Positions 1-64,000 of a DNA stretch of 64,000 nucleotides are shown piece after piece; positions within the stretch are counted from its first letter, which is position 1; the number at the start of each line of letters is the position of its first letter. Location of the stretch: assembly GCF_001889165.1 (NCBI RefSeq), contig NZ_CP016020.1, positions 1,028,501-1,092,500 on the forward strand. The letters run 5' to 3'. Below the pieces are notes generated by a model. It was given only the letters and a program-made list of their open reading frames with translations, did no database searches and was not told where the DNA came from. The position numbers and the translations under genes were made by a program. The DNA comes from Bacillus weihaiensis. GTDB lineage: Bacteria > Bacillota > Bacilli > Bacillales > Bacillaceae.

Positions 1-239
1 GATTGGAAACACTAAGAAATGCCCAACAGCAAATGCAATTTGGACAAATTCCTGGAGCTGCTATTATAGACGGTCTTTGTATATTGGTAGGAGGATTACT
101 ACTCCTTACACCTGGATTTATTACAGACACAACTGGCTTTTTGTTGTTAATACCATTTACTCGAAATAAAATAAAGCCACTCTTATTAAAGTTTATTAAG
201 AATATGATAGATAAAAATCAAATAACAATTATTAGATAA
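1..239 (+). CDS. fxsA: FxsA family membrane protein, 3' part only
   Basis: The reading frame is already open at the left edge, so the true start lies outside the window and only the last 79 or so codons are present. The visible part has the FxsA hallmark: a glycine- and leucine-rich hydrophobic hairpin (DGLCILVGGLLLLTPGFITD) followed by a second hydrophobic stretch and a basic tail. FxsA is a small cytoplasmic-membrane protein; in E. coli its overproduction relieves F-plasmid exclusion of phage T7, and its job in Bacillus is unknown. It sits just before ytvI, as in B. subtilis where the gene is also called ytzA. A strong hairpin terminator follows about 200 bases downstream. Confidence 0.85.
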   Translation, partial: LETLRNAQQQMQFGQIPGAAIIDGLCILVGGLLLLTPGFITDTTGFLLLIPFTRNKIKPLLLKFIKNMIDKNQITIIR

Positions 240-435
240 AGGCTATCCTACTAATTGTGTGTGTAAGTAATTCTTAGTAAGTGAATTCACTTCGTAAATA
301 AAATAATTAGAGGTTCAAAAGGCTTCAAGACGCAGAAAGAGATCTCCAAAATGTAGAAGGTATTTAAATTCTATAGGTCTTTGTTTGTTTAAAATAAGCA
401 TTACAAAATTGATTATAGTTTTACTATTTTAAGAC

Positions 436-487
436 AAGGTTGTCGCGCAAAATTTGAAATTTCAATTTGTGCGACAACCTTATTTTT
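436..487. terminator. Intrinsic terminator between fxsA and ytvI
   Basis: A perfect 11-bp stem (436-446 with 471-481) is extended by an almost fully paired inner arm and followed by a short T run. It lies between two convergent genes and can serve both. The rest of 240-574 shows no coding signal. Confidence 0.8.
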
Positions 488-574
488 GAAATTAAACGTT
501 AAAATCGGTGGAATAATTTAAGGTAGGCTACTGGCTATAATTAAGGTTCTAGAGATATTCACAAAGGTGAGAAT

Positions 575-1684
575 CTATTTTCCTGTGATGAATTTCCAAG
601 CATCTTTGTAAATACCAGCACGATACAATGTTTTAATAATCACGAGTGCAATAGGACCTGCAACTAGTCCTAAAAAACCGAGTAGCTTATAACCGACAAA
701 TAGAGAGATAAGTGTAGCGAGAGGGTCAACACCTATTGTAGATGAAAGAATTTTAGGCTCCATGATTTGTCTTTGGATTATCACAATTATATAGAGAACA
801 CCCAACCCTATTGCTAACGGGAGACTTCCACTAAAGGATAAATAAATAATCCATGGAACGAAAATTAAGCCTGTACCTAAATAAGGCAGGAGATCTACTA
901 TACCAATGATTAGAGCAATGGTGATTGCGTAGTCCACCTTTAAAATGAGTAACCCAACCAGCACAATGCTAGTAGTGATGGAAATCAATGTTGCTTGCGC
1001 TCTGATGAAGCCTATCAATGCTTTTCTTAGTTCATCATAAATCGTACGACCGCTTTTTTTGGCCTTCTGGGGCATAAAGACAGAAAGAGCTGTTTTGAAT
1101 TTATACCAATCCTTACTTATAAAAAAAGTGGCAAGTAATGAAAAAATAAACACGGTGGCTGCATTTGGTAACCAGCTCACAATTGCTGGAATGTTTTCCA
1201 AAAAGTTTTTAATAAATTGTCCTACACTAGAAGCGATTTGTTCTCCAATATTTTGGATATTAATGATGATAGATTGCTGTTGACTTGTTCCAAGGGTATT
1301 AAATGCTGCCATTAGCTGGTTGTATATCGGCATAATTTTTGTCACGATAAATGTTTCAATATAAACGGCAAAAAGATCGAGATGTCCAGGGATGACTTTT
1401 GCTAAATAAGAGGTACCTGTAACAATCTCGGCAATTAATAAAACTAACACACCAGCTGTTATACTTATTAATAAAAGTAAGGAAATAATGACAGATAGCC
1501 CTCTTGGTAGCTTCCCTTTATGATGTAGGAAGTTAACGAATGGATTAATGATCATTGCTAGAAATAGTGCAATGATAAATGGGTACGTTAAGGTAGATAC
1601 ATAGAAGCATAAAAAGACACTCAATAAGGTGACACCTGCTAGTAAGATAAACCGCAGTGTGCTATAGACATACTGAATATTTAT
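575..1684 (-). CDS. ytvI: YtvI, AI-2E transporter family membrane protein
   Basis: A polytopic membrane protein with 7-8 hydrophobic segments and the family's C-terminal signature (DLLPYLGTGLIFVPW, then VDPLATLISLFVG). The AI-2E exporter/PerM family is large; the substrate of the Bacillus YtvI paralogue is not established. The start is uncertain. The frame is open to an ATG at 1783, but that ATG has no ribosome binding site and a TATAAT-like -10 lies only about 11 bases upstream of it. A strong GGAGGTG lies at 1691-1697 on the minus strand, and at normal spacing the in-frame codons are ATA (1684) and ATT (1678), giving an N terminus like NIQYVYSTLRF that fits relatives. ATG 1699 or GTG 1693 overlap the Shine-Dalgarno itself. 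I chose the ATA with modest confidence. Confidence 0.8.
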   Translation of the reverse strand: MNIQYVYSTLRFILLAGVTLLSVFLCFYVSTLTYPFIIALFLAMIINPFVNFLHHKGKLPRGLSVIISLLLLISITAGVLVLLIAEIVTGTSYLAKVIPGHLDLFAVYIETFIVTKIMPIYNQLMAAFNTLGTSQQQSIIINIQNIGEQIASSVGQFIKNFLENIPAIVSWLPNAATVFIFSLLATFFISKDWYKFKTALSVFMPQKAKKSGRTIYDELRKALIGFIRAQATLISITTSIVLVGLLILKVDYAITIALIIGIVDLLPYLGTGLIFVPWIIYLSFSGSLPLAIGLGVLYIIVIIQRQIMEPKILSSTIGVDPLATLISLFVGYKLLGFLGLVAGPIALVIIKTLYRAGIYKDAWKFITGK

Positions 1685-1840
1685 TACATTCACCTCCATT
1701 GTTGTTCCAGGATTGGTCTTAGTCGTGTTATAAACAAAAGAAGAATTGAAGTTGGAACGAAAAGGAATATTTTGATCTTCCATTAAAATGTGTATTATAA
1801 TAACAGCTTGTTTATACGTACGATTTGGAGGAAAGGCAAG

Positions 1841-1937
1841 ATTATTTTAAATGAAGGCGGTATTCATTGTAGTGGGTGCAAATCCTTTTAATAGAGCCCG
1901 ATGTGAAGGATGTTTAAATGAAACACTATCAGCTTAA
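1841..1937 (+). pseudogene. Possible small zinc-ribbon ORF split by a frameshift
   Basis: Two overlapping frames each carry one CxxC knuckle. One frame, read from 1841, gives IILNEGGIHCSGCKSF then stop. The other, read from ATG 1851, gives NPFNRARCEGCLNETLSA at its end and stops at 1937. Removing one T from the T run at 1886-1889 joins them into a peptide of about 31 residues with a C-x2-C...C-x2-C pattern. A GGAGGAAAGG at 1827-1836 could act as ribosome binding site for an ATT at 1841. This may be a decayed small zinc-ribbon gene, a frameshift gene, or chance. Confidence 0.3.
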
Positions 1938-2006
1938 GTTCACAAAGTCTTTTTTTCATAGTCTGTTCAAGGGCTTATTTTGTTCTTAATGAAGGAGGTT
2001 TTTTAC

Positions 2007-2471
2007 ATGTTTAATCAAGCAAATTTATTCATACTTATTTTACTTGTAATAGGGATCATAGCTAAGAATCAATCATTAATGGTAGCAACTGGATTTTTAC
2101 TGCTCATTAAATTGCTAGGAGTAGATTCCAAGTTTTTATCTACTATTGGAACAAAGGGAATAAATTGGGGTGTAACAGTCATTACAATTGCTGTCTTGGT
2201 CCCAATCGCTACAGGTGAAATAGGATTTAAGCAACTAGCAGATGCTTTGAAATCTGCTTATGCATGGATTGCTCTAGGTGCTGGAATGGTCGTTGCATTA
2301 ATTGCTAAGAGTGGATTATCATTATTAGCAGAAGATCCTCATATCACAACTGCGCTAGTGATCGGAACCATATTAGCAGTAGCTTTATTTAATGGAGTGG
2401 CAGTTGGACCTTTAATTGGAGCGGGAATTGCGTACCTTGCCATGCAAATTGTGAAGTTATTTAGTACTTAA
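2007..2471 (+). CDS. ytwI: YtwI, DUF441 family membrane protein
   Basis: A protein of 154 residues made almost wholly of hydrophobic segments (about four membrane spans), with the glycine-rich LIGAGIAYLAMQIVK end typical of the DUF441/YtwI family. Function unknown; it is a conserved membrane protein of Firmicutes and some proteobacteria. The ATG at 2007 is preferred over the in-frame upstream start at 1980 because AAGGAGG (1992-1998) stands 8 bases before it. Its place between ytvI and citZ matches B. subtilis. Confidence 0.85.
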   Translation: MFNQANLFILILLVIGIIAKNQSLMVATGFLLLIKLLGVDSKFLSTIGTKGINWGVTVITIAVLVPIATGEIGFKQLADALKSAYAWIALGAGMVVALIAKSGLSLLAEDPHITTALVIGTILAVALFNGVAVGPLIGAGIAYLAMQIVKLFST

Positions 2472-3202
2472 TTGGTATAGAAACATAATGATTTTTAGTA
2501 GTAAAATGTAATTTTTTTAGGCTTTATTCATTCGTTTAAGTAGACAGTCCAGGTCCCACTTTGGCAGCAATCCTCTGCTAAGTCTAAGCGAAAACACTAT
2601 ACAAATACATGGGCTTCCATAGAACCCTATCTAGTATCGTTTGAGCTCATTTATAAAGGATGATAGGAAAGATAATGGGAAGAACTTGAGAGAAAATATA
2701 CACTAATATAACAAATTTATGATATCCTAATAAACAGAGGGCGGTTTAAATTGCAAGATTCCTAAAAAAACATTTTTCTAAAAAATTTATATCTTTAGAA
2801 TGGTTTTCATTCACAAAAGTCTGATAATTGTTTATAATAGGAATAGGTGTTATAAATTTGCCTGTAACTATGCTACTTTGTATGAAGAGCATAGGAAATA
2901 AAGTATTGATCAAAATGAAAGATTGATACACATCTATAGTCACAGCTGTAATCATTTTGTGACTATTTTGCAGAGTTAAAATGTAAGCATTTTCTTTTTA
3001 AGGAGTGCCTATATTTGAGCAAGCGCTCAATCATCGAAAGTTTAAAAGAATGAATATGAAGGGTATCTCAATAAGAGGTTTTCCATCATTCATAGGTCTT
3101 TCTGTTACATACAGAATGAGCGAATGAACATTTATTGCAGGGGATCTTTTAACTTACTAGATGATGAAAAATGGGGAATAAAAGGTAAAGGAGAGAGTTT
3201 AT
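2472..3202. other. Intergenic region ytwI-citZ with candidate control sites
   Basis: About 730 bases with no convincing gene; a short minus-strand frame (2746-2955) lacks a ribosome binding site. Possible control sites near citZ are a cre-like 14-mer at 2982-2995 (TGTAAGCATTTTCT, one mismatch to the CcpA consensus TGWAANCGNTWNCW) and a palindrome TTGAGC-N4-GCTCAA at 3015-3030. In B. subtilis citZ is repressed by CcpC and CcpA; which protein uses these sites here is inference. Confidence 0.4.
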
Positions 3203-4321
3203 ATGACAGTAACACGCGGTCTAGAAGGTATTGTAGCAACTACTTCATCTGTTAGTTCAATTATTGATGATACTTTAACTTATGCTGGGTATAACATTGA
3301 TGATTTAGCGGAGAATGCGAGCTTTGAGGAAGTAGTTTATTTACTATGGCACAGAAAACTTCCAAATACTGATCAATTATCTCAAATTAAACAGCAGCTT
3401 GCGGAAAATGCTAAGATTCCACAGCAAGTAATTGACCACTTCAAAACATATCCTATCAACAATGTACACCCAATGGCAGCTCTTCGCACAGCTGTATCAT
3501 TACTGGGCTTATTTGATGAAGAAGCAGATGTAATGGATACAGAAGCAAATTATAGAAAAGCAATTCGTCTACAAGCACAGCTTCCAATCGTTGTTACAAC
3601 ATTTGCTCGTATCCGAAAAGGGTTAGAGCCTGTAGAGCCAAGAACAGACTTATCTATGGCAGCGAACTTTTTATACACTTTATCTGGCGAAGAACCAGAT
3701 GATATCGCAATAGAAGCTTTCAATAAAGCTCTTGTTTTACATGCTGATCATGAGTTAAATGCTTCTACATTTACAGCACGTGTTTGTGTAGCAACACTTT
3801 CTGATGTGTATTCTGGTGTCACGGCAGCAATCGGTGCGTTAAAAGGACCATTACATGGTGGTGCTAACGAAGCTGTTATGAAAATGCTCTCAGAGATTGG
3901 TGAAGTAGATAACGTAGAAAGCTATATCAATGAAAAATTTGCAAATAAAGAAAAAATTATGGGCTTTGGGCATAGGGTTTATCGTCAAGGAGATCCACGT
4001 GCAAAGCATCTTAAGAAAATGTCTGAAAAGCTAACAAAATTAACAGGTGAGCCAAAATGGTATGAAATGTCTACGAAAGTGGAAGAACTAGTTACATCTA
4101 AAAAGCCGCTACCACCAAACGTAGATTTCTATTCAGCATCTGTGTACCATAGCTTAGGCATTGATCATGATTTGTTCACACCAATCTTTGCAGTTAGCCG
4201 TGTTTCTGGCTGGTTAGCACATATTCTAGAACAATATGATAATAATCGCCTAATTCGCCCTCGTGCTGATTACGTAGGTCCTGATAAGCAACAATATATT
4301 CCATTAGAACAACGTGGTTAA
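3203..4321 (+). CDS. citZ: Citrate synthase II
   Basis: Condenses acetyl-CoA with oxaloacetate to citrate, the entry step of the TCA cycle. The 372-residue protein has the short Gram-positive type-I layout and the catalytic triad in expected places: His218 in GPLHGG, His257 in GFGHRVY and Asp308 in NVDFYS; Arg residues near the C terminus (NRLIRPRADYVG) would bind the substrates. The ATG at 3203 is preceded by AAAGGAG. It heads the citZ-icd-mdh cluster as in B. subtilis. A stem-loop at 4340-4372 separates it from icd, so both read-through and shorter transcripts are likely. Confidence 0.96.
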   Translation: MTVTRGLEGIVATTSSVSSIIDDTLTYAGYNIDDLAENASFEEVVYLLWHRKLPNTDQLSQIKQQLAENAKIPQQVIDHFKTYPINNVHPMAALRTAVSLLGLFDEEADVMDTEANYRKAIRLQAQLPIVVTTFARIRKGLEPVEPRTDLSMAANFLYTLSGEEPDDIAIEAFNKALVLHADHELNASTFTARVCVATLSDVYSGVTAAIGALKGPLHGGANEAVMKMLSEIGEVDNVESYINEKFANKEKIMGFGHRVYRQGDPRAKHLKKMSEKLTKLTGEPKWYEMSTKVEELVTSKKPLPPNVDFYSASVYHSLGIDHDLFTPIFAVSRVSGWLAHILEQYDNNRLIRPRADYVGPDKQQYIPLEQRG

Positions 4322-4339
4322 TCAATAAAAGGTAAAAAT

Positions 4340-4372
4340 AAACCAATCTCCTTTAAAAAAGGAGATTGGTTT
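4340..4372 (+). terminator. Stem-loop after citZ
   Basis: A perfect 12-bp stem (4340-4351 with 4361-4372) and a 9-base loop directly after citZ. There is no T run, so it may be a 3'-end stabiliser or partial terminator inside the citZ-icd-mdh cluster rather than a full stop. Confidence 0.55.
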
Positions 4373-4527
4373 AGGAATAACGAATGAAATCGTTACCTGA
4401 AAGTTGAATTTTATATAAAATTTACGTTTCCCCCTGCAAAAAGATTGAAAAACATCTATACTTAAATGTGAAATAATCTATTCCTGAAATAGATTAAGAA
4501 TACTACATATATTAGGAGGTAATTGTT

Positions 4528-5799
4528 TTGTCACAAGGCCAAAAAATTACAACAGTTAATGGTGTATTAAACGTACCAAATAATCCAATCATTCCATATA
4601 TCGAGGGTGACGGTATTGGTCCAGATATTTGGGCAGCTGCTTCACGAGTTTTAGAAGCTGCAGTTGAAAAAGCATATAACGGTGAAAAGGAAATCGTTTG
4701 GAAAGAAGTATTAGCTGGAGAGAAGGCATTTGATCAAACAGGTGAATGGTTACCTGCTGAAACATTAGATGTTATCCGTGAATACTTAATCGCGATTAAA
4801 GGACCTTTAACAACTCCTATCGGTGGAGGAATTCGTTCTCTTAATGTGGCACTTCGTCAAGAACTAGATTTATTCACTTGCTTACGTCCTGTACGCTACT
4901 TCCAAGGAGTACCGTCACCTGTTAAGCGCCCTGAAGATACAGATATGGTTATCTTCCGTGAAAATACAGAGGATATTTATGCTGGTATTGAATATGCTAA
5001 AGGATCTGAAGAAGTTGAAAAATTAATCAATTTCTTAAAAACAGAAATGGGTGTTAACAAAATTCGTTTCCCAGAAACTTCTGGAATCGGAATTAAACCT
5101 GTCTCTCAAGAAGGAACGAGCCGCTTAGTAAGAGCAGCCATTAATTATGCGATTGAACATGGTCGTAAATCTGTTACTTTAGTTCACAAGGGTAACATCA
5201 TGAAATTTACTGAGGGTGCATTTAAAAACTGGGGTTACGAGCTTGCTGAGAAAGAGTTTGGAGATAAAGTATTTACTTGGGCGGAATATGACCGTATCGT
5301 CGAAGCTGATGGTAAAGACGCTGCAAACAAAGCGCAATCTGATGCAGAAGCAGCAGGTAAAATCATTGTAAAAGATTCTATTGCTGATATCTTCTTACAA
5401 CAAATCTTAACACGTCCACGTGAGTTTGATGTTGTTGCGACAATGAACTTAAATGGAGATTATATTTCTGATGCACTTGCAGCTCAGGTTGGTGGTATTG
5501 GAATTGCTCCTGGAGCAAACATTAACTATGAAACAGGCCATGCTATCTTTGAAGCAACACATGGTACAGCTCCGAAATATGCTGGATTAGATAAAGTAAA
5601 TCCATCATCTGTCCTTCTTTCAGGGGTTCTTATGCTAGAACACTTAGGCTGGACAGAAGCAGCAGAACTTGTAACAAAGTCTGTAGAGAAAACAATTGCT
5701 TCTAAAGTTGTCACATATGACTTTGCTCGCCTAATGGAAGGTGCAACAGAAGTTAAATGCTCAGAGTTCGGTGATGAGCTTATTAAAAACATGGATTAA
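4528..5799 (+). CDS. icd: Isocitrate dehydrogenase (NADP+)
   Basis: Oxidatively decarboxylates isocitrate to 2-oxoglutarate with NADP+. The 423-residue length is that of the Bacillus enzyme. Substrate-binding residues stand as expected: Ser104 and Asn106 in [11 protein letters not shown], with Arg110 and Arg120. The conserved [13 protein letters not shown] near the C terminus belongs to the cofactor site. It starts with TTG at 4528, 8 bases after AGGAGG (4514-4519); no ATG fits the conserved N terminus. It lies second in the citZ-icd-mdh TCA cluster. Confidence 0.96.
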
Positions 5800-5839
5800 T
5801 ATGAAGCTAATAGAACATACTGTTTTATAGCTGTTGACG

Positions 5840-5870
5840 AAAGGGAACTTGGGCTAACCAAGCTCCCTTT
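5840..5870 (+). terminator. Stem-loop between icd and mdh
   Basis: A 13-position stem (5840-5852 with 5858-5870) with one A-C mismatch and the loop GCTAA. The tail is AT-rich rather than a T run. Probably an attenuating or stabilising element inside the operon. Confidence 0.5.
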
Positions 5871-5905
5871 CTATAAATTTATACATAAATAAGGAGATGT
5901 TATTT

Positions 5906-6844
5906 ATGGCAATTAAGCGTAAAAAGGTTTCTGTCATCGGTGGTGGCTTTACTGGAGCAACGACTGCCTTTCTTTTAGGACAAAAAGAGCTTGCGGATGT
6001 TGTATTAGTTGATATTCCACAGATGGAAAATCCAACTAAAGGTAAAGCGTTAGATATGCTTGAAGCTAGTCCTGTACAAGGCTTTGATGCAAACATTACA
6101 GGTACGTCTAACTACGAGGATACAGCAAATTCAGATATCGTCGTTATTACTGCTGGTATTGCAAGAAAACCAGGCATGAGTCGTGATGACCTTGTTGCTA
6201 CCAATGCGGGAATCATGAAGAATGTAACACGTGAAGTCGTAAAATATTCTCCGGATTGTATAATCATTGTTTTGACGAACCCTGTTGATGCTATGACCTA
6301 TAGCGTCTACAAAGAATCAGGCTTTCCAAAGAATCGAGTAATTGGTCAATCTGGGGTATTAGATACTGCGCGTTTTAGAACGTTTATTGCTCAGGAGCTG
6401 AATGTATCTGTTAAAGATGTGACTGGATTTGTACTTGGTGGTCATGGAGATGATATGGTGCCACTAGTACGCTATTCTTATGCAGGAGGGATTCCTCTAG
6501 AGACGTTGATGTCAAGGTCTCGTTTGGAGGAAATTGTTGAGAGAACGCGTAAAGGCGGTGGAGAGATCGTTAACTTATTAGGTAACGGAAGTGCATATTA
6601 TGCACCAGCTGCTTCCTTAGTAGAGATGGTAGAAGCAATCTTAAAGGATCAACGACGTGTCTTACCAACAATTGCTTACTTGGAGGGTGAATATAGCTTT
6701 GAAGGTATATACTTAGGTGTACCGACAATCCTTGGTGGAAATGGTCTAGAGAAAATAATTGAGCTTGATTTAACTGAAGAAGAAATGGCTGCTTTAACAA
6801 AATCGGCTAACTCTGTTAAAAGTGTGATGAAGCTATTGTCCTAA
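5906..6844 (+). CDS. mdh: Malate dehydrogenase
   Basis: Interconverts malate and oxaloacetate with NAD+. The protein has 312 residues, the same as B. subtilis Mdh, and belongs to the LDH-like class: Rossmann motif GGGFTG (12-17), substrate arginines in [10 protein letters not shown] (87 and 93), Asp153 and catalytic His180 in GGHGDDMVP. The start at 5906 follows AAGGAG (5891-5896) and is preferred over a frame extension to 5897. It closes the TCA cluster. Confidence 0.95.
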
Positions 6845-6915
6845 AAGGATGTGAAAGGGAAAGGAGAAGGTTTGCTTTCAATTCTCTTCTCCTCTCCAAA
6901 AACTCTATTGTAAAA

Positions 6916-6929
6916 TGAAAGCATTTACA
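6916..6929. promoter_or_regulatory. cre-like site before the MaoC-type gene
   Basis: TGAAAGCATTTACA matches the CcpA consensus TGWAANCGNTWNCW at all but one position (A instead of G at position 8). It lies about 115 bases upstream of the gene at 7042. CcpA control is inference. Confidence 0.35.
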
Positions 6930-7041
6930 TCATTTCTTCTTGTAGTAGAAGAAGTGAACTATTTTTTGTCCTAGCCAAAATGTTTTTTTTTTGCAACATG
7001 CATTTGATCCATGTCATTACATTTTTTAAGGTGGTGCACAC

Positions 7042-7518
7042 ATGCTACTAGGTAAAAAGCGAAAGCTTGGTAGACATATTGAAGAAATAAAAATGGGAGA
7101 AAAGTTATCCCTCACGGAGAAAATAGAAGACAAGGATTTATTATTGTACTTAGGTTTAACAAATGACTCTAACCCTCTTTACATTCAACATGATTATGCA
7201 TCTCAAACTCCTTATGAAAAACCACTTGTCCCTAGTATCATGCTTACTGGCATCATAACATCAGCAATTTCAAAATATCTACCTGGTCCCGGTAGTCATA
7301 TTGTGAAACAAGAAATTGAATTTCATAAGCCAGTCTATCATTACAGTATTGTTAAATTTTCATTTGAGGTTTTGGAGGTTAAGAAAGAAGAGAACCGGAT
7401 AAACATTATGGTTGACGCTGTGAATGGAGACGAAGAAAAGGTGCTTGAAGCTAAAATCATTGTATGTCCCCCTGTTAAAGTAAAATCTATGGATGGAAAG
7501 GCATTGGAAAATTTTTAG
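7042..7518 (+). CDS. MaoC-like hotdog-fold dehydratase
   Basis: A 158-residue protein of the MaoC/(R)-specific enoyl-CoA hydratase family. The hydratase motif is recognisable at about residues 45-60 (LGLTNDSNPLYIQHDYA), although the usual catalytic His of the D-x4-H motif is displaced or replaced (NPLYIQHD), so the reaction is uncertain. A GxPSIM-type helix segment (LVPSIMLTGIITS) follows. AAGGTGG (7028-7034) precedes the ATG at 7042. It sits between mdh and phoPR and has its own terminator. A cre-like site upstream hints at carbon control. A role in acyl-CoA metabolism is likely, the substrate is not known. Confidence 0.75.
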   Translation: MLLGKKRKLGRHIEEIKMGEKLSLTEKIEDKDLLLYLGLTNDSNPLYIQHDYASQTPYEKPLVPSIMLTGIITSAISKYLPGPGSHIVKQEIEFHKPVYHYSIVKFSFEVLEVKKEENRINIMVDAVNGDEEKVLEAKIIVCPPVKVKSMDGKALENF

Positions 7519-7561
7519 GCTTACCAGTCTATTAAGTTCAATATGTTCAACTGGTTATTTG

Positions 7562-7587
7562 CGCTCAGAGTGACTGGGCGTTTTTTG
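7562..7587 (+). terminator. Intrinsic terminator after the MaoC-type gene
   Basis: CGCTCAG (7562-7568) pairs with CTGGGCG (7574-7580, one G-U) around the loop AGTGA, followed by six T residues. Confidence 0.8.
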
Positions 7588-7988
7588 GTGTGTAGCGTAC
7601 GAGAACATACTTAAGTGCTTTGCCCCCCCATCAGTCTTTTTGCAAGAAAAAGTCCAATGCCTTAAACCGTATGAAAAAGGGCAATCGTTACGAAATCGTT
7701 TTGCTTAGACTGCCGCCTCCGAGGCTATAAGCTAATCTTCCTAAGAGTAGAAGATTAGAAGGTTTACTAACATTGACTATCTGTACAAGGCTTAAAACAT
7801 GTATTACCTAGCACTACTTATGGAGTACTACCTTACTTAACGTTAGGAAAACAAGTTTGTGTACTTTTCTACAACAATAGTTGCCCTTTATCGCAACAAT
7901 TCGCTAGAATAGAGATAATGAAGGAGAGAAATAGAGAGAGTAAGCTTAAATGGTTCATCTGAAGGGAAATATAATCTTGGAGGCTTAT
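7588..7988 (+). promoter_or_regulatory. phoPR upstream region with a SigA-type promoter
   Basis: No gene is visible in this stretch. A candidate SigA promoter lies at 7881-7910: TTGCCC, an 18-base spacer, TAGAAT. A short stem (AATCTTC/GAAGATT at 7735-7757) and a run of C at 7623-7629 have no evident role. No clear pair of PhoP boxes was recognised. Confidence 0.5.
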
Positions 7989-8711
7989 ATGAGTAAGAAA
8001 ATACTAGTAGTAGATGACGAGCAATCAATTTCAACATTGCTTAAGTATAATTTGGAACAAGCAGGATACACGGTGACAACGGCCGAAGATGGTGAAGAAG
8101 GTTTACACATGTGCTTATCAGAAGAGCCAGATTTACTTGTATTAGATCTAATGTTACCTAAAATGGATGGTATAGAGGTATGTAAGCAATTAAGACAAAG
8201 AAAAGTGATGGTACCTATTTTAATGCTTACAGCGAAAGATGACGAATTTGATAAAGTACTAGGATTAGAATTAGGTGCGGATGATTATATGACAAAGCCC
8301 TTTAGTCCAAGGGAGGTTGTAGCGCGTATAAAGGCGATTTTAAGAAGGAGCCAAACCATAATTGAGCAATCAGATGTAACTGAAGTAGAAGATGCTAATC
8401 AAGTAACTATTGGCGATTTAAAAGTCCTGCCGGAACATTATGAAGCGTATTATGCCAAAGAACGATTGGACTTAACACCTAAAGAATTTGAATTACTTGT
8501 CTATTTGGCTAAGCATAAAGGAAGAGTCCTCACGCGCGATCAATTATTGAGTGCAGTATGGAATTATGACTTTGCAGGTGATACAAGAATCGTTGATGTA
8601 CATATTAGTCATTTGCGAGAAAAAATTGAACGAAATACCAAAAAGCCGCTTTATATTAAAACAATAAGGGGATTAGGCTATAAACTCGAGGAGCCTAAGG
8701 TGAATGAATAG
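7989..8711 (+). CDS. phoP: Phosphate response regulator PhoP
   Basis: OmpR-family response regulator that activates or represses the phosphate-starvation regulon. Residues 1-120 form the receiver domain with the acidic pair Asp9/Asp10, phospho-acceptor Asp53 (LDLMLPKMD) and the conserved Lys in DYMTKPF; residues of about 140-240 form the winged-helix DNA-binding domain ending in IRGLGYKLE. The length of 240 residues equals B. subtilis PhoP. The ATG at 7989 with TTGGAGG just upstream is preferred over the frame's first ATG at 7950. It overlaps phoR by 8 bases, so the pair is translationally coupled. Confidence 0.94.
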   Translation: MSKKILVVDDEQSISTLLKYNLEQAGYTVTTAEDGEEGLHMCLSEEPDLLVLDLMLPKMDGIEVCKQLRQRKVMVPILMLTAKDDEFDKVLGLELGADDYMTKPFSPREVVARIKAILRRSQTIIEQSDVTEVEDANQVTIGDLKVLPEHYEAYYAKERLDLTPKEFELLVYLAKHKGRVLTRDQLLSAVWNYDFAGDTRIVDVHISHLREKIERNTKKPLYIKTIRGLGYKLEEPKVNE

Positions 8712-10464
8712 GTTTCGTTCACGTTTTCTATTTGCGCTCATTACCCTAGTTATCGCTGTGTTAGTTGGTCTAGGTCTACTATTGGGGCAAATATTTAATA
8801 GTTATTATCTCAATTCATTTAAAAATGAATTGAAGAGAGAAGCGCAGGTTTCCAAATCACTATTGGTGAGTAACGAACTAACGAATCCACAGGTTGAACG
8901 TTTACTTAACGAATTAGGTGAAAACTTTGAATCTCATATAACTGTTGTAAATGAAAACGATGAAATTATATATGATGTTGGAGATCATGCGATTGAGCAT
9001 AATCACAACTATTTACTACAAACGATCCTTCCCATTGTGAAAAATAGGGACAAAGGATATTATCATGCTCACCAAGCAGAAAAAATTGCTTATTATGGAT
9101 TGCCTATATCATCAAATTCAGATTATAGAGGAACTCTTGTCATAAATGCTTCTATTGAGTCATTGAATACATTTAATCAGCAAATGTGGGCGATCTTAAT
9201 TGCTAGCTTAGGACTTGCATTTATTATCATTTTATTATTGGGAGTTAGAATAACAGCCCAGTATACGAGACCAATTGAATCTGCAACTAAAGTGGCAATG
9301 GAGTTAGCGAAAGGGAATTATAAGGCCCGTACATATGAAGACCACCTTGATGAAACCGGAATGCTCAGTCAATCTATTAATATATTAGCTAGAAATCTAC
9401 AAGACATGACAAGAGCTCAGGAAATGCAACAAGATCGCTTGCAAACGTTAATTGAAAATATGGGAAGCGGTTTGATTCTCATTGATGGTCGAGGGTATAT
9501 TAATTTAGTAAATCGTGCTTACAAAGAATTGTTCGAAGTAAATTCTGCTAAATTTCTTTATCAATTGTATTATGATGCCTTTAGTCATAAAGAGATTATT
9601 GATATTGTAGAAGAAATCTTCATGACAGAAGTTAAGGTAAGAAAGCAGCTGCATCTTGCGTTGAAAATTGAAAGAAAACACTTTGAAGTTTATGGTGCTC
9701 CAATTATCGGAACGAATGATGAGTGGAAAGGAATTGTCCTCGTTTTCCATGATATCACAGAGCTAAAAAAACTAGAGCAAATGAGAAAAGACTTTGTTGC
9801 GAATGTTTCTCATGAACTAAAGACGCCAATTACCTCTATAAAAGGCTTTAGTGAAACGCTATTAGATGGGGCGTTAAGTGATAAGCAAACAGCGGAGTAT
9901 TTTTTATCGATTATTTTAAAAGAAAGTGATCGTTTGCAATCATTAATTCAGGATTTATTGGATCTTTCTAAAGTAGAACAGCAAGGCTTTCAATTAACCA
10001 TTCAAACATGTGACTTAAAAGAAATTTTAGATGATATCACCATCATGTTAGAAGGAAAAGCGAAAGAGAAGGAAGTAGGTCTGACTGTTAATCTTCCAAG
10101 TCAGTTGGTGTTTATTGAAGGTGACCTGTATCGATTGAAACAAATATTTATAAATCTCATCAACAATGCATTAACTTACACTCCTCAAGGTGGATCTGTA
10201 CGGGTGGATGTTGAAGCATCGGATACCTATGCAAAAGTTATAGTAACTGACACAGGTATAGGTATTAAACCAGAAGAAATTCCAAGAATATTCGAAAGGT
10301 TTTACCGAGTTGATCGAGCAAGAAGTAGGAACTCTGGTGGTACTGGTTTAGGTCTTGCGATTGTTAAGCATTTAGTCGAAGCACATAAAGGGCAAATTCG
10401 TGTCAAAAGTAAGGTCGGAGAAGGTACAACCTTTACGGTAAAGTTGTTTAAGCAGATTGAATAA
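8704..10464 (+). CDS. phoR: Phosphate sensor histidine kinase PhoR
   Basis: Membrane histidine kinase that phosphorylates PhoP. Order of parts in 586 residues: membrane span at about 8-30, an extracytoplasmic PAS-like domain, second span at about 162-182, HAMP linker, cytoplasmic PAS domain (about 245-350), HisKA with the phospho-acceptor His370 in NVSHELKTPITSIKG, and an HATPase_c domain with the N box (NLINNALTYTP), G1 (DTGIGI) and G2 (GTGLGLAIVKH). Length is close to the 579 residues of B. subtilis PhoR. The ATG overlaps the end of phoP. Unlike B. subtilis, polA does not follow directly; an SPFH gene pair lies between. Confidence 0.93.
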   Translation: MNRFRSRFLFALITLVIAVLVGLGLLLGQIFNSYYLNSFKNELKREAQVSKSLLVSNELTNPQVERLLNELGENFESHITVVNENDEIIYDVGDHAIEHNHNYLLQTILPIVKNRDKGYYHAHQAEKIAYYGLPISSNSDYRGTLVINASIESLNTFNQQMWAILIASLGLAFIIILLLGVRITAQYTRPIESATKVAMELAKGNYKARTYEDHLDETGMLSQSINILARNLQDMTRAQEMQQDRLQTLIENMGSGLILIDGRGYINLVNRAYKELFEVNSAKFLYQLYYDAFSHKEIIDIVEEIFMTEVKVRKQLHLALKIERKHFEVYGAPIIGTNDEWKGIVLVFHDITELKKLEQMRKDFVANVSHELKTPITSIKGFSETLLDGALSDKQTAEYFLSIILKESDRLQSLIQDLLDLSKVEQQGFQLTIQTCDLKEILDDITIMLEGKAKEKEVGLTVNLPSQLVFIEGDLYRLKQIFINLINNALTYTPQGGSVRVDVEASDTYAKVIVTDTGIGIKPEEIPRIFERFYRVDRARSRNSGGTGLGLAIVKHLVEAHKGQIRVKSKVGEGTTFTVKLFKQIE

Positions 10465-10525
10465 CCTAGACAAAATGACATGCTTGTTAACATTTTTATG
10501 AATTTTCGACATAATTTACAATTAC

Positions 10526-10554
10526 TTTACACCAAATTTATTATTTCTTAATAT
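10526..10554 (+). promoter_or_regulatory. SigA-type promoter after phoR
   Basis: TTTACA (10526-10531), a 17-base spacer and TAATAT (10549-10554). A start about seven bases downstream would give a transcript of about 80 bases ending at the terminator at 10608-10640. Confidence 0.45.
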
Positions 10555-10560
10555 TCAATT

Positions 10561-10640
10561 GATAAGATACTAAGTGAAAACCCCTTCATCCAAGGAGCCA
10601 ATCTTTTGGACGTAAGCTATATGCTTACGTCCCTTTTTTT
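10561..10640 (+). ncRNA. Candidate small RNA, or phoR 3' terminator region
   Basis: The stretch begins just after a good promoter and ends in a perfect 10-bp hairpin (10608-10617 with 10623-10632, loop TATAT) followed by seven T residues, so the terminator itself is certain. Within it CCAA and TTGG (about 10590 and 10606) could form a second helix. It contains no ORF. It may be an independent small RNA, a terminated leader upstream of hflK, or just the terminator of phoR. I recognise no Rfam family. Confidence 0.45.
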
Positions 10641-10776
10641 ATAGTTTTTTTGTAAAATATATATACCTAACAATAGAAAGTTCACAACATAAATAGTAGC
10701 TTACGTTATTGTGCTACTAAGAGAGGTTCTCATTTTTTACTTAGACATATTCTACCAAGAAACAGGAGGAACTAAG

Positions 10777-10821
10777 ATGAAACGTCTATTTCTACGAAAA
10801 CAAAAAGGAAAGACCATATAA
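10777..10821 (+). CDS. 14-codon ORF with strong ribosome binding site
   Basis: An ATG 5 bases after a consensus AGGAGGA (10765-10771) opens a 14-codon frame reading MKRLFLRKQKGKTI, strongly basic. It lies in the phoR-hflK gap, upstream of a long stem-loop. It could be a leader peptide or a small basic protein; nothing in the sequence gives a function, and it could be chance despite the good Shine-Dalgarno. Confidence 0.35.
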   Translation: MKRLFLRKQKGKTI

Positions 10822-10880
10822 AAATTGAAATAAATCTGAAACTTAATTGATATCTAATCGTATAAATAGATACACAAGAA

Positions 10881-10958
10881 CATTCTAGACACTTTGTTGA
10901 TCTTTAAAAGTAAGCAGGAGCTTGAGTGAAGTCCTGGGATTCAATAAAGTCTAGAATG
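10881..10958 (+). ncRNA. Long imperfect stem-loop upstream of hflK
   Basis: CATTCTAGAC (10881-10890) pairs perfectly with 10949-10958, and the pairing continues inward (10893-10900 with 10941-10948, one G-U, after a two-base AC bulge). An inner CAGGA/TCCTG helix (about 10915-10936) closes a second loop. The element has no T run, ends 50 bases before hflK and looks like a structured 5' leader. Class unknown. Confidence 0.45.
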
Positions 10959-11008
10959 AAATATTATACAACATATTAGTAGGTTGTAGCGAAAAAGGTG
11001 GGGGAAAC

Positions 11009-11983
11009 ATGATAAGCATGAAAAGAGTGCTCACAATGATTGGCTTTGCTCTTTTAATTATTCTTTTAGCGGTTGTAGCCTTTACATCATGGTACACAGT
11101 TGACGAGTCAGAGCAGGCCGTCATGATCACATTAGGGGAAGTGGAAGAGGGCATAAGTGAACCAGGATTACACTTTAAATATCCATGGCCAATTCAGTCA
11201 GTTGAAGTTCTTTCTAAAGAAACATTTAGTTTACAGTTTGGATATGAGGAAACAGAAGATGGGGAAGTGACAGACTTTCCAAAAGAAACGAAGATGATTA
11301 CTGGTGACGAAAATATCGTACTAGCTGATATGGTTGTTCAGTGGAAAATTACAGAACCTGGGAAATATTTATTTAATGCTGAAAACCCAAAAGAAATGCT
11401 GGAGGATGCAACGTCTGCAAGCTTAAGAAGTATTATTGGTAGCTCGACAATTGACAATGCCTTAACTTCCGGAAAGGTAGAGATTGAGAATCAGGTTCAA
11501 GAGCTCCTATCGACTCTCATTGATGGCTATGACATAGGGATTACGATTCTTGCTGTTAAATTACAGGATGTTGACCTACCTAATGAAGAGGTACGTAAAG
11601 CATTTACGAATGTAACAGATGCACGTGAGACAATGAATACCCGAAGAAATGAAGCGAATAAATATCGGAATAAGCGAACAGAGGAAGCGCAAGGGGAAAA
11701 AGATGCGATTATGTCTGCAGCACAAGGTGATAAGGCGGCTAGAATTGAAGAGGCGCGTGGTGATGTGGCACAATTTAATGCCATCTACAATGAGTATAAA
11801 GGAGCAAAAGACATAACGGAAAAACGTCTAGTGTTAGAAACCATTGATCAAGTTTTACCTAATGCTGAAATTTACATTATGGAAGACAATGGGAATACAA
11901 TGAAGTACCTACCAATTAAAGATGCAACAACAAAACCTGTGGCTCCGGTTGAACAGGAAGGAAGTGAAAATAATGGACAATGA
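11009..11983 (+). CDS. hflK: HflK-type SPFH membrane protein
   Basis: A 324-residue SPFH/band-7 protein. One N-terminal membrane span (about residues 8-28) is followed by the SPFH domain (WYTVDESEQAVMITLGEVEEG onward in outline) and a charged coiled-coil rich in E, A, K and R (about 205-260). In E. coli HflK and HflC form a cage around the FtsH protease and modulate it. Here it is paired with an hflC-type gene overlapping by 11 bases. AAGGTGGGG precedes the ATG at 11009. The pair is absent at this locus in B. subtilis, where phoR is followed by polA. Confidence 0.85.
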   Translation: MISMKRVLTMIGFALLIILLAVVAFTSWYTVDESEQAVMITLGEVEEGISEPGLHFKYPWPIQSVEVLSKETFSLQFGYEETEDGEVTDFPKETKMITGDENIVLADMVVQWKITEPGKYLFNAENPKEMLEDATSASLRSIIGSSTIDNALTSGKVEIENQVQELLSTLIDGYDIGITILAVKLQDVDLPNEEVRKAFTNVTDARETMNTRRNEANKYRNKRTEEAQGEKDAIMSAAQGDKAARIEEARGDVAQFNAIYNEYKGAKDITEKRLVLETIDQVLPNAEIYIMEDNGNTMKYLPIKDATTKPVAPVEQEGSENNGQ

Positions 11984-12899
11984 TAACGTAGTGAACATGG
12001 AAGAAAAAAAGCCTAATCCCTTTCAAAAATACTTTCGGGGTGGTATCAGCTTATTAATAGCGGCTATCTTATTGGTTGTCATTTTATCCAATCTCTATAT
12101 CGTTAAAGAAAACGAATATAAAGTGGTCCGTCAATTTGGTGAGGTAGTGCGAATTATTGAGAACCCGGGTTTAAATTATAAAATCCCATTTATTCAATCT
12201 GTTACGACTTTACCTAAATATCAAATGACATATGATGTACAAGAAGCAGAAATTAATACAAAAGATAAGAAACGTTTAATTATTGATAACTATACGGTTT
12301 GGAAAATTAAAGATCCAAAGCAAATGATCTCTAATGCACGAACATTAGTTAATGCGGAAACAAAAATGGCAGAATTCGTTTTCTCAACTGTTCGTTCAGA
12401 GCTAGGACAGTTAGAATATGATGAAATTATCAATGATGAGAAATCTTCACGAGGTAGTTTGAATGACAAAGTGACAAATATTGTGAATGAATTACTTGAA
12501 AAGGATGGATATGGGATTGAAGTAGTTGACGTTAGGATGAAACGAACGGATCTTCCTTCAGAAAATGAACAATCTGTATTTACAAGAATGATTTCAGAAC
12601 GTGAATCAACAGCACAAGGATACTTGTCAAAAGGGGATGCTGAGAAAAATCGAATCATCGCTGAAACAGATCGAGAAGTAAAAGAGATGCTAGCTAAAGC
12701 GGAGTCCGAAGCGGAGATTATTCGAAGTGAAGGAGAACAAGAAGCGGCTAAAATGTATAACGCGGCCTATTCGAAGGATCCAGACTTCTATGATCTATAT
12801 AGAACACTTCAATCATACAAACAAACAATAGATGAAGAAACAGTGATCATTGTACCATTTGACTCACCATATGCTAAGTTACTTAAAGGAACTGAATAA
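11973..12899 (+). CDS. hflC: HflC-type SPFH membrane protein
   Basis: A 308-residue SPFH protein, partner of the preceding gene. An N-terminal span (about residues 20-40) precedes the SPFH domain, where LYIVKENEYKVVRQFGEVVR marks the band-7 start, and an alanine/glutamate-rich coiled coil (about 220-270). The ATG at 11973 with AGGAAGGAA upstream lies inside the end of hflK, implying translational coupling; an upstream in-frame codon at 11922 is less likely. Expected to form a membrane complex with HflK controlling FtsH; inferred from the family, not shown here. Confidence 0.85.
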   Translation: MDNDNVVNMEEKKPNPFQKYFRGGISLLIAAILLVVILSNLYIVKENEYKVVRQFGEVVRIIENPGLNYKIPFIQSVTTLPKYQMTYDVQEAEINTKDKKRLIIDNYTVWKIKDPKQMISNARTLVNAETKMAEFVFSTVRSELGQLEYDEIINDEKSSRGSLNDKVTNIVNELLEKDGYGIEVVDVRMKRTDLPSENEQSVFTRMISERESTAQGYLSKGDAEKNRIIAETDREVKEMLAKAESEAEIIRSEGEQEAAKMYNAAYSKDPDFYDLYRTLQSYKQTIDEETVIIVPFDSPYAKLLKGTE

Positions 12900-12918
12900 G
12901 AAACACTCTAACTCAAAG

Positions 12919-12979
12919 AACCGTTGTTTTCCTTTCTATTTCTAGTCATGCTAAAATAGAGGGGGAACGATGGTTTTTT
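12919..12979 (+). terminator. Intrinsic terminator after hflC
   Basis: A 14-position stem with several G-U pairs (12919-12932 with about 12962-12975), an inner CTATTT/AAAATAG helix and a T6 tail separate hflKC from polA. Confidence 0.7.
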
Positions 12980-13011
12980 ATTATGTAGGCTATATTATTT
13001 TTTGACTTTGT

Positions 13012-13045
13012 TGATTGGAGTGAAAGGCATGAGACTCCTGTTTAA
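13012..13045 (-). repeat. Degenerate fragment of a Bacillus intergenic repeat
   Basis: TGATTGGAGTGAAAGGC followed by GAGACTCCTG resembles the complement of the right end of the element at 17185-17320, which has the matching CAGGAGTCTCGC and CTCTCCATTCAAC. It is therefore a decayed copy in the opposite orientation, between hflC and polA. Confidence 0.4.
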
Positions 13046-13138
13046 AACATGAGGCAGCGCCAGCCCTTTATGGAATAGCCTAGTTTGGAAATGGTGTATT
13101 CAGGTTAAACGATCTAAATAATTAGGAGGAAAATTCAT

Positions 13139-15772
13139 TTGACTAAGAAAAAGCTTGTCTTAATAGATGGAAACAGTATTGCATACAGAGCATTTTTTGC
13201 ATTGCCTTTGTTAAATAATGATAAAGGTGTACATACAAACGCAATTTATGGTTTTACAATGATTTTAATGAAAATTCTCGAAGATGAAAAGCCTACTCAT
13301 ATGCTAGTAGCATTTGATGCAGGTAAAACGACATTTAGACATAAAACCTTCCAGGAGTATAAAGGGGGGCGTCAAAAAACTCCACCTGAATTGTCTGAGC
13401 AATTTCCGTTTATTCGTGAACTTTTAGACGCCTATCAGGTTTCACGCTATGAATTAGTAAATTATGAAGCTGATGACATTATTGGTACGTTATCAAAGCA
13501 AGCTGAAGTTGATGGATATGAGGTGAAGGTCATCTCTGGGGATAAAGATTTAACTCAACTTGTGACAAGCAAGGTTACAGTGGATATTACAAAAAAAGGG
13601 ATAACGGATGTTGATTCTTATACACCTGACTTTGTTATGGAGAAATACGGACTAACACCAAATCAAATCATTGATATGAAAGGTTTAATGGGAGATACGT
13701 CAGATAACATCCCGGGTGTACCTGGTGTAGGAGAAAAAACGGCCATCAAATTATTAAAAGAGTTTGAAACTCTTGAAAATGTCATTAGTTCAACTGATAA
13801 AGTGAGCGGCAAGAAATTAAAAGAAAAGCTTGAAGAGTTTTCGGATCAAGCGCTAATGAGTAAACAGCTTGCCACAATTGATTGCGAAGCACCGGTTGAG
13901 ATGACATTATCACAATTAGAGTATGAGGGATTTAACCAAGAGGAGGTAGTTCGTCTATTTAAAGAATTAGGCTTTAATTCTTTACTTGAGAAGTTTGGAG
14001 AAGAAGAGGCTACCGCTGAAGAAGTGATTGAGGATATCTCATTTGAAACCGTGTCGAATCTATCAGATGACATTCTAACAGATGAAGCAGCTCTTTACAT
14101 TGAGGTGCTAGAGGAAAGCTACCATCATGCAGATATTATTGGTTTTTCCATTGTAAATGCTAATGGTAACTACTTTATCCCTACAGATATTGCTCTAGAA
14201 TCTGACGCTTTTAAAAAGTGGGCAAATGATGATACGAAGAAAAAAATAGTCTACGATGGAAAGAAAACAACCGTGGCTCTTCAGTGGAAAGGGATTGCAT
14301 TACAAGGGATAAGCTTCGATATTCTCATAGCAGCCTACTTACTCAACCCTTCAGAAACATTTGATGATGTATCAAGTGTAGCAAGAGCTAATGGTCTTAC
14401 AGTTGTACAATCAGATGAGTCCTTTTATGGGAAAGGGGCAAAACGAAGTATTCCTTCTGGTAAAACACTACAAGAGCATATCGTTCGAAAGGGACAAGCC
14501 CTACATTTATTAAAAGACACTTTAGATGATCAATTAGAAAAAAATGATCAATCAGCGTTACTATATGAACTTGAAATGCCATTGGCGCTGATTCTTGCGC
14601 AAATGGAAGCAACTGGTGTAGTCGTTGATGTGGAACGCTTAAAAGAAATGGGAAAAAATTTAGCAGAGAAATTACAGACATTAGAAGAAAAAATCTATGA
14701 GCATGCTGGTGAGAAATTTAATATTAACTCGCCAAAACAGCTTGGTGTTATTTTATTTGAAAAATTAGAGTTGCCTGTAATAAAGAAAACGAAAACAGGT
14801 TATTCTACTTCTGCTGATGTTTTAGAAAAGCTTGAGGATAAGCATGATATTGTTAGAGAAATTCTTCATTATCGTCAACTTGGAAAACTGCAATCAACAT
14901 ACATTGAAGGTTTGCTTAAAGTCGTTCATGATGATACCCATAAGATTCATACACGCTTTAATCAAGTATTAACTACAACAGGAAGATTAAGTTCGATTGA
15001 TCCTAACTTACAAAATATTCCGATTAGACTTGAGGAAGGTCGAAAGATTCGTCAAGCCTTTGTTCCTTCGAAAAAGGATTGGGTGATCTTTGCGGCGGAT
15101 TATTCTCAAATTGAATTAAGAGTGCTAGCTCATATTGCTAAAGATGAAAATCTTATTGAAGCGTTTCAACAAGATTTAGATATCCATACCAAAACAGCGA
15201 TGGATGTATTTCATGTGGAGAAAGATGAAGTAACCTCTAATATGAGAAGGCAGGCAAAAGCAGTTAACTTTGGCATTGTGTATGGAATAAGTGATTACGG
15301 TCTTTCCCAGTCGCTTGGCATTACACGTAAAGAAGCTGGAGAGTTTATTAAACGCTACTTAGAATCGTTTGTAGGAGTACAAGACTATATGGAGGATATC
15401 GTTCGTGATGCAAGGGAGAAAGGCTATGTAAAAACCTTGTTGCATAGACGAAGATATATTCCAGAAATAACAAGTCGTAATTTTAATCTAAGAAGCTTTG
15501 CTGAGAGAACAGCAATGAATACACCAATACAAGGAAGTGCAGCGGATATTATTAAGAAAGCTATGATTGATATGGCCGCTAGATTGAAACAAGAGAAGCT
15601 ACAGTCAAAACTTTTATTACAAGTACACGATGAATTAATTTTCGAAGCACCTAAAGAAGAAATTAGCATCTTAGAAAAGCTTGTGCCAGAGGTTATGGAA
15701 AACGCCGTCGAACTTGTTGTACCTTTAAAGGTAGATTACTCCTATGGAGACTCATGGTACGACGCTAAGTAA
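13139..15772 (+). CDS. polA: DNA polymerase I
   Basis: Gap-filling and Okazaki-fragment processing polymerase, 877 residues. N-terminal 5' nuclease domain (about 1-290; LIDGNSIAYRAFFALP, GDKDLTQL, GDTSDNIPGVPG); a middle 3'-5' exonuclease-like domain (about 300-465) in which the DxE catalytic motif is not recognisable (LYIEVLEESYH), so it is probably vestigial as in other Bacillus Pol I enzymes; and a polymerase domain with motif A (DYSQIELRVLAHIA), motif B (RRQAKAVNFGIVYG) and motif C (QVHDELIFE). The start is TTG at 13139, after AGGAGG (13124-13129). mutM follows, the usual order. Confidence 0.95.
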   Translation: MTKKKLVLIDGNSIAYRAFFALPLLNNDKGVHTNAIYGFTMILMKILEDEKPTHMLVAFDAGKTTFRHKTFQEYKGGRQKTPPELSEQFPFIRELLDAYQVSRYELVNYEADDIIGTLSKQAEVDGYEVKVISGDKDLTQLVTSKVTVDITKKGITDVDSYTPDFVMEKYGLTPNQIIDMKGLMGDTSDNIPGVPGVGEKTAIKLLKEFETLENVISSTDKVSGKKLKEKLEEFSDQALMSKQLATIDCEAPVEMTLSQLEYEGFNQEEVVRLFKELGFNSLLEKFGEEEATAEEVIEDISFETVSNLSDDILTDEAALYIEVLEESYHHADIIGFSIVNANGNYFIPTDIALESDAFKKWANDDTKKKIVYDGKKTTVALQWKGIALQGISFDILIAAYLLNPSETFDDVSSVARANGLTVVQSDESFYGKGAKRSIPSGKTLQEHIVRKGQALHLLKDTLDDQLEKNDQSALLYELEMPLALILAQMEATGVVVDVERLKEMGKNLAEKLQTLEEKIYEHAGEKFNINSPKQLGVILFEKLELPVIKKTKTGYSTSADVLEKLEDKHDIVREILHYRQLGKLQSTYIEGLLKVVHDDTHKIHTRFNQVLTTTGRLSSIDPNLQNIPIRLEEGRKIRQAFVPSKKDWVIFAADYSQIELRVLAHIAKDENLIEAFQQDLDIHTKTAMDVFHVEKDEVTSNMRRQAKAVNFGIVYGISDYGLSQSLGITRKEAGEFIKRYLESFVGVQDYMEDIVRDAREKGYVKTLLHRRRYIPEITSRNFNLRSFAERTAMNTPIQGSAADIIKKAMIDMAARLKQEKLQSKLLLQVHDELIFEAPKEEISILEKLVPEVMENAVELVVPLKVDYSYGDSWYDAK

Positions 15773-15787
15773 TATATAGGTTTTATG

Positions 15788-15817
15788 AGCCCCTTGCAAG
15801 AGGGGTTTCCTTGTTTT
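15788..15817 (+). terminator. Weak terminator between polA and mutM
   Basis: CCCCT (15790-15794) pairs with AGGGG (15801-15805), with extra outer pairs, then a T-rich tail. Probably partial, since mutM is usually co-transcribed with polA. Confidence 0.5.
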
Positions 15818-15944
15818 TACATGACTGAGTGAATGGTTCATGTCGATTTTTTACATGTTGATCGGAGTAAAACAAGAGACCCATGCGCCGTCTACACAGA
15901 GCGAATGCTGGAACAAAAAGATTATCAAAAAGGATGTGTTTACA

Positions 15945-16769
15945 ATGCCAGAGCTACCAGAGGTGGAAACAGTAAGGAAAACATTGGTTCATTTAGTAAG
16001 TGGTAAAACCATTCAACGTGTTACTGTGTTATGGCCCAAAATCGTCAAAAGACCTGATGAGCCAAAGCAGTTTCAAGATGCTTTAAGTGGACAAACGATC
16101 CATGATGTGAAAAGAAGAGGAAAGTTTTTGAAAATTATAGTAGACGACTATGTGTTAGTTTCACACTTAAGGATGGAAGGGCGATATGGACTATATCAGG
16201 CTTCGGAAGAATACGATAAACACACCCATGTTATTTTCAGTTTTACCGACGGGACAGAATTGCGCTATCGTGATGTACGTAAGTTCGGTACAATGCACCT
16301 TTTCAAAAAAGGAATGGAAGAATCAGAATTGCCGCTATCCCAGCTAGGACCAGAACCGTTTTCTGATCAATTTACTCTCGCATATTTAAAGACAAAGCTA
16401 AAGAGTACATCAAGAAAAATTAAGCCAGTGTTATTGGATCAAACGATAGTAGTAGGCTTAGGGAATATCTATGTAGATGAAGCGCTTTTTCGTTCAGGAA
16501 TTCATCCAGAAAGAACAGCCTGTGAGTTATCTGATGAAGAGTATGAAGCTTTACATAAAGAAATTATTTTAACTCTCCAAGAAGCTGTAGCACAGGGAGG
16601 AAGTACCGTTAGATCTTATGTGAATACACAAGGAGACATTGGAATGTTTCAGCTTCACTTATTTGTTTATGGAAGAACGAATGAACCTTGTAAAAAATGT
16701 GGGACTGTCCTAACAAAGTCAGTTGTTGGTGGAAGAGGAACACATTTTTGTGAAAAGTGCCAAGTTTAA
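15945..16769 (+). CDS. mutM: Formamidopyrimidine-DNA glycosylase
   Basis: Removes 8-oxoguanine and formamidopyrimidines and nicks the abasic site. The start must be the ATG at 15945, because the catalytic nucleophile is Pro2 after methionine removal, with Glu3 beside it (MPELPEVETVR); the longer frame back to 15840 is not used. The 274-residue protein has the central helix-two-turn-helix (LLDQTIVVGLGNIYVDEALF) and a C-terminal four-cysteine zinc finger (CKKC...CEKC). Sits after polA in a repair cluster with coaE further on. Confidence 0.95.
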   Translation: MPELPEVETVRKTLVHLVSGKTIQRVTVLWPKIVKRPDEPKQFQDALSGQTIHDVKRRGKFLKIIVDDYVLVSHLRMEGRYGLYQASEEYDKHTHVIFSFTDGTELRYRDVRKFGTMHLFKKGMEESELPLSQLGPEPFSDQFTLAYLKTKLKSTSRKIKPVLLDQTIVVGLGNIYVDEALFRSGIHPERTACELSDEEYEALHKEIILTLQEAVAQGGSTVRSYVNTQGDIGMFQLHLFVYGRTNEPCKKCGTVLTKSVVGGRGTHFCEKCQV

Positions 16770-16780
16770 ATAGAAAAAAA

Positions 16781-16900
16781 GAGGCTGGGACAGAAGTGCC
16801 TGGCACCTTATCGTAACGACTATATGTACGCACTGATTTATCTAGTGCAAACAATAGATTGTATCGGAGGGTGCCTGGCTCTTTGTTTTGTCCCAGCCTC
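16781..16900. repeat. 120-bp hairpin element bounded by GAGGCTGGGACA
   Basis: GAGGCTGGGACA (16781-16792) and its exact complement (16889-16900) bound a 120-base unit directly after mutM. Inside, the 9-mer GTGCCTGGC occurs twice (16796-16804 and 16871-16879), once as a palindrome with GCAC. A run of A precedes it and a T-rich stretch follows, so it can also act as a terminator for mutM. This looks like a mobile intergenic repeat. Confidence 0.65.
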
Positions 16901-17184
16901 ATCTTTCTGAATGGAGGAGACACGTACATTCTCCTTACAGACACCTCTACTAATACTCCCCTTATCGACATATAGTGATGAAAGGCTAAAGCTTAACGCC
17001 CTATTTTTATGTAGTAGCTGATTTAGTGTTACGTTGCTAGAAAAGACCACATGAATTGATTTTTCTTTTAGAATTTTTTCTCTTGCTTGGATCAATTTTT
17101 TTCATCAATGCTTATTTTAAAGAAACACAGTTCTACAGAACTTAGATGCCTTTTCATTTTTGGCTATTTATCAAGTGTCCGGTC

Positions 17185-17320
17185 AGGTTGAATTCCGGTT
17201 CAGTTGCTCGCTTTTTTGCGGGGTGGGCGGTGAGCCTCCCTCAGCGTAAACGCCTGTGGGGTCTCACCTGTCTGTACCACTTCTCCCGCAGGAGTCTCGC
17301 ACTTCCTCTCCATTCAACCT
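17185..17320. repeat. 136-bp MITE-like intergenic repeat
   Basis: The ends are 9-bp inverted repeats AGGTTGAAT (17185-17193) and ATTCAACCT (17312-17320). The interior is far more GC-rich than its surroundings, with runs such as GCGGGGTGGGCGGTGAGCC and CCCGCAGGAGTCTCGC, the pattern of a well-known dispersed Bacillus intergenic repeat. It has no real ORF. A degenerate copy lies at 13012-13045. It lies in the 16770-17636 gap, whose stretch between 16901 and 17184 shows nothing recognisable. Confidence 0.65.
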
Positions 17321-17422
17321 TAAGTCGTTTTCGTTCTATTTATAAGGCAACAATCCCTTAGAAAAGAGCTCGAATTTTTAAATCTTAAGCAGCTTGGTGC
17401 TGTTTTAACATGGTATTGATAT

Positions 17423-17476
17423 GATCTACTAAAAATTCCTGAATCAAGACGGAATACGATATCGCTTTAGTAGGTC
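17423..17476 (+). other. Stem-loop upstream of ytaF
   Basis: GATCTACTAAA (17423-17433) pairs with 17466-17476 (one G-U), with an inner ATTCC/GGAAT helix (17435-17439 with 17451-17455). There is no T run. Role unknown; it may belong to the ytaF leader or be a remnant of repeat DNA. Confidence 0.3.
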
Positions 17477-17636
17477 TTTACTAAATGGATTCCGTTCAAT
17501 CATTCTAGTAGCCAAGGAGTAAATTATAGCAGCAAGTTTTTACTCATGTTAACCTGCCATATAAAAATCAACTTTAACATAAGATAGGCTATTGTCATAC
17601 ACTATGTTAGCTATGATCAGGAAGGAGCTAAGCATA

Positions 17637-18278
17637 ATGTTTCAATATGTATCTCTCATGTTATTAGCATTCGCAGTAAGCTTAGATAGCTTTTCAGTAG
17701 GTTTTACGTATGGGATGAGAAAAATGCGTATTCCTCTAAAATCAATCATTGTCATCGCATGCTGTTCAGCCGCCACGATGTTATTCGCAATGATGGTTGG
17801 AGAGCTTCTAACAAAGGTTTTTCCAATATATATAACAGAAAAATTAGGCGGTTTTATTTTAATGCTTATTGGTGCTTGGGTACTATACCAATTTTTTCGC
17901 CCGAGTAAAGAGAATCAAGAAGAAAAGGTAACAGGTGAAAAAACACTCATTAATTTTGAAATAAAAACGTTAGGTATTGTAATTAATATCTTGAGAAAGC
18001 CGATGTCGGCAGATATTGATAAATCAGGAACAATTACAGGGATTGAAGCTTTCCTATTGGGGTTTGCGCTGTCATTAGATGCATTTGGAGCGGGTATTGG
18101 TGCCGCAATGCTTGGGTATAATCCATTGATCATGAGTATTTTAGTGGCAGTCATGAGTTCAATCTTTGTCTCACTAGGCATTAAATCTGGTCATATTTTC
18201 TCAAGATTTAGTTGGATGGACAAATTTTCTTGCCTCCCCGGTATTATACTCATTATGATAGGGATATGGAAATTATAG
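17637..18278 (+). CDS. ytaF: Sporulation membrane protein YtaF (MntP-like)
   Basis: A polytopic membrane protein of 213 residues with six hydrophobic segments, related to MntP manganese exporters. Two halves each contain an acidic membrane motif: AVSLDSFSVGFTYGMR near residue 15 and ALSLDAFGAGIGAAMLG near 145. In B. subtilis YtaF is linked to sporulation; its substrate is unproven. The ATG at 17637, after AAGGAG, is chosen over a frame extension to 17592. coaE follows after 16 bases, probably in the same transcript. Confidence 0.88.
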   Translation: MFQYVSLMLLAFAVSLDSFSVGFTYGMRKMRIPLKSIIVIACCSAATMLFAMMVGELLTKVFPIYITEKLGGFILMLIGAWVLYQFFRPSKENQEEKVTGEKTLINFEIKTLGIVINILRKPMSADIDKSGTITGIEAFLLGFALSLDAFGAGIGAAMLGYNPLIMSILVAVMSSIFVSLGIKSGHIFSRFSWMDKFSCLPGIILIMIGIWKL

Positions 18279-18294
18279 TACTGGAGGAGAAGAA

Positions 18295-18894
18295 ATGACG
18301 TTGGTCATTGGATTAACAGGCGGAATAGCAAGTGGGAAAAGTACAGTAACTTCAATGATTAAAGAAATGGGATTTCAAATAGTGGATGCAGACATGATCT
18401 CTAGAGAAGTGGTTAAAGCTGGAGAGTCTGCTTATCATGAAATTGTTAAACAATTTGGACCACAAATACTTAAAGTAAATAAAGAGCTAGACCGAGAGAA
18501 GCTTGGGAATGTTATTTTCTCAGATGAAGAAAAAAGAGTACAGCTAAACCAAATTGTACACCCTGCGGTTCGGAAAGAAATGTTGAAGAAAATACACGAA
18601 GCAAAAAGCGAGAATCTTCAAGCTATTGTTTTAGACATACCTTTATTATTTGAAAGTAAATTAACATACCTTGTCGACAAAGTACTAGTGATTTATGTTG
18701 ATGAAAAAACGCAATTGTCTAGGCTGATGAATCGAAATAACTTAAGTGAACAGGATGCTAAAATGAGAATTCAATCTCAACTGTCTATTGAGAAAAAGAA
18801 GGAAATGGGGGATTACGTAATTGATAATAGTGGAACAATCCAAGAAACGAAAGAGCAGCTAAATGAAATAATTAAAAAATTGCTTAGTGAATAA
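18295..18894 (+). CDS. coaE: Dephospho-CoA kinase
   Basis: Catalyses the last step of coenzyme A synthesis, ATP-dependent phosphorylation of dephospho-CoA. The 199-residue protein starts with a clear P-loop, GLTGGIASGKST (residues 6-17), followed by DADMISREVV and the DIPLLFESK motif of the family. A GGAGGAG lies just before the ATG. It shares the mutM-ytaF-coaE neighbourhood of B. subtilis and ends before a strong terminator. Confidence 0.95.
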   Translation: MTLVIGLTGGIASGKSTVTSMIKEMGFQIVDADMISREVVKAGESAYHEIVKQFGPQILKVNKELDREKLGNVIFSDEEKRVQLNQIVHPAVRKEMLKKIHEAKSENLQAIVLDIPLLFESKLTYLVDKVLVIYVDEKTQLSRLMNRNNLSEQDAKMRIQSQLSIEKKKEMGDYVIDNSGTIQETKEQLNEIIKKLLSE

Positions 18895-18979
18895 TAATAT
18901 TGAGTTAATGTGAATGTCATTACCCTCATTAGGTTTACTACAGGAGCCAACTTCTAATCCACATAATTGACTAAAACAT

Positions 18980-19036
18980 AACCCAACTATGACAAAACTC
19001 TCCAGTAGAGTTTTGGTATTAGTTTGGGTTTTTTCT
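18980..19036 (+). terminator. Intrinsic terminator after coaE
   Basis: A long two-part hairpin: AACCCAAACT-like arms (18980-18988 with 19022-19030) enclosing a perfect AAAACTC/GAGTTTT helix, with a T6 tail. It isolates gapB, which has its own promoter. Confidence 0.8.
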
Positions 19037-19160
19037 TGCTGAAGGAAGGATGAGGATAGGATCTCTCATGGCTTACTTCTCCTCTTGCTCTTAGAAGAAT
19101 GTATAATGAGTTATACGTTTTACTGAAATTAATAAAATAGTCAACACTAATTTCGTTTAA

Positions 19161-19203
19161 TATGTTATACTTAAGTTGCTAATAACTTAAATAGTATAAC
19201 ATA
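19161..19203 (+). promoter_or_regulatory. Paired CcpN-type operators at the gapB promoter
   Basis: Two sites fit the CcpN consensus TRTGHYATAYW exactly: TATGTTATACT at 19161-19171 on the plus strand and the same sequence on the minus strand at 19193-19203. Between them TTAAGTT and AACTTAA extend the symmetry, so the region can form a nearly complete palindrome. The first site overlaps a TATACT -10. In B. subtilis CcpN represses gapB and pckA under glycolytic conditions. Confidence 0.75.
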
Positions 19204-19222
19204 TTAATGTGAGAGGGGAAAT

Positions 19223-20245
19223 ATGATGAGAGCCAATATAGCGATAAATGGTTTTGGTCGTATTGGAAGAATGGTCTTTCGTAAAGCGATAATGGAGGAT
19301 TTGAATATAATAGCGATAAATGCGAGTTATCCAGCGGAAACTTTAGCGCATTTAATTAAATATGATACAACTCACGGGAAGTTCAATGGGGACGTCATTC
19401 CTAATGGTGACCACTTAATTGTAAACGGTAACAAAGTTCTGCTTTTAAATGAAAGGCATCCTGAAAGACTTCCATGGGATTCTTTAGGTATTGATATTGT
19501 CATTGAAGCAACAGGCAAATTTAATCACAGAGACAACGCCATCTCCCATGTGAAGGCAGGTGCAAAAAAAGTCATTTTAACTGCCCCAGGTAAGCAGGAG
19601 GATATTACAATTGTTATGGGAGTAAATCATGATCAATTTGATGCACAGAAGCATACCATTATTTCAAATGCTTCGTGTACAACCAATTGTTTGGCTCCTG
19701 TGATCAAGGTATTAGATGATGAATTTACCATTCAGAATGGATTGATGACAACCGTACATGCGTATACAAATGATCAAAACAATATTGATAACCCACATAA
19801 AGATCTTAGAAGGGCAAGGTCATGTGCACAATCAATTATTCCAACTACGACCGGAGCAGCAAAGGCATTACAATTAGTTATACCTCATTTAAAAGGGAAG
19901 TTACATGGGATGGCTTTAAGAGTACCAACCCCAAATGTTTCTCTTGTTGATTTAGTAGTAGATCTAAAGAAAACCGTTTCGGTAGAAGATATTAACGAGG
20001 CGTTCAAGAGAGCGGCAACTACTACATTAAAAGGAATTATTGACTATACGACGGAACCTTTAGTCTCAGTGGATTTTAATACTAATCCTCATTCAGCGAT
20101 TATTGATGGATTATCAACAATTGTCATGGAGGAGAGAAAAGTTAAAGTATTGGCTTGGTATGATAATGAATGGGGATACTCATGTAGAGTTGTCGATCTG
20201 ACAAAGATGGTAGCTGCAAAAATAACTCACCTGTTAGAAGTCTGA
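19223..20245 (+). CDS. gapB: Gluconeogenic glyceraldehyde-3-phosphate dehydrogenase
   Basis: NADP-preferring GAPDH used in gluconeogenesis. The 340-residue protein has the Rossmann start NGFGRIGRMVFR and catalytic Cys152 in SNASCTTNC. The aspartate that gives NAD specificity in glycolytic GapA is absent: the second strand reads IIAINASYPAE, the GapB pattern that fits NADP. Two ATG codons stand in tandem (19223, 19226) after GAGAGGGG; the choice is not decisive. Paired CcpN-type sites cover the promoter and support a role when glucose is absent. A strong terminator follows, so it is a single-gene unit. Confidence 0.95.
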   Translation: MMRANIAINGFGRIGRMVFRKAIMEDLNIIAINASYPAETLAHLIKYDTTHGKFNGDVIPNGDHLIVNGNKVLLLNERHPERLPWDSLGIDIVIEATGKFNHRDNAISHVKAGAKKVILTAPGKQEDITIVMGVNHDQFDAQKHTIISNASCTTNCLAPVIKVLDDEFTIQNGLMTTVHAYTNDQNNIDNPHKDLRRARSCAQSIIPTTTGAAKALQLVIPHLKGKLHGMALRVPTPNVSLVDLVVDLKKTVSVEDINEAFKRAATTTLKGIIDYTTEPLVSVDFNTNPHSAIIDGLSTIVMEERKVKVLAWYDNEWGYSCRVVDLTKMVAAKITHLLEV

Positions 20246-20300
20246 CCTAATTTTATTATTGTGTAACGAATGAAGATAGATAGAAAAGAGAAGAGTAGAA

Positions 20301-20340
20301 AAAGCAAACAGAGGTAATTTTAATCTGTTTGCTTTTTTGT
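20301..20340 (+). terminator. Intrinsic terminator after gapB
   Basis: A perfect 12-bp stem AAAGCAAACAGA/TCTGTTTGCTTT (20301-20312 with 20324-20335) runs into a T run. Confidence 0.85.
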
Positions 20341-20491
20341 TTTCAACTCCACTTCAAACGTCATCACTTTTTGGTTGTTGTGTAAGTTTGTGAAGAAGGA
20401 TAGAACTGACAGTAGATGTGTAAAATAAGGAATGTAACCATGTATACAGATGACCCTTTAACTAAATTGAGTACTTTTTTCAAAAAGTTTA

Positions 20492-20520
20492 TTGCAAAAC
20501 ATATATAAACAAAGTATACT
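20492..20520 (+). promoter_or_regulatory. SigA promoter of speD
   Basis: TTGCAA (20492-20497), a 17-base spacer and TATACT (20515-20520). Transcription should start near 20527, about 140 bases before speD. Confidence 0.65.
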
Positions 20521-20526
20521 ATTTTT

Positions 20527-20668
20527 CGTGAACTTCTTATAAAAGCCAAGGTGTTACGGCTACTTAAAGGGTTAGGACCTCTCTGGACTAACTTTCCCCC
20601 GTGGTAGTTACACATACCATTAAGCAAAGAATTCATGTATAAAATTAGTTAGAGGGGGATCCATTAAT
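20527..20668 (+). promoter_or_regulatory. speD 5' leader with possible secondary structure
   Basis: The inferred 140-base untranslated leader contains at least two potential hairpins: GTTAG/CTAAC (about 20567-20592) and GTGGTA/TACCAT (about 20601-20620). No terminator with a T run is present before speD, so any control would act on translation or stability. I recognise no named riboswitch. Confidence 0.3.
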
Positions 20669-21049
20669 ATGGAAACAATGGGTAGACACGTCATCTCTGA
20701 ATTATGGGGTTGCGATTTTGATAAGTTAAATGATATGGATTACATTGAAAAAACATTCGTAAATGCTGCATTAAAGTCAGGTGCGGAGATTAGAGAGGTT
20801 GCATTCCATAAGTTTGCTCCTCAAGGAGTAAGTGGAGTTGTTATTATCTCTGAATCTCATCTTACTATTCACAGCTTTCCAGAGCATGGGTATGCAAGCA
20901 TTGATGTTTACACTTGTGGAGATTTAGATCCTAATATTGCTGCAGATCATATTGCTGAATCTTTAGGAGCTCAAACTCGTGAGAATATCGAGATTCCAAG
21001 AGGAATGGGACCTGTACAAGTAAAACAAAACCAAGCAAAAGTCCTTTAA
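20669..21049 (+). CDS. speD: S-adenosylmethionine decarboxylase proenzyme
   Basis: Makes decarboxylated S-adenosylmethionine, the aminopropyl donor for spermidine. The 126-residue protein is nearly identical in outline to B. subtilis SpeD. It self-cleaves between Glu62 and Ser63 in [15 protein letters not shown] to form the pyruvoyl cofactor; His68 and Cys83 (YTCGD) complete the active site. ATG 20669 follows GAGGGGGA; a second in-frame ATG lies at 20678. Single-gene unit with its own promoter and terminator. Confidence 0.96.
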
Positions 21050-21074
21050 TTTTAGATTGAAGATGAACAATTTT

Positions 21075-21112
21075 AAAGAGGTGTAGATGATTTTCATCTA
21101 CACCTCTTTTTA
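21075..21112 (+). terminator. Intrinsic terminator after speD
   Basis: A perfect 16-bp stem (21075-21090 with 21094-21109) with a three-base loop and a T run. Confidence 0.88.
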
Positions 21113-21210
21113 TTATCGGGAAATTTCAGTATGATAGAAAGAGGAATGGATGTACTGTTATGAATAGCGATTGACAAATCATGTAAAAATACGTTAAAGG
21201 GGAATAAAAA

Positions 21211-21612
21211 ATGAGTCTTGGAAATACACTTAAAGATTTTTTTAGTACAACACAGGAAACCCGTGAGAAACATTATAACGATAAATTAAGAAGTCATTAT
21301 TATAAAACAAATCAAAAAAATGCGTTACAGTCGGTGAAAGAGATGATCGACCAAACGCAAGGAATGACAGTAACCTCTGTTTCTGAAGAACGTGGTGAAA
21401 TGAGTGTTAACATCGATCGACCTAGAAAAGGATTTTTAATTGTCACTATTATTTCAGTTCGTCCTTTTGAGACAGCTGTCGATTTTACAGCAACGACGAA
21501 CACGTTCCTACCTACTGATTTTGGATATAGTAGAAAAGTGATTATCGACTTATATAAAAAGCTTGATCAAAAACTACCATTTGTTGGTACGGGTAAAAAT
21601 GGCGGGAATTAA
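21211..21612 (+). CDS. Uncharacterised small cytosolic protein
   Basis: A 133-residue soluble protein of the kind annotated only as 'cytosolic protein' in other Bacillus genomes, found between speD and nrdR. It has a charged N-terminal half (residues 1-50) and a mixed beta-rich segment (about 55-110, SEERGEMSVNIDRPRKGFL and following). There is no signal peptide, membrane span or catalytic motif. AAAGGGG precedes the ATG. A function cannot be read from sequence or context. Confidence 0.75.
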   Translation: MSLGNTLKDFFSTTQETREKHYNDKLRSHYYKTNQKNALQSVKEMIDQTQGMTVTSVSEERGEMSVNIDRPRKGFLIVTIISVRPFETAVDFTATTNTFLPTDFGYSRKVIIDLYKKLDQKLPFVGTGKNGGN

Positions 21613-21665
21613 TGACTTCTTACTAGGGGATTTAATACATAAACAGATTGATTGGAGCTGGTTGT

Positions 21666-22124
21666 ATGAAGTGTCCTTCATGTCAACACAATGGGACAAG
21701 AGTATTAGATTCACGACCTGTAGATGAAGGAAAGTCAATTAGACGTAGACGTGAATGTGAGGAATGTCAATATCGTTTTACAACCTTTGAAAAAGTGGAA
21801 GAGATTCCTTTAATTGTTGTAAAAAAAGGTGGAACAAGAGAGGAGTTTAGTCGTGAGAAAATTCTCCGTGGGTTAATAAAGGCTTGCGAAAAACGCCCTG
21901 TTCCCTTGCAAAAGTTAGAAGATCTTGTTCACGATATAGAAAAAGAATTACGAAACCAAGGTAACTCTGAAATTAATAGCGAACATATTGGTGAAATGAT
22001 TATGAATAGGCTAGCAGCGATTGATGAAGTAGCTTATGTACGTTTTGCTTCAGTGTATCGCCAATTTAAGGATATCAATGTTTTTATAAATGAATTAACA
22101 GATTTGATCAAAAAAGCAAAATAA
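21666..22124 (+). CDS. nrdR: Transcriptional repressor NrdR
   Basis: Represses ribonucleotide reductase genes in response to bound ATP/dATP. The 152-residue protein has a zinc ribbon (MKCPSCQH with Cys3 and Cys6, [10 protein letters not shown] with Cys31 and Cys34) followed by an ATP-cone domain ([19 protein letters not shown]). The start at 21666 gives the conserved MKCPSC N terminus; the frame extends to 21648 but without support. It precedes dnaB-dnaI as in B. subtilis (ytcG). Confidence 0.95.
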
Positions 22125-22129
22125 CTAGT

Positions 22130-22170
22130 AAAGAGAGCTAATCAAGAATTTTTCTTATAGCTCTTTTTTC
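22130..22170 (+). terminator. Terminator after nrdR
   Basis: An AGAGAGCTA/TAGCTCTTT stem (about 22131-22140 with 22158-22167) with one bulge and a T tail. Confidence 0.65.
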
Positions 22171-22318
22171 AGTGAACGACAAGGTTGAAGGTAGAGAATG
22201 AGAGTTTTCAAATGCTATATGAGATAATAAACGAGGGTTAAAAAAAGGAAAACGAATAATCTTACCTCTTTTGCAGGTGAAGATCAGGTGAGGTTCAGGA
22301 AGGAAAGGTTTGAAGGGG

Positions 22319-23764
22319 ATGGAACATCATTGGAAAGAAATACTAGCAATTGACCGCTATAGAGTAAAAAGTAGATCTGTACTACAGGATCTTGATAGAA
22401 AAATTTTGACGCTATTATATCAACCGTTAATAGGATCAAGGAGCTTTAGCCTTTATATGACATTATGGGGTGAACTAGAGCAAGCTCGACTTTGGAGTAT
22501 TGAAAAAACACATCACAGTTTGATGACGATTATGCAGATGAATCTACGTGATATGTATGTAGAAAGAATTAAATTAGAGGGATTAGGTCTGTTAAAAACA
22601 TATATGGTCAATATAGATGACAGTAGGAAGTATGTGTACGAGCTTCAAGCTCCATTGCGTCCTAATGAATTTTTTCAGGATGGTGTCTTGAATGTTTATC
22701 TATATAATCGTGTTGGAAAGAACACGTTTCTCCAACTTAAACAATTCTTTTCCGATGATCAAATGGAAGAGGAGCTACTCGAGGTTTCAAAAAGCTTTGA
22801 TGATGTATTTAACTCTGGACAGTCAGCAGATATGATAGCGAAGGTGAATGACGAAACGATAACTGACTTACGTCTCGGTGATTCAAGAGAATATATGCAA
22901 ACAGACAATAGTGGAGAGTTAGTTCTCTCAGATGACGTGTTTGATTTTGATTTATTTTTATCAGGTCTCTCTCAAGCAATTATCCCATTAAAATCGATTA
23001 CTCCTTCTGTAAAAGAAGTGATTAAAAAGCTTTCTTATTTATATGGCATTAATGCTATTGACATGAAAAATGTTGTGATGAATAGTATTGATCAGGATGA
23101 ACATATAGATATCGAATTATTACGTAAGGCAGCAAGGGATTGGTACCAGTTTCAGCATGGCGATCGATTACCAGAGCTAGTGGATAAAAAACAACCGACG
23201 CCACTTTTAAGTAAAGTGAATAAACAAAATCCAACAAAAGAAGACCAGCTTATTACACAGCTAGAATCGATTTCACCTCGACAATTTTTAATGGATGTCT
23301 CAGGTGGTGTTGCACCGGGAATGAATGATTTGAAAATTATTGAAGATGTGATGCTCAATCAAAAACTACAGCCAGGAGTTGTGAATGTTTTAATTTATTA
23401 TGTTATGTTAAAAACAGATATGAAGCTAACAAAAGGCTATGTGGATAAAATTGCGAGTCATTGGACCAGGAAAGAGATCAAAACGGTGAAAGCGGCAATG
23501 GAACTAGCTAAAGAAGAACATCGCCAATATCAACAATGGGCAGAAGAGAAAACAACTAAAAAACAAAAATCATATAAAAAGTCCCCAGTTCGTAAAGAGC
23601 TCCTTCCAGATTGGTTATCAGAAGATCAAGAAGAGAAGGGGAATGCGAAAGAAGGAACTAAGGAACCTTCAAAGGAAACCGACATAGAAAGTGAACAATT
23701 TGAAGCAGAAAAGCAGAAGCTACTAGAGCGAATCCAACGATATAAGGATAAAAATAAAGAGTAA
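22319..23764 (+). CDS. dnaB: Replication initiation and membrane attachment protein DnaB
   Basis: Helicase-loading protein that, with DnaD and DnaI, places the replicative helicase DnaC at oriC and at restart sites in Bacillus. The protein has about 481 residues: an N-terminal winged-helix region (LYQPLIGSRSFSLYMTLWGELEQ at about 30-55), a central DnaD-like domain, and a second DnaD-type domain ending in the LPPGV-like QPGVVNVLIYYVMLKTDMKL and LPDWL segments. Start: ATG 22319, or TTG 22310 which is better spaced from AGGAAGG; the difference is three residues. It is followed by dnaI after 19 bases, forming an operon. Confidence 0.93.
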   Translation: MEHHWKEILAIDRYRVKSRSVLQDLDRKILTLLYQPLIGSRSFSLYMTLWGELEQARLWSIEKTHHSLMTIMQMNLRDMYVERIKLEGLGLLKTYMVNIDDSRKYVYELQAPLRPNEFFQDGVLNVYLYNRVGKNTFLQLKQFFSDDQMEEELLEVSKSFDDVFNSGQSADMIAKVNDETITDLRLGDSREYMQTDNSGELVLSDDVFDFDLFLSGLSQAIIPLKSITPSVKEVIKKLSYLYGINAIDMKNVVMNSIDQDEHIDIELLRKAARDWYQFQHGDRLPELVDKKQPTPLLSKVNKQNPTKEDQLITQLESISPRQFLMDVSGGVAPGMNDLKIIEDVMLNQKLQPGVVNVLIYYVMLKTDMKLTKGYVDKIASHWTRKEIKTVKAAMELAKEEHRQYQQWAEEKTTKKQKSYKKSPVRKELLPDWLSEDQEEKGNAKEGTKEPSKETDIESEQFEAEKQKLLERIQRYKDKNKE

Positions 23765-23783
23765 TGAAATGAGGTGAGAGAGA

Positions 23784-24722
23784 ATGGAGCATATGAGCAA
23801 GTCTTTTAAGAATTTAACAAGTCGTCCAGACTTTAATGACCGATACAATGACTTAAGAAAACAAGTGCTAAATCATCCTGATGTACAAGCCTTCCTAACA
23901 AGCCATTCTCACGAAATTGACAGTGGCATGATTGATCGAAGCATGGTCAAGTTATTTGAATATGTGAATCAAAGTAAAAACTGTGAACAATGTCCTTCCC
24001 TATCACAATGTAAGAATCTTTTGCAGGGCTATCATCCGAGATTAGCGATCGTAGGGAAAATGATTGATCTACAATATGATATTTGTCCAACGAAAAAAAC
24101 ACATGATGAAATGAAAAAACATCAATCACTCATTAAGAGCATGTATATTCCAAAGGATATATTAGAAGCGCAATTTCATAACATTGACCTTGATGTAAAT
24201 GAACCTAGTAGGCTTAAAGTTATTTCTCTCGCTCAGGATTTTGTTGAATCTTATAATAATGGTGAACGCCCAAAGGGATTTTATCTTTACGGTTCTTTTG
24301 GAATAGGTAAAACCTATATATTAGGGGCAATTGCAAATGAGCTTGCTACTCATAGTGTATCGTCTATGCTCGTATATGTACCAGAATTTATGAGAGAACT
24401 AAAAGGATCTTTTCAGGATTCATCATTAGATAACAAATTAGAGGCTGTAAAGAAAATTCCTGTCTTAATGCTAGATGATTTAGGTGCGGAATCAGTTTCT
24501 AGCTGGATGAGAGATGAAATACTCGGCACGATTCTCCAGTATAGAATGCTTGAAAATCTTCCTACTTTCTTCTCTTCGAACTTCAACTTAAAAGAGCTTC
24601 AGCATCATTTGTCTACTTCCCAACGTGGAGAAGAGGAACCTGTAAAGGCTGCTCGGATTATGGAGAGAATTAAGCATTTAACGATCCCGCTAGAACTAGT
24701 AGGGAAAAACAGAAGAGGATAA
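23784..24722 (+). CDS. dnaI: Primosomal protein DnaI, helicase loader
   Basis: AAA+ ATPase that delivers the replicative helicase. The 312-residue protein has an N-terminal helicase-binding domain with a zinc site (Cys67, Cys70, Cys76, His84, Cys101 are candidates), then the AAA+ domain: Walker A GSFGIGKT (170-177), Walker B VLMLDDLGAE (about 229-238) and the FFSSNFN sensor 1 region. GAGGTGAGAG precedes the ATG at 23784. It is co-transcribed with dnaB. Confidence 0.95.
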   Translation: MEHMSKSFKNLTSRPDFNDRYNDLRKQVLNHPDVQAFLTSHSHEIDSGMIDRSMVKLFEYVNQSKNCEQCPSLSQCKNLLQGYHPRLAIVGKMIDLQYDICPTKKTHDEMKKHQSLIKSMYIPKDILEAQFHNIDLDVNEPSRLKVISLAQDFVESYNNGERPKGFYLYGSFGIGKTYILGAIANELATHSVSSMLVYVPEFMRELKGSFQDSSLDNKLEAVKKIPVLMLDDLGAESVSSWMRDEILGTILQYRMLENLPTFFSSNFNLKELQHHLSTSQRGEEEPVKAARIMERIKHLTIPLELVGKNRRG

Positions 24723-24946
24723 ATCAATCATTCATAAGTCTAGTGAGTCTGGTGTATTCCATTGTGAAGGAATCCTCCCAGCTTCTAGGCTTATTTACGT
24801 TTGGGAACATTTATCTAATAAAAAAGTTGGGTCCCACTGATAGCGTACAAGCCATTTTTTTCTATCCAAGTCCATTTCTTTGCTTCTATTTTTTAGACCC
24901 CCTCCATATACATAGTAGCAGGTGTTGGCAAATAGGGGGGACAAAC

Positions 24947-25807
24947 ATGCTTGAGATATTATTTACGTCTCCGAAAGAGGCAAGAACGATTTATTCAATC
25001 TTTCGAAAAAATCGTATCGAAAACAAATCAGAACTTCAACTTCTAAACGATGAAGTCATTACAATTAATCCAACTTTATGGGATGTTACAGTTGAAAAAA
25101 TGATCATCCCTGGATTTGTTCAGTTCATATGTGAGCATAAAGAACATGAGATGATGGTAACACTTATTAAGCAGGATTATTATTTTAAAGATGAGGACGA
25201 GCAGCATCAAATCCTTCAAATTGCTTATTCGATTATGGAGGGGGAGCGCACGGATATCCCAGGTATTAAAGAAGGTCCTTCACGTGAATTGTTGCTAAGG
25301 AAAATCTTATCTCAATTTTTAAAGCCTAACTTATCCTTTTCATATGCAGCCTTTCAAAGATTCAGACTACATCCATATATTGAGAGATTGAGAGACTATG
25401 TAGAAGTGGCTATTGAAGAGTATAAGCTAGAACAAGAATACCAGGTGTTTATACATAATATAAGAGAGTACTTAGTGAAAAGAGAAACAAAGGTTCACCA
25501 ACTTTTTCTCGTTCATAAAGAAAAAGAATATGTCTTATTAAATGATCAATATCGGGTTCTGTCAGAACAAGAGCTGATTCAATCGATTGATCAACAATTT
25601 ATTTATCAACATCCTATGTATATCGACTCGAAGCTGTTAGCCCCGTTGGTATCAATGGCCCCAAACGTGATAAACGTTTATACGGATAACCAATACGATG
25701 GGATGCTTCATACGATTCAAAACATTTTTCAAGAACGTGTGACTATACATAATCTTCAAGAGTTTAAAGGACACTTTAAGGAGAATAAAAATAGGGAACC
25801 TTCTTGA
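24947..25807 (+). CDS. ytxC: Putative sporulation protein YtxC
   Basis: A 286-residue soluble protein of the YtxC family, conserved in spore-formers and located before thrS as in B. subtilis (281 residues there). Its biochemical role is unknown. The sequence is rich in charged helices (SREKEHEMMV-like stretches and VEVAIEEYKLEQEYQ) with no catalytic motif I can name. The ATG at 24947, after AGGGGGG, gives MLEILFTS; the frame is open back to 24743 but that part has no start signal or similarity. The 24723-24946 stretch holds nothing else recognisable. Confidence 0.8.
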   Translation: MLEILFTSPKEARTIYSIFRKNRIENKSELQLLNDEVITINPTLWDVTVEKMIIPGFVQFICEHKEHEMMVTLIKQDYYFKDEDEQHQILQIAYSIMEGERTDIPGIKEGPSRELLLRKILSQFLKPNLSFSYAAFQRFRLHPYIERLRDYVEVAIEEYKLEQEYQVFIHNIREYLVKRETKVHQLFLVHKEKEYVLLNDQYRVLSEQELIQSIDQQFIYQHPMYIDSKLLAPLVSMAPNVINVYTDNQYDGMLHTIQNIFQERVTIHNLQEFKGHFKENKNREPS

Positions 25808-25854
25808 TTTTACAAATGAAACAATTTATAATACGAATTAATTGAAAAAACAAT

Positions 25855-26140
25855 CAGTAATGATAAGGACATGAGTTTATTTATACGGTTCCCAGAGAGG
25901 GAAGGACATGCTGAAACCTTCCTAACACGATAAATATACTTACCACCTTTAAACTTCAGCTATGAACATTTTGATTAGTAGTAGCTGACGGATATCCCGT
26001 TAACGAATGAAAGCCATATCTTTTAGTATGTCTTCATATGCCATATGTATATGTTGAATAAGATATGGGAATAAGGGTGGAACCACGATCCATTGACTTG
26101 AGTAATTAACTCGTCCCTTTTTAAGGGGCGAGTTTTATTT
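25855..26140 (+). promoter_or_regulatory. T-box leader of thrS (tRNA-Thr sensor)
   Basis: The conserved 14-base T-box AGGGTGGAACCACG lies at 26074-26087, followed by a terminator (AACTCGTCCC at 26108-26117 with GGGGCGAGTT, then T residues). The 5' part begins with the stem I signature AATGATAAGGACATGAG. The probable specifier codon is ACC at 25942-25944: its setting TTACCACC parallels the TTC specifier context in the pheS T-box. Uncharged tRNA-Thr should stabilise the antiterminator. Confidence 0.9.
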
Positions 26141-26202
26141 ATTTTTCGGGAAAAAATTGAAAAATGACCGAAATCATACATTTATTAGAGGAGTGAACAA
26201 GG

Positions 26203-28140
26203 ATGTCAGACGTTATAAAAATTGCGTTTCCAGACGGAGCTGTAAAGGAGTTTGCAACGGGTACCACAACTGAAGATATTGCGGCATCCATTAGCCCTGG
26301 CTTAAAGAAAAAGTCTTTAGCAGGGAAATTAGATGGACAATTAATAGATCTTCGTACCCCGATTACTAATGATGGTGCGATTGAAATAGTGACACAAGAT
26401 AGCGATGAAGCTTTAGAAATTATGCGACATTCTACTGCGCATTTAATGGCTCAGGCAATTAAGCGATTATACAAGGATGAAGAAGTAAAACTAGGTATAG
26501 GTCCTGTGATTGAAAGCGGCTTTTACTATGATATTGATATGGAAAAAGCGATCACACCAGAGGATTTACCTGCAATTGAAAAAGAAATGAAAAAAATTGT
26601 GAATGAAAACCTTGATATTATTCGTAAAGAAGTGAGCCGTGAAGAAGCAAAAGCCCGTTATGAAGAACTGCAAGATCCATTAAAACTCGAGCTCTTAGAT
26701 GTTATTCCAGAAGGGGAAGCTGTTTCCATATATGAGCAAGGGGAATTCTTCGACTTATGCCGTGGAATACATGTACCATCAACTGGTAAGATCAAGGAAT
26801 TTAAGCTTTTAAGTGTAGCTGGTGCCTACTGGAGAGGCGACAGCAATAATAAAATGCTTCAACGTATTTACGGAACAGCATTCTTTAAAAAAGCCGACTT
26901 AGATGAGCACCTTCGCCTGTTAGAAGAAGCGAAAGAACGTGACCATCGTAAGCTTGGGAAGGAATTGAAGTTATTTACAACTTCCCAAAAAGTAGGACAA
27001 GGACTTCCATTATGGTTACCTAAGGGAGCGACTATCCGTCGTATTATTGAGAGATACATTGTAGATAAAGAAGAAAAATTGGGTTACCAACATGTTTACA
27101 CACCTGTACTAGGTAGTGCGGAACTATATAAAACATCTGGACATTATGATCATTATCAGGATGATATGTTCCCTTCTATGCAAATGGATAATGAAGAACT
27201 ATTTCTACGTCCGATGAACTGCCCGCATCACATGATGGTTTATGGGAATGATATTCGCAGTTATCGTGATCTGCCGATAAGAATCGCAGAGCTAGGAACA
27301 ATGCATCGTTATGAGATGTCAGGTGCTTTAAGTGGCCTACAACGTGTACGTGGTATGACACTAAATGATGCTCACATTTTTGCTAGACCTGATCAAATTA
27401 AAGATGAATTTATTCGCGTAGTCAGATTAATTGAATCTGTTTATAAAGATTTTGGATTTGAAAACTATTCATTCCGACTATCCTACCGTGACCCTGAAGA
27501 CAAAGAAAAATACTTTGACGATGACAGCATGTGGGAAAAAGCTCAAAGCATGCTAAAGGATGCGATGGATGAATTAGAAATTGAGTATTTTGAAGCAGAA
27601 GGAGAAGCGGCTTTCTACGGTCCTAAGCTTGATGTTCAAGTTCGTACAGCATTAGGAAAAGATGAGACATTATCAACTGTACAGCTTGATTTCTTATTAC
27701 CGGAACGCTTTGATTTAACATATGTGGGGGAAGATGGTAAGCAACACCGTCCAGTTGTAATTCACCGCGGTGTTGTATCAACAATGGAACGATTTGTTGC
27801 CTTCTTAATTGAAGAATACAAAGGAGCGTTCCCAACATGGTTAGCGCCTGTTCAAGCTCAAGTCATTCCAGTATCCCCGGCTGTTCATCTTGAATATGCA
27901 AAAGAAGTTCAAGAAAAGCTTCAAGAAGCTGGCTTACGAGTAGAACTTGATTCACGTGATGAGAAAATAGGCTATAAGATTCGTGAATCTCAAATGCAAA
28001 AAATTCCTTACATGCTTGTAGTAGGTGATAATGAAATTACTGAAAAAGCTGTAAATGTCCGTAAATATGGCGAACAAAAATCGGAAACAATTGCGTTTGA
28101 TGAATTCTTAAAGAAAATAAAAGCTGAAGTGAAAAAATAA
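26203..28140 (+). CDS. thrS: Threonyl-tRNA synthetase
   Basis: Charges tRNA-Thr. The 645-residue class II synthetase has the full layout: TGS domain (1-65), editing domain with the zinc/His motif [10 protein letters not shown] (about 75-85) and the SAD segment, catalytic core with the zinc-binding cysteine in [10 protein letters not shown] (about 335), motif 2 [20 protein letters not shown] in outline, motif 3 [11 protein letters not shown], and the anticodon-binding domain. AGAGGAG lies before the ATG. Expression is governed by the T-box leader immediately upstream. Confidence 0.97.
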
Positions 28141-28310
28141 CCAACTTCTTAATGAGGTTTGATTCCATTCTTGGTTATGAAATGGAAGGACGTAAGCAAG
28201 TCAACAAATATCCTAGTATGGAATCCTTCAGTAAGAAAGAAAAAAAACTGTTGCAAGAACAAATTGCTTTTGATAGAATTACTTATGTTGTTAATAAACA
28301 AAGTTCTTAC

Positions 28311-28339
28311 TTGCGTATTCTTTGTATTAGTGATATAAT
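28311..28339 (+). promoter_or_regulatory. SigA promoter of the infC operon
   Basis: TTGCGT (28311-28316), a 17-base spacer and a perfect TATAAT (28334-28339). It lies after thrS and directly before the L20 leader. Confidence 0.8.
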
Positions 28340-28345
28340 TCCTTA

Positions 28346-28490
28346 GGTAATTGAATAGTTTTCATTAAAACAAGTAGAAGCACCCGCTTCTCACCTGATT
28401 GACACATCCGTTTTGTAGTTAGCAGGTTACGATGAATTTTTTATATATAATCGTAGTGTGGGTGTTTGTGCATCCACACTTTTTTATTTT
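28346..28490 (+). promoter_or_regulatory. L20 (RplT) autoregulatory leader with terminator
   Basis: The leader carries the segment recognisable from Bacillus infC leaders (GAAGCACCCGCTTCTCACC at about 28378-28396, then GATTGACAC) and ends in a terminator: GTGTGGGTG (28456-28464) with CATCCACAC (28471-28479) and a T run. In B. subtilis ribosomal protein L20 binds the leader and promotes termination, lowering infC-rpmI-rplT expression. Confidence 0.85.
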
Positions 28491-28577
28491 CTCGAAACGA
28501 AAAATAAAAAACCAATATCTACAAAGCAGGATTTTGAAAACATACTATTCAGTTTTAGAAAACCTTGGAGGTGGCTA

Positions 28578-29099
28578 ATTATTAGCAAAGATATGATGGT
28601 AAATGACGGAATTCGCGCACGTGAGGTTCGTCTGATCGGTGCCAATGGAGACCAGCTTGGAATTAAATCTCGTCAAGAGGCGTTAGAAATTGCAACTAGA
28701 GCTAATCTTGATTTAGTAATGGTTGCACCAAATGCAAAGCCTCCTGTTTGCCGCATCATGGATTACGGAAAGTTCCGTTTTGAACAGCAGAAGAAAGACA
28801 AAGAGGCGCGTAAAAATCAAAAGATCATTAATTTGAAAGAGGTTCGTTTGAGCCCAACAATTGATGAACATGACTTTAACACTAAGCTTCGAAATGCACG
28901 TAAGTTCTTAGAAAAAGGCGATAAAGTGAAAGCTTCTATCCGTTTCAAAGGGCGTGCCATTACACATAAAGGAATTGGTCAGAAGGTGCTTGATCGATTC
29001 TCAAGCGAATGTGCAGACTTGAGTACAATTGAGTCCCATCCAAAAATGGATGGACGTAGCATGTTCTTAGTATTAGCACCGAAAAACGAAAAGCAATAA
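28578..29099 (+). CDS. infC: Translation initiation factor IF-3, AUU start
   Basis: Binds the 30S subunit, prevents premature 50S joining and checks start codons. The 173-residue protein matches B. subtilis IF-3 throughout ([42 protein letters not shown]). No ATG fits its conserved N terminus; the frame starts with ATT at 28578, 3 bases after GGAGGTGG (28567-28574), giving [12 protein letters not shown] rare AUU start is a known feature of infC and allows self-regulation by IF-3. First gene of infC-rpmI-rplT. Confidence 0.93.
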
Positions 29100-29119
29100 T
29101 TCTTAAGGAGGAATCCCTT

Positions 29120-29320
29120 ATGCCAAAAATGAAAACTCACCGTGGAGCTGCGAAACGTTTCAAAAAGACCGGTTCTGGTAAACTTAAACGTTCACATGCT
29201 TACACTAGTCACTTATTCGCTAACAAATCTACAAAAGCTAAACGTAAATTACGTAAATCAACTGTAGTAAGCAAAGGCGATTTCAAACGTATTCGTCACT
29301 TATTAGACAATATTAAATAA
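29120..29320 (+). CDS. rpmI: 50S ribosomal protein L35
   Basis: A basic 66-residue protein with the L35 signature [20 protein letters not shown] at the N terminus. It lies 20 bases after infC with AAGGAGGA before its ATG, and is the middle gene of the conserved infC-rpmI-rplT operon. Confidence 0.97.
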
Positions 29321-29353
29321 TTCGGAAACATCGTAATATAGGAGGGAATTTAC

Positions 29354-29713
29354 ATGCCAAGAGTAAAAGGCGGTATCGTTTCACGTAAACGTCGTAAAAA
29401 AGTATTAAAATTAGCTAAAGGTTATTTCGGTTCTAAACATACATTATACAAAGTTGCAAACCAACAGGTAATGAAATCATGGATGTACTCATACCGTGAT
29501 CGTCGCCAAAAGAAACGTGACTTCCGTAAATTATGGATCACTCGTATCAATGCAGCTGCTCGTATTAATGGTCTTTCTTACAGCCGTTTAATGCACGGTT
29601 TAAAGCTTGCGGGTATCGAAGTGAACCGTAAAATGCTTGCTGATTTAGCTGTTACAGATGAAAAAGCATTCGCTCAATTAGCTGACGCTGCTAAAGCACA
29701 ATTAAGCAAATAA
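29354..29713 (+). CDS. rplT: 50S ribosomal protein L20
   Basis: A 119-residue basic protein needed for early 50S assembly, with the L20 start [18 protein letters not shown] and the signature [19 protein letters not shown]. In B. subtilis it is also the repressor acting on the leader of its own operon, matching the L20 leader found at 28346-28490. GGAGGGAA precedes the ATG; a terminator follows. Confidence 0.97.
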
Positions 29714-29720
29714 GTAAGTA

Positions 29721-29758
29721 AAGAGAGTTGATTCTAAAAAGGGATCAACTCTTTTTTT
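29721..29758 (+). terminator. Intrinsic terminator after rplT
   Basis: AGAGTTGAT (29724-29732) pairs with ATCAACTCT (29744-29752), followed by a T run. Confidence 0.85.
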
Positions 29759-29853
29759 AATGTAGTTTTTGCTCTTTTTGTTATTTGTCTTTTTAAAGGG
29801 GGATGAGTAGAAGGAATCAAAAAATCCTGTTTTGTAGGAAAGGAGGAAAGAAA

Positions 29854-30126
29854 ATGGAATACATTTTATGGTACTTTTTAATAGTAAACCTCATAGGATT
29901 ATTTATCATGTATAGTGATAAACAGCGGGCAAGACAAAAGCAATGGCGGATAAAAGAAGCGACTATTTGGTGGACTGCTAGTATTGGTGGTTCTCTTGGT
30001 TGCTATTTCGGTATGATATGGTTTAGACACAAAACGAAGCATCGATCCTTTAAAATTGGCTTACCAGTACTCGGATCAATTCAGGTAGTGGGTGTGGTTA
30101 GTTTTTATTTAAGGCTCTTTTCTTAA
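29854..30126 (+). CDS. ysdA: YsdA, DUF1294 small membrane protein
   Basis: A 90-residue membrane protein with an N-terminal span (YILWYFLIVNLIGLFIMY), the DUF1294 motif YSDKQRARQKQWRIKE at about residues 20-36, GGSLGCYFGMIWFRHKTKH in the middle and a C-terminal span. Function unknown. ATG 29854 follows AGGAGG; an upstream in-frame start at 29803 is not supported. Position after rplT matches B. subtilis ysdA. Confidence 0.88.
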   Translation: MEYILWYFLIVNLIGLFIMYSDKQRARQKQWRIKEATIWWTASIGGSLGCYFGMIWFRHKTKHRSFKIGLPVLGSIQVVGVVSFYLRLFS

Positions 30127-30397
30127 AACTTGGTTGCTATTTAGTATTCATTTCAAGGGATATTGTCATCATTAAAATTTATTGCCAAGGAAAAAGAGTT
30201 GGTCTCACTAAACATACTTTGTACCGAAGAAGAAAATCTTGAATTTAGGAGTTTTTAGGAAAACAACAATTTATGCGAAAACAGCCTTATTATAAAATGA
30301 GAAGAAAACCATACGCATAATGTTCGTGAATTCTCGTATGATAGTATGAATACCATCACCTAGAATATCAACTAAGAAAGTGGTGAGAACAATAGAA

Positions 30398-30967
30398 TTG
30401 GCAACCTCTACTGTATTAACAGCTATTCAGACAACTGGTTTTTTTGCCCCTTTGTTTTTTGTTTGCTTTCATATTATAAGACAGTTTTTATTTATTCCAG
30501 TTGCAGTAGTGTGTGTGGCGGGCGGGTTATTGTTTGGAACATTCTTCGGTTCGATTCTGTCGATCATCGGATTAACATGTGCTAGCTTAACATTTTATCT
30601 TTTTTCGAAGGTGTTTCCCTCTCTAATTGAACGATTTGTTGGCATGAAAGTGAGATGGTTAGGAGCTTATACTAGCTTGTCGACAATTCAAATTATTCTT
30701 TTACGAATGATTCCGTTTGTGAATTTCTCGCTCATTTCTCTTTGTATCTTTGAAAAGACAAAAACTCTTGGTCGATATACGAAATTATCATTTATTACAC
30801 ATATTCCGTCAGCAACCTTTTTTACGTTCCTTGGTGCCGCTATTCATAATTTGTCCCCTGCTTTAATTGCAGCTTTTATGATAGGGCTACTTTTATTAAC
30901 GTATCTTTTTAGAGAGAAGCAAGTTTTTATAAAGTGGAGCGATTTTTTTGTGAAGGATACCGTTTGA
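30398..30967 (+). CDS. ytxB: YtxB-like TVP38/TMEM64 (VTT domain) membrane protein
   Basis: A polytopic membrane protein of about 190 residues with the VTT/DedA-like core: FIPVAVVCVAGGLLFGTFFG (about residues 35-55) and RMIPFVNFSL plus FITHIPSATFFTFLGAAI. The family is thought to include lipid scramblases; the role of this member is unknown. The start is unclear: GTG codons at 30380 and 30383 form part of a GTGGTGA that looks like the ribosome binding site itself, so TTG 30398 is preferred. The neighbourhood differs slightly from B. subtilis, where ytxB lies near thrS/infC. Confidence 0.7.
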   Translation: MATSTVLTAIQTTGFFAPLFFVCFHIIRQFLFIPVAVVCVAGGLLFGTFFGSILSIIGLTCASLTFYLFSKVFPSLIERFVGMKVRWLGAYTSLSTIQIILLRMIPFVNFSLISLCIFEKTKTLGRYTKLSFITHIPSATFFTFLGAAIHNLSPALIAAFMIGLLLLTYLFREKQVFIKWSDFFVKDTV

Positions 30968-31013
30968 TTCCTTTGACATTATCTCAAGATCTAAGAATCT
31001 CGCTACCAGATAT

Positions 31014-31066
31014 AAACGAAAAGGAGTAAATACATCCAATGGTTGTGTTTACTCCTTTTCGTTTAC
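31014..31066. terminator. Bidirectional terminator between convergent genes
   Basis: A perfect 17-bp stem (31014-31030 with 31048-31064) with A-rich and T-rich flanks, placed between ytxB (+) and ysdB (-). Confidence 0.85.
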
Positions 31067-31202
31067 TAGTCATAAGGTGTCTTCCTAAAGTTTCATAAGT
31101 TTGTGTTGTACTTACTTGGGGTACTCTCTTGTTGCGTCATGAAAGCCCTTAAGGCTCTAAGGATTCGATTTATGAAATTAACTCAATTAGTCTTTTTTAC
31201 AT

Positions 31203-31598
31203 TTATTCCTCACTCTTTTTTACAAGAAGCTCTTTGATAGGGCTTTTCCAATCAACTTTTGCATAGGGATAGTGCTTTTTAACATTTTCCTCAATGTAGA
31301 CGAAATCCTCTAGTGATAGACCTTGCAGTTTACTTGTTGATTTTGCCCAGATAAAGATGGATACTACTTCAAAAGAGTTTGTAGTTGTCCCTAGGTATTT
31401 TTCTCCTTCAAATAAAACACCCCTGTACGTAAGTGAAAAATTCTTTCTTACATTATCCTTGTCATCTAGAAAATAAAATTGTTTCTGTTCATGGGCTAAT
31501 TCTAGCTTCCGTTTTGGATTAAATAAATACTTAAATCCTGAATAGATAAGAAAAAGGATAAGGATGATTAATAGTAAACGTAATAAAATGACAAACAT
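31203..31598 (-). CDS. ysdB: SigW-controlled membrane protein YsdB
   Basis: A protein of 131 residues with one N-terminal span (VILLRLLLIILILFLIYSGF) and a basic/acidic C-terminal domain predicted on the cytoplasmic side. B. subtilis YsdB has 130 residues and belongs to the SigW cell-envelope stress regulon; its function is unknown. The start at 31598 follows AGGAGGGG on the minus strand; the frame extends to 31628 but that ATG lies upstream of the ribosome binding site. A clear SigW promoter stands just upstream. Confidence 0.85.
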   Translation of the reverse strand: MFVILLRLLLIILILFLIYSGFKYLFNPKRKLELAHEQKQFYFLDDKDNVRKNFSLTYRGVLFEGEKYLGTTTNSFEVVSIFIWAKSTSKLQGLSLEDFVYIEENVKKHYPYAKVDWKSPIKELLVKKSEE

Positions 31599-31632
31599 AC
31601 TCCAACCCCTCCTGAGGGTATTTTTCATTACT

Positions 31633-31659
31633 TACGTATTAGTAAGCGGAAAGGTTTCA
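31633..31659 (-). promoter_or_regulatory. SigW promoter of ysdB
   Basis: On the minus strand TGAAACCTTT (31659-31650) is followed, 17 bases after TGAAAC, by CGTA (31636-31633). This matches the SigW consensus TGAAAC-N16/17-CGTA and fits the known SigW control of ysdB in B. subtilis. Confidence 0.8.
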
Positions 31660-31756
31660 TGTTTTTTAAAATTTGTTATACTTTTTAGTAGGTTTCGTAT
31701 TTCGAATGAAAAAAAGTGGTCTAATATAACAAACTAAACGTATTGGAGGCAATACC

Positions 31757-32245
31757 ATGAATGTAACTACATTATATAATATGCAAAAACAACTTGATAA
31801 AAAAATTGAAACACAGCACCAATTAGAGAAAGAATCTTTAATAGAAAGAAAAATTCTTGCTTTACTTGTTGAAGTAGGAGAGCTTGCAAATGAAACGCGT
31901 TGTTTTAAATTTTGGAGCTTAAAAGCGCCTGCCACAACAGATGTTATTTTAGAGGAATTTGTTGATGGGATACATTTTATTCTTTCACTAGGCTTAGAGA
32001 TTGGTACAGAGTCTGCGGTTATTCTGGAAGAAAAAACTGGAGATCATTCACTTACTGAGCAATTTTTACGTGTATACCAAGGGATCAATTCCTTTCAAAT
32101 GAACCATACGAAAGAAAATCATAAACAACTCTTTGAGGAATACTTACTTTTAGGAAATTTACTTGGCTTTTCAGCTGATCAAGTTGAGCAAGCCTACGTG
32201 TCAAAAAATGAAGTAAATCATCAAAGGCAAGAACAAGGGTATTAA
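31757..32245 (+). CDS. Dimeric dUTPase (all-alpha NTP pyrophosphatase)
   Basis: A 162-residue all-helical protein of the dimeric dUTPase family, related to MazG. The metal-binding motifs are visible: ExxE-type EVGELANETRCFKFW at about residues 38-52 and DGIHFILSLGLEIG at about 74-87. It would hydrolyse dUTP to dUMP and keep uracil out of DNA. GGAGG precedes the ATG. It is divergent from ysdB and precedes ysdC. Unrelated in fold to the trimeric dut enzymes. Confidence 0.85.
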   Translation: MNVTTLYNMQKQLDKKIETQHQLEKESLIERKILALLVEVGELANETRCFKFWSLKAPATTDVILEEFVDGIHFILSLGLEIGTESAVILEEKTGDHSLTEQFLRVYQGINSFQMNHTKENHKQLFEEYLLLGNLLGFSADQVEQAYVSKNEVNHQRQEQGY

Positions 32246-32327
32246 AGCGTTTGGGGTCAGGGTGTTTCGCTTCTGACTTTCTTTCATGTATAATAATAAT
32301 TGATGCTTACTTAAAGGAGGCTACATA

Positions 32328-33413
32328 ATGAAAAAGCTTGATGAAACATTAACAATGCTAAAGGATTTAACGGATGCTAAAGGCATTCCAGGTAATGAGC
32401 GTGAAGTTCGTGACGTGATGAAAAAATACATAACTAATTATTCTGATGAAGTAGTGACTGACAACTTAGGAAGCTTAATCGCGAAAAAAGTTGGTCAGGA
32501 GAATGGACCGAAAATCATGATTGCAGGTCACTTAGATGAAGTAGGATTTATGGTGACTCAAATTGATGATAAAGGATTTATCCGTTTTCAAACAGTTGGT
32601 GGCTGGTGGTCCCAAGTCATGCTTGCACAGCGCGTAACAATAGTTACGAAAAAAGGTGATGTTACTGGAGTGATCGGATCTAAACCGCCACATATCTTAC
32701 CTCCAGAAGCTCGTAAAAAACCTGTAGATATTAAAGATATGTTTATTGATGTTGGTGCATCAAGCCGTGAGGAAGCAATGGAGTTCGGTGTAAAGCCAGG
32801 AGATCAAATTGTACCTTATTTTGAATTTACCGTTATGAACAATGAGAAAATGCTATTAGCAAAAGCATGGGATAACCGTATTGGTTGTGCGATTGCAATT
32901 GATGTTCTTAAGAACTTAAAAGATACTGACCACCCTAACATTGTTTATGGTGTTGGAACAGTACAAGAAGAAGTAGGGTTGCGTGGCGCAAGAACGTCAG
33001 CTAACCTCATTCAACCAGATATAGCTTTTGGAGTAGATGTAGGAATTGCAGGGGATACTCCTGGTATTTCTGAGAAAGAAGCAGCTAGTAAAATGGGACA
33101 TGGTCCGCAGATTATTTTATATGATGCATCAATGGTTTCGCATAAAGGGTTACGTGATTTAGTGACAGATACAGCAGATGAATTGAATATCCCATATCAA
33201 TTTGATGCTATTGCAGGCGGTGGAACAGATTCAGGAGCGATCCATATTTCTGCAAATGGAGTACCTGCTCTTTCTATTACGATTGCAACTCGTTATATAC
33301 ATTCTCACGCTGCTATGCTTCATCGTGATGACTATGAACATGCAGTAAAGCTTATTACTGAGGTAGTAAAACGACTTGATCGTGATACAGTGAATAAAAT
33401 TACGTTCGAATAA
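32328..33413 (+). CDS. ysdC: M42 family metallopeptidase YsdC
   Basis: A 361-residue aminopeptidase/glutamyl-aminopeptidase-like protein of family M42. The dinuclear metal site is visible: His in [10 protein letters not shown] (about residue 67), Asp in AWDNRIGCA (about 185), the glutamate pair in [10 protein letters not shown] (about 218-219), Asp in FGVDVG (about 241) and His in the C-terminal [10 protein letters not shown]. An aromatic insertion (GGWWSQVML) is typical of the family. AAAGGAGG lies before the ATG; a strong terminator follows. Confidence 0.93.
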
Positions 33414-33416
33414 AAA

Positions 33417-33448
33417 AAATGCCGGGGCACTTGTCCCGGCATTTTTAT
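33417..33448. terminator. Terminator between ysdC and sspI
   Basis: AATGCCGGG pairs with CCCGGCATT, flanked by A and T runs, so it can serve both convergent genes. Confidence 0.88.
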
Positions 33449-33492
33449 GTTCTAGCCTCAGGAAGGAAATAGTGAGGCATAGTGTATCTTGT

Positions 33493-33702
33493 TTATTTTT
33501 TTAACCCTTGTTCTAAAGTAGCAAGCATTTCTTGTTTATCTTGATCGTCCGCGTTTTGCCAAATGACTTCAAATAATACTCCTAAACCTGGTAGCATTTT
33601 CTCTTCGCCACTTTGAATGGCATCAACAATTGTATCTTGAAGCTGACCTTGATTATTCCCTGAGACATTTGAGATAACGGCATGGCGTAGATTTAAATTC
33701 AT
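33493..33702 (-). CDS. sspI: Small acid-soluble spore protein I
   Basis: A 69-residue minor SASP, made in the forespore under SigG in B. subtilis. It reads [16 protein letters not shown], then [20 protein letters not shown], nearly matching B. subtilis SspI (71 residues). The start at 33702 follows AAGGAGTG on the minus strand; the frame continues to 33822 without support. Direct evidence that the organism sporulates. Between ysdC and ysgA as in B. subtilis. Confidence 0.95.
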
Positions 33703-33890
33703 GTCAACACACTCCTTAGTAGTTTTCTTATTTCCTACCAAATAGGATTTGTTAAAAAGGGAATAGTTATGTATGATGAGAAAGAGAATTTTTCGAGTGG
33801 ACAAACAAATGGGAGTACCCATTAGGAAAGCAACTTAAAGAATGGATGAAACAAAAATATAATGATGGTTTAGTAAAAAGGAGTATGAAA

Positions 33891-34643
33891 GTGGATCGTA
33901 TAGAATCAGTAAAAAACCCAAAAGTAAAGCAATGGAAAAAGCTTCATACAAAAAAAGAACGTGAGGCTACCGGTACCTATCTTATTGAGGGAATCCATTT
34001 AGTTGAGGAAGCATTAAAACGGAAAGAAATGATTAAGCTACTTATTATCTCAGAAGAGTTAACACTCCCTACTCATTGGAATGTAGATGGTCTATCCATT
34101 TCACTTGTAACAAAAGAAGTGATGAAAGCAATAAGTGATACGGAGGCTCCACAAGGTGTAGCGGCAATTTGTGACAAGGAAAATGAGCATCCGATTATGA
34201 ATTGGAAGAAAGTCTTATTAATTGATAATGTTCAGGATCCTGGAAACCTGGGGACTATTATTCGAACAGCCGATGCAGCCGGGATGGATGGAATGATCAT
34301 TAGTGAAGGAACAGTTGATCCTTATAATTCAAAAGTAATTCGCTCAAGCCAAGGCTCTATCTTTCATATACCAATTGTTAAGGGAAGTATACAGAACGCT
34401 ATCTCTACATTTAAAAACAACCATGTACCTGTTTATGGTACTTCCTTACAAAATGGAGTTCCTTATAAGGAAGTCTCTCCTTCAGACAAATTTTGTCTAA
34501 TGATTGGAAATGAAGGAAACGGTGTAGATGGTGCTCTTCTACAAGAAACAACAAGGAATTTATATATTCCTATTTATGGCGAAGCTGAGTCGTTAAATGT
34601 AGGGATAGCTACAGGTATTCTTCTTTATCATTTACGCGGGTAA
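33891..34643 (+). CDS. ysgA: SpoU/TrmH-type RNA 2'-O-methyltransferase YsgA
   Basis: About 250 residues: an N-terminal substrate-binding domain (IESVKNPKVKQWKKLHTKKE) and a SPOUT methyltransferase domain with the three family motifs (NVQDPGNLGTIIRTADAAG, LMIGNEGNGV and YGEAESLNVGIATGILLYH). It binds S-adenosylmethionine and methylates rRNA; the target is not known. AAAAGGAG at 33876-33883 best fits the GTG at 33891; ATG 33885 is only one base from it and the frame's first ATG is 33846. Precedes the pheS T-box. Confidence 0.88.
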   Translation: MDRIESVKNPKVKQWKKLHTKKEREATGTYLIEGIHLVEEALKRKEMIKLLIISEELTLPTHWNVDGLSISLVTKEVMKAISDTEAPQGVAAICDKENEHPIMNWKKVLLIDNVQDPGNLGTIIRTADAAGMDGMIISEGTVDPYNSKVIRSSQGSIFHIPIVKGSIQNAISTFKNNHVPVYGTSLQNGVPYKEVSPSDKFCLMIGNEGNGVDGALLQETTRNLYIPIYGEAESLNVGIATGILLYHLRG

Positions 34644-34684
34644 GCTTGCGGTAACAAAATGTTTTGATTATAATAAGATAGAAA

Positions 34685-34952
34685 TTACATATGAACAAAA
34701 CGATGACAGAGAAGAGTAGTTTATGATTGGCCCATATCAGGGAATAAATGCCTTAGACTGAAAGCATTTTATGGGACTAATGTAAATGAATTCACCTCTT
34801 GAGTTGACACTTGGACCATAAAGTATGTATGTAAAGGTGTTCCGGTTTTTACCGTTATGGAAATGAAGTGAGCTATGTACGTTATTTTACATAGTTAACA
34901 AGGGTGGTAACGCGAATTCAAACTCGTCCCTTTTAGGGGCGGGTTTTTTGTT
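34685..34952 (+). promoter_or_regulatory. T-box leader of pheST (tRNA-Phe sensor)
   Basis: The T-box AGGGTGGTAACGCG lies at 34901-34914, followed by the terminator AACTCGTCCC/GGGGCGGGTT with a T6 tail (34921-34952). The 5' part starts AAAACGATGACAGAGAAGAG, the usual stem I opening. The specifier codon is TTC at 34791-34793 in the context GAATTCACC, which fits phenylalanine. Confidence 0.92.
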
Positions 34953-35080
34953 TTGCCCTAAAGTTTGTATGTTTAGTGAAATGCTCAATTTCATCTGTGC
35001 ATTTTCTTAAAAATAGTATGTTAAGCCGTTAGTTGTGAAACGACGTCTAACATTCTTTTATATTAAAGGAGGAAAAACTC

Positions 35081-36115
35081 ATGCAGGAGCAGTTAAAACA
35101 GCTTCAAACAGAAGCGCTTGAGAAGGTAGAGCAAGCACAAGATTTAAAAGCGCTAAATGACATTCGTGTCGCATATTTAGGGAAAAAAGGACCTATCACT
35201 GAAGTTTTACGTGGAATGGGTAAATTATCGGCTGAAGAACGACCAGTGATGGGAGCATTAGCGAACGAAGTAAGAGAAGCGATTGCTACAGCTATTTCTA
35301 CGAAACAAGAGCATTTAGAGCAGGTAGCAGTTGAGGAAAAACTATCAAAAGAGACGATTGATGTAACGTTGCCAGGTAGACCTGTTAAAGTTGGGAATCA
35401 TCATCCAATTACAGCTGTTGTGGAAGAAATAGAAGATCTATTCTTAGGGATGGGCTATCAAATTGCAGAAGGTCCTGAAGTAGAAACGGATTATTTTAAT
35501 TTTGAAGCCTTAAATCTTCCAAAGGGACATCCAGCTCGAGACATGCAGGATTCTTTCTACATTACAGAGGAGTTACTACTTCGTACACATACTTCCCCTG
35601 TACAAGCAAGAACGATGCAGGAACATAAAGGGCAAGGACCAGTTAAGATTATCTGTCCAGGTAAAGTGTATCGCCGTGACAGTGATGATGCTACACACTC
35701 ACATCAATTTACACAAATTGAAGGACTTGTAGTAGATGAAAGTATTAGTATGAGCGATTTAAAGGGTACACTTGAAGTTTTTGCAAAGAAAATGTTTGGT
35801 GAAGAGCGTGAAATCCGTTTACGCCCTAGCTTTTTCCCATTTACAGAGCCATCTGTTGAAGTGGACGTCTCTTGTTTCTCCTGTGGTGGAAAAGGATGTA
35901 ATGTATGTAAGAAAACTGGTTGGATTGAAATCTTAGGAGCTGGAATGGTTCATCCGAACGTCCTAGAGATGGCTGGATTCGATTCTAAAAAATACAGTGG
36001 GTTCGCGTTTGGTATGGGACCAGAGCGTATTGCGATGTTGAAATATGGTATTGATGACATTCGTCATTTCTATACAGATGATGTACGTTTCTTAAAACAA
36101 TTCAAACGAGCTTAA
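35081..36115 (+). CDS. pheS: Phenylalanyl-tRNA synthetase alpha subunit
   Basis: Catalytic subunit of the alpha2-beta2 enzyme. The 344-residue protein has the N-terminal coiled coil (about 1-85) that binds tRNA, then the class II core with motif 1 ([20 protein letters not shown]), motif 2 ([20 protein letters not shown]) and motif 3 ([18 protein letters not shown]). A zinc-like cluster [12 protein letters not shown] lies at about 266-277. AAAGGAGGA precedes the ATG. Controlled by the T-box leader; pheT follows 13 bases later. Confidence 0.97.
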
Positions 36116-36128
36116 AGGAGTGTTTAAT

Positions 36129-38543
36129 GTGTTTGTTTCATATAAATGGTTAGCAGATTACGTTGATTTATCTGGCATTACTCCAGACGAATTAGCAGAG
36201 AAAATTACCCGAAGTGGGATTGAAGTTGAGGGTGTAGACGTCCTTAATGATGGGATTAAAGGTGTTGTTATTGGTCATGTTGTAGAAAAAGAACAGCATC
36301 CAGATGCAGATAAATTAAACAAGTGTCAAGTAGATCTAGGTACGGGTGAGCTTGTTCAAATTATTTGTGGAGCAAAAAATGTCGATAAAGGCCAAAAAGT
36401 AGCGGTTGCAACAGTTGGTGCTGTATTACCAGGTAACTTCAAAATTAAGAAAGCAAAGCTTCGTGGTGAAGCGTCTAATGGGATGATTTGTTCCTTACAA
36501 GAGCTTGGAGTGGAATCAAAGCTTATCGCGAAGGAATATTCAGAAGGGATATTCGTTTTCCCGAATGATGTAGAAGTTGGAAGCGACGCATTAGAACAGC
36601 TTCAGTTAGATGATGCTGTCCTTGAATTAGGATTAACGCCTAACAGATCTGATGCATTAAGTATGTTAGGTGTAGCTCATGAGGTTGCAGCGATTTTACA
36701 TCGTGAAGTGAAATATCCAGAAATTCAATATCCTACAGCTAGTGAAAAAGCGGTTAGCTATGTAAATGTTAAGGTGGAAGCAACGGATGATAATCCATTA
36801 TACGTTGCGAAGGTAATAAAAAATGTAACAATCAAACCTTCTCCATTATGGATGCAAGCTCGATTAATGGCAGCGGGTATTCGTCCCCATAATAACGTAG
36901 TCGATATTACTAACTATGTATTATTAGAGTACGGTCAACCGTTACATGCTTTTGATTTTGATCGTTTTGGTTCTAAGGAAGTTCTTGTTCGTCGAGCGAA
37001 TGAAGGAGAAACAATCGTAACATTGGATGATCAAGAGCGTACGTTAACTAGCGAACACCTTGTCATCACAAATGGAACTGAGCCAGTTGCCTTAGCGGGT
37101 GTCATGGGTGGAGCGAATTCTGAGGTTCAATCAGATACGAAAAACATTTTATTAGAATCTGCATTATTTAATGGACAAAGAATTCGTACGGCATCGAAAG
37201 ATCATGGCTTAAGAAGTGAAGCAAGTGCACGCTACGAAAAGGGTGTTGATCCAAATCGAGTACATGCAGCTGCAGAACGTGCAGCTCAATTACTTTCTCA
37301 ATATGCGGATGGAGAAGTTCTAGAAGGTGCTGTTGAAGTAAACGCACAAAATTTCGAACCAGCTGTAGTTCAAACTACAGTTGAAAAAGTGAACAAAGTT
37401 TTAGGAATGAACATTAGTACTGAAGAAATGGTTACAATCCTTGAACGTCTTCAATTTGATGTAACACAAGATAATGGAACCTTAACAGTCACAGTTCCAA
37501 CAAGACGTGGAGATATCACAATTGAAGAGGACCTAGTTGAAGAAATAGCGAGAATGTATGGGTATGATAATATTCCGACAACACTTCCAGTAGGTCAGGC
37601 TTTTCCAGGAAAGCTAACTGATTACCAAGAAAAACGTCGTCGTGTTCGTCGATACTTAGAAGGTAGCGGTTTATATCAAGCAATCACCTACTCGTTAACA
37701 AGTGAAGAGAAAGCAGCGAGATATGCACTAGAAACCTCTGATATCACGAAGCTATCGTTACCAATGAGTGAGGAAAGAAGCGTATTACGTTTAAGCTTAC
37801 TTCCACATTTATTAGATGCAGTACGATACAATGTTGCTCGTCAAATTGATCAAGTAGCATTATATGAAATTAGCTCTGTTTTCCTTTCACAAGGAGCGGA
37901 CGTTCAACCATTAGAAAAAGAACGTTTAGCCGGAGCAGTTACAGGATTATGGCACGCTCATTCCTGGCAGGGTGAGAAGAAAGCTGTTGACTTTTATGTG
38001 GTAAAAGGAATAATTGATGGTCTTATTGAACTCCTGGGCTTGTCAAAAGATATTCAATATAAGCAAGCAAAACGTGAAGGAATGCACCCAGGAAGAACAG
38101 CTGAACTTTATTTAGATGAAAAGCTAGTAGGGTATGTTGGACAGGTGCATCCAACAGTTCAAAAAGAGTTAGATTTAGCTGAAACATATGTATTCGAAAT
38201 ATCATTAGTTGATTTATTAGTAGCTCATGTTGAGGAAACACGATATGAAATCATCCCTCGTTACCCATCTATTTCAAGGGATATTGCTTTAGTTGTTAAT
38301 AAAGAAGTTGTTTCTGGAGACATCGAGCAGGTGATTACAGAAGCGGGTGGCAAGATGCTAAAAGAAGTTTCTGTTTTTGATCTTTATGAAGGAGATCGTT
38401 TGGAAGAAGGCAAAAAATCTGTTGCATTCTCTCTTCGCTACTTCGATCCAGAAAAAACGTTAACGGATGAAGATGTATCAAAAACACATGAGAAAGTGTT
38501 AAAAGCCGTTGAGGAAAAAGTAGGAGCAACACTTAGAGGATAA
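36129..38543 (+). CDS. pheT: Phenylalanyl-tRNA synthetase beta subunit
   Basis: The 804-residue partner of PheS, which binds tRNA-Phe and edits mischarged Tyr-tRNA. Parts in order: EMAP-II-like tRNA-binding domain (about 40-150, [15 protein letters not shown]), B3/B4 editing domain (NPLYVAKVI, then [25 protein letters not shown]), B5 domain, catalytic-like core and a C-terminal ferredoxin-fold anticodon-binding domain ([12 protein letters not shown]). GTG 36129 gives [12 protein letters not shown] and is 7 bases after AAAGGAGTG; the frame's GTG at 36120 lies inside that site. Length equals B. subtilis PheT. Confidence 0.96.
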
Positions 38544-38550
38544 ATAATTC

Positions 38551-38592
38551 AAAAAGGAATCTTCTCGAACGTAAAGAGGAGATTCCTTTTTG
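38551..38592. terminator. Terminator between pheT and rnhC
   Basis: AAAAAGGAATC pairs with GATTCCTTTTT, with an inner TCTC/GAGG-type helix. It lies between convergent genes. The remaining 38593-38771 shows nothing recognisable. Confidence 0.82.
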
Positions 38593-38771
38593 TTGTTGAG
38601 GAAACGATCGATTAAAGATGCATGCTTAGACATCCAGGTTTAGCGCTTAGTCCCCCTGAGCTCATAAGCATTTAGCATGGAAGTCAAGGAACTTTTAATT
38701 CATCTGATTTCCTGAGATTGACCAAAATCCTAGTGCTTTTGTTTTATTGTGCATCAGTGTTTAAGACCTAA

Positions 38772-39704
38772 TTACTTTTTCGATATTTTATGCGCTTTTT
38801 CCGTATTAGCAAAATGTTTTTTCGTAATGGTGGTTAAAAAATCCGTCCCTCGAGTATTGATGATTTTCGCCGCAGCAAGATCCACATGTGCACCAGCTCC
38901 TTTTGGCAATGTCACCCCAGCAATTTCGGATAAACGGTCGAATTCTTTTACAAATGAGTATCTAGCAATAATGGATGCCGCAGCAACTGCTAAGTGGACG
39001 CCCTCAGCTTTTGTAGAAAAATAGGCTTTTTCCTGTGGTATTTCTTTGCCTTTAATATGATTGAAATAAATGGCAGGATTAACAAACTGATCAATTAATA
39101 AGCCATCTGGACGTTCAGGGGATATTTTTTTTAATAGGTTATTAATGGCTTGATTATGTAATAATGCTTTCATCTTTCCTTGTGACATTCCACGTTGTTG
39201 AAGCTCGTTATATTTCTCGTTATGTAAAACAAGCAAACTGTAAGGAATTGTATGAATTAAGTTCTTTGCTATCTGGATGATTTGTGGGTCCTTCAGGTTT
39301 TTTGAATCCCTCACACCTAGTTCTTGGATTAACGGAATTTGGTCTTTCTTCACATAGGCTGCAACAACCGTTATTGGTCCAAAAAAATCACCTGTCCCTA
39401 CTTCGTCAGAACCTATAATGGAAAGCTCTGCTATATTATGGGGTGGTTGATATCCTGATGGAGTTTTTTTTGATTGTGTTTTTGGCTGTTTTGGTGCCTC
39501 TTCTTTCCCCCACTTTGTAGCTTCTAATTGAGCGGTTCCACCCTGAAAGAGAACCTTTCCTGATTTGTATGCAGTGATGGTACATCCATTTGCTTTTGCA
39601 GAGAAGATAGCTCCAGGTGGTGTTTTGTCTGTACGGTGTACTTTATAAAATTGCTCCATATCTTTTATTGTCTTTTCATTCACCTTAATCACTGAGTTTG
39701 CCAA
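38772..39704 (-). CDS. rnhC: Ribonuclease HIII
   Basis: Cleaves RNA in RNA-DNA hybrids. About 310 residues: an N-terminal substrate-binding domain (about 1-90, PPGAIFSAKANGCTITAYKSG in outline) and the RNase H2-like catalytic domain with the active-site Asp-Glu in IGSDEVGTGDFFGP, DSKNLKD and DQFVNP, and STKAEGVHLAVAAASIIARY. Start: TTG 39704 (ANSVIKVN) is 8 bases after AAAGGA and matches relatives; ATG 39713 overlaps that site. Convergent with pheT, divergent from zapA. Confidence 0.93.
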   Translation of the reverse strand: MANSVIKVNEKTIKDMEQFYKVHRTDKTPPGAIFSAKANGCTITAYKSGKVLFQGGTAQLEATKWGKEEAPKQPKTQSKKTPSGYQPPHNIAELSIIGSDEVGTGDFFGPITVVAAYVKKDQIPLIQELGVRDSKNLKDPQIIQIAKNLIHTIPYSLLVLHNEKYNELQQRGMSQGKMKALLHNQAINNLLKKISPERPDGLLIDQFVNPAIYFNHIKGKEIPQEKAYFSTKAEGVHLAVAAASIIARYSFVKEFDRLSEIAGVTLPKGAGAHVDLAAAKIINTRGTDFLTTITKKHFANTEKAHKISKK

Positions 39705-39874
39705 AATAGACATCCTTTCTTAATTGGTTCATTATCGTTTATAACTAGATTTAAAGAAGGAAGGAATCATTCGCATTGCCATTACTTTCATTGCAAAAAT
39801 TGTCCTTCTTCCCATATCATAAAGCTTCATGTTATGATAAGGAATAGGATTTGCAGGAAATGGAGGATTAATCG

Positions 39875-40132
39875 TTGTCAAATCGCCCTAAATCGAAAAC
39901 GACTGTAGATATTTATGGTCAACAATTTTCCATTATCGGTACTGAGAGCACAAGCCATATCCGAGCTGTTGCTTCAATTGTTGATGATAAGATGAGAGAG
40001 ATTAATAGTAAAAATCCATCTCTAGATATAAATAAGCTAGCAGTCCTTACTGCTGTTAATGTAGTCCATGATTATTTAAAACTGAAAGAAGAATATGAAA
40101 AGTTAGAGAAACAACTAATAGAAAAGGATTGA
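39875..40132 (+). CDS. zapA: Cell division protein ZapA
   Basis: An 85-residue FtsZ-associated protein that cross-links Z-ring filaments. The globular part ([20 protein letters not shown], then [12 protein letters not shown]) is followed by a C-terminal coiled coil ([17 protein letters not shown]). TTG start at 39875, 7 bases after TGGAGGA. It is followed after 9 bases by cvpA, as in B. subtilis yshA-yshB. Confidence 0.93.
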
Positions 40133-40141
40133 AGCTAAGAA

Positions 40142-40681
40142 ATGCTAGATTTCGTGTTCGTCATTATTTTATTATTTGGAATACTGGTTGGCTTAAAGCG
40201 TGGATTTATCCTTCAATTTATCCACTTAACAGGATTTGTTATTGCCTATATTGTAGCATACAAATATTTTGACCAACTAGCACCGAAATTAAAACTTTGG
40301 GTGCCGTACCCTGTTACTAGTGAAGGATCTGTTTTCCTTAGTCTTTTAGATGGAGATGATCTAGAAGGCGCTTATTACAGAGCAGTAGCATTCGTAATCT
40401 TATTTATTGGGACTAAGATTGTGATGCATATTATTGGGGCAATGTTAGACTTTGTTGCACTATTACCGGTTTTGAAGCAGTTAAATCGTTGGGCAGGCTC
40501 AATACTAGGATTCTTGGAATCATACTTAGTTTTATTTATTATCCTCTTTATAGGTGCACTTTTACCTATTGAACAGCTACAGCTTGCTTTAGATCAATCT
40601 GTTCTTGCGGATTTAATTGTTAATCATACTCCATATTTCTCTGATAAAGTAAATGAGCTTTGGATTCAATACATATCATAA
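40142..40681 (+). CDS. yshB: CvpA family membrane protein YshB
   Basis: A 179-residue membrane protein with four hydrophobic segments and the CvpA opening LDFVFVIILLFGILVGLKRG. The family is named for E. coli CvpA, needed for colicin V production; in Bacillus it is conserved next to zapA but its function is not known. ATG at 40142 lies 9 bases after zapA, so the two are co-transcribed. Confidence 0.88.
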   Translation: MLDFVFVIILLFGILVGLKRGFILQFIHLTGFVIAYIVAYKYFDQLAPKLKLWVPYPVTSEGSVFLSLLDGDDLEGAYYRAVAFVILFIGTKIVMHIIGAMLDFVALLPVLKQLNRWAGSILGFLESYLVLFIILFIGALLPIEQLQLALDQSVLADLIVNHTPYFSDKVNELWIQYIS

Positions 40682-40986
40682 GAGGCAGACAATAAAAGCA
40701 GCTCCCGACAGGGGATTTGATCTTTTTTAGTCGACCTCTTTTTTATACTTTCAGAAAGTATAGGCTTGTACATAGTGGTCCTCTGGCAACATAAATAGTT
40801 TTCCTCACTTCTGTTGAAACTATAAAAATGTACTTATTGTCGCTTTCTTTGTATGATGTTTAGGTAATCAACAAAAAGAAAGCATTGGATGTAACTAGTC
40901 ACTATTAACAATCTCTGATTAAACAAGCTAACTCAGACAAGGTGCGTAGACTATTCTATATAGAACTGTAATATGAGGTGATAAAA
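40682..40986 (+). other. Intergenic yshB-polX
   Basis: A gap of about 300 bases. An imperfect hairpin (AGAGGCAGAC near 40681 with GTCGACCTCT near 40731, eight of ten positions paired) followed by a T run at about 40739-40744 is a probable terminator of zapA-yshB. Nothing else was recognised. Confidence 0.45.
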
Positions 40987-42711
40987 ATGGAATTACATAA
41001 AAAAGATATTATCAAATTATTAGAAAAAATAGCTGTCCTTATGGAGCTGAAGGGTGATAATCCGTTTAAAATATCTGCTTTTAGAAAAGCAGCAAATGCT
41101 CTTGAAGTGGATGACAGAAGCTTAGCACAAATCGAGGATTTCACAAAAATACCGGGTATTGGTAAGGGGACGTCTGCTGTTATTAAGGAATATGTAGATA
41201 TAGGGAAATCGGAAGTACTACAGGAGTTAGAGGAAGAAGTACCTTCCGGCTTATTGCCTTTACTTAAGCTTCCTGGACTAGGTGGAAAAAAGATAGCTAA
41301 GCTTTATAAAGAACTTCAAATTGATGGTGTTGAGGCTCTGAAAGTAGCGTGCGAAGAAAATAAAATCCAAGAGCTTGCTGGCTTTGGTAAGAAATCTGAA
41401 GAGAAAATAGTAGCCGCAATAGCTGAAATGGGAAGTAGACCAGATCGTTTACCAATTGCATTTATGTTACCGATAGCGGAAGAAATTGAAGCGTATTTAG
41501 GAAAATGTGAGGGAATAGAGAGGTTCTCAAGAGCAGGAAGTCTTCGTCGGATGAGAGAAACGATTAAAGATCTAGACTTCATTATTTCAACAAATAATCC
41601 TAGCAAAGTAAGAGAGCAGTTATTAGCTATTCAAAATCTAACCGAGACGATTGCGAGTGGTGATACGAAAGTATCGGTACAGCTAAGCTATGAATATGAA
41701 GTAAGTGTTGATTTTAGATTGGTTAAACCTGAAGAATTTGCGACGACTTTACACCATTTTACTGGATCAAAGGATCATAACGTAAGAATGCGACAGCTTG
41801 CTAAAGAACGGGGAGAAAAAATTAGCGAGTATGGTGTGGAAAACGTTGAAACAAATGAAGTAACGACATTTGAAACAGAGGAAGAATTTTATCACTACTT
41901 TCAATTACCTCATATTCCACCAGAGCTACGAGAAGATGGAACAGAAGTCGAGCTTTATAAGGAAGACACAAAGCTTATTTCTCTGGACGATATAAAGGGC
42001 GACCTCCATATGCACTCAACCTGGAGTGATGGGGCATTTACAGTACGAGAGATGGTTGAAGCATGCCGTAAGAAAGGCTACAAATATATGGCTATTACAG
42101 ATCATTCACAGTACTTGAAAGTAGCGAATGGACTAAACCCAGAACGTCTTCTTGCTCAAAGGAAAGAAATAGATAAATTAAATAAAGAATATGAAGATAT
42201 CACCATATTAGCAGGTGTAGAAATGGACATCTTACCAGATGGAACATTAGATTATGATGAGGAACTACTTCAGGAAATGGATTTAGTTATCGCATCTATT
42301 CATTCGAGCTTTTCTCAACCCAAGGATGTAATTATGGAACGTTTAACAACAGCATTAAAAAGCTTACATGTAGATATGATTGCTCATCCGACAGGAAGAA
42401 TTATTGGCAAACGTAAGGGCTATGATGTAGATGTTGACATGCTGATCCAGCTTGCGAAGGAAACAGATACAGCTCTTGAGTTAAATGCTAATCCAAATCG
42501 TTTAGATCTGAATGCAGAAGCTATTAGAAAAGCACAAGCGGCGGGAGTTAAGCTTGTCATTAATACGGATGCACATAATACAGAGATGCTAGAGCATATG
42601 CCGATTGGAGTCTCAACAGCAATAAAAGGCTGGATTGAAAGGAAGAATGTGATTAATACGTGGGAACTTGATCAAGTTAAAGCATTCTTAAATCGTCATC
42701 ATAAATCGTGA
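40987..42711 (+). CDS. polX: DNA polymerase X family protein with PHP domain
   Basis: A 574-residue repair polymerase with 3'-5' exonuclease activity. The N-terminal half carries helix-hairpin-helix motifs (FTKIPGIGKGTSAVIKEY at about 52-69, LPGLGGKKIAKLYKEL) and the palm with metal-binding residues (SLRRMRETIKDLDFII, about 185-200). The C-terminal PHP domain has the histidine/aspartate set GDLHMHSTWSDG, TDHSQYLKVANG, AGVEMDIL, ASIHSSF and NTDAHNTEML. ATG 40987 follows GAGGTGAT; an extension to 40978 lacks support. Next to mutS2, as in B. subtilis (yshC). Confidence 0.94.
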   Translation: MELHKKDIIKLLEKIAVLMELKGDNPFKISAFRKAANALEVDDRSLAQIEDFTKIPGIGKGTSAVIKEYVDIGKSEVLQELEEEVPSGLLPLLKLPGLGGKKIAKLYKELQIDGVEALKVACEENKIQELAGFGKKSEEKIVAAIAEMGSRPDRLPIAFMLPIAEEIEAYLGKCEGIERFSRAGSLRRMRETIKDLDFIISTNNPSKVREQLLAIQNLTETIASGDTKVSVQLSYEYEVSVDFRLVKPEEFATTLHHFTGSKDHNVRMRQLAKERGEKISEYGVENVETNEVTTFETEEEFYHYFQLPHIPPELREDGTEVELYKEDTKLISLDDIKGDLHMHSTWSDGAFTVREMVEACRKKGYKYMAITDHSQYLKVANGLNPERLLAQRKEIDKLNKEYEDITILAGVEMDILPDGTLDYDEELLQEMDLVIASIHSSFSQPKDVIMERLTTALKSLHVDMIAHPTGRIIGKRKGYDVDVDMLIQLAKETDTALELNANPNRLDLNAEAIRKAQAAGVKLVINTDAHNTEMLEHMPIGVSTAIKGWIERKNVINTWELDQVKAFLNRHHKS

Positions 42712-42757
42712 CGAATAAACTATAGGCTGTGCATTATGAATCGGGAGGTTTATCATT

Positions 42758-45118
42758 TTGCAACAAAAAGTATTACAAGTATTAGAATTTGAAAAAGTGA
42801 AAAGTCAGCTTGTGAATTATGCCTCCTCCTCGTTAGGTAAGGAAAAGGCAAAATCCTTAACACCTTCTATTCAATTTGAAGAGGTAGTTGTCGCACAAGA
42901 GCAAACGGATGAAGCGGCTAAAGTATTACGTTTAAAAGGAAATATTCCCCTTGGTGGTTTAGTTGATATACGTGCAACGATCAAGCGTGCAAGAATTGGT
43001 GGGGTTCTTAGTGCTGGAGAGCTTAACGAAGTATCAGGTACTCTCTATGCAAGTAGAAACATGAAGCGTTTTATAGAGAAGATGGTGGAGGAAGAAATTG
43101 AGCTCCATCACTTACCGGTTTTATCTGAACAAATCGTCGTTTTACAAGAGGTTGAAAGAAAGATAACAGAATGCATAGATGACAATGGATATGTTCTAGA
43201 TACAGCAAGCGACGCGCTTAAAGGGATTCGTCAGCAATTGAGAACAACAGAAGCGCGTGTAAGAGAAAAGTTAGAATCAATGATACGCTCCTCTTCTGCA
43301 ACAAAAATGCTATCTGATGCGATCATTACGATTAGAAATGACCGATTTGTACTCCCAGTAAAACAGGAATATCGTGGCTCTTATGGTGGTATTGTTCACG
43401 ACCAATCAAGCTCAGGGGCTACTCTTTTTATTGAGCCACAAGTTGTAGTCGACCTAAATAATACGCTACAGCAAGCGAAAGTGAAGGAAAAGGTAGAAAT
43501 TGAACGAATTTTATCTATTCTCTCAAGTGAAGTAGCGGAACATAGTGAGGAAATTTTGCATAATGTTGAATGTTTAGCCGAAATGGACTTTATGTTTACC
43601 AAAGCTAAATATGCAAAGCAAATAAAAGCCACAAGACCAGCTGTGAATAATGATGGGAGAATTCAATTATTTAAAGCTAGACATCCGTTACTCCCTGACA
43701 ATGAAGTTGTACCAAATGATATCGAGCTAGGTACAGATTTCACAACAATAGTTATTACGGGACCGAATACAGGGGGGAAAACTGTAGCATTAAAAACGCT
43801 TGGTTTATGTACATTAATGGCACAAGCAGGCTTACAAATTCCTGCCCTTGATGGATCAGAAGTAGCAGTATTTGAAGCGGTTTATGCCGATATTGGAGAT
43901 GAACAGTCAATTGAACAGAGCCTAAGTACATTCTCTTCACATATGGTTAATATTGTGGATATTCTTGATAAAGTAAATTTTAAAAGTCTAGTCTTGTTTG
44001 ATGAATTAGGAGCAGGTACAGATCCACAAGAAGGTGCGGCTTTAGCTATTTCAATTCTAGATGAGGTATATAATCGCGGCGCAAGAGTTGTAGCGACAAC
44101 CCATTACCCAGAATTAAAAGCATATGGCTACAATCGAAGCGGAGTAGTTAATGCAAGTGTTGAATTCGATATTAATACATTAAGCCCAACGTACAAGCTG
44201 TTAATTGGTGTACCAGGTCGAAGTAATGCTTTTGAAATCTCAAAACGACTCGGTTTACAAGATCGTGTCATCCAAATGGCCAAGGCGCAAATGAGTGATG
44301 AACGTAATGAAGTAGATACTATGATTGCTTCACTAGAAACAAGTAAAAAAGCTGCAGAAGTAGAGGTAACAGAGGCAGAAAAAATTCGTAAAGAAGCAGA
44401 ACAGCTTCATAAGGAATTACAGCGTCAAATTATAGAATTCAATAATAAAAAAGATGCCTTATATGAACAAGCAGAACAAAAAGCAGAAGAAAAGCTAGAA
44501 GAGGCAAAACAAGAAGCTGAAAAAATAATACAAGATTTACGTAAGCTAAGGAAAGATCAGCATGCTACTATAAAAGAGCATGAATTAATAGATGCAAAGA
44601 AACGATTGGAAGAAGCGACTCCTCACTTTGAGAAAAGTAAAAAAGTAGAGAAAAAGCAACAAGAACAGAAAACACTTTTACCAGGGGATGAAGTAAAGGT
44701 CATTAGCTTTAATCAAAAGGGCCACTTAATCGAAAAGGTAAATGAAAAAGAATGGCAAGTACAGATGGGTATCATGAAGATGAAAGTTAAAGAAAAGGAC
44801 CTTGAATATAGTAAAAGACCGAAACAGGAAGTTCAGCAGAAGCCACTATCGACCATAAAAGGGAAAGACTATCACGTTTCATTAGAATTAGATTTACGTG
44901 GAGAACGCTTTGAAAATGCCCTTTTAAGAGTAGAAAAATATTTGGACGATGCTGTATTGGCTGGCTACCCTAGAGTTTCGATTATTCATGGTAAAGGTAC
45001 TGGCGCACTAAGAACAGGTGTAAAAGAAATGTTGAAAAATCACCGAAGTGTAAAAAGTACAAGGTTTGGTGAAGCGAGTGAAGGTGGAACAGGCGTTACA
45101 GTAGTTGAACTCAAATAA
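42758..45118 (+). CDS. mutS2: MutS2 family endonuclease/ribosome-rescue ATPase
   Basis: A 786-residue MutS paralogue without the mismatch-recognition domain. The core and clamp (about 1-300) are followed by the ABC-type ATPase with Walker [15 protein letters not shown] (about residue 330), signature [14 protein letters not shown] and Walker [17 protein letters not shown]; then a long coiled coil (about 510-640) and a C-terminal Smr nuclease domain ([23 protein letters not shown]). In bacilli it acts in recombination control and in splitting collided ribosomes. TTG start at 42758 after GGGAGG. yshE follows in the same direction. Confidence 0.94.
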
Positions 45119-45132
45119 ATGGGGAGATTTTT

Positions 45133-45537
45133 ATGAATACATTTTGGGAACATCATTTAGTACAAACGGCTGCTTATTATAGTGTAGTCGTGTTATGTAT
45201 CATTGTCTTTTTATCGATATTTGAGCTCGTAACCAAATATAAAAATTGGGAAGAAATTCAAAAAGGGAATATAGCTGTTGCGATGGCAACTGGCGGTAAA
45301 ATCTTTGGAATAGCGAATATCTTTCATTTTTCTATCCATCAGCATGATAGTTTGCTGCAGATGATGGGAGCTGGCTTATTTGGTTTTGTTCTTCTTCTAC
45401 TTGGCTATTTTATCTATGAATTTATGACACCTAAATTTAAAATTGATGAAGAAATTCAAAAAGATAACCGAGCAGTTGGATTTATCTCGCTCGTTATTTC
45501 GGTAGGATTATCTTTTGTCATCGGAGCAGGTCTATAA
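45133..45537 (+). CDS. yshE: YshE, DUF350 membrane protein
   Basis: A 134-residue protein with four hydrophobic segments and the DUF350 features KGNIAVAMATGGKIFGIANI (about 38-57) and KDNRAVGFISLVISVGLSF near the end. Function unknown. It lies 14 bases after mutS2 and is followed 12 bases later by a tiny membrane-peptide ORF; all three are probably one operon. Confidence 0.88.
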   Translation: MNTFWEHHLVQTAAYYSVVVLCIIVFLSIFELVTKYKNWEEIQKGNIAVAMATGGKIFGIANIFHFSIHQHDSLLQMMGAGLFGFVLLLLGYFIYEFMTPKFKIDEEIQKDNRAVGFISLVISVGLSFVIGAGL

Positions 45538-45549
45538 GGAGAGATAACA

Positions 45550-45630
45550 ATGGAGACGTTGGCTAAGGTAATGTTCGGATTATGTGGCTTATTTATACTC
45601 ATAGGAATTGTGTTTTTAATGTTTTTTTAA
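45550..45630 (+). CDS. 26-residue single-span membrane peptide
   Basis: A 26-codon ORF starts 12 bases after yshE, with AAGGAGA (45537-45543) at 6 bases from the ATG. The peptide has a short polar start (METLAKV) and then one uninterrupted hydrophobic segment of about 19 residues ending in FLMFF. Position, ribosome binding site and the clean membrane segment argue that it is real and co-translated with the DUF350 protein, perhaps as its partner. No known family recognised. Confidence 0.55.
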   Translation: METLAKVMFGLCGLFILIGIVFLMFF

Positions 45631-45671
45631 AAGATAGAACGGTATCCTTTGTACGTAGTTATAGAGTGTCT

Positions 45672-45715
45672 AGCGCAAGGCCCCAACGCATAAATGGGCG
45701 CCTTGCGCTTTTTTG
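45672..45715 (+). terminator. Terminator of the mutS2-yshE unit
   Basis: A perfect 10-bp stem AGCGCAAGGC/GCCTTGCGCT (45672-45681 with 45700-45709) with a T6 tail. Its GC-rich sequence and the flanking GTGTCTAG resemble a dispersed Bacillus repeat that doubles as terminator. Confidence 0.8.
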
Positions 45716-46043
45716 TAGCCCTTGTGATCACTGTTATTGACTATCGTTACAGATATTTGCTATAAGGGAGCTTCTTTTATAAGTAACCAGCATGTAAAAA
45801 TTCAGCAGTATCCTATATCAAGCAATTGATGATCGCCTGAGAAAAAAGAATGTTTGAAAGGAGAGCTGAATATAAGATAATGTGTAGATAGGTTGAAATA
45901 TTTTATATTTCTGAAAATATGAAAATCTGTTATACTTATTTATAAAGGGGAAGAATGCACGATTGATCTGTTGTGGTACAGAGAACGTAGATTTTATTTC
46001 CGTAGGAAAAATCCATTTGTAAGGCGACAAAGGGGGAAAAAGC
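45716..46043 (+). promoter_or_regulatory. lcfA upstream region with extended -10 promoter
   Basis: No gene is visible. A candidate SigA promoter has TTCTGA at 45909-45914, a 16-base spacer and TATACT at 45931-45936, the latter preceded by TG (extended -10). No FadR-type palindrome like that before fadR was found here. Confidence 0.45.
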
Positions 46044-47732
46044 GTGGAAAACCAAAAACCTTGGCTTCAATATTACCCAGAAGAAATTCCTCATGAATTA
46101 GAGCTAGCCAGCCAGCCACTATTTGAATACTTACAACAATCAGCTTCAGAATTTCCATCAAAGATTGCCATTCACTTTCTTGGTAAGGATTTAACTTATT
46201 TAGAGCTTTATCAACAGTCGTTGAAATTAGCGAACTATTTCCAAACAGTAGGACTTAAAAAGGGAGATCGAGTCTCTATTATGCTTCCGAACTGTCCTCA
46301 GGCTGTTATCTCTTATTATGGTGTTTTATTAGCAGGAGGGATTGTTGTACAGACTAATCCTTTATACATGGAAAGAGAATTAGAGTATCAATTAAAGGAT
46401 AGCGAGTCTACTTTCATCGTAACGTTGGATTTATTGTATCCTAGAGTTTCTAAAATGAAAGCGTTAACAAATTTGAAGCATATTATCGTAACAAGTATTA
46501 AGGACTATTTGCCGTTTCCTAAAAATTTACTTTATCCATTCGTGCAAAAGAAACAGAATCAAGTGATTGTCAAAGTAGAACATGAAGGTACTACCTACCT
46601 CTGGAAAAAAATAATGGAAGAGGCAAAAACAGAAGCGAATATTCCAACTATCCATCCTGAAGAAGATCTTGCATTACTCCAATATACGGGTGGAACGACA
46701 GGGTTTCCGAAGGGTGTAATGCTTACACATCATAATGTTGCCTCAAATACAAGAATGTGTTCACAATGGATGTACAAATGTAAAAGAGGAGAAGAATCTA
46801 TTCTCGGCATTATTCCTTTTTTTCATGTTTATGGGATGACAACTGTGATGAATTTAGGCATTATGCAGGCTTTTAAGATGATTCTATTACCTAAATTTGA
46901 TGCAACAGATGCTTTAAAAACAATTGAGAAGCAAAAGCCAACACTTTTTCCAGGAGCACCAACTATTTATATTGCTTTACTAAATCACCAAGATATAAAG
47001 AAATATAACCTATCTTCTATAAAATGTTGTATTAGTGGTTCTGCTCCGCTACCGGTAGAGGTTCAAGAGAAATTTGAACAGGTAACAGGCGGGAAGCTTG
47101 TAGAAGGATATGGACTTTCCGAAACGTCACCTGTTACACACGCAAACTTCATATGGGATCATCGAAAAGTGGGGAGTATAGGCGTTCCATGGCCAAATAC
47201 AGACTCAATGATTTATTCCTATGAAAAGGATGGCCCTGCTGACCCTAATGAGCTTGGAGAAGTCGCAATCCGTGGACCTCAAGTTATGAAGGGATACTGG
47301 AATAAACCTGAAGAAACAGAAGCTACTTTTAAAGACGGTTGGTTTTTAACAGGGGATATAGGATATATGGATGAAGAAGGGTATTTCTTTATCGTCGACC
47401 GTAAAAAGGATATGATTATTGCTGGTGGCTACAATATTTATCCACGTGAAATAGAAGAAGTACTTTATGAACATGATAAAGTACAGGAAGTGGTTGTAGC
47501 GGGTGTTCCTGATCCGTATAGAGGGGAAACGGTTAAAGCTTATATTGTCTTAAAAGAAGGATATCAAGCAACGACAGAGGAGTTTAATGAATATGCGAGA
47601 AAAAATTTAGCTGCATATAAGGCACCGAGAATCTATGAATTTAGAGACGAACTTCCTAAAACTGCAGTAGGAAAAATATTAAGGCGTGCATTAGTTGAAG
47701 AAGAAAAAGATAAATTAAAAAAAGCTAAGTAA
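46044..47732 (+). CDS. lcfA: Long-chain fatty-acid-CoA ligase
   Basis: Activates fatty acids to acyl-CoA with ATP for beta-oxidation. The 562-residue ANL-superfamily protein has the AMP-binding P-loop YTGGTTGFPKG (about 215-225), the GYGLSETSPV motif (about 358-367), GDIGYMDEEGYFFIVDRKKD (about 438-457) and the catalytic lysine region TAVGKILRR near the C terminus. GTG start at 46044 after AAAGGGGG. It leads the lcfA-fadR-fadB-etfB-etfA group, the same order as in B. subtilis. Confidence 0.94.
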   Translation: MENQKPWLQYYPEEIPHELELASQPLFEYLQQSASEFPSKIAIHFLGKDLTYLELYQQSLKLANYFQTVGLKKGDRVSIMLPNCPQAVISYYGVLLAGGIVVQTNPLYMERELEYQLKDSESTFIVTLDLLYPRVSKMKALTNLKHIIVTSIKDYLPFPKNLLYPFVQKKQNQVIVKVEHEGTTYLWKKIMEEAKTEANIPTIHPEEDLALLQYTGGTTGFPKGVMLTHHNVASNTRMCSQWMYKCKRGEESILGIIPFFHVYGMTTVMNLGIMQAFKMILLPKFDATDALKTIEKQKPTLFPGAPTIYIALLNHQDIKKYNLSSIKCCISGSAPLPVEVQEKFEQVTGGKLVEGYGLSETSPVTHANFIWDHRKVGSIGVPWPNTDSMIYSYEKDGPADPNELGEVAIRGPQVMKGYWNKPEETEATFKDGWFLTGDIGYMDEEGYFFIVDRKKDMIIAGGYNIYPREIEEVLYEHDKVQEVVVAGVPDPYRGETVKAYIVLKEGYQATTEEFNEYARKNLAAYKAPRIYEFRDELPKTAVGKILRRALVEEEKDKLKKAK

Positions 47733-47742
47733 CTATTGAATA

Positions 47743-47768
47743 CAGGTGAACCTTTAGGGGCTCACCTG
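47743..47768 (+). terminator. Weak hairpin after lcfA
   Basis: CAGGTGA (47743-47749) pairs with TCACCTG (47762-47768); the T tail is poor, so termination would be partial. Confidence 0.4.
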
Positions 47769-47866
47769 GCTCTTTGGATGGAACTAGTAAAGAATGTATT
47801 TAAACTATGTGACATGAGAAAGATACATAGTTTCGAATTCTTTCGAGAATATTTATCTAATTATGC

Positions 47867-47920
47867 TTGACAGAATATGAAGGAATTATTATCATAAAAT
47901 TATGAATGATGATTCATTCA
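47867..47920 (+). promoter_or_regulatory. fadR promoter with FadR operator
   Basis: A SigA promoter TTGACA (47867-47872), 17-base spacer, TATCAT (47890-47895) is followed at the start point by the palindrome TGAATGATGATTCATTCA (47903-47920). This matches the B. subtilis FadR operator pattern (TGAATGA and TCATTCA arms), so FadR should repress its own gene and relieve this when long-chain acyl-CoA binds. Confidence 0.85.
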
Positions 47921-47941
47921 TTATGAAGGAGAGTAAAGAAA

Positions 47942-48532
47942 TTGAAGCAGAAAAAACCAAAATACAGGCAAATTATTGATGCAGCTGTGATAGTCATAGC
48001 TGAAAATGGCTATCATCAAGCGCAGGTTTCAAAAATCGCAAAGCAAGCAGGCGTTGCTGATGGAACCATCTACTTATATTTTAAGAACAAAGAAGATATT
48101 CTTGTCTCTCTTTTTCAAGAAAAGATGGGAATTTTCATTGAGAAAATTGAAGAGGAAATTGAATTAAAATCTTCAGCAGCTGAAAAGCTCTATTCTCTAA
48201 TCGAAAAACATTTTTCATTACTTGCAGAAGATCATCATTTAGCGATTGTAACACAACTTGAGCTACGACAGTCCAATAAAGAACTTAGGTTAAGAATTAA
48301 TGAAGTTCTTAAAGGGTATTTAAACGTTGTGGATAAAATCGTTACTGCAGGACAGGAAACAGGAGAATTTCGAGAAGATCTTGAATTACGTTTAGCAAGA
48401 CAAATGATTTTCGGTACGATTGACGAAACGGTCACAACATGGGTAATGAATGATCAAAAATACGATTTACCTAGTCAAGCAAAAAAGGTACATGATTTAT
48501 TCGTTTACGGATTTAAACATCTAGAAAAATAG
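47942..48532 (+). CDS. fadR: TetR-family fatty-acid degradation regulator FadR
   Basis: A 196-residue TetR-type repressor of the fad genes. The N-terminal helix-turn-helix is clear (IIDAAVIVIAENGYHQAQVS, then IAKQAGVADGTIYLYFKNKE); the C-terminal domain would bind long-chain acyl-CoA. TTG start at 47942 after AAGGAGAG. Its own operator overlaps the promoter just upstream. It lies between lcfA and fadB as in B. subtilis (ysiA). Confidence 0.93.
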   Translation: MKQKKPKYRQIIDAAVIVIAENGYHQAQVSKIAKQAGVADGTIYLYFKNKEDILVSLFQEKMGIFIEKIEEEIELKSSAAEKLYSLIEKHFSLLAEDHHLAIVTQLELRQSNKELRLRINEVLKGYLNVVDKIVTAGQETGEFREDLELRLARQMIFGTIDETVTTWVMNDQKYDLPSQAKKVHDLFVYGFKHLEK

Positions 48533-48762
48533 GATTTATAGTAGGTGCTAACACTCCATTATGCGTAGCACCTTACTTTCTAAATATAAGGCTGTGTTAA
48601 AGTAAAGGTAAATGTAGCACGTTGTTGATAAGAGAAAAAGGCATAAGATCCACGCGGAAAAGCAAACGCCATTAATGAAAATCAACAAACACGTTTAACA
48701 GAGTCAGATATAAAGTCATTTTCCTTAGTAAGGCTTATTTAAAATAAGGAGGAAAAAAGAAC

Positions 48763-49536
48763 ATGGATTTCTTAAACGTTACTAAATCTAATTTTATTGC
48801 TGTGGCAACGATAAATAACCCACCAGCAAATGCTTTAGCATCAGGTGTTTTGAAAGAGCTTTCATCTTTTTTGGATGAAGTTGAAAACGATGAGTCTGTG
48901 AGAGTCATTGTTTTACATGGCGAAGGAAGGTTTTTCTCAGCTGGTGCAGATATTAAAGAATTTGTACAAGTGCCTTCCGGCGCAGCGTATTCTAGCTTAG
49001 CTACTAGAGGGCAGGAGCTTTTTGAAAGAGTAGAAACCTTCAGTAAACCAATTATTGCTGCAATTCATGGAGCTGCTCTTGGGGGAGGGCTAGAGCTTGC
49101 GATGTCGTGTCACATGCGTATTGTAACTGAGGACGCAAAACTTGGCTTACCAGAGCTTCAACTTGGAATAATACCTGGTTTTGGGGGGACTCAGCGCTTA
49201 CCAAAATACGTAGGGACAGGACGTGCTTTAGAAATGATGCTAACAAGTGAACCAATTTCTGGAGCTGAGGCAGTAAAGCTAGGCTTAGCCAATCATGCTT
49301 TTTCTCAAGATGTGTTACTAGATGAAGTGAAAAACATAGCAGCAAAATTTGCGCAAAAAAGCCCTCAATCAGTTAAGGCTGTGATCTCATTACTGAATGC
49401 GTCAAAGCAGAAATCTCATGCAGAAGGAATGAAACAAGAAGCAGATGAATTTGGTGCACTATTTGGTAGTGCGGATGCAAAAGAAGGTATTACAGCGTTT
49501 ATTGAAAAAAGAAAACCAACCTTTACTGGAAAATAA
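48763..49536 (+). CDS. fadB: Enoyl-CoA hydratase FadB
   Basis: Crotonase-superfamily enzyme hydrating 2-enoyl-CoA in beta-oxidation; 257 residues. The oxyanion-hole strands are visible (FFSAGADIKEF at about 48-58; HGAALGGGLELAMSCHMRI at about 98-116), with catalytic glutamates in GLPELQLGIIPGFGGTQRLP (about 127-146). AAGGAGGA precedes the ATG. The 230-base gap before it has a hairpin (GTAGGTGCTA/TAGCACCTTAC, 48541-48576) that may terminate fadR transcripts partly. Confidence 0.92.
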   Translation: MDFLNVTKSNFIAVATINNPPANALASGVLKELSSFLDEVENDESVRVIVLHGEGRFFSAGADIKEFVQVPSGAAYSSLATRGQELFERVETFSKPIIAAIHGAALGGGLELAMSCHMRIVTEDAKLGLPELQLGIIPGFGGTQRLPKYVGTGRALEMMLTSEPISGAEAVKLGLANHAFSQDVLLDEVKNIAAKFAQKSPQSVKAVISLLNASKQKSHAEGMKQEADEFGALFGSADAKEGITAFIEKRKPTFTGK

Positions 49537-49632
49537 GCTTTGAGGAATATCATGATGTTTAGCAGAAATTAAAGTTGTAGCGTTTAAATGAAATGGTGAA
49601 TGAATGACTTATTATACATGGGGGAATGGGAA

Positions 49633-50406
49633 ATGAATATTTTTGTCATTATGAAAAGAACATTTGATACGGAAGAGAAAATTGTTGTTCAAAACGGAGG
49701 AATTGCTGAAGATGGAGCAGAATTCATCATCAATCCCTATGACGAGTATGCAATTGAGGAAGCGATTCAAGTTCGTGACGCAAATAGTGGAGAAGTAACG
49801 GTTGTAACAATCGGTGGAGAGGAATCTGAAAAGGAATTAAGAACTGCTTTAGCAATGGGGTGTGATAAGGCTGTTTTAATAAATGTGGAAGACGATCTTG
49901 AAGAAGGAGATCAATATACTACGTCAAGAATCCTTGCAGAATTCTTTAAAGATAAAGAAGTGGATTTAATTCTTGGTGGAAATGTGGCAATTGATGGAGG
50001 CTCTGGACAGGTTGGACCTCGATTAGCAGAGCTACTCGATATCTCTTATGTAACCACAATAACAAAGCTTGAAATTAATGGGGATCAAGCAGTTGTAACA
50101 CGTGATGTTGAAGGGGATTCCGAAGTTATTGAAACAACATTACCACTATTAGTTACAGCGCAACAAGGGTTAAATGAGCCACGCTATCCATCATTACCAG
50201 GTATTATGAAAGCGAAGAAAAAGCCATTAGATGAGCTTGAACTAGACGATTTAGATCTAGAAGAGGACGATGTTGAACAAAAAACAAAGACCATTGAAAT
50301 ATTCTTACCACCGAAGAAAGAAGCTGGGAAAGTACTAGAAGGAGAGCTACAAGACCAAGTAACAGAACTTGTATCCCTTCTGAGAAATGAAGCTAAAGTT
50401 GTCTAA
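49633..50406 (+). CDS. etfB: Electron transfer flavoprotein beta subunit
   Basis: With EtfA it passes electrons from acyl-CoA dehydrogenases to the quinone pool. The 257-residue protein has the AMP-binding alpha/beta fold; VTIGGEESEKELRTALAMGCDKAV (in part) and the signature region DVEGDSEVIETTLPLLVTAQQGLNEPRYPSLPGIM, given here in outline, are typical. The start at 49633 (MNIFVIMKRTFD) is chosen over the frame extension to 49600; the ribosome binding site is weak. Adjacent to fadB and etfA. Confidence 0.93.
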   Translation: MNIFVIMKRTFDTEEKIVVQNGGIAEDGAEFIINPYDEYAIEEAIQVRDANSGEVTVVTIGGEESEKELRTALAMGCDKAVLINVEDDLEEGDQYTTSRILAEFFKDKEVDLILGGNVAIDGGSGQVGPRLAELLDISYVTTITKLEINGDQAVVTRDVEGDSEVIETTLPLLVTAQQGLNEPRYPSLPGIMKAKKKPLDELELDDLDLEEDDVEQKTKTIEIFLPPKKEAGKVLEGELQDQVTELVSLLRNEAKVV

Positions 50407-50481
50407 TTGGGTTTTTATAGTTTAATAGATCGTTAGAATGAGTGGGAGAAATACCGAGGATAATTTGAACAGGGGGAAATA

Positions 50482-51462
50482 ATGATGGGAAGAAAAGTAC
50501 TTGTATTAGGTGAAGTTCGTGATGCAACGCTAAGAAATGTTTCATTTGAGGCCATTGCTGCTGGTAAAACAATTGCTGAAGGTGGAGAGGTAGTTGCCCT
50601 ATTAGTTGGAGACACAGTGGCTTCTTTAGGAACAGAACTTGTTCATTACGGAGCAGATCGTGTCATTACAGTCGAGGATCCTAAATTAACTACGTATACT
50701 CCTGACGGATATTCACAAGCCGTATTATCTGTTATTCAAGAGGAAAGCCCTGAAGGAATAGTCTTTGGTCACACCGCTTTAGGAAAGGATTTGTCACCGA
50801 AGATTGCAGCTAAATTAGGTTCTGGACTTGTCTCAGATGCAACGGCTATTGAAGTAACAGGAGGAAATGTTGTTTTCACTCGACCAATTTATTCTGGAAA
50901 AGCATTCGAGAAGAAAATTGTCACGGATGGAGTTATTTTTGCAACGATCCGACCAAATAATATTCCTTCCCTTGATAAGGATGATTCAAGATCAGGGGAC
51001 GTTACGTCTCATTCAGTTGAAATAAAAGATCTTCGTACCATTGTCAAAGAGGTTGTGAGAAAAGCTTCTGAAGGTGTGGATCTATCTGAGGCAAAGGTTG
51101 TTATTGCAGGTGGTCGTGGTGTGAAGAGTGAAGATGGATTCCAACCATTGAATGAATTAGCAGAGGTGCTAGGTGGAGCTGTAGGTGCTTCACGTGGAGC
51201 ATGTGATGCAGAATACTGCGATTACTCCCTGCAAATTGGTCAAACGGGAAAAGTCGTTACACCTGACTTATACATTGCATGTGGTATTTCAGGAGCTATT
51301 CAGCATCTAGCAGGAATGTCTAATTCGAAGGTAATCGTAGCGATTAATAAAGACCCAGAAGCGAATATTTTTAAAGTTGCGGATTATGGCATCGTTGGGG
51401 ATTTATTTGAAGTGATTCCATTACTTACAGAAGAATTTAAGAAGTTAAAAGTACATGCATAA
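50482..51462 (+). CDS. etfA: Electron transfer flavoprotein alpha subunit
   Basis: FAD-binding partner of EtfB, about 326 residues. N-terminal domain (about 1-190) and the C-terminal FAD domain with VVIAGGRGVKSEDGF (about 208-222), GGAVGASRGACDAEY and the motif YIACGISGAIQHLAGMSNSK (in outline at about 270-290). Tandem ATG codons at 50482 and 50485 follow AGGGGGA. Last gene of the beta-oxidation group; a strong terminator follows. Confidence 0.95.
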   Translation: MMGRKVLVLGEVRDATLRNVSFEAIAAGKTIAEGGEVVALLVGDTVASLGTELVHYGADRVITVEDPKLTTYTPDGYSQAVLSVIQEESPEGIVFGHTALGKDLSPKIAAKLGSGLVSDATAIEVTGGNVVFTRPIYSGKAFEKKIVTDGVIFATIRPNNIPSLDKDDSRSGDVTSHSVEIKDLRTIVKEVVRKASEGVDLSEAKVVIAGGRGVKSEDGFQPLNELAEVLGGAVGASRGACDAEYCDYSLQIGQTGKVVTPDLYIACGISGAIQHLAGMSNSKVIVAINKDPEANIFKVADYGIVGDLFEVIPLLTEEFKKLKVHA

Positions 51463-51503
51463 GAGGAAAGAGGCTTGGACATAAGTAGATTTAGCCCCAG
51501 ATA

Positions 51504-51560
51504 AACCCGAACGATTAGATCATTTCTTAATGATTTCTATCTCTAATTGTTCGGGTTCTT
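51504..51560 (+). terminator. Terminator of the fad-etf group
   Basis: A 16-bp stem with one G-U pair (51504-51519 with 51542-51557) and a short T-rich tail. Confidence 0.75.
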
Positions 51561-52058
51561 ATGTCATGTAAAAGCTTATTTTATCTGTCAATACGATTAT
51601 TACTAACTACTGCAATTGTGATAGCCGCTTGACTCTTGGGGAAATGAGGAGAGCAAGTGGTGTAGCGAAATCAACCATCCTTGTTTTACTAACTTCACTC
51701 ATTAATAAGCAACTCAGGGTACGAAGAATATTACTTTCTTTAACATTCATTTATTGTGTTACGTATTGATCCCTGTATTTACCACTCTTTTTTGAGCTTT
51801 GTAGCTTTTTAGAAACCACCTCAAATACATCACCCTACATTCACCTACAAGATCATGTAATGAACATATTTGTAACAGCAATAAGGTATTCAAATCAGAC
51901 CTAAGCTTATGTGCTTTGTTTTACACTAAAATGAAGTTAAATATTAAGTAGTCTTTATGTTCATTATAAATATCTTCTGTTAAATTCAACAAAAAGATAC
52001 ATAAACATCTATGTTTTGATAAAAAATCTTAGGGGAAAGTATGTAATGAAGCAAAAAG
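51561..52058. other. Intergenic etfA-trxA, no gene seen
   Basis: About 500 AT-rich bases without an ORF, known repeat or clear structure. Confidence 0.5.
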
Positions 52059-52088
52059 TTAGCTTAGTTTATGTGTGAATGCTATAAT
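52059..52088 (+). promoter_or_regulatory. trxA promoter with extended -10
   Basis: TGCTATAAT at 52080-52088 is an extended -10 with a perfect TATAAT; a weak -35 TTAGCT lies 18 bases upstream (52059-52064). No SigB promoter like that of B. subtilis trxA was recognised. Confidence 0.6.
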
Positions 52089-52126
52089 CAAAACATAATT
52101 TACGCAACATATTAGGAGGAATTACA

Positions 52127-52441
52127 ATGGCAATTACAAATGTTACTGATCAAACTTTTTCAACTGAAACAAACGAAGGTGTAGTACTAGTTGATTTCTG
52201 GGCTCCTTGGTGTGGACCTTGTAAAATGATTGCACCTGTTCTTGAAGAACTTGATACAGATATGGGTGACAAAGTAAAAATCGTAAAGGTTGATGTTGAC
52301 GAAAACCAAGAAACAGCAGGTAAGTTTGGTGTTATGAGTATCCCTACTCTACTTGTTCTTAAAGATGGAGAAGTAGTTGACAAAGCTGTAGGATACCAAC
52401 CTAAAGAAGCACTTGCTGAAGTATTAAACAAACACGTTTAA
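52127..52441 (+). CDS. trxA: Thioredoxin
   Basis: A 104-residue dithiol oxidoreductase with the active site WCGPCK (Cys29, Cys32), the buried aspartate in VDFWAPW and the cis-proline loop [12 protein letters not shown]. Reduces ribonucleotide reductase and other proteins. AGGAGGAA precedes the ATG. Single-gene unit with its own promoter and terminator, before uvrC as in B. subtilis. Confidence 0.97.
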
Positions 52442-52476
52442 TCCTTACGTAACTTAGTAAATATCATAAGAAGATG

Positions 52477-52509
52477 AAAAGGGATTGACGTATTGTCAGT
52501 CCTTTTTTA
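52477..52509 (+). terminator. Terminator after trxA
   Basis: AAAGGGATTGAC pairs with GTCAGTCCTTT (one mismatch) followed by T residues. The rest of the 290-base gap to uvrC shows no LexA/DinR box (CGAAC-N4-GTTCG). Confidence 0.78.
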
Positions 52510-52731
52510 TTGCTTAGGAACCTACAAAATGCAACAACTGTGAACAAGTGCTTCGCCATATAGCTTCATGCGCCTTTCTTAAAAGTTGGCCTATTGCAAG
52601 TGCTGTAAATTCATCTATTTCTTAGGAAATAATTGTGTATAATTCGACATTTTAACATGGGATTACACGTGATGGTCATGATAGAATAAACCTATGCGTT
52701 TATTGCTGCTTTATGATGAGGAGTGTTTGCT

Positions 52732-54513
52732 ATGATAGATAAATTGAAGGAAAAGCTCTCACTTCTTCCAGATCAGCCTGGCTGTTACATTATGAAGGAT
52801 CGCCAGGGAACTGTTATATATGTGGGAAAAGCGAAAGTTTTAAAAAATAGAGTCCGTTCTTATTTCACTGGATCTCATGATGGTAAAACATTACGTTTAG
52901 TGAATGAGATTGAAGATTTTGAATATATCATTACGTCCTCTAACCTTGAGGCTTTAATACTAGAATTAAATTTAATTAAGAAGTATGATCCGAAATATAA
53001 TGTCATGTTAAAAGACGATAAAACCTATCCTTTTATTAAAATCACAAACGAACGTCATCCTCGATTACTGGTGACAAGACAAGTGAAAAAGGATAAAGGG
53101 AAATACTTTGGACCTTATCCGAACGTTTTTTCAGCTAGAGAAACAATTAAGCTGTTAGACAGGTTATATCCATTGAGAAAATGTTCTACCTTACCAGATC
53201 GTGTTTGCTTGTATTATCATATGGGTCAATGTTTGGCTCCGTGTGTGAATGAGGTGTCTGTAGAGACAAATCGTCAGCTTGTTGAAGAAATATCTAAATT
53301 CTTAAATGGAGGATTTAAAACGATTAAAGAAGAGCTTTCTGCAAAGATGGTAGATGCATCGGAAAAATTAGAATTTGAACGTGCTCAGGAATTTAGAGAT
53401 CAAATTCTCCATATAGAAGCAACAATGGAAAAACAAAAAATGACGTTAAATGACTTTGTTGATCGCGATGCCTTTGGGTATGCCTATGATAAAGGATGGA
53501 TGTGTGTCCAAGTATTTTTTATTAGGCAAGGGAAGTTGATTGAACGAGACGTTTCACTGTTCCCGATTTATGATACTCCTGAGCAAGAATTTTTAACTTT
53601 TTTAGGGCAATTTTATTCTAAGGCTAGCCATTTTATCCCGAAAGAAATCTTATTGCCTGATAGTGTAGAAGAGGAGCTTGTTGAGAAATTTTTAGATGTC
53701 ACAACGTTACAGCCTAAAAGAGGTAAGAAGAAGGATTTGGTCCTACTTGCCCATAAAAATGCCAAAATTGCTTTAAAAGAAAAATTCATGCTAATTGAGC
53801 GAGATGAAGAACGAACGATAAAAGCGGTTGAAAATTTAGGAGACATATTAGGTATTGCAACTCCGCATCGTATTGAGGCTTTTGATAATTCAAATATACA
53901 AGGAACAGATCCTGTTTCAGCTATGGTTGTATTTGAAGATGGGAAACCAGCGAAAAAGCATTATCGAAAATATAAGATTAAAAGTGTTAGTGGACCAGAT
54001 GATTATGATTCGATGAGAGAAGTTGTTAGAAGAAGATATAGTCGAGCATTAAAAGAGGAGCTTCCTTTACCAGATCTTATCATCATTGACGGGGGGAAAG
54101 GTCATTTAGCTGCTGCACAAGAGGTACTTATTGATGAATTGTCACTAGATATTCCAATTGCTGGATTAGTGAAAGATGACAAACACCGTACTTCTGAGCT
54201 ATTAATTGGTGCTCCTCCAGAATTTATTCAATTAGAACGAAATAGTCAGGAATTCTACCTTCTCCAAAGAATTCAAGATGAGGTTCACCGGTTTGCAATA
54301 ACCTTCCATCGAAATGTACGTGGAAAGACTGCATTTCAGTCAATACTCGATGAAATACCAGGTGTAGGTGCACAAAGAAAGAAAATGTTATTAAAACATT
54401 TCGGCTCAGTAAAAAAAATGAAGGAAGCAAGTGTTGAAGAGTTATCACAGGCTGGTATACCTTCAACGATTGCAAACACGATATTCCAACACTTGAAAAA
54501 TAACGAATCGTAG
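52732..54513 (+). CDS. uvrC: Excinuclease ABC subunit C
   Basis: Makes the two incisions of nucleotide excision repair. The 593-residue protein has the N-terminal GIY-YIG nuclease ([20 protein letters not shown], residues about 17-36), a cysteine cluster at about 155-175 ([21 protein letters not shown] in part), a UVR motif ([12 protein letters not shown]), an RNase H-like second nuclease ([25 protein letters not shown]) and tandem helix-hairpin-helix at the C terminus. ATG 52732 is 7 bases after GAGGAGTG; the GTG at 52723 overlaps that site. Confidence 0.95.
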
Positions 54514-54646
54514 GTTTCGTTCGGAAACCTTTTAAGTGGATAAATCAGTGGGTAAAACCACTTTTTCTAAAAATAGACTTGATTGAAGTTAAAAAGTTTG
54601 ATAATCTTTATAGTAATTTCATATGATCGTTAGTTTGTTAAATGAA

Positions 54647-54890
54647 GGTAGAGGCGCGAAAATCATTAGTAACCAGTTGGAGGATAAATGGTATCCTATG
54701 AAAATTGGAGAAAGGGAGATTCGCCGAAGTGATAAAAGACCATTTGCTTTTATCGCTGGTTTTACATTTAAGAGGTGTAAAATTGTCAGGGATTCGTATT
54801 GATTCTTGGAGAGCTATCTCATTGTCTAAAAACAGCTTGTCTGTTTGTACTTAGCAATGGGATATTTTTGTCCCATTGCTTTTTTGTTGT
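54647..54890 (+). promoter_or_regulatory. Lysine riboswitch (L-box) upstream of lysC
   Basis: Conserved L-box pieces appear in order: AGAGGCGCGAAAATCATTAG at about 54650-54669, GGAGGATAA, GGAGAAAGGGAGATTCGCCG near 54709-54728 with GAAGTGATAAAAG, CTGGTTTTACATT, TTGTCAGGGATTCG, and GGAGAGCTATC. A terminator closes it: AGCAATGGGA (54853-54862) with TCCCATTGCT (54871-54880) and a T5 tail. Lysine binding should promote termination before lysC. Confidence 0.9.
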
Positions 54891-55191
54891 TCTTGACTAA
54901 AACATTGAAATTTCCTTGCTTGTAAGCACAGTCGATCAAAGTACTAGGTATATAGCGGTGAAAAAAGAACAATAGCAAGCTTATCTGCTGCTTTTTCGCC
55001 GCATCTTTAACCAGTCCAAGGAATTGTGTCCCGAATGTTTGCACCTCTTGTTTTAAGACTAGGTTGTATGAGAGAGCAGTTTGTGAATCATCCTTACCAT
55101 AACAAACGAGATCAATAGTGGAAAAGGCGAAAAAAGCACATGTAACATGAAGAAATGTCAAAGTTTTCATAATGGAAAGGTGAGGGTTTTA
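54891..55191. other. 300-base gap between riboswitch terminator and lysC
   Basis: An unusually long stretch between the L-box terminator and the lysC start. It contains no convincing gene on the plus strand; a minus-strand frame of 114 codons (54826-55170) runs into the riboswitch terminator and has no ribosome binding site. It may be an insertion or a decayed gene. Confidence 0.4.
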
Positions 55192-56421
55192 ATGGGTATC
55201 ATCGTACAAAAATTTGGTGGAACATCAGTTGGATCTGTTGAGAGGATCTTACATGTTGCACAGCGTGTTATACAAGAAAAAAATGCGGGACATGATGTAG
55301 TGGTTGTCGTTTCTGCAATGGGAAAATCAACGGACCAATTAGTTGACTTGGCAAATCAGATTTCTTCAAAGCCGAGTAAACGAGAGATGGATATGCTATT
55401 AACAACTGGGGAACAAGTGACAATTTCCTTATTGTCAATGGCCTTAGCTGAAAAAGGCTATGAAGCGACCTCCTTTACAGGTTGGCAAGCGGGTGTTGAA
55501 ACAGAAGCATCACATGGTAACGCAAGAATTTTAAACATACAAACAGAGAATGTGAAAACAGAGCTTTCGAAGGGAAAAATTGTAGTTGTTGCAGGATTCC
55601 AAGGAGTATCTGAGGACGGTCAAATTACAACATTAGGACGAGGAGGATCTGATACAACTGCGGTTGCTTTGGCTGCTGCATTAAAAGCGGAGAAATGTGA
55701 TATCTACACAGATGTTACAGGTGTATATACAACAGATCCACGATGTGTAAAATCTGCCCGTAAGCTAGAGTCAATTTCTTATGATGAAATGTTAGAATTA
55801 GCTAATTTAGGAGCTGGTGTTCTACATCCAAGAGCAGTAGAGTTTGCAAAAAACTATCAAGTAGCCTTAGAAGTACGGTCAAGTATGGAAAATGAAAGAG
55901 GAACGTTAATTGAGGAGGAATCAAGCATGGAACAAAACTTAGTTGTAAGAGGAATTGCATTTGAGGACCAAGTAACAAGAGTATCGGTTTTAGGATTACC
56001 AAATGAACTAACGACTCTATCCACCATTTTTACGACACTTGCTACAAATGGAGTGAATGTTGATATTATTATTCAAAATACGACGAGTGACTTAAAAACA
56101 TCTATCTCGTTCTCAGTAAAAACAAATGCCCTAGAGGATACAATCTCTATTTTAGAGCAACATAAATCTATCTTACAATTTGATAAAATTGAGTCAGAAT
56201 CACAGCTTGCAAAAGTATCCATCGTTGGTTCTGGAATGGTGTCTAATCCTGGAGTGGCTGCAGAGATGTTTGATGTCTTGGCAAATGAAGGAATACAGGT
56301 GAAGATGGTAAGTACGTCAGAAATTAAAGTCTCTACAGTTGTCGACCAAGTACATATGGTTGATGCTGTTAATGCATTACATGATGCATTTGAGCTTTCA
56401 AAAGAGGTAGCTTCTGTATAA
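55192..56421 (+). CDS. lysC: Aspartokinase II, alpha subunit
   Basis: Phosphorylates aspartate, the first step to lysine, diaminopimelate, threonine and methionine. The 409-residue protein has the kinase domain (1-240; QKFGGTSVGSVERI, GRGGSDTTAVALAAALKA, DIYTDVTGVYTTDPR) and two ACT domains (about 265-400) for lysine feedback (VSIVGSGMVSNPGVAAEMFD). ATG 55192 follows GAAAGGTGA and gives the conserved MGIIVQKFGG; the frame extends to 55147 without support. Controlled by the lysine riboswitch. An internal start makes the beta subunit. Confidence 0.95.
   Translation: MGIIVQKFGGTSVGSVERILHVAQRVIQEKNAGHDVVVVVSAMGKSTDQLVDLANQISSKPSKREMDMLLTTGEQVTISLLSMALAEKGYEATSFTGWQAGVETEASHGNARILNIQTENVKTELSKGKIVVVAGFQGVSEDGQITTLGRGGSDTTAVALAAALKAEKCDIYTDVTGVYTTDPRCVKSARKLESISYDEMLELANLGAGVLHPRAVEFAKNYQVALEVRSSMENERGTLIEEESSMEQNLVVRGIAFEDQVTRVSVLGLPNELTTLSTIFTTLATNGVNVDIIIQNTTSDLKTSISFSVKTNALEDTISILEQHKSILQFDKIESESQLAKVSIVGSGMVSNPGVAAEMFDVLANEGIQVKMVSTSEIKVSTVVDQVHMVDAVNALHDAFELSKEVASV
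55927..56421 (+). CDS. lysC: Aspartokinase II, beta subunit (internal start in lysC)
   Basis: Within lysC and in the same frame, ATG 55927 stands 7 bases after GAGGAGGA (55911-55919) and begins MEQNLVVRGIAFEDQVTRV. In B. subtilis the equivalent methionine is the start of the independently translated beta subunit, which consists of the two ACT domains and completes the alpha2-beta2 enzyme. Here the same arrangement gives a 164-residue product. Confidence 0.85.
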   Translation: MEQNLVVRGIAFEDQVTRVSVLGLPNELTTLSTIFTTLATNGVNVDIIIQNTTSDLKTSISFSVKTNALEDTISILEQHKSILQFDKIESESQLAKVSIVGSGMVSNPGVAAEMFDVLANEGIQVKMVSTSEIKVSTVVDQVHMVDAVNALHDAFELSKEVASV

Positions 56422-56461
56422 GTTGGCATGGGAAAGGAGAGGGGATATATCCCGCTCTCCC

Positions 56462-56947
56462 CTATTTCTTACGATCACTTCGTTTACCATATGAAAGATC
56501 TTCAATTGTATCCTTGCTGTCCCATTTTACTGTGAAAACGACTTTGTTTGAACGCTTTTTAAGCTGCTCATACGTTTCTGTTATATGCTGGTTCATCATT
56601 TGGAGTTGTTCAGCAATAAAACCTGCCTCCATTTGATAGGTGTGCCCATTTTCATGTTTAAACCGGATTGAAATTAATTCACTGGTTAATTCGAATTCCA
56701 TTTCATTCTTTTTATCGTGGCTAAGCACTAGATCTCCCCAGCCAGCAGTGTGAAAGAACTCAGATATTTCTTCGATCGAAGTGACGGGGAACTTTCTAGC
56801 TAAGCTTTTTCCAGCCCAATAAAGCATGTTGGCATAATCTTGTCCTAAAACATCCGGTAAAAGAACTTCTCTAAGTAGTTCGTAACCAAATGCAGGTATT
56901 TGTCTTTCTGCTAAATCTTCTTTACTGATTCGTTCAGTTTGTTTCAT
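56462..56947 (-). CDS. yslB: YslB, DUF2507 family protein
   Basis: A 161-residue soluble protein of the DUF2507/YslB family, distantly similar in shape to V4R-like ligand-binding domains (FGYELLREVLLPDVLGQD, YWAGKSLARKFP, FFHTAGWGDL). Function unknown. ATG 56947 with GAGGAATA upstream is preferred to GTG 56950. It lies between lysC and sdhC on the opposite strand, as in B. subtilis. Confidence 0.88.
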   Translation of the reverse strand: MKQTERISKEDLAERQIPAFGYELLREVLLPDVLGQDYANMLYWAGKSLARKFPVTSIEEISEFFHTAGWGDLVLSHDKKNEMEFELTSELISIRFKHENGHTYQMEAGFIAEQLQMMNQHITETYEQLKKRSNKVVFTVKWDSKDTIEDLSYGKRSDRKK

Positions 56948-57087
56948 CACGGTATTCCTCTCTTTCTACTTTATTATATAACAACATGATTAGAGAAACA
57001 CATGAAATATTAAGCAAATTTACAATGGTTCTTTTTACTGATTCTATGAATGAAAGAGATAACTGTAAGTGTAAGCAAAACTTTTGA

Positions 57088-57101
57088 TGAAAACACTTAC
57101 A
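57088..57101. promoter_or_regulatory. cre-like site in the yslB-sdhC gap
   Basis: TGAAAACACTTACA fits the CcpA consensus TGWAANCGNTWNCW with one mismatch (A for G at position 8), the same deviation seen at 2982 and 6916. It overlaps an inverted repeat AGTGTAAG/CTTACACT (about 57068-57103). Confidence 0.35.
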
Positions 57102-57245
57102 CTAAAAAATTGTAGAGATTTTGTAAGTAGTGGTAATTTTGGAAAAAGAGTCAAGAATTACTTGCCTGATATTTAAATATATTGATAAAATAAATTATAA
57201 GATTTAAAGATTTTTCACAAAATTATAATTTATGAACGCGTTTTC

Positions 57246-57274
57246 TTGACGGTCATTCCTTATGGGAGTAAAAT
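57246..57274 (+). promoter_or_regulatory. SigA promoter of sdhCAB
   Basis: TTGACG (57246-57251), a 17-base spacer and TAAAAT (57269-57274). The transcript would have an untranslated leader of about 190 bases. The rest of 56951-57471 shows no gene. Confidence 0.65.
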
Positions 57275-57471
57275 GTATTTGTCACAATTATCTCATATGA
57301 ACAGAGAATGAGACCAAACTCTGCTCAGTTATCTATAATCCTTTCCCTTAACTTTAAATGAAGAATCAATTTTAATAGATTCTAAGTTTTAGTAGGAAAA
57401 GATTCATGGAGTGAGATCCTTTAAAATTTATGTAATCGTGAGCGTATTATTGATACTAGGGGGTAAGTACA

Positions 57472-58080
57472 ATGGCTGGAAACCGAGAGTTTATTAATCG
57501 TAGACTGCACTCATTATTAGGAGTAATTCCGGTGGGAATCTTCTTGATTCAACATTTAGTTGTCAATCATTTTGCGACTAGAGGTCCTGAAGCTTTTAAT
57601 GAAGCGGCACACTTTATGGAAATGCTACCTTTTAGGTATGTACTTGAAACGGTAATTATTTTCCTACCGCTTTTATACCATGCAATTTACGGAGTTTATA
57701 TCGCATTTACTGCTAAAAACAATGTAAGTAACTATGGTTATGTGCGTAACTGGTTATTCATGTTACAACGTTTTACAGGAATTATTACATTTATCTTCGT
57801 TGCTTGGCATGTTTGGGAAACTAGAATTGCTGCAGCATTAGGTGCTGAAGTGAATTATGATATGATGGCATCGATCTTATCAAGTCCTTTCATGCTAGCA
57901 TTCTATTTAATTGGTGTTATTTCAACTACATTCCATTTTGCTAATGGTTTATGGTCATTCGCAGTAAGCTGGGGTATTACTGTTACTCCTCGCTCACAAG
58001 TTATCTCAACATATGTTACGCTAGGAATATTTTTAGCGCTTACATTTGTAGGTGTTCGCGCAATCTTTGCATTCGTTTAA
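57472..58080 (+). CDS. sdhC: Succinate dehydrogenase cytochrome b558 subunit
   Basis: A 202-residue membrane anchor with five spans that holds two hemes b and the menaquinone site of complex II. Conserved histidines in helices (RRLHSLLGVIPVGIFLIQHL, LLYHAIYGVYIAF, FVAWHVWETR, TTFHFANGLW) are the expected heme ligands. AGGGGG lies before the ATG. First gene of sdhCAB. Confidence 0.95.
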   Translation: MAGNREFINRRLHSLLGVIPVGIFLIQHLVVNHFATRGPEAFNEAAHFMEMLPFRYVLETVIIFLPLLYHAIYGVYIAFTAKNNVSNYGYVRNWLFMLQRFTGIITFIFVAWHVWETRIAAALGAEVNYDMMASILSSPFMLAFYLIGVISTTFHFANGLWSFAVSWGITVTPRSQVISTYVTLGIFLALTFVGVRAIFAFV

Positions 58081-58113
58081 TCCAGCAATAGCTATCTAAA
58101 GGGAGTGGGGTTA

Positions 58114-59877
58114 ATGAGTAAAAGTAAAATTATCGTTGTCGGTGGCGGATTAGCGGGCCTTATGGCTACTATTAAAGCTGCTGAGGCAGGAGTTCAAGTA
58201 GATTTATTTTCTCTAGTTCCTGTTAAAAGATCACACTCAGTTTGTGCACAGGGTGGGATCAACGGGGCTGTTAATACTAAAGGTGAGGGAGATTCACCTT
58301 GGGAGCACTTTGATGACACAGTTTACGGTGGGGATTTCTTAGCAAACCAACCACCTGTTAAGGCGATGGCTGATGCAGCCCCTGGAATTATTCACCTATT
58401 AGACCGAATGGGTGTTATGTTTAACCGTACGCCAGAGGGCTTACTAGACTTTAGACGTTTCGGGGGAACACAACATCACCGTACTGCATTTGCAGGTGCT
58501 ACAACAGGTCAGCAATTATTGTACGCATTAGATGAGCAGGTTCGTCGATATGAGGTAGCAGGTCTTGTTACGAAATATGAAGGATGGGAGTTCTTAGGAG
58601 CTGTCATAGACGATGATCAAGTATGTAGAGGGATTACAGGCCAAAACTTAACTTCTATGAAAATAGAATCCTTCCGAGCAGATGCTGTTATCATGGCAAC
58701 TGGTGGTCCTGGAATTATCTTCGGTAAATCAACAAACTCTGTTATTAATACAGGTTCAGCTGCATCAATCGTGTATCAGCAAGGTGTATATTATGCAAAT
58801 GGAGAATTTATTCAAATTCATCCTACTGCTATACCTGGTGATGATAAACTCCGTTTAATGAGTGAGTCTGCTCGAGGTGAAGGTGGACGTGTATGGACAT
58901 ATAAGGATGGAAAGCCTTGGTACTTCCTAGAAGAGAAATATCCTGCCTATGGAAACCTAGTACCTCGTGATATTGCAACACGTGAAATATTTGATGTGTG
59001 TGTAGAGCAAAAGTTAGGGATTAATGGCGAAAATATGGTATACCTTGATCTTTCTCACAAGGATCCTAAAGAACTGGATATTAAGCTTGGTGGAATTATT
59101 GAGATATACGAAAAATTCATGGGTGATGATCCTCGAAAAGTACCGATGAAAATCTTCCCTGCTGTTCATTATTCAATGGGTGGACTATGGGTGGATTATG
59201 ACCAAATGACAAATATTCCTGGATTGTTTGCTGCAGGTGAGTGTGATTACTCTATGCACGGTGCTAACCGCTTAGGAGCTAACTCACTACTATCTGCTAT
59301 CTATGGTGGAATGGTAGCTGGACCTAATGCAGTGAAATATATTAAGGGTCTTGAAAAGAGTGCTGAAGATCTTTCATCTTCTCTATTTGATGGTCATGTT
59401 AAGCAAGAGGAAGAGAAATGGAATCATATCATGAACTTAGACGGAAAAGAGAATGCATACATTCTTCATAAAGAGCTTGGAGAGTGGATGACAGATAACG
59501 TTACCGTTGTAAGACATAATGATAAACTATTAAAAACCGATGAAAAAATCCAAGAACTCATTGAAAGATTCGATCATATTAACATCAATGATACGGCTAA
59601 ATGGAGTAACCAAGGTGCTGCATTTACTCGACAATTAAAGAATATGTTACATCTTTCAAGAGTGGTTACACTTGGTGCATACAATCGAAATGAAAGCCGT
59701 GGTGCACATTACAAGCCAGAATTCCCGGATCGTAATGATGAAGAATGGTTAAAAACGACAATGGCTAAGTACACGGGCAATCACACAGCACCAGAGTTCA
59801 GATATGATGATGTTGATGTATCGCTAATTAAGCCACGTAAGCGTGATTATTCTAAAAGCAAAGAGGGGGCTAAATAA
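58114..59877 (+). CDS. sdhA: Succinate dehydrogenase flavoprotein subunit
   Basis: Oxidises succinate to fumarate; 587 residues. FAD-binding GGGLAGLMATIKAAEAG near the N terminus, the covalent-FAD histidine motif SVCAQGGINGAVN (preceded by RSH), active-site segments HPTAIPGDDKLRLMSESARG and HYSMGGLWVD, and GECDYSMHGANRLGANSLL. ATG 58114 follows AAAGGGAG; a GTG at 58105 is in frame but less likely. The stop codon overlaps the sdhB start by one base. Confidence 0.96.
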   Translation: MSKSKIIVVGGGLAGLMATIKAAEAGVQVDLFSLVPVKRSHSVCAQGGINGAVNTKGEGDSPWEHFDDTVYGGDFLANQPPVKAMADAAPGIIHLLDRMGVMFNRTPEGLLDFRRFGGTQHHRTAFAGATTGQQLLYALDEQVRRYEVAGLVTKYEGWEFLGAVIDDDQVCRGITGQNLTSMKIESFRADAVIMATGGPGIIFGKSTNSVINTGSAASIVYQQGVYYANGEFIQIHPTAIPGDDKLRLMSESARGEGGRVWTYKDGKPWYFLEEKYPAYGNLVPRDIATREIFDVCVEQKLGINGENMVYLDLSHKDPKELDIKLGGIIEIYEKFMGDDPRKVPMKIFPAVHYSMGGLWVDYDQMTNIPGLFAAGECDYSMHGANRLGANSLLSAIYGGMVAGPNAVKYIKGLEKSAEDLSSSLFDGHVKQEEEKWNHIMNLDGKENAYILHKELGEWMTDNVTVVRHNDKLLKTDEKIQELIERFDHININDTAKWSNQGAAFTRQLKNMLHLSRVVTLGAYNRNESRGAHYKPEFPDRNDEEWLKTTMAKYTGNHTAPEFRYDDVDVSLIKPRKRDYSKSKEGAK

Positions 59878-60638
59878 TGAGCGAGAATAAAGTAGTTCAG
59901 TTTATTATTACCCGACAAGAATCACCAGACTCCGCTCCATTTGATGAGAAATTTGAAATTCCTTATCGACCAAATATGAACGTTATCTCTGCTTTAATGG
60001 AGATCCGTCGTAACCCGGTTAACTCAGATGGAAAAGAAACAACACCAATTAACTGGGATATGAACTGTCTTGAAGAGGTATGTGGTGCATGTTCAATGGT
60101 GATTAATGGGAAACCAAGGCAATCTTGTACGGCATTAGTTGATCAGCTTGAACAACCAATTCGTTTACAGCCTATGCGTACTTTCCCAGTAGTTCGTGAC
60201 TTGCAAGTAGATCGTAAGCGTATGTTTGATTCATTGAAAAAGGTTAAGGCGTGGATTCCAATTGATGGTACGTATGATTTAGGACCAGGACCACGTATGC
60301 CTGAAAAGAAACGTCAATGGGCCTATGAGCTATCAAAATGTATGACTTGTGGTGTGTGTCTAGAGGCTTGTCCAAATGTAAATAGTAAATCGAATTTCAT
60401 TGGACCAGCACCATTATCACAAGTACGATTATTTAATGCTCATCCAACAGGAGAAATGAACAAGTCCGAAAGATTAGAAGCTATTATGGGAGATGGTGGA
60501 CTTGCTAACTGTGGTAACTCTCAAAACTGTGTACAATCATGTCCTAAAGGAATTCCTTTAACGACTTCAATTGCTGCTCTTAACAGAGATACTGCTCTCC
60601 AGTCATTCCGTAACTTCTTCGGTAGTGACAGAGGATAA
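59877..60638 (+). CDS. sdhB: Succinate dehydrogenase iron-sulfur subunit
   Basis: Carries electrons from the flavin to the heme subunit through three clusters, 253 residues. [2Fe-2S] ligands in CLEEVCGACSMVINGKP and the next cysteine (about 62-82); [4Fe-4S]/[3Fe-4S] ligands in CMTCGVCLEACP and in NCGNSQNCVQSCPKG. Start overlaps the sdhA stop (TAATG), indicating coupling. Last gene of the operon. Confidence 0.96.
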   Translation: MSENKVVQFIITRQESPDSAPFDEKFEIPYRPNMNVISALMEIRRNPVNSDGKETTPINWDMNCLEEVCGACSMVINGKPRQSCTALVDQLEQPIRLQPMRTFPVVRDLQVDRKRMFDSLKKVKAWIPIDGTYDLGPGPRMPEKKRQWAYELSKCMTCGVCLEACPNVNSKSNFIGPAPLSQVRLFNAHPTGEMNKSERLEAIMGDGGLANCGNSQNCVQSCPKGIPLTTSIAALNRDTALQSFRNFFGSDRG

Positions 60639-60673
60639 GGAAGGTAAGCGAGAAATCTATCTTTTAGTTATAA

Positions 60674-60713
60674 AAAAAGCGTGAATTCACTACGAATTCA
60701 CGCTTTTTTTTTT
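60674..60713 (+). terminator. Terminator of sdhCAB
   Basis: A perfect stem AAAAAGCGTGAATTC/GAATTCACGCTTTTT around ACTAC, with a T9 tail. Confidence 0.9.
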
Positions 60714-61067
60714 GAAAACGACTAATATAGGAAGGCTTTGTATTTGTAATGTTCTATGATCTGTTTCTTTTCCTCCGTGTAACTGTGCAAGATTGTTTCC
60801 ATGCTGTTACGCCAAATTGAAGAGTGTGAATGCAACAACTCAACAAAGTTACATAAAGTTCCGCTTCTTTTTATGAACAAATCCACTTATTTTACATACT
60901 TTGAAGAAAGAAGGATATGTGAACATCATAGCTTCATACGTAAATTGAGCAGGGAGAGTCATATGCTTCTTTGGGGATCTAAGTGTTTATTAGCACATTT
61001 TAGTGGAAATAAAGTCAATATAGAAAAAATGGACGTAGTAAAAGCTGAATTCGTAACGCTTTCTGTC
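60714..61067. other. Gap sdhB-gerE; ysmA not present
   Basis: About 350 bases without a supported gene. A plus-strand frame (60801-61091) has no ribosome binding site and runs into the SigK promoter. In B. subtilis the thioesterase-like gene ysmA lies here; nothing resembling it is visible. Confidence 0.45.
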
Positions 61068-61095
61068 ACAGAGTACCTTGAAACCACATAGAATA
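61068..61095 (+). promoter_or_regulatory. SigK promoter of gerE
   Basis: ACA (61068-61070), exactly 16 bases, then CATAGAATA (61087-61095). This fits the SigK consensus AC-N16/17-CATANNNTA at every defined position, and gerE is a classical SigK gene. Confidence 0.8.
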
Positions 61096-61159
61096 TGTTG
61101 ACTAAATATATACCCATCCGTTAGATCAGCTCTCACCTTAGCAAGGAGGGTTACAATAC

Positions 61160-61336
61160 TTGAAAGAGAAAGAGTTTCAATCAAAGCCACTACTCACGAA
61201 AAGAGAAAGAGAAGTATTCGAATTGTTAGTTCAAGATAAGACAACTAAGGAAATTGCTAGTGAGCTCTTCATAAGCGAAAAAACGGTTCGAAATCACATC
61301 TCGAATGCGATGCGTAGTAATTGCAAACTCGAATAA
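61160..61336 (+). pseudogene. gerE: gerE, 5' part only: interrupted or truncated
   Basis: GerE is a 74-residue LuxR-type regulator that acts last in the mother-cell sporulation cascade. A TTG at 61160, 9 bases after AAGGAGGG, opens a frame whose first 51 residues (MKEKEFQSKPLLTKREREVF ... EKTVRNHISNAM) match B. subtilis GerE as I recall it. After codon 51 the frame reads only RSNCKLE and stops at 61336; the end of the DNA-binding domain (QKLGV..RSQAVVELLRMGEL) is missing. The SigK promoter and ribosome binding site are intact. Options: an intervening element inserted in codon 51-52 to be excised during sporulation, or an internal deletion (the KLE end may be the original tail). The usual followers ysmB and racE are not seen. 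Confidence 0.85.
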
Positions 61337-61365
61337 AGCTTGATAAATCAACCTTTCTAATTGAA

Positions 61366-61393
61366 TAAAACTTTGTAGGGCAGTCCCTTAACG
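61366..61393. repeat. Possible array repeat, copy 0 (weak)
   Basis: AAAACTTTGTAGGGCAG followed by TCCCTTAA resembles the repeat copies further right (core TTRAACTAWAGGGCAG) and includes an AGGG/CCCT hairpin. It lies 30 bases after the gerE frame ends. Confidence 0.35.
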
Positions 61394-61427
61394 ACACATG
61401 CATATAGTGTCATTGAGGTGATGCAGC

Positions 61428-61547
61428 ATGAGCCAGTCGTCTTCTCCGTTGAAGTTGGGTAAAGAAACCTATGGAACGATGAAAATTGAAGAAGCATTTT
61501 TGAAAGCACTTGAGTTGTACTTTGGGAGAAGTAAGAAATCGGATTAA
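61428..61547 (+). CDS. 39-residue hypothetical protein
   Basis: An ATG at 61428, 5 bases after GAGGTGAT (61415-61422), opens a 39-codon frame beginning MSQSSSPLKLGKETYGTMKI and ending in a basic YFGRSKKSD. It is soluble with a short helix-like centre (EEAFLKALELYF). I recognise no family. The consensus ribosome binding site supports it. It is the first gene after the gerE junction. Confidence 0.5.
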   Translation: MSQSSSPLKLGKETYGTMKIEEAFLKALELYFGRSKKSD

Positions 61548-61616
61548 ATAGGGAAGGTTGCGAAGCTGTTCTTATTTAAGGTATCTAGGTAGGAAAAAAC
61601 ATTTATTGATGAAAAT

Positions 61617-61654
61617 AAATGCAGAGGGATTTCAAAAAATCTCACTGCATTTTT
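61617..61654 (+). terminator. Terminator after the 39-codon gene
   Basis: AAATGCAG (61617-61624) pairs with CTGCATTT (61645-61652), with an inner GATTT/AAATC helix, then T residues. It makes an overlapping 75-codon frame (61558-61785) unlikely. Confidence 0.75.
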
Positions 61655-61763
61655 GTATGAACAAACAAGATTATTTATTAGATGTGTTTCAAGGTGTAAA
61701 TTTAGATGTTATTGATTTACATAAAAAATTGGATATTTATGTTAAAATAATTGATATCATTTA

Positions 61764-61803
61764 TGAAAAAATGTACTTAAACTAAAGGGCAGGTTACTTG
61801 AAG
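61764..61803. repeat. Array repeat, copy 1
   Basis: The first 21 bases (61764-61784, ending ACTTAAACTA) recur exactly at 62426-62446. After the core AAGGGCAGGT, the arm TACTTGAAG (61795-61803) partly complements CTTAAACTA (61776-61784). It lies between the 39-codon gene and the DinB-type gene. Confidence 0.6.
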
Positions 61804-61871
61804 AACAAGGAATGATAACAATGCTTATCGAATATTTGTAATGTTAAAATTCTAGAAAAGGGTGGGAATTT

Positions 61872-62399
61872 ATGAACGAACAGATTCGTTTTCCTATAGG
61901 TCAATTTGAACCATTACAGAATCCAACTTCAGAACAACGTAACAAATGGATTCAGGAAATTTCAGAATTACCGAAACTCCTTCGGCTTACAGTACAAAAC
62001 CTATCTATTGAACAACTCCATACGCAATACCGTCCTGGTGGCTGGACTATTCAACAGGTAGTTCACCATATGGCTGATAATGATATGAATGCCTTTATCC
62101 GTTTCAAAAAAGCACTAACCGAAGATAACCCAATTGCAAGTTCTTATCGAGAAGATTTATGGGCAGAATTGAGCGATTATCAAAATACGCCGATTGAAAC
62201 ATCTTTAAACCTTATTGAATCAATCCACTGTAGATTCGTAATATTATTCTGTTCATTATCCACATATGACTTTGAAAGGACATTTAAGAGTCCTACACAC
62301 GGCTTAATGAATCTAGATGTTGCAACACAAAGGTATGCTTGGCACGGTAGACATCATATTGCACAAATTGAGGCTCTTAAACAACGTATGGGTTGGTAA
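61872..62399 (+). CDS. DinB-superfamily YfiT/BstA-type putative metal enzyme
   Basis: A 175-residue four-helix-bundle protein similar in outline to B. subtilis YfiT (a bacillithiol-transferase-like DinB protein): FPIGQFEPLQNPTSEQRNKW at the start, YRPGGWTIQQVVHHMADNDM at about 52-71, and WHGRHHIAQIEALKQRMGW at the C terminus. The three histidines of the metal site are expected in VVHHMAD and WHGRHH. Substrate unknown. AAGGGTGGG precedes the ATG. It lies between two array repeats, so it is accessory DNA rather than part of the conserved core. Confidence 0.88.
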   Translation: MNEQIRFPIGQFEPLQNPTSEQRNKWIQEISELPKLLRLTVQNLSIEQLHTQYRPGGWTIQQVVHHMADNDMNAFIRFKKALTEDNPIASSYREDLWAELSDYQNTPIETSLNLIESIHCRFVILFCSLSTYDFERTFKSPTHGLMNLDVATQRYAWHGRHHIAQIEALKQRMGW

Positions 62400-62425
62400 T
62401 TCGATAGCCTTTTTTTAAAAGATTG

Positions 62426-62446
62426 TGAAAAAATGTACTTAAACTA
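62426..62446. repeat. Array repeat, copy 2
   Basis: An exact 21-base copy of 61764-61784, continuing TAGGGTGC in place of AAGGGCAG and running straight into the terminator at 62452-62484. It follows the DinB-type gene. Confidence 0.6.
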
Positions 62447-62451
62447 TAGGG

Positions 62452-62484
62452 TGCTTTCCTTAAAGAAAGGGAAAGCATTTTTTT
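62452..62484 (+). terminator. Terminator after the DinB-type gene
   Basis: TGCTTTCC (62452-62459) pairs with GGAAAGCA (62470-62477), followed by seven T residues. Confidence 0.82.
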
Positions 62485-62492
62485 GTATCAGT

Positions 62493-62523
62493 TATTGAAC
62501 TATAGTGGCAGGTTAGTTCAACA
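62493..62523. repeat. Array repeat, copy 3
   Basis: The most symmetric copy: TTGAACTA (62495-62502) and TAGTTCAA (62514-62521) are perfect 8-bp arms around TAGTGGCAGGT. It lies just before the membrane-protein gene at 62569. Confidence 0.6.
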
Positions 62524-62568
62524 AAAGTATAGTTTTTATGGGAAAATAAATTGAGGAGGGTTTAAATT

Positions 62569-62937
62569 TTGAAGTATATCGCTATGCTTATAATCTTCTG
62601 TTTTACAATATTATTCGTTTATGATTACTTTCCAAATAATTCTCTATTAGTGGAAGTGCCAAAGTCTGTATTTAGTTTTCTTGTTATTGGATTGTATTTA
62701 GTAAGTATGTTATTCAAAAGGAAAAGAAGTGTTGATAGTAAAAATGTATTAAAGTGGCAAGTATTTACTATTGTTTATATCCTTTTTCTAATGGGGTTGT
62801 TTACCATTTTAGGCGGGGAATCGACTACTGGAATATCATTTAGTAATGGTTACTTTTGGATTGTATTATTTATAGCACTTATCGGAATATTTTTTCAATG
62901 GAAGAAGGTTAGGAATTCACAATCAGTATCCAGTTAA
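62569..62937 (+). CDS. Hypothetical four-span membrane protein
   Basis: A 122-residue protein with four hydrophobic segments (about 3-20, 30-50, 63-85 and 95-112), a basic loop RKRSVDSKN between spans 2 and 3, and a short basic tail. TTG start at 62569, 8 bases after GAGGAGGG (62553-62560). I recognise no family. It sits between array repeats 3 and 4, with AT-rich codon use like other accessory genes here. Confidence 0.7.
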   Translation: MKYIAMLIIFCFTILFVYDYFPNNSLLVEVPKSVFSFLVIGLYLVSMLFKRKRSVDSKNVLKWQVFTIVYILFLMGLFTILGGESTTGISFSNGYFWIVLFIALIGIFFQWKKVRNSQSVSS

Positions 62938-62954
62938 ATTTTTGATTAATATAA

Positions 62955-62975
62955 CTTATTAAACTATCGGAGCAG
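62955..62975. repeat. Array repeat, copy 4, interrupted by a group II intron
   Basis: CTTATTAAACTATCGGAGCAG matches the left arm and core of copies 1-3, then switches directly to the group II intron 5' end (GCGCGAC). The right arm is presumably beyond the intron, outside the window. Confidence 0.5.
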
Positions 62976-64000
62976 CGCGACAAGTTTTGTCATAAGCGCT
63001 TATGTGTGAAAAGACAAGGGATTTCTACGGAAATCCTAACTTCATAACCGAGGATAGGAATGATAAAACCACGTATTTTGAAACTATCCCATTAATATTC
63101 CTGCATGCGTCATAATTGACTGATTATGGGGTCTGGAGCTCAGGTGAAGTCGGCAGAACAAAGGCTGAAGCCATTCCGTGTGGAAAGGGTATGCCAATGG
63201 ATATGCCGGATGGCTGAAAAACTAAATATGGTGAGAATTATCTTGTGGAAAAGAACAGACGAACTTCCGAATGTACGGGTCTAGAGTTACGAGCAATAGG
63301 AAACTATTGTCCCATCGTACGATGGGGTGAGTGACGTAGAGTAAAAATTGCTCCTCTGAAACACGTTATATCGAACTATGGCGATATCCAGCTCACAGGC
63401 TTACAGGAAGCACCTAAGTTTAGAATGGATAGCTAGGTTATAAGGTACTTGGAAAGTAAGGGACGTTGATTCAAGGGCTGTCACCCAAAACGGTTGCTAT
63501 AAGTTTATGACGAAATGCATTTGTCCTTATGAGGGTAGGGGTACGACTGGTGAAGCCTTTGTAATGAAGGTGGAGGAACAGCCCCAAGTCTAGCGATAGT
63601 TTTAATTATTTTTCAAATGTGCATTGCACCGGTCGGGTAAGAACGTGGGAACATCACTTCATAAAGGAATGATGCCACAGTGCAAGCTCTACGATACTGG
63701 GATTATTATGATATGACTGACACCTTTACAGACTTACATCAACGGGCAAAAAATAAAGAAACGTTCCATTATCTATACGACATTATCACGTCGAGGAATA
63801 ATATTTTATTAGCTTATCGAACAATTAAGTCAAATAAAGGGTCGAAGACTCCCGGTACAGATGGGAAAACCATATTAGATATCGAGAAACGAACCGAGAA
63901 TGAATTAATAGAAGAAGTACAGAGACAGCTCAAGAATTATCGTCCAAAGAAAGTAAGACGGAAACTGATAGAAAAAGATAATGGCAAAATGCGACCATTA
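62975..64000 (+). mobile_element. Group II intron, 5' part
   Basis: The 5' end reads GCGCGACAAG, close to the GUGYG consensus (position 2 deviates). It is followed by about 735 bases of structured, non-coding RNA rich in group II domain I-III motifs (for example the GGAATGATAAAACC and GGTCTGGAGCTCAGG regions, and GTACGGGTCTAGAGTTACGAG), and then by a reverse-transcriptase ORF from 63713. The 3' half, including domains V and VI, is outside the window. The exact 5' boundary is inferred from where the array repeat ends. Confidence 0.85.
63713..64000 (+). CDS. ltrA: Group II intron reverse transcriptase/maturase, N-terminal part
   Basis: The frame is open from ATG 63713 to the window edge (96 codons). 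It has the RT-0/RT-1 region of LtrA-type proteins: NILLAYRTIKSNKGSKTPGT followed by DGKTI, then LKNYRPKKVRRKLIEKDNGK and MRPL, which leads into the polymerase fingers. The full protein would add polymerase motifs (YADD), a maturase X domain and probably an HNH endonuclease. It splices and mobilises the host intron. Confidence 0.88.
   Translation, partial: MTDTFTDLHQRAKNKETFHYLYDIITSRNNILLAYRTIKSNKGSKTPGTDGKTILDIEKRTENELIEEVQRQLKNYRPKKVRRKLIEKDNGKMRPL

Follow-up and report, generated by a model that had tools for sequence, protein, structure and literature searches.

A split gerE gene in Bacillus weihaiensis with a predicted gin-type intervening element, and gerE interruptions across the Bacillales

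Described elements and the present locus

In Bacillus cereus ATCC10987, gerE is split by gin, an element of 28.6 kb; its excision by GirC plus GirX has been published (PMC5595907), and its cleavage was predicted at the 3' AA of CATCTCAAA, gerE nt 138 to 146 (Abe et al. 2017, PMC5595907). Skin in sigK, SP-beta in spsM and vfbin in spoVFB likewise join a late mother-cell gene to a serine-recombinase element, as in the locus described here, and in SP-beta a small directionality factor stands behind a mother-cell promoter (PMC4191935, PMC6957869). The target genes of these three differ from gerE, and SP-beta is an active prophage. In the published accounts consulted, interruption of gerE is on record for B. 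cereus, B. toyonensis, one prophage of B. glycinifermentans and one phage of Paenibacillus larvae (PMC5595907, PMC12453123). The P. larvae phage Xeni_IDv2 is reported to integrate in gerE, the target of the present element too, with a 9-base duplication (PMC12453123). No report of an order-wide pattern of gerE interruption was found in the open-access literature, subscription papers and preprints lying outside the search.

The present locus lies near the end of a window of 64,000 nucleotides (the whole stretch analysed, C1:1028501-1092500, C1 being contig NZ_CP016020.1) in the 4.36-Mb genome of B. weihaiensis (two contigs, 99.99% complete). As in gin, gerE was split with a predicted crossover at the AA of nt 145-146, and both elements carried two adjacent serine recombinase genes with a distant third, restriction-modification genes and palindromic att arms. 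Their sizes were 28.6 kb (gin) and 27.8 kb (here), and close to the 5' part of gerE each had a small ORF (42 aa in gin, 39 aa here), alike in size and position; the one here belongs to a conserved family and is a putative homologue of B. cereus GirX. The overlap was CATCTCAAA in gin and AATGCGATGC here. A group II intron and Lamassu-type genes set the present element apart from gin, the recJ of gin had no counterpart among the proteins scanned, and the host genus differed (gin in B. cereus, the present element in Metabacillus).

The gerE element described in B. glycinifermentans is a prophage (PMC5595907), whereas phage structural families were absent from the 19 proteins of the present element scanned with Pfam, products of its longer ORFs other than the specificity subunit. 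In L049, another strain of B. glycinifermentans, the gerE 3' half stood beside a GirC-like recombinase with 53% identity to the GirC-like protein of B. weihaiensis; B. cereus GirC is given as 52% identical to that of a further strain (BGLY; PMC5595907). All features of gin that could be tested were found in the present element, and the order-wide pattern is the more interesting result.

The halves of gerE and the element between them

The frame at 61160-61336 opened with TTG and encoded 58 aa, namely 51 GerE residues followed by RSNCKLE and a stop, confirming the first-pass annotation, in which gerE was cut after codon 51 with a stop seven codons later. A strong ribosome binding site (RBS) preceded this frame, and upstream of it stood a promoter resembling the sigma-K consensus. 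Similar upstream CACA and CATAGTATA elements and an identical RBS were present before the intact gerE of the genus-mates G001 and G002, so that the earlier view of a preserved promoter and RBS held.

61067..61095, + strand: sigma-K-like gerE promoter (CACA at 61067-61070, 16-bp spacer, CATAGAATA at 61087-61095)
61160..61305, + strand: 5' half of gerE, opening with TTG and comprising codons 1-48 plus AA of codon 49
61304..61313, + strand: core AATGCGATGC, common to the 3' junction at C1:1117640; predicted crossover at AA 61304-61305
61309..61328, + strand: right arm of the element att site, GATGCGTAGTAATTGCAAAC, an imperfect inverted repeat of GTTTGCAAACACAACGCATC at the 3' junction
61304..64000, + strand: gerE-intervening element, the part inside the window; it continues to C1:1117639, followed by the gerE 3' half

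With GerE as the query against the genome itself, residues 44-74 were matched at C1:1117625-1117717 (87% identity), on the same strand as the 5' half; the other matches were several LuxR paralogues (25-48% identity), and the full GerE query found no intact gerE in this genome. The annotation had proposed an element inserted in gerE with the 3' end far downstream, and the 3' part was found in the orientation foreseen, the crossover points of the two junctions being 27,836 bp apart. A short repeat shared with the region 61300-61320 had also been suggested, and AATGCGATGC occurred at both junctions. Neither of two further contrary findings that had been named, a second intact gerE and racE directly after the truncated gene, was made: a MarR-family gene and racE (glutamate racemase), then ORFs in the positions expected for gerM and rph, adjoined the distant 3' half instead. 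The names ysmB, gerM and rph near this half are presumed from synteny.

Joined at AATGCGATGC, the two halves gave a 74-aa GerE identical to those of G001, G002 and Bacillus sp. SKDU12. Codon differences of the joined gene were all synonymous (6/6 against G001, 14/14 against G002, 36/36 against SKDU12), in agreement with the earlier argument against an old pseudogene. An overlap of 10 bp common to both junctions together with exact restoration of 74 aa is not expected by chance, and, judged by its distant 3' half and its codons, gerE of B. weihaiensis is a split gene and no pseudogene.

The crossover is predicted at the AA of gerE codon 49, the same dinucleotide as in B. cereus gin. The arms of the present element (left of attR, right of attL) paired at 19/24 positions about the AA at gerE nt 145-146. 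The sequence CATC, slightly left of the core, was also common to both junctions, and a crossover there would put Thr for Ser at residue 48; because CATC is shared in this way, the prediction depends on where the palindrome is centred and on which residue is restored. A junction near 61312, as first annotated, fell within the shared core 61304-61313, with the crossover itself more likely at AA 61304-61305 than exactly at 61312. Across 13 elements, 168/260 arm positions paired at the AA centre, compared with 33-77 at eight other offsets tried. Summed over 24 positions per element, pairing was 196/312, against 108 on the gerE side and a mean of 82.5 (maximum 110) with shuffled arms; the 13-element sums include a SKDU12 row mis-centred by one base (5/24; 19/24 when correctly centred) and M. 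bambusae arms taken from junctions on different contigs. Pairing at the AA centre was weak in G016 (12/24) and G023 (13/24).

The element, 27.8 kb in size and inserted in gerE codon 49, contained the following.

61378..61404, + strand: promoter-like motif GG..GTCC-N14-CATA, upstream of the girX-like ORF
61428..61547, + strand: girX-like gene, 39 aa, beside attL; candidate recombination directionality factor, with homologues in relatives
61872..62399, + strand: cargo, YfiT-family bacillithiol transferase (NCBIfam NF009807, 217.5 bits, cut-off 160)
63035..64000, + strand: cargo, start of a group II intron (Rfam RF02004), which runs on to about C1:1094110
From 63680 to beyond the window end, + strand: cargo, group II intron reverse transcriptase (Pfam RVT_1)
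C1:1102723-1105591: cargo, type I methylase and specificity subunit
C1:1105926-1107410: girA-like recombinase gene, 494 aa, overlapping the girB-like gene
C1:1107392-1108990: girB-like recombinase gene, 532 aa, overlapping the girA-like gene
C1:1111276-1115032: cargo, defence-type LmuA/LmuC/LmuB-like genes (Lamassu, ABC-3C)
C1:1115468-1116934: girC-like large serine recombinase gene, 488 aa, beside attR, right of the girA/girB-like pair

Two of the three serine recombinase genes, girA-like and girB-like, form a putative operon because their frames overlap. The large serine recombinase that had been expected near either end was the girC-like gene beside attR. Its product was full length with conserved motifs and had Resolvase, Recombinase and zinc-ribbon domains (Pfam); it was 51-62% identical to three relatives, in which gerE was also split. 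Both the girC-like and the girX-like frames were open. The putative function of the girX-like product as a directionality factor is taken from the published account of B. cereus GirX (PMC5595907).

The recombinases did not reach CcrA/B/C identity, the best score being 172.3 bits against an NCBIfam equivalog cut-off of 900. Among the matches listed (8 of 70 plasmid records), the girB-like protein was 22-28% identical to its plasmid relatives, and pMC319 was absent. The cargo also included a PDC-S11-like protein, and no restriction subunit was found among the element proteins scanned. A further copy of girX, together with the DNA upstream of it (C1:1098228-1098372), had 88% DNA identity to the first and a stop after 9 codons, which suggests a composite or tandem history of the element. 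Elsewhere in the genome, sigK was considered as a further split gene and ruled out, being a single uninterrupted frame that scored above the TIGR02846 cut-off.

Proposed excision in sporulation and competing readings

Very probably, the locus contains a gin-type element in gerE codon 49 that is excised in sporulation by the GirC-like and GirX-like proteins, restoring gerE. For integration, the GirC-like recombinase would have joined the att site of the element to codon 49 of gerE, at its AA dinucleotide. In sporulation, GirC and the GirX-like protein, a small directionality factor, would be produced in the mother cell and would reverse the reaction; attL and attR would then recombine into an intact chromosomal gerE and an excised circle. 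GerE would be produced from the sigma-K promoter, and the forespore would retain the element for inheritance. Both the timing of expression and the excision in B. weihaiensis we infer by analogy.

The assembly showed the integrated form only, which is also to be expected of a trapped element, one that disrupts gerE, is not excised in sporulation and leaves GerE-deficient spores; in the relative Neobacillus jeddahensis (L064), girC was internally deleted. A trapped element is nevertheless quite improbable here, as the girC and girX frames were open and both gerE halves differed from those of relatives only synonymously, though the 3' half lacks its own start. The window itself held only a short truncated frame, as would result from a simple internal deletion or decay of gerE. 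The first-pass annotation had offered such a deletion, of 45-50 bases, with KLE as the original tail, and this part of it failed: the deletion was rejected because an intact 3' half lies 27.8 kb further along and KLE comes from the element, within the right arm of its att site, so that a deletion has practically no chance. As the analysis was based on the assembly, a chimera with foreign DNA placed between the gerE halves deserves mention. However, gerE was broken at the same place with similar ends in assemblies from many genera, and the genome was in two contigs at 99.99% completeness, so that a chimera is hardly conceivable.

The element may also have originated as a defective prophage, in which cargo has taken the place of phage genes behind a phage integration unit. 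Relatives of GirC in phage CBP1 (55% identity), in a phage-like circular record of B. altitudinis (46%) and at 40 IMG/VR loci speak for this origin, and the absence of phage structural families from the 19 proteins scanned speaks against it; it is a doubtful possibility, with some weight. If true, it would change the origin of the element and not the switch. The excision of a gin-type element with restoration of gerE would apply in either case.

Split gerE and GirC relatives across the order

Among 60 close relatives (B. weihaiensis included), the 5' half only was the best match in 5, and both forms were present in G034. In a sample of 299 genomes from the order, 287 matched GerE at E <= 1e-18, and gerE was split, always at one place, in at least 12 of the 287 with B. 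weihaiensis and at least 11 of 286 without it. Candidates were chosen by the best E-value among the matches listed, and were counted as split if the 5' part alone matched and the 3' part lay elsewhere (G000, G023, G044 and nine more). The halves were on one contig in 11/12 split genomes, 4.1-50.2 kb apart, and on two contigs in G172; the 5' match ended at residue 51-54 except in G124 (residue 59). Two of six low scorers of genus g89 were checked, and both had a full-length divergent gerE. With gerE split at one place in at least 12/287 genomes, late mother-cell control by DNA excision looks recurrent, and in such genomes gene finders will call gerE lost or truncated.

In SKDU12, a contig of 41,346 bp started with attL and ended with attR, and the whole gerE with its upstream flank was on another contig. 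This assembly is compatible with a culture containing the element in both states, excised and integrated, and gives indirect evidence of excision in a relative; a strain mixture or an assembly effect is a possible alternative source of the two gerE forms.

One scan of a genome collection, with a four-sequence GirC alignment as the query, gave 44 GirC loci. By motif search, the gerE 3' half was found at 31, the 5' half only at 3, an intact gerE at 1 and nothing at 9; several of these nine were cut by contig ends, and one of them, SKDU12, had attR at its contig end. A gerE half was thus present at 34/44 loci, in 24 genera as named in the records (one Roseburia-named record uncounted), and both halves were present at 7, spaced 5.1-10.8 kb. 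In IMG/VR, the 3' half was present at 11/40 GirC loci (3-kb flanks), and phage CBP1 contained gerE residues 1-61 (77% identity). The existence of natural GirC elements of about 5 kb suggests that girX, girC and att sites are nearly sufficient for the switch. An adjacent recombinase pair was not seen in M. bambusae, G044 or SKDU12 and is therefore not general for GirC elements. Compared with Cytobacillus firmus, the girC-attR end had 89.4% identity over 2,524 bp and the adjoining host stretch 68.3% over 1,099 bp; because of this difference, the girC-attR end is considered to have moved between genera.

Homologues of the girX-like gene were found in M. bambusae (E 5e-15) and G044 (E 4e-9), in 16/44 GirC loci (E <= 0.05; flanks <= 10 kb), and also in SKDU12, phage CBP1 and a B. 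altitudinis record. In PHROGs, girX-like proteins matched families of unknown function weakly. A search of both strands of 108 loci, which overlapped in part and amounted to 1.36 Mb, gave 14 occurrences of the motif GG(2-4)GTCC-N14-CATA, compared with 1, 5, 1, 3 and 0 matches in five block-shuffled sets, and 12/14 occurrences preceded a girX-like ORF, the exceptions being L088 and L090. This count measures specificity and is no independent discovery, because the motif was picked after the girX upstream regions had been viewed. The exact motif was missing from several of the 23 girX upstream regions: GAATA replaced CATA in SKDU12, and the GTCC part deviated in thermoactinomycete genera, Shimazuella, AFS001701 and the decayed second copy of B. 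weihaiensis. The CATA resembles sigma-E and sigma-K -10 boxes, and the -35 part is not known to match any consensus.

In G016 and G023, gerE was split at the same place by recombinases with 52% mutual identity and 30% identity to the GirC-like protein of B. weihaiensis, and girX of the latter had no match in either genome. By these identities, the G016 and G023 recombinases are a second lineage splitting gerE at the same place. The integrase of the P. larvae phage Xenia, taken by its name as a relative of that of Xeni_IDv2, was 46-47% identical to them and 29% to the GirC-like protein. The AA centre of the Xenia attP paired at 12/22, no better than two other nearby centres.

Taken over the order, it is likely that codon 49 of gerE serves as a standing attachment site throughout the Bacillales. 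The GirC/GirX integrase family, borne by temperate phages, by gin islands and by mini-elements of about 5-11 kb, would make of gerE a recurrent developmental switch, in which a conserved girX promoter would tie excision to sporulation, and an independent recombinase lineage (G016 and G023, related to the Xenia integrase) would have converged on the site.

Several GirC loci had unusual arrangements. The circular B. altitudinis record L070 (NZ_CP124832.1), filed as a non-mobilizable plasmid, carried an AimR-family gene and a GirC-like recombinase besides phage structural genes, with an AA-centred att-like palindrome at its closing point (21/24); the record possibly represents the circular form of a phage that targets gerE. 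In N. jeddahensis L064 (9771-14114), the internally deleted girC was followed by an att-like palindrome, with girX about 2.7 kb further on, an arrangement suggestive of a composite element, either tandem or decayed. In L028, L044 and L058, girC and the gerE 5' half were in one locus on opposite strands and the module order was reversed. In L068 (Sporolactobacillus laevolacticus), an intact gerE stood about 5 kb from a girC match limited to residues 4-398, possibly a remnant.
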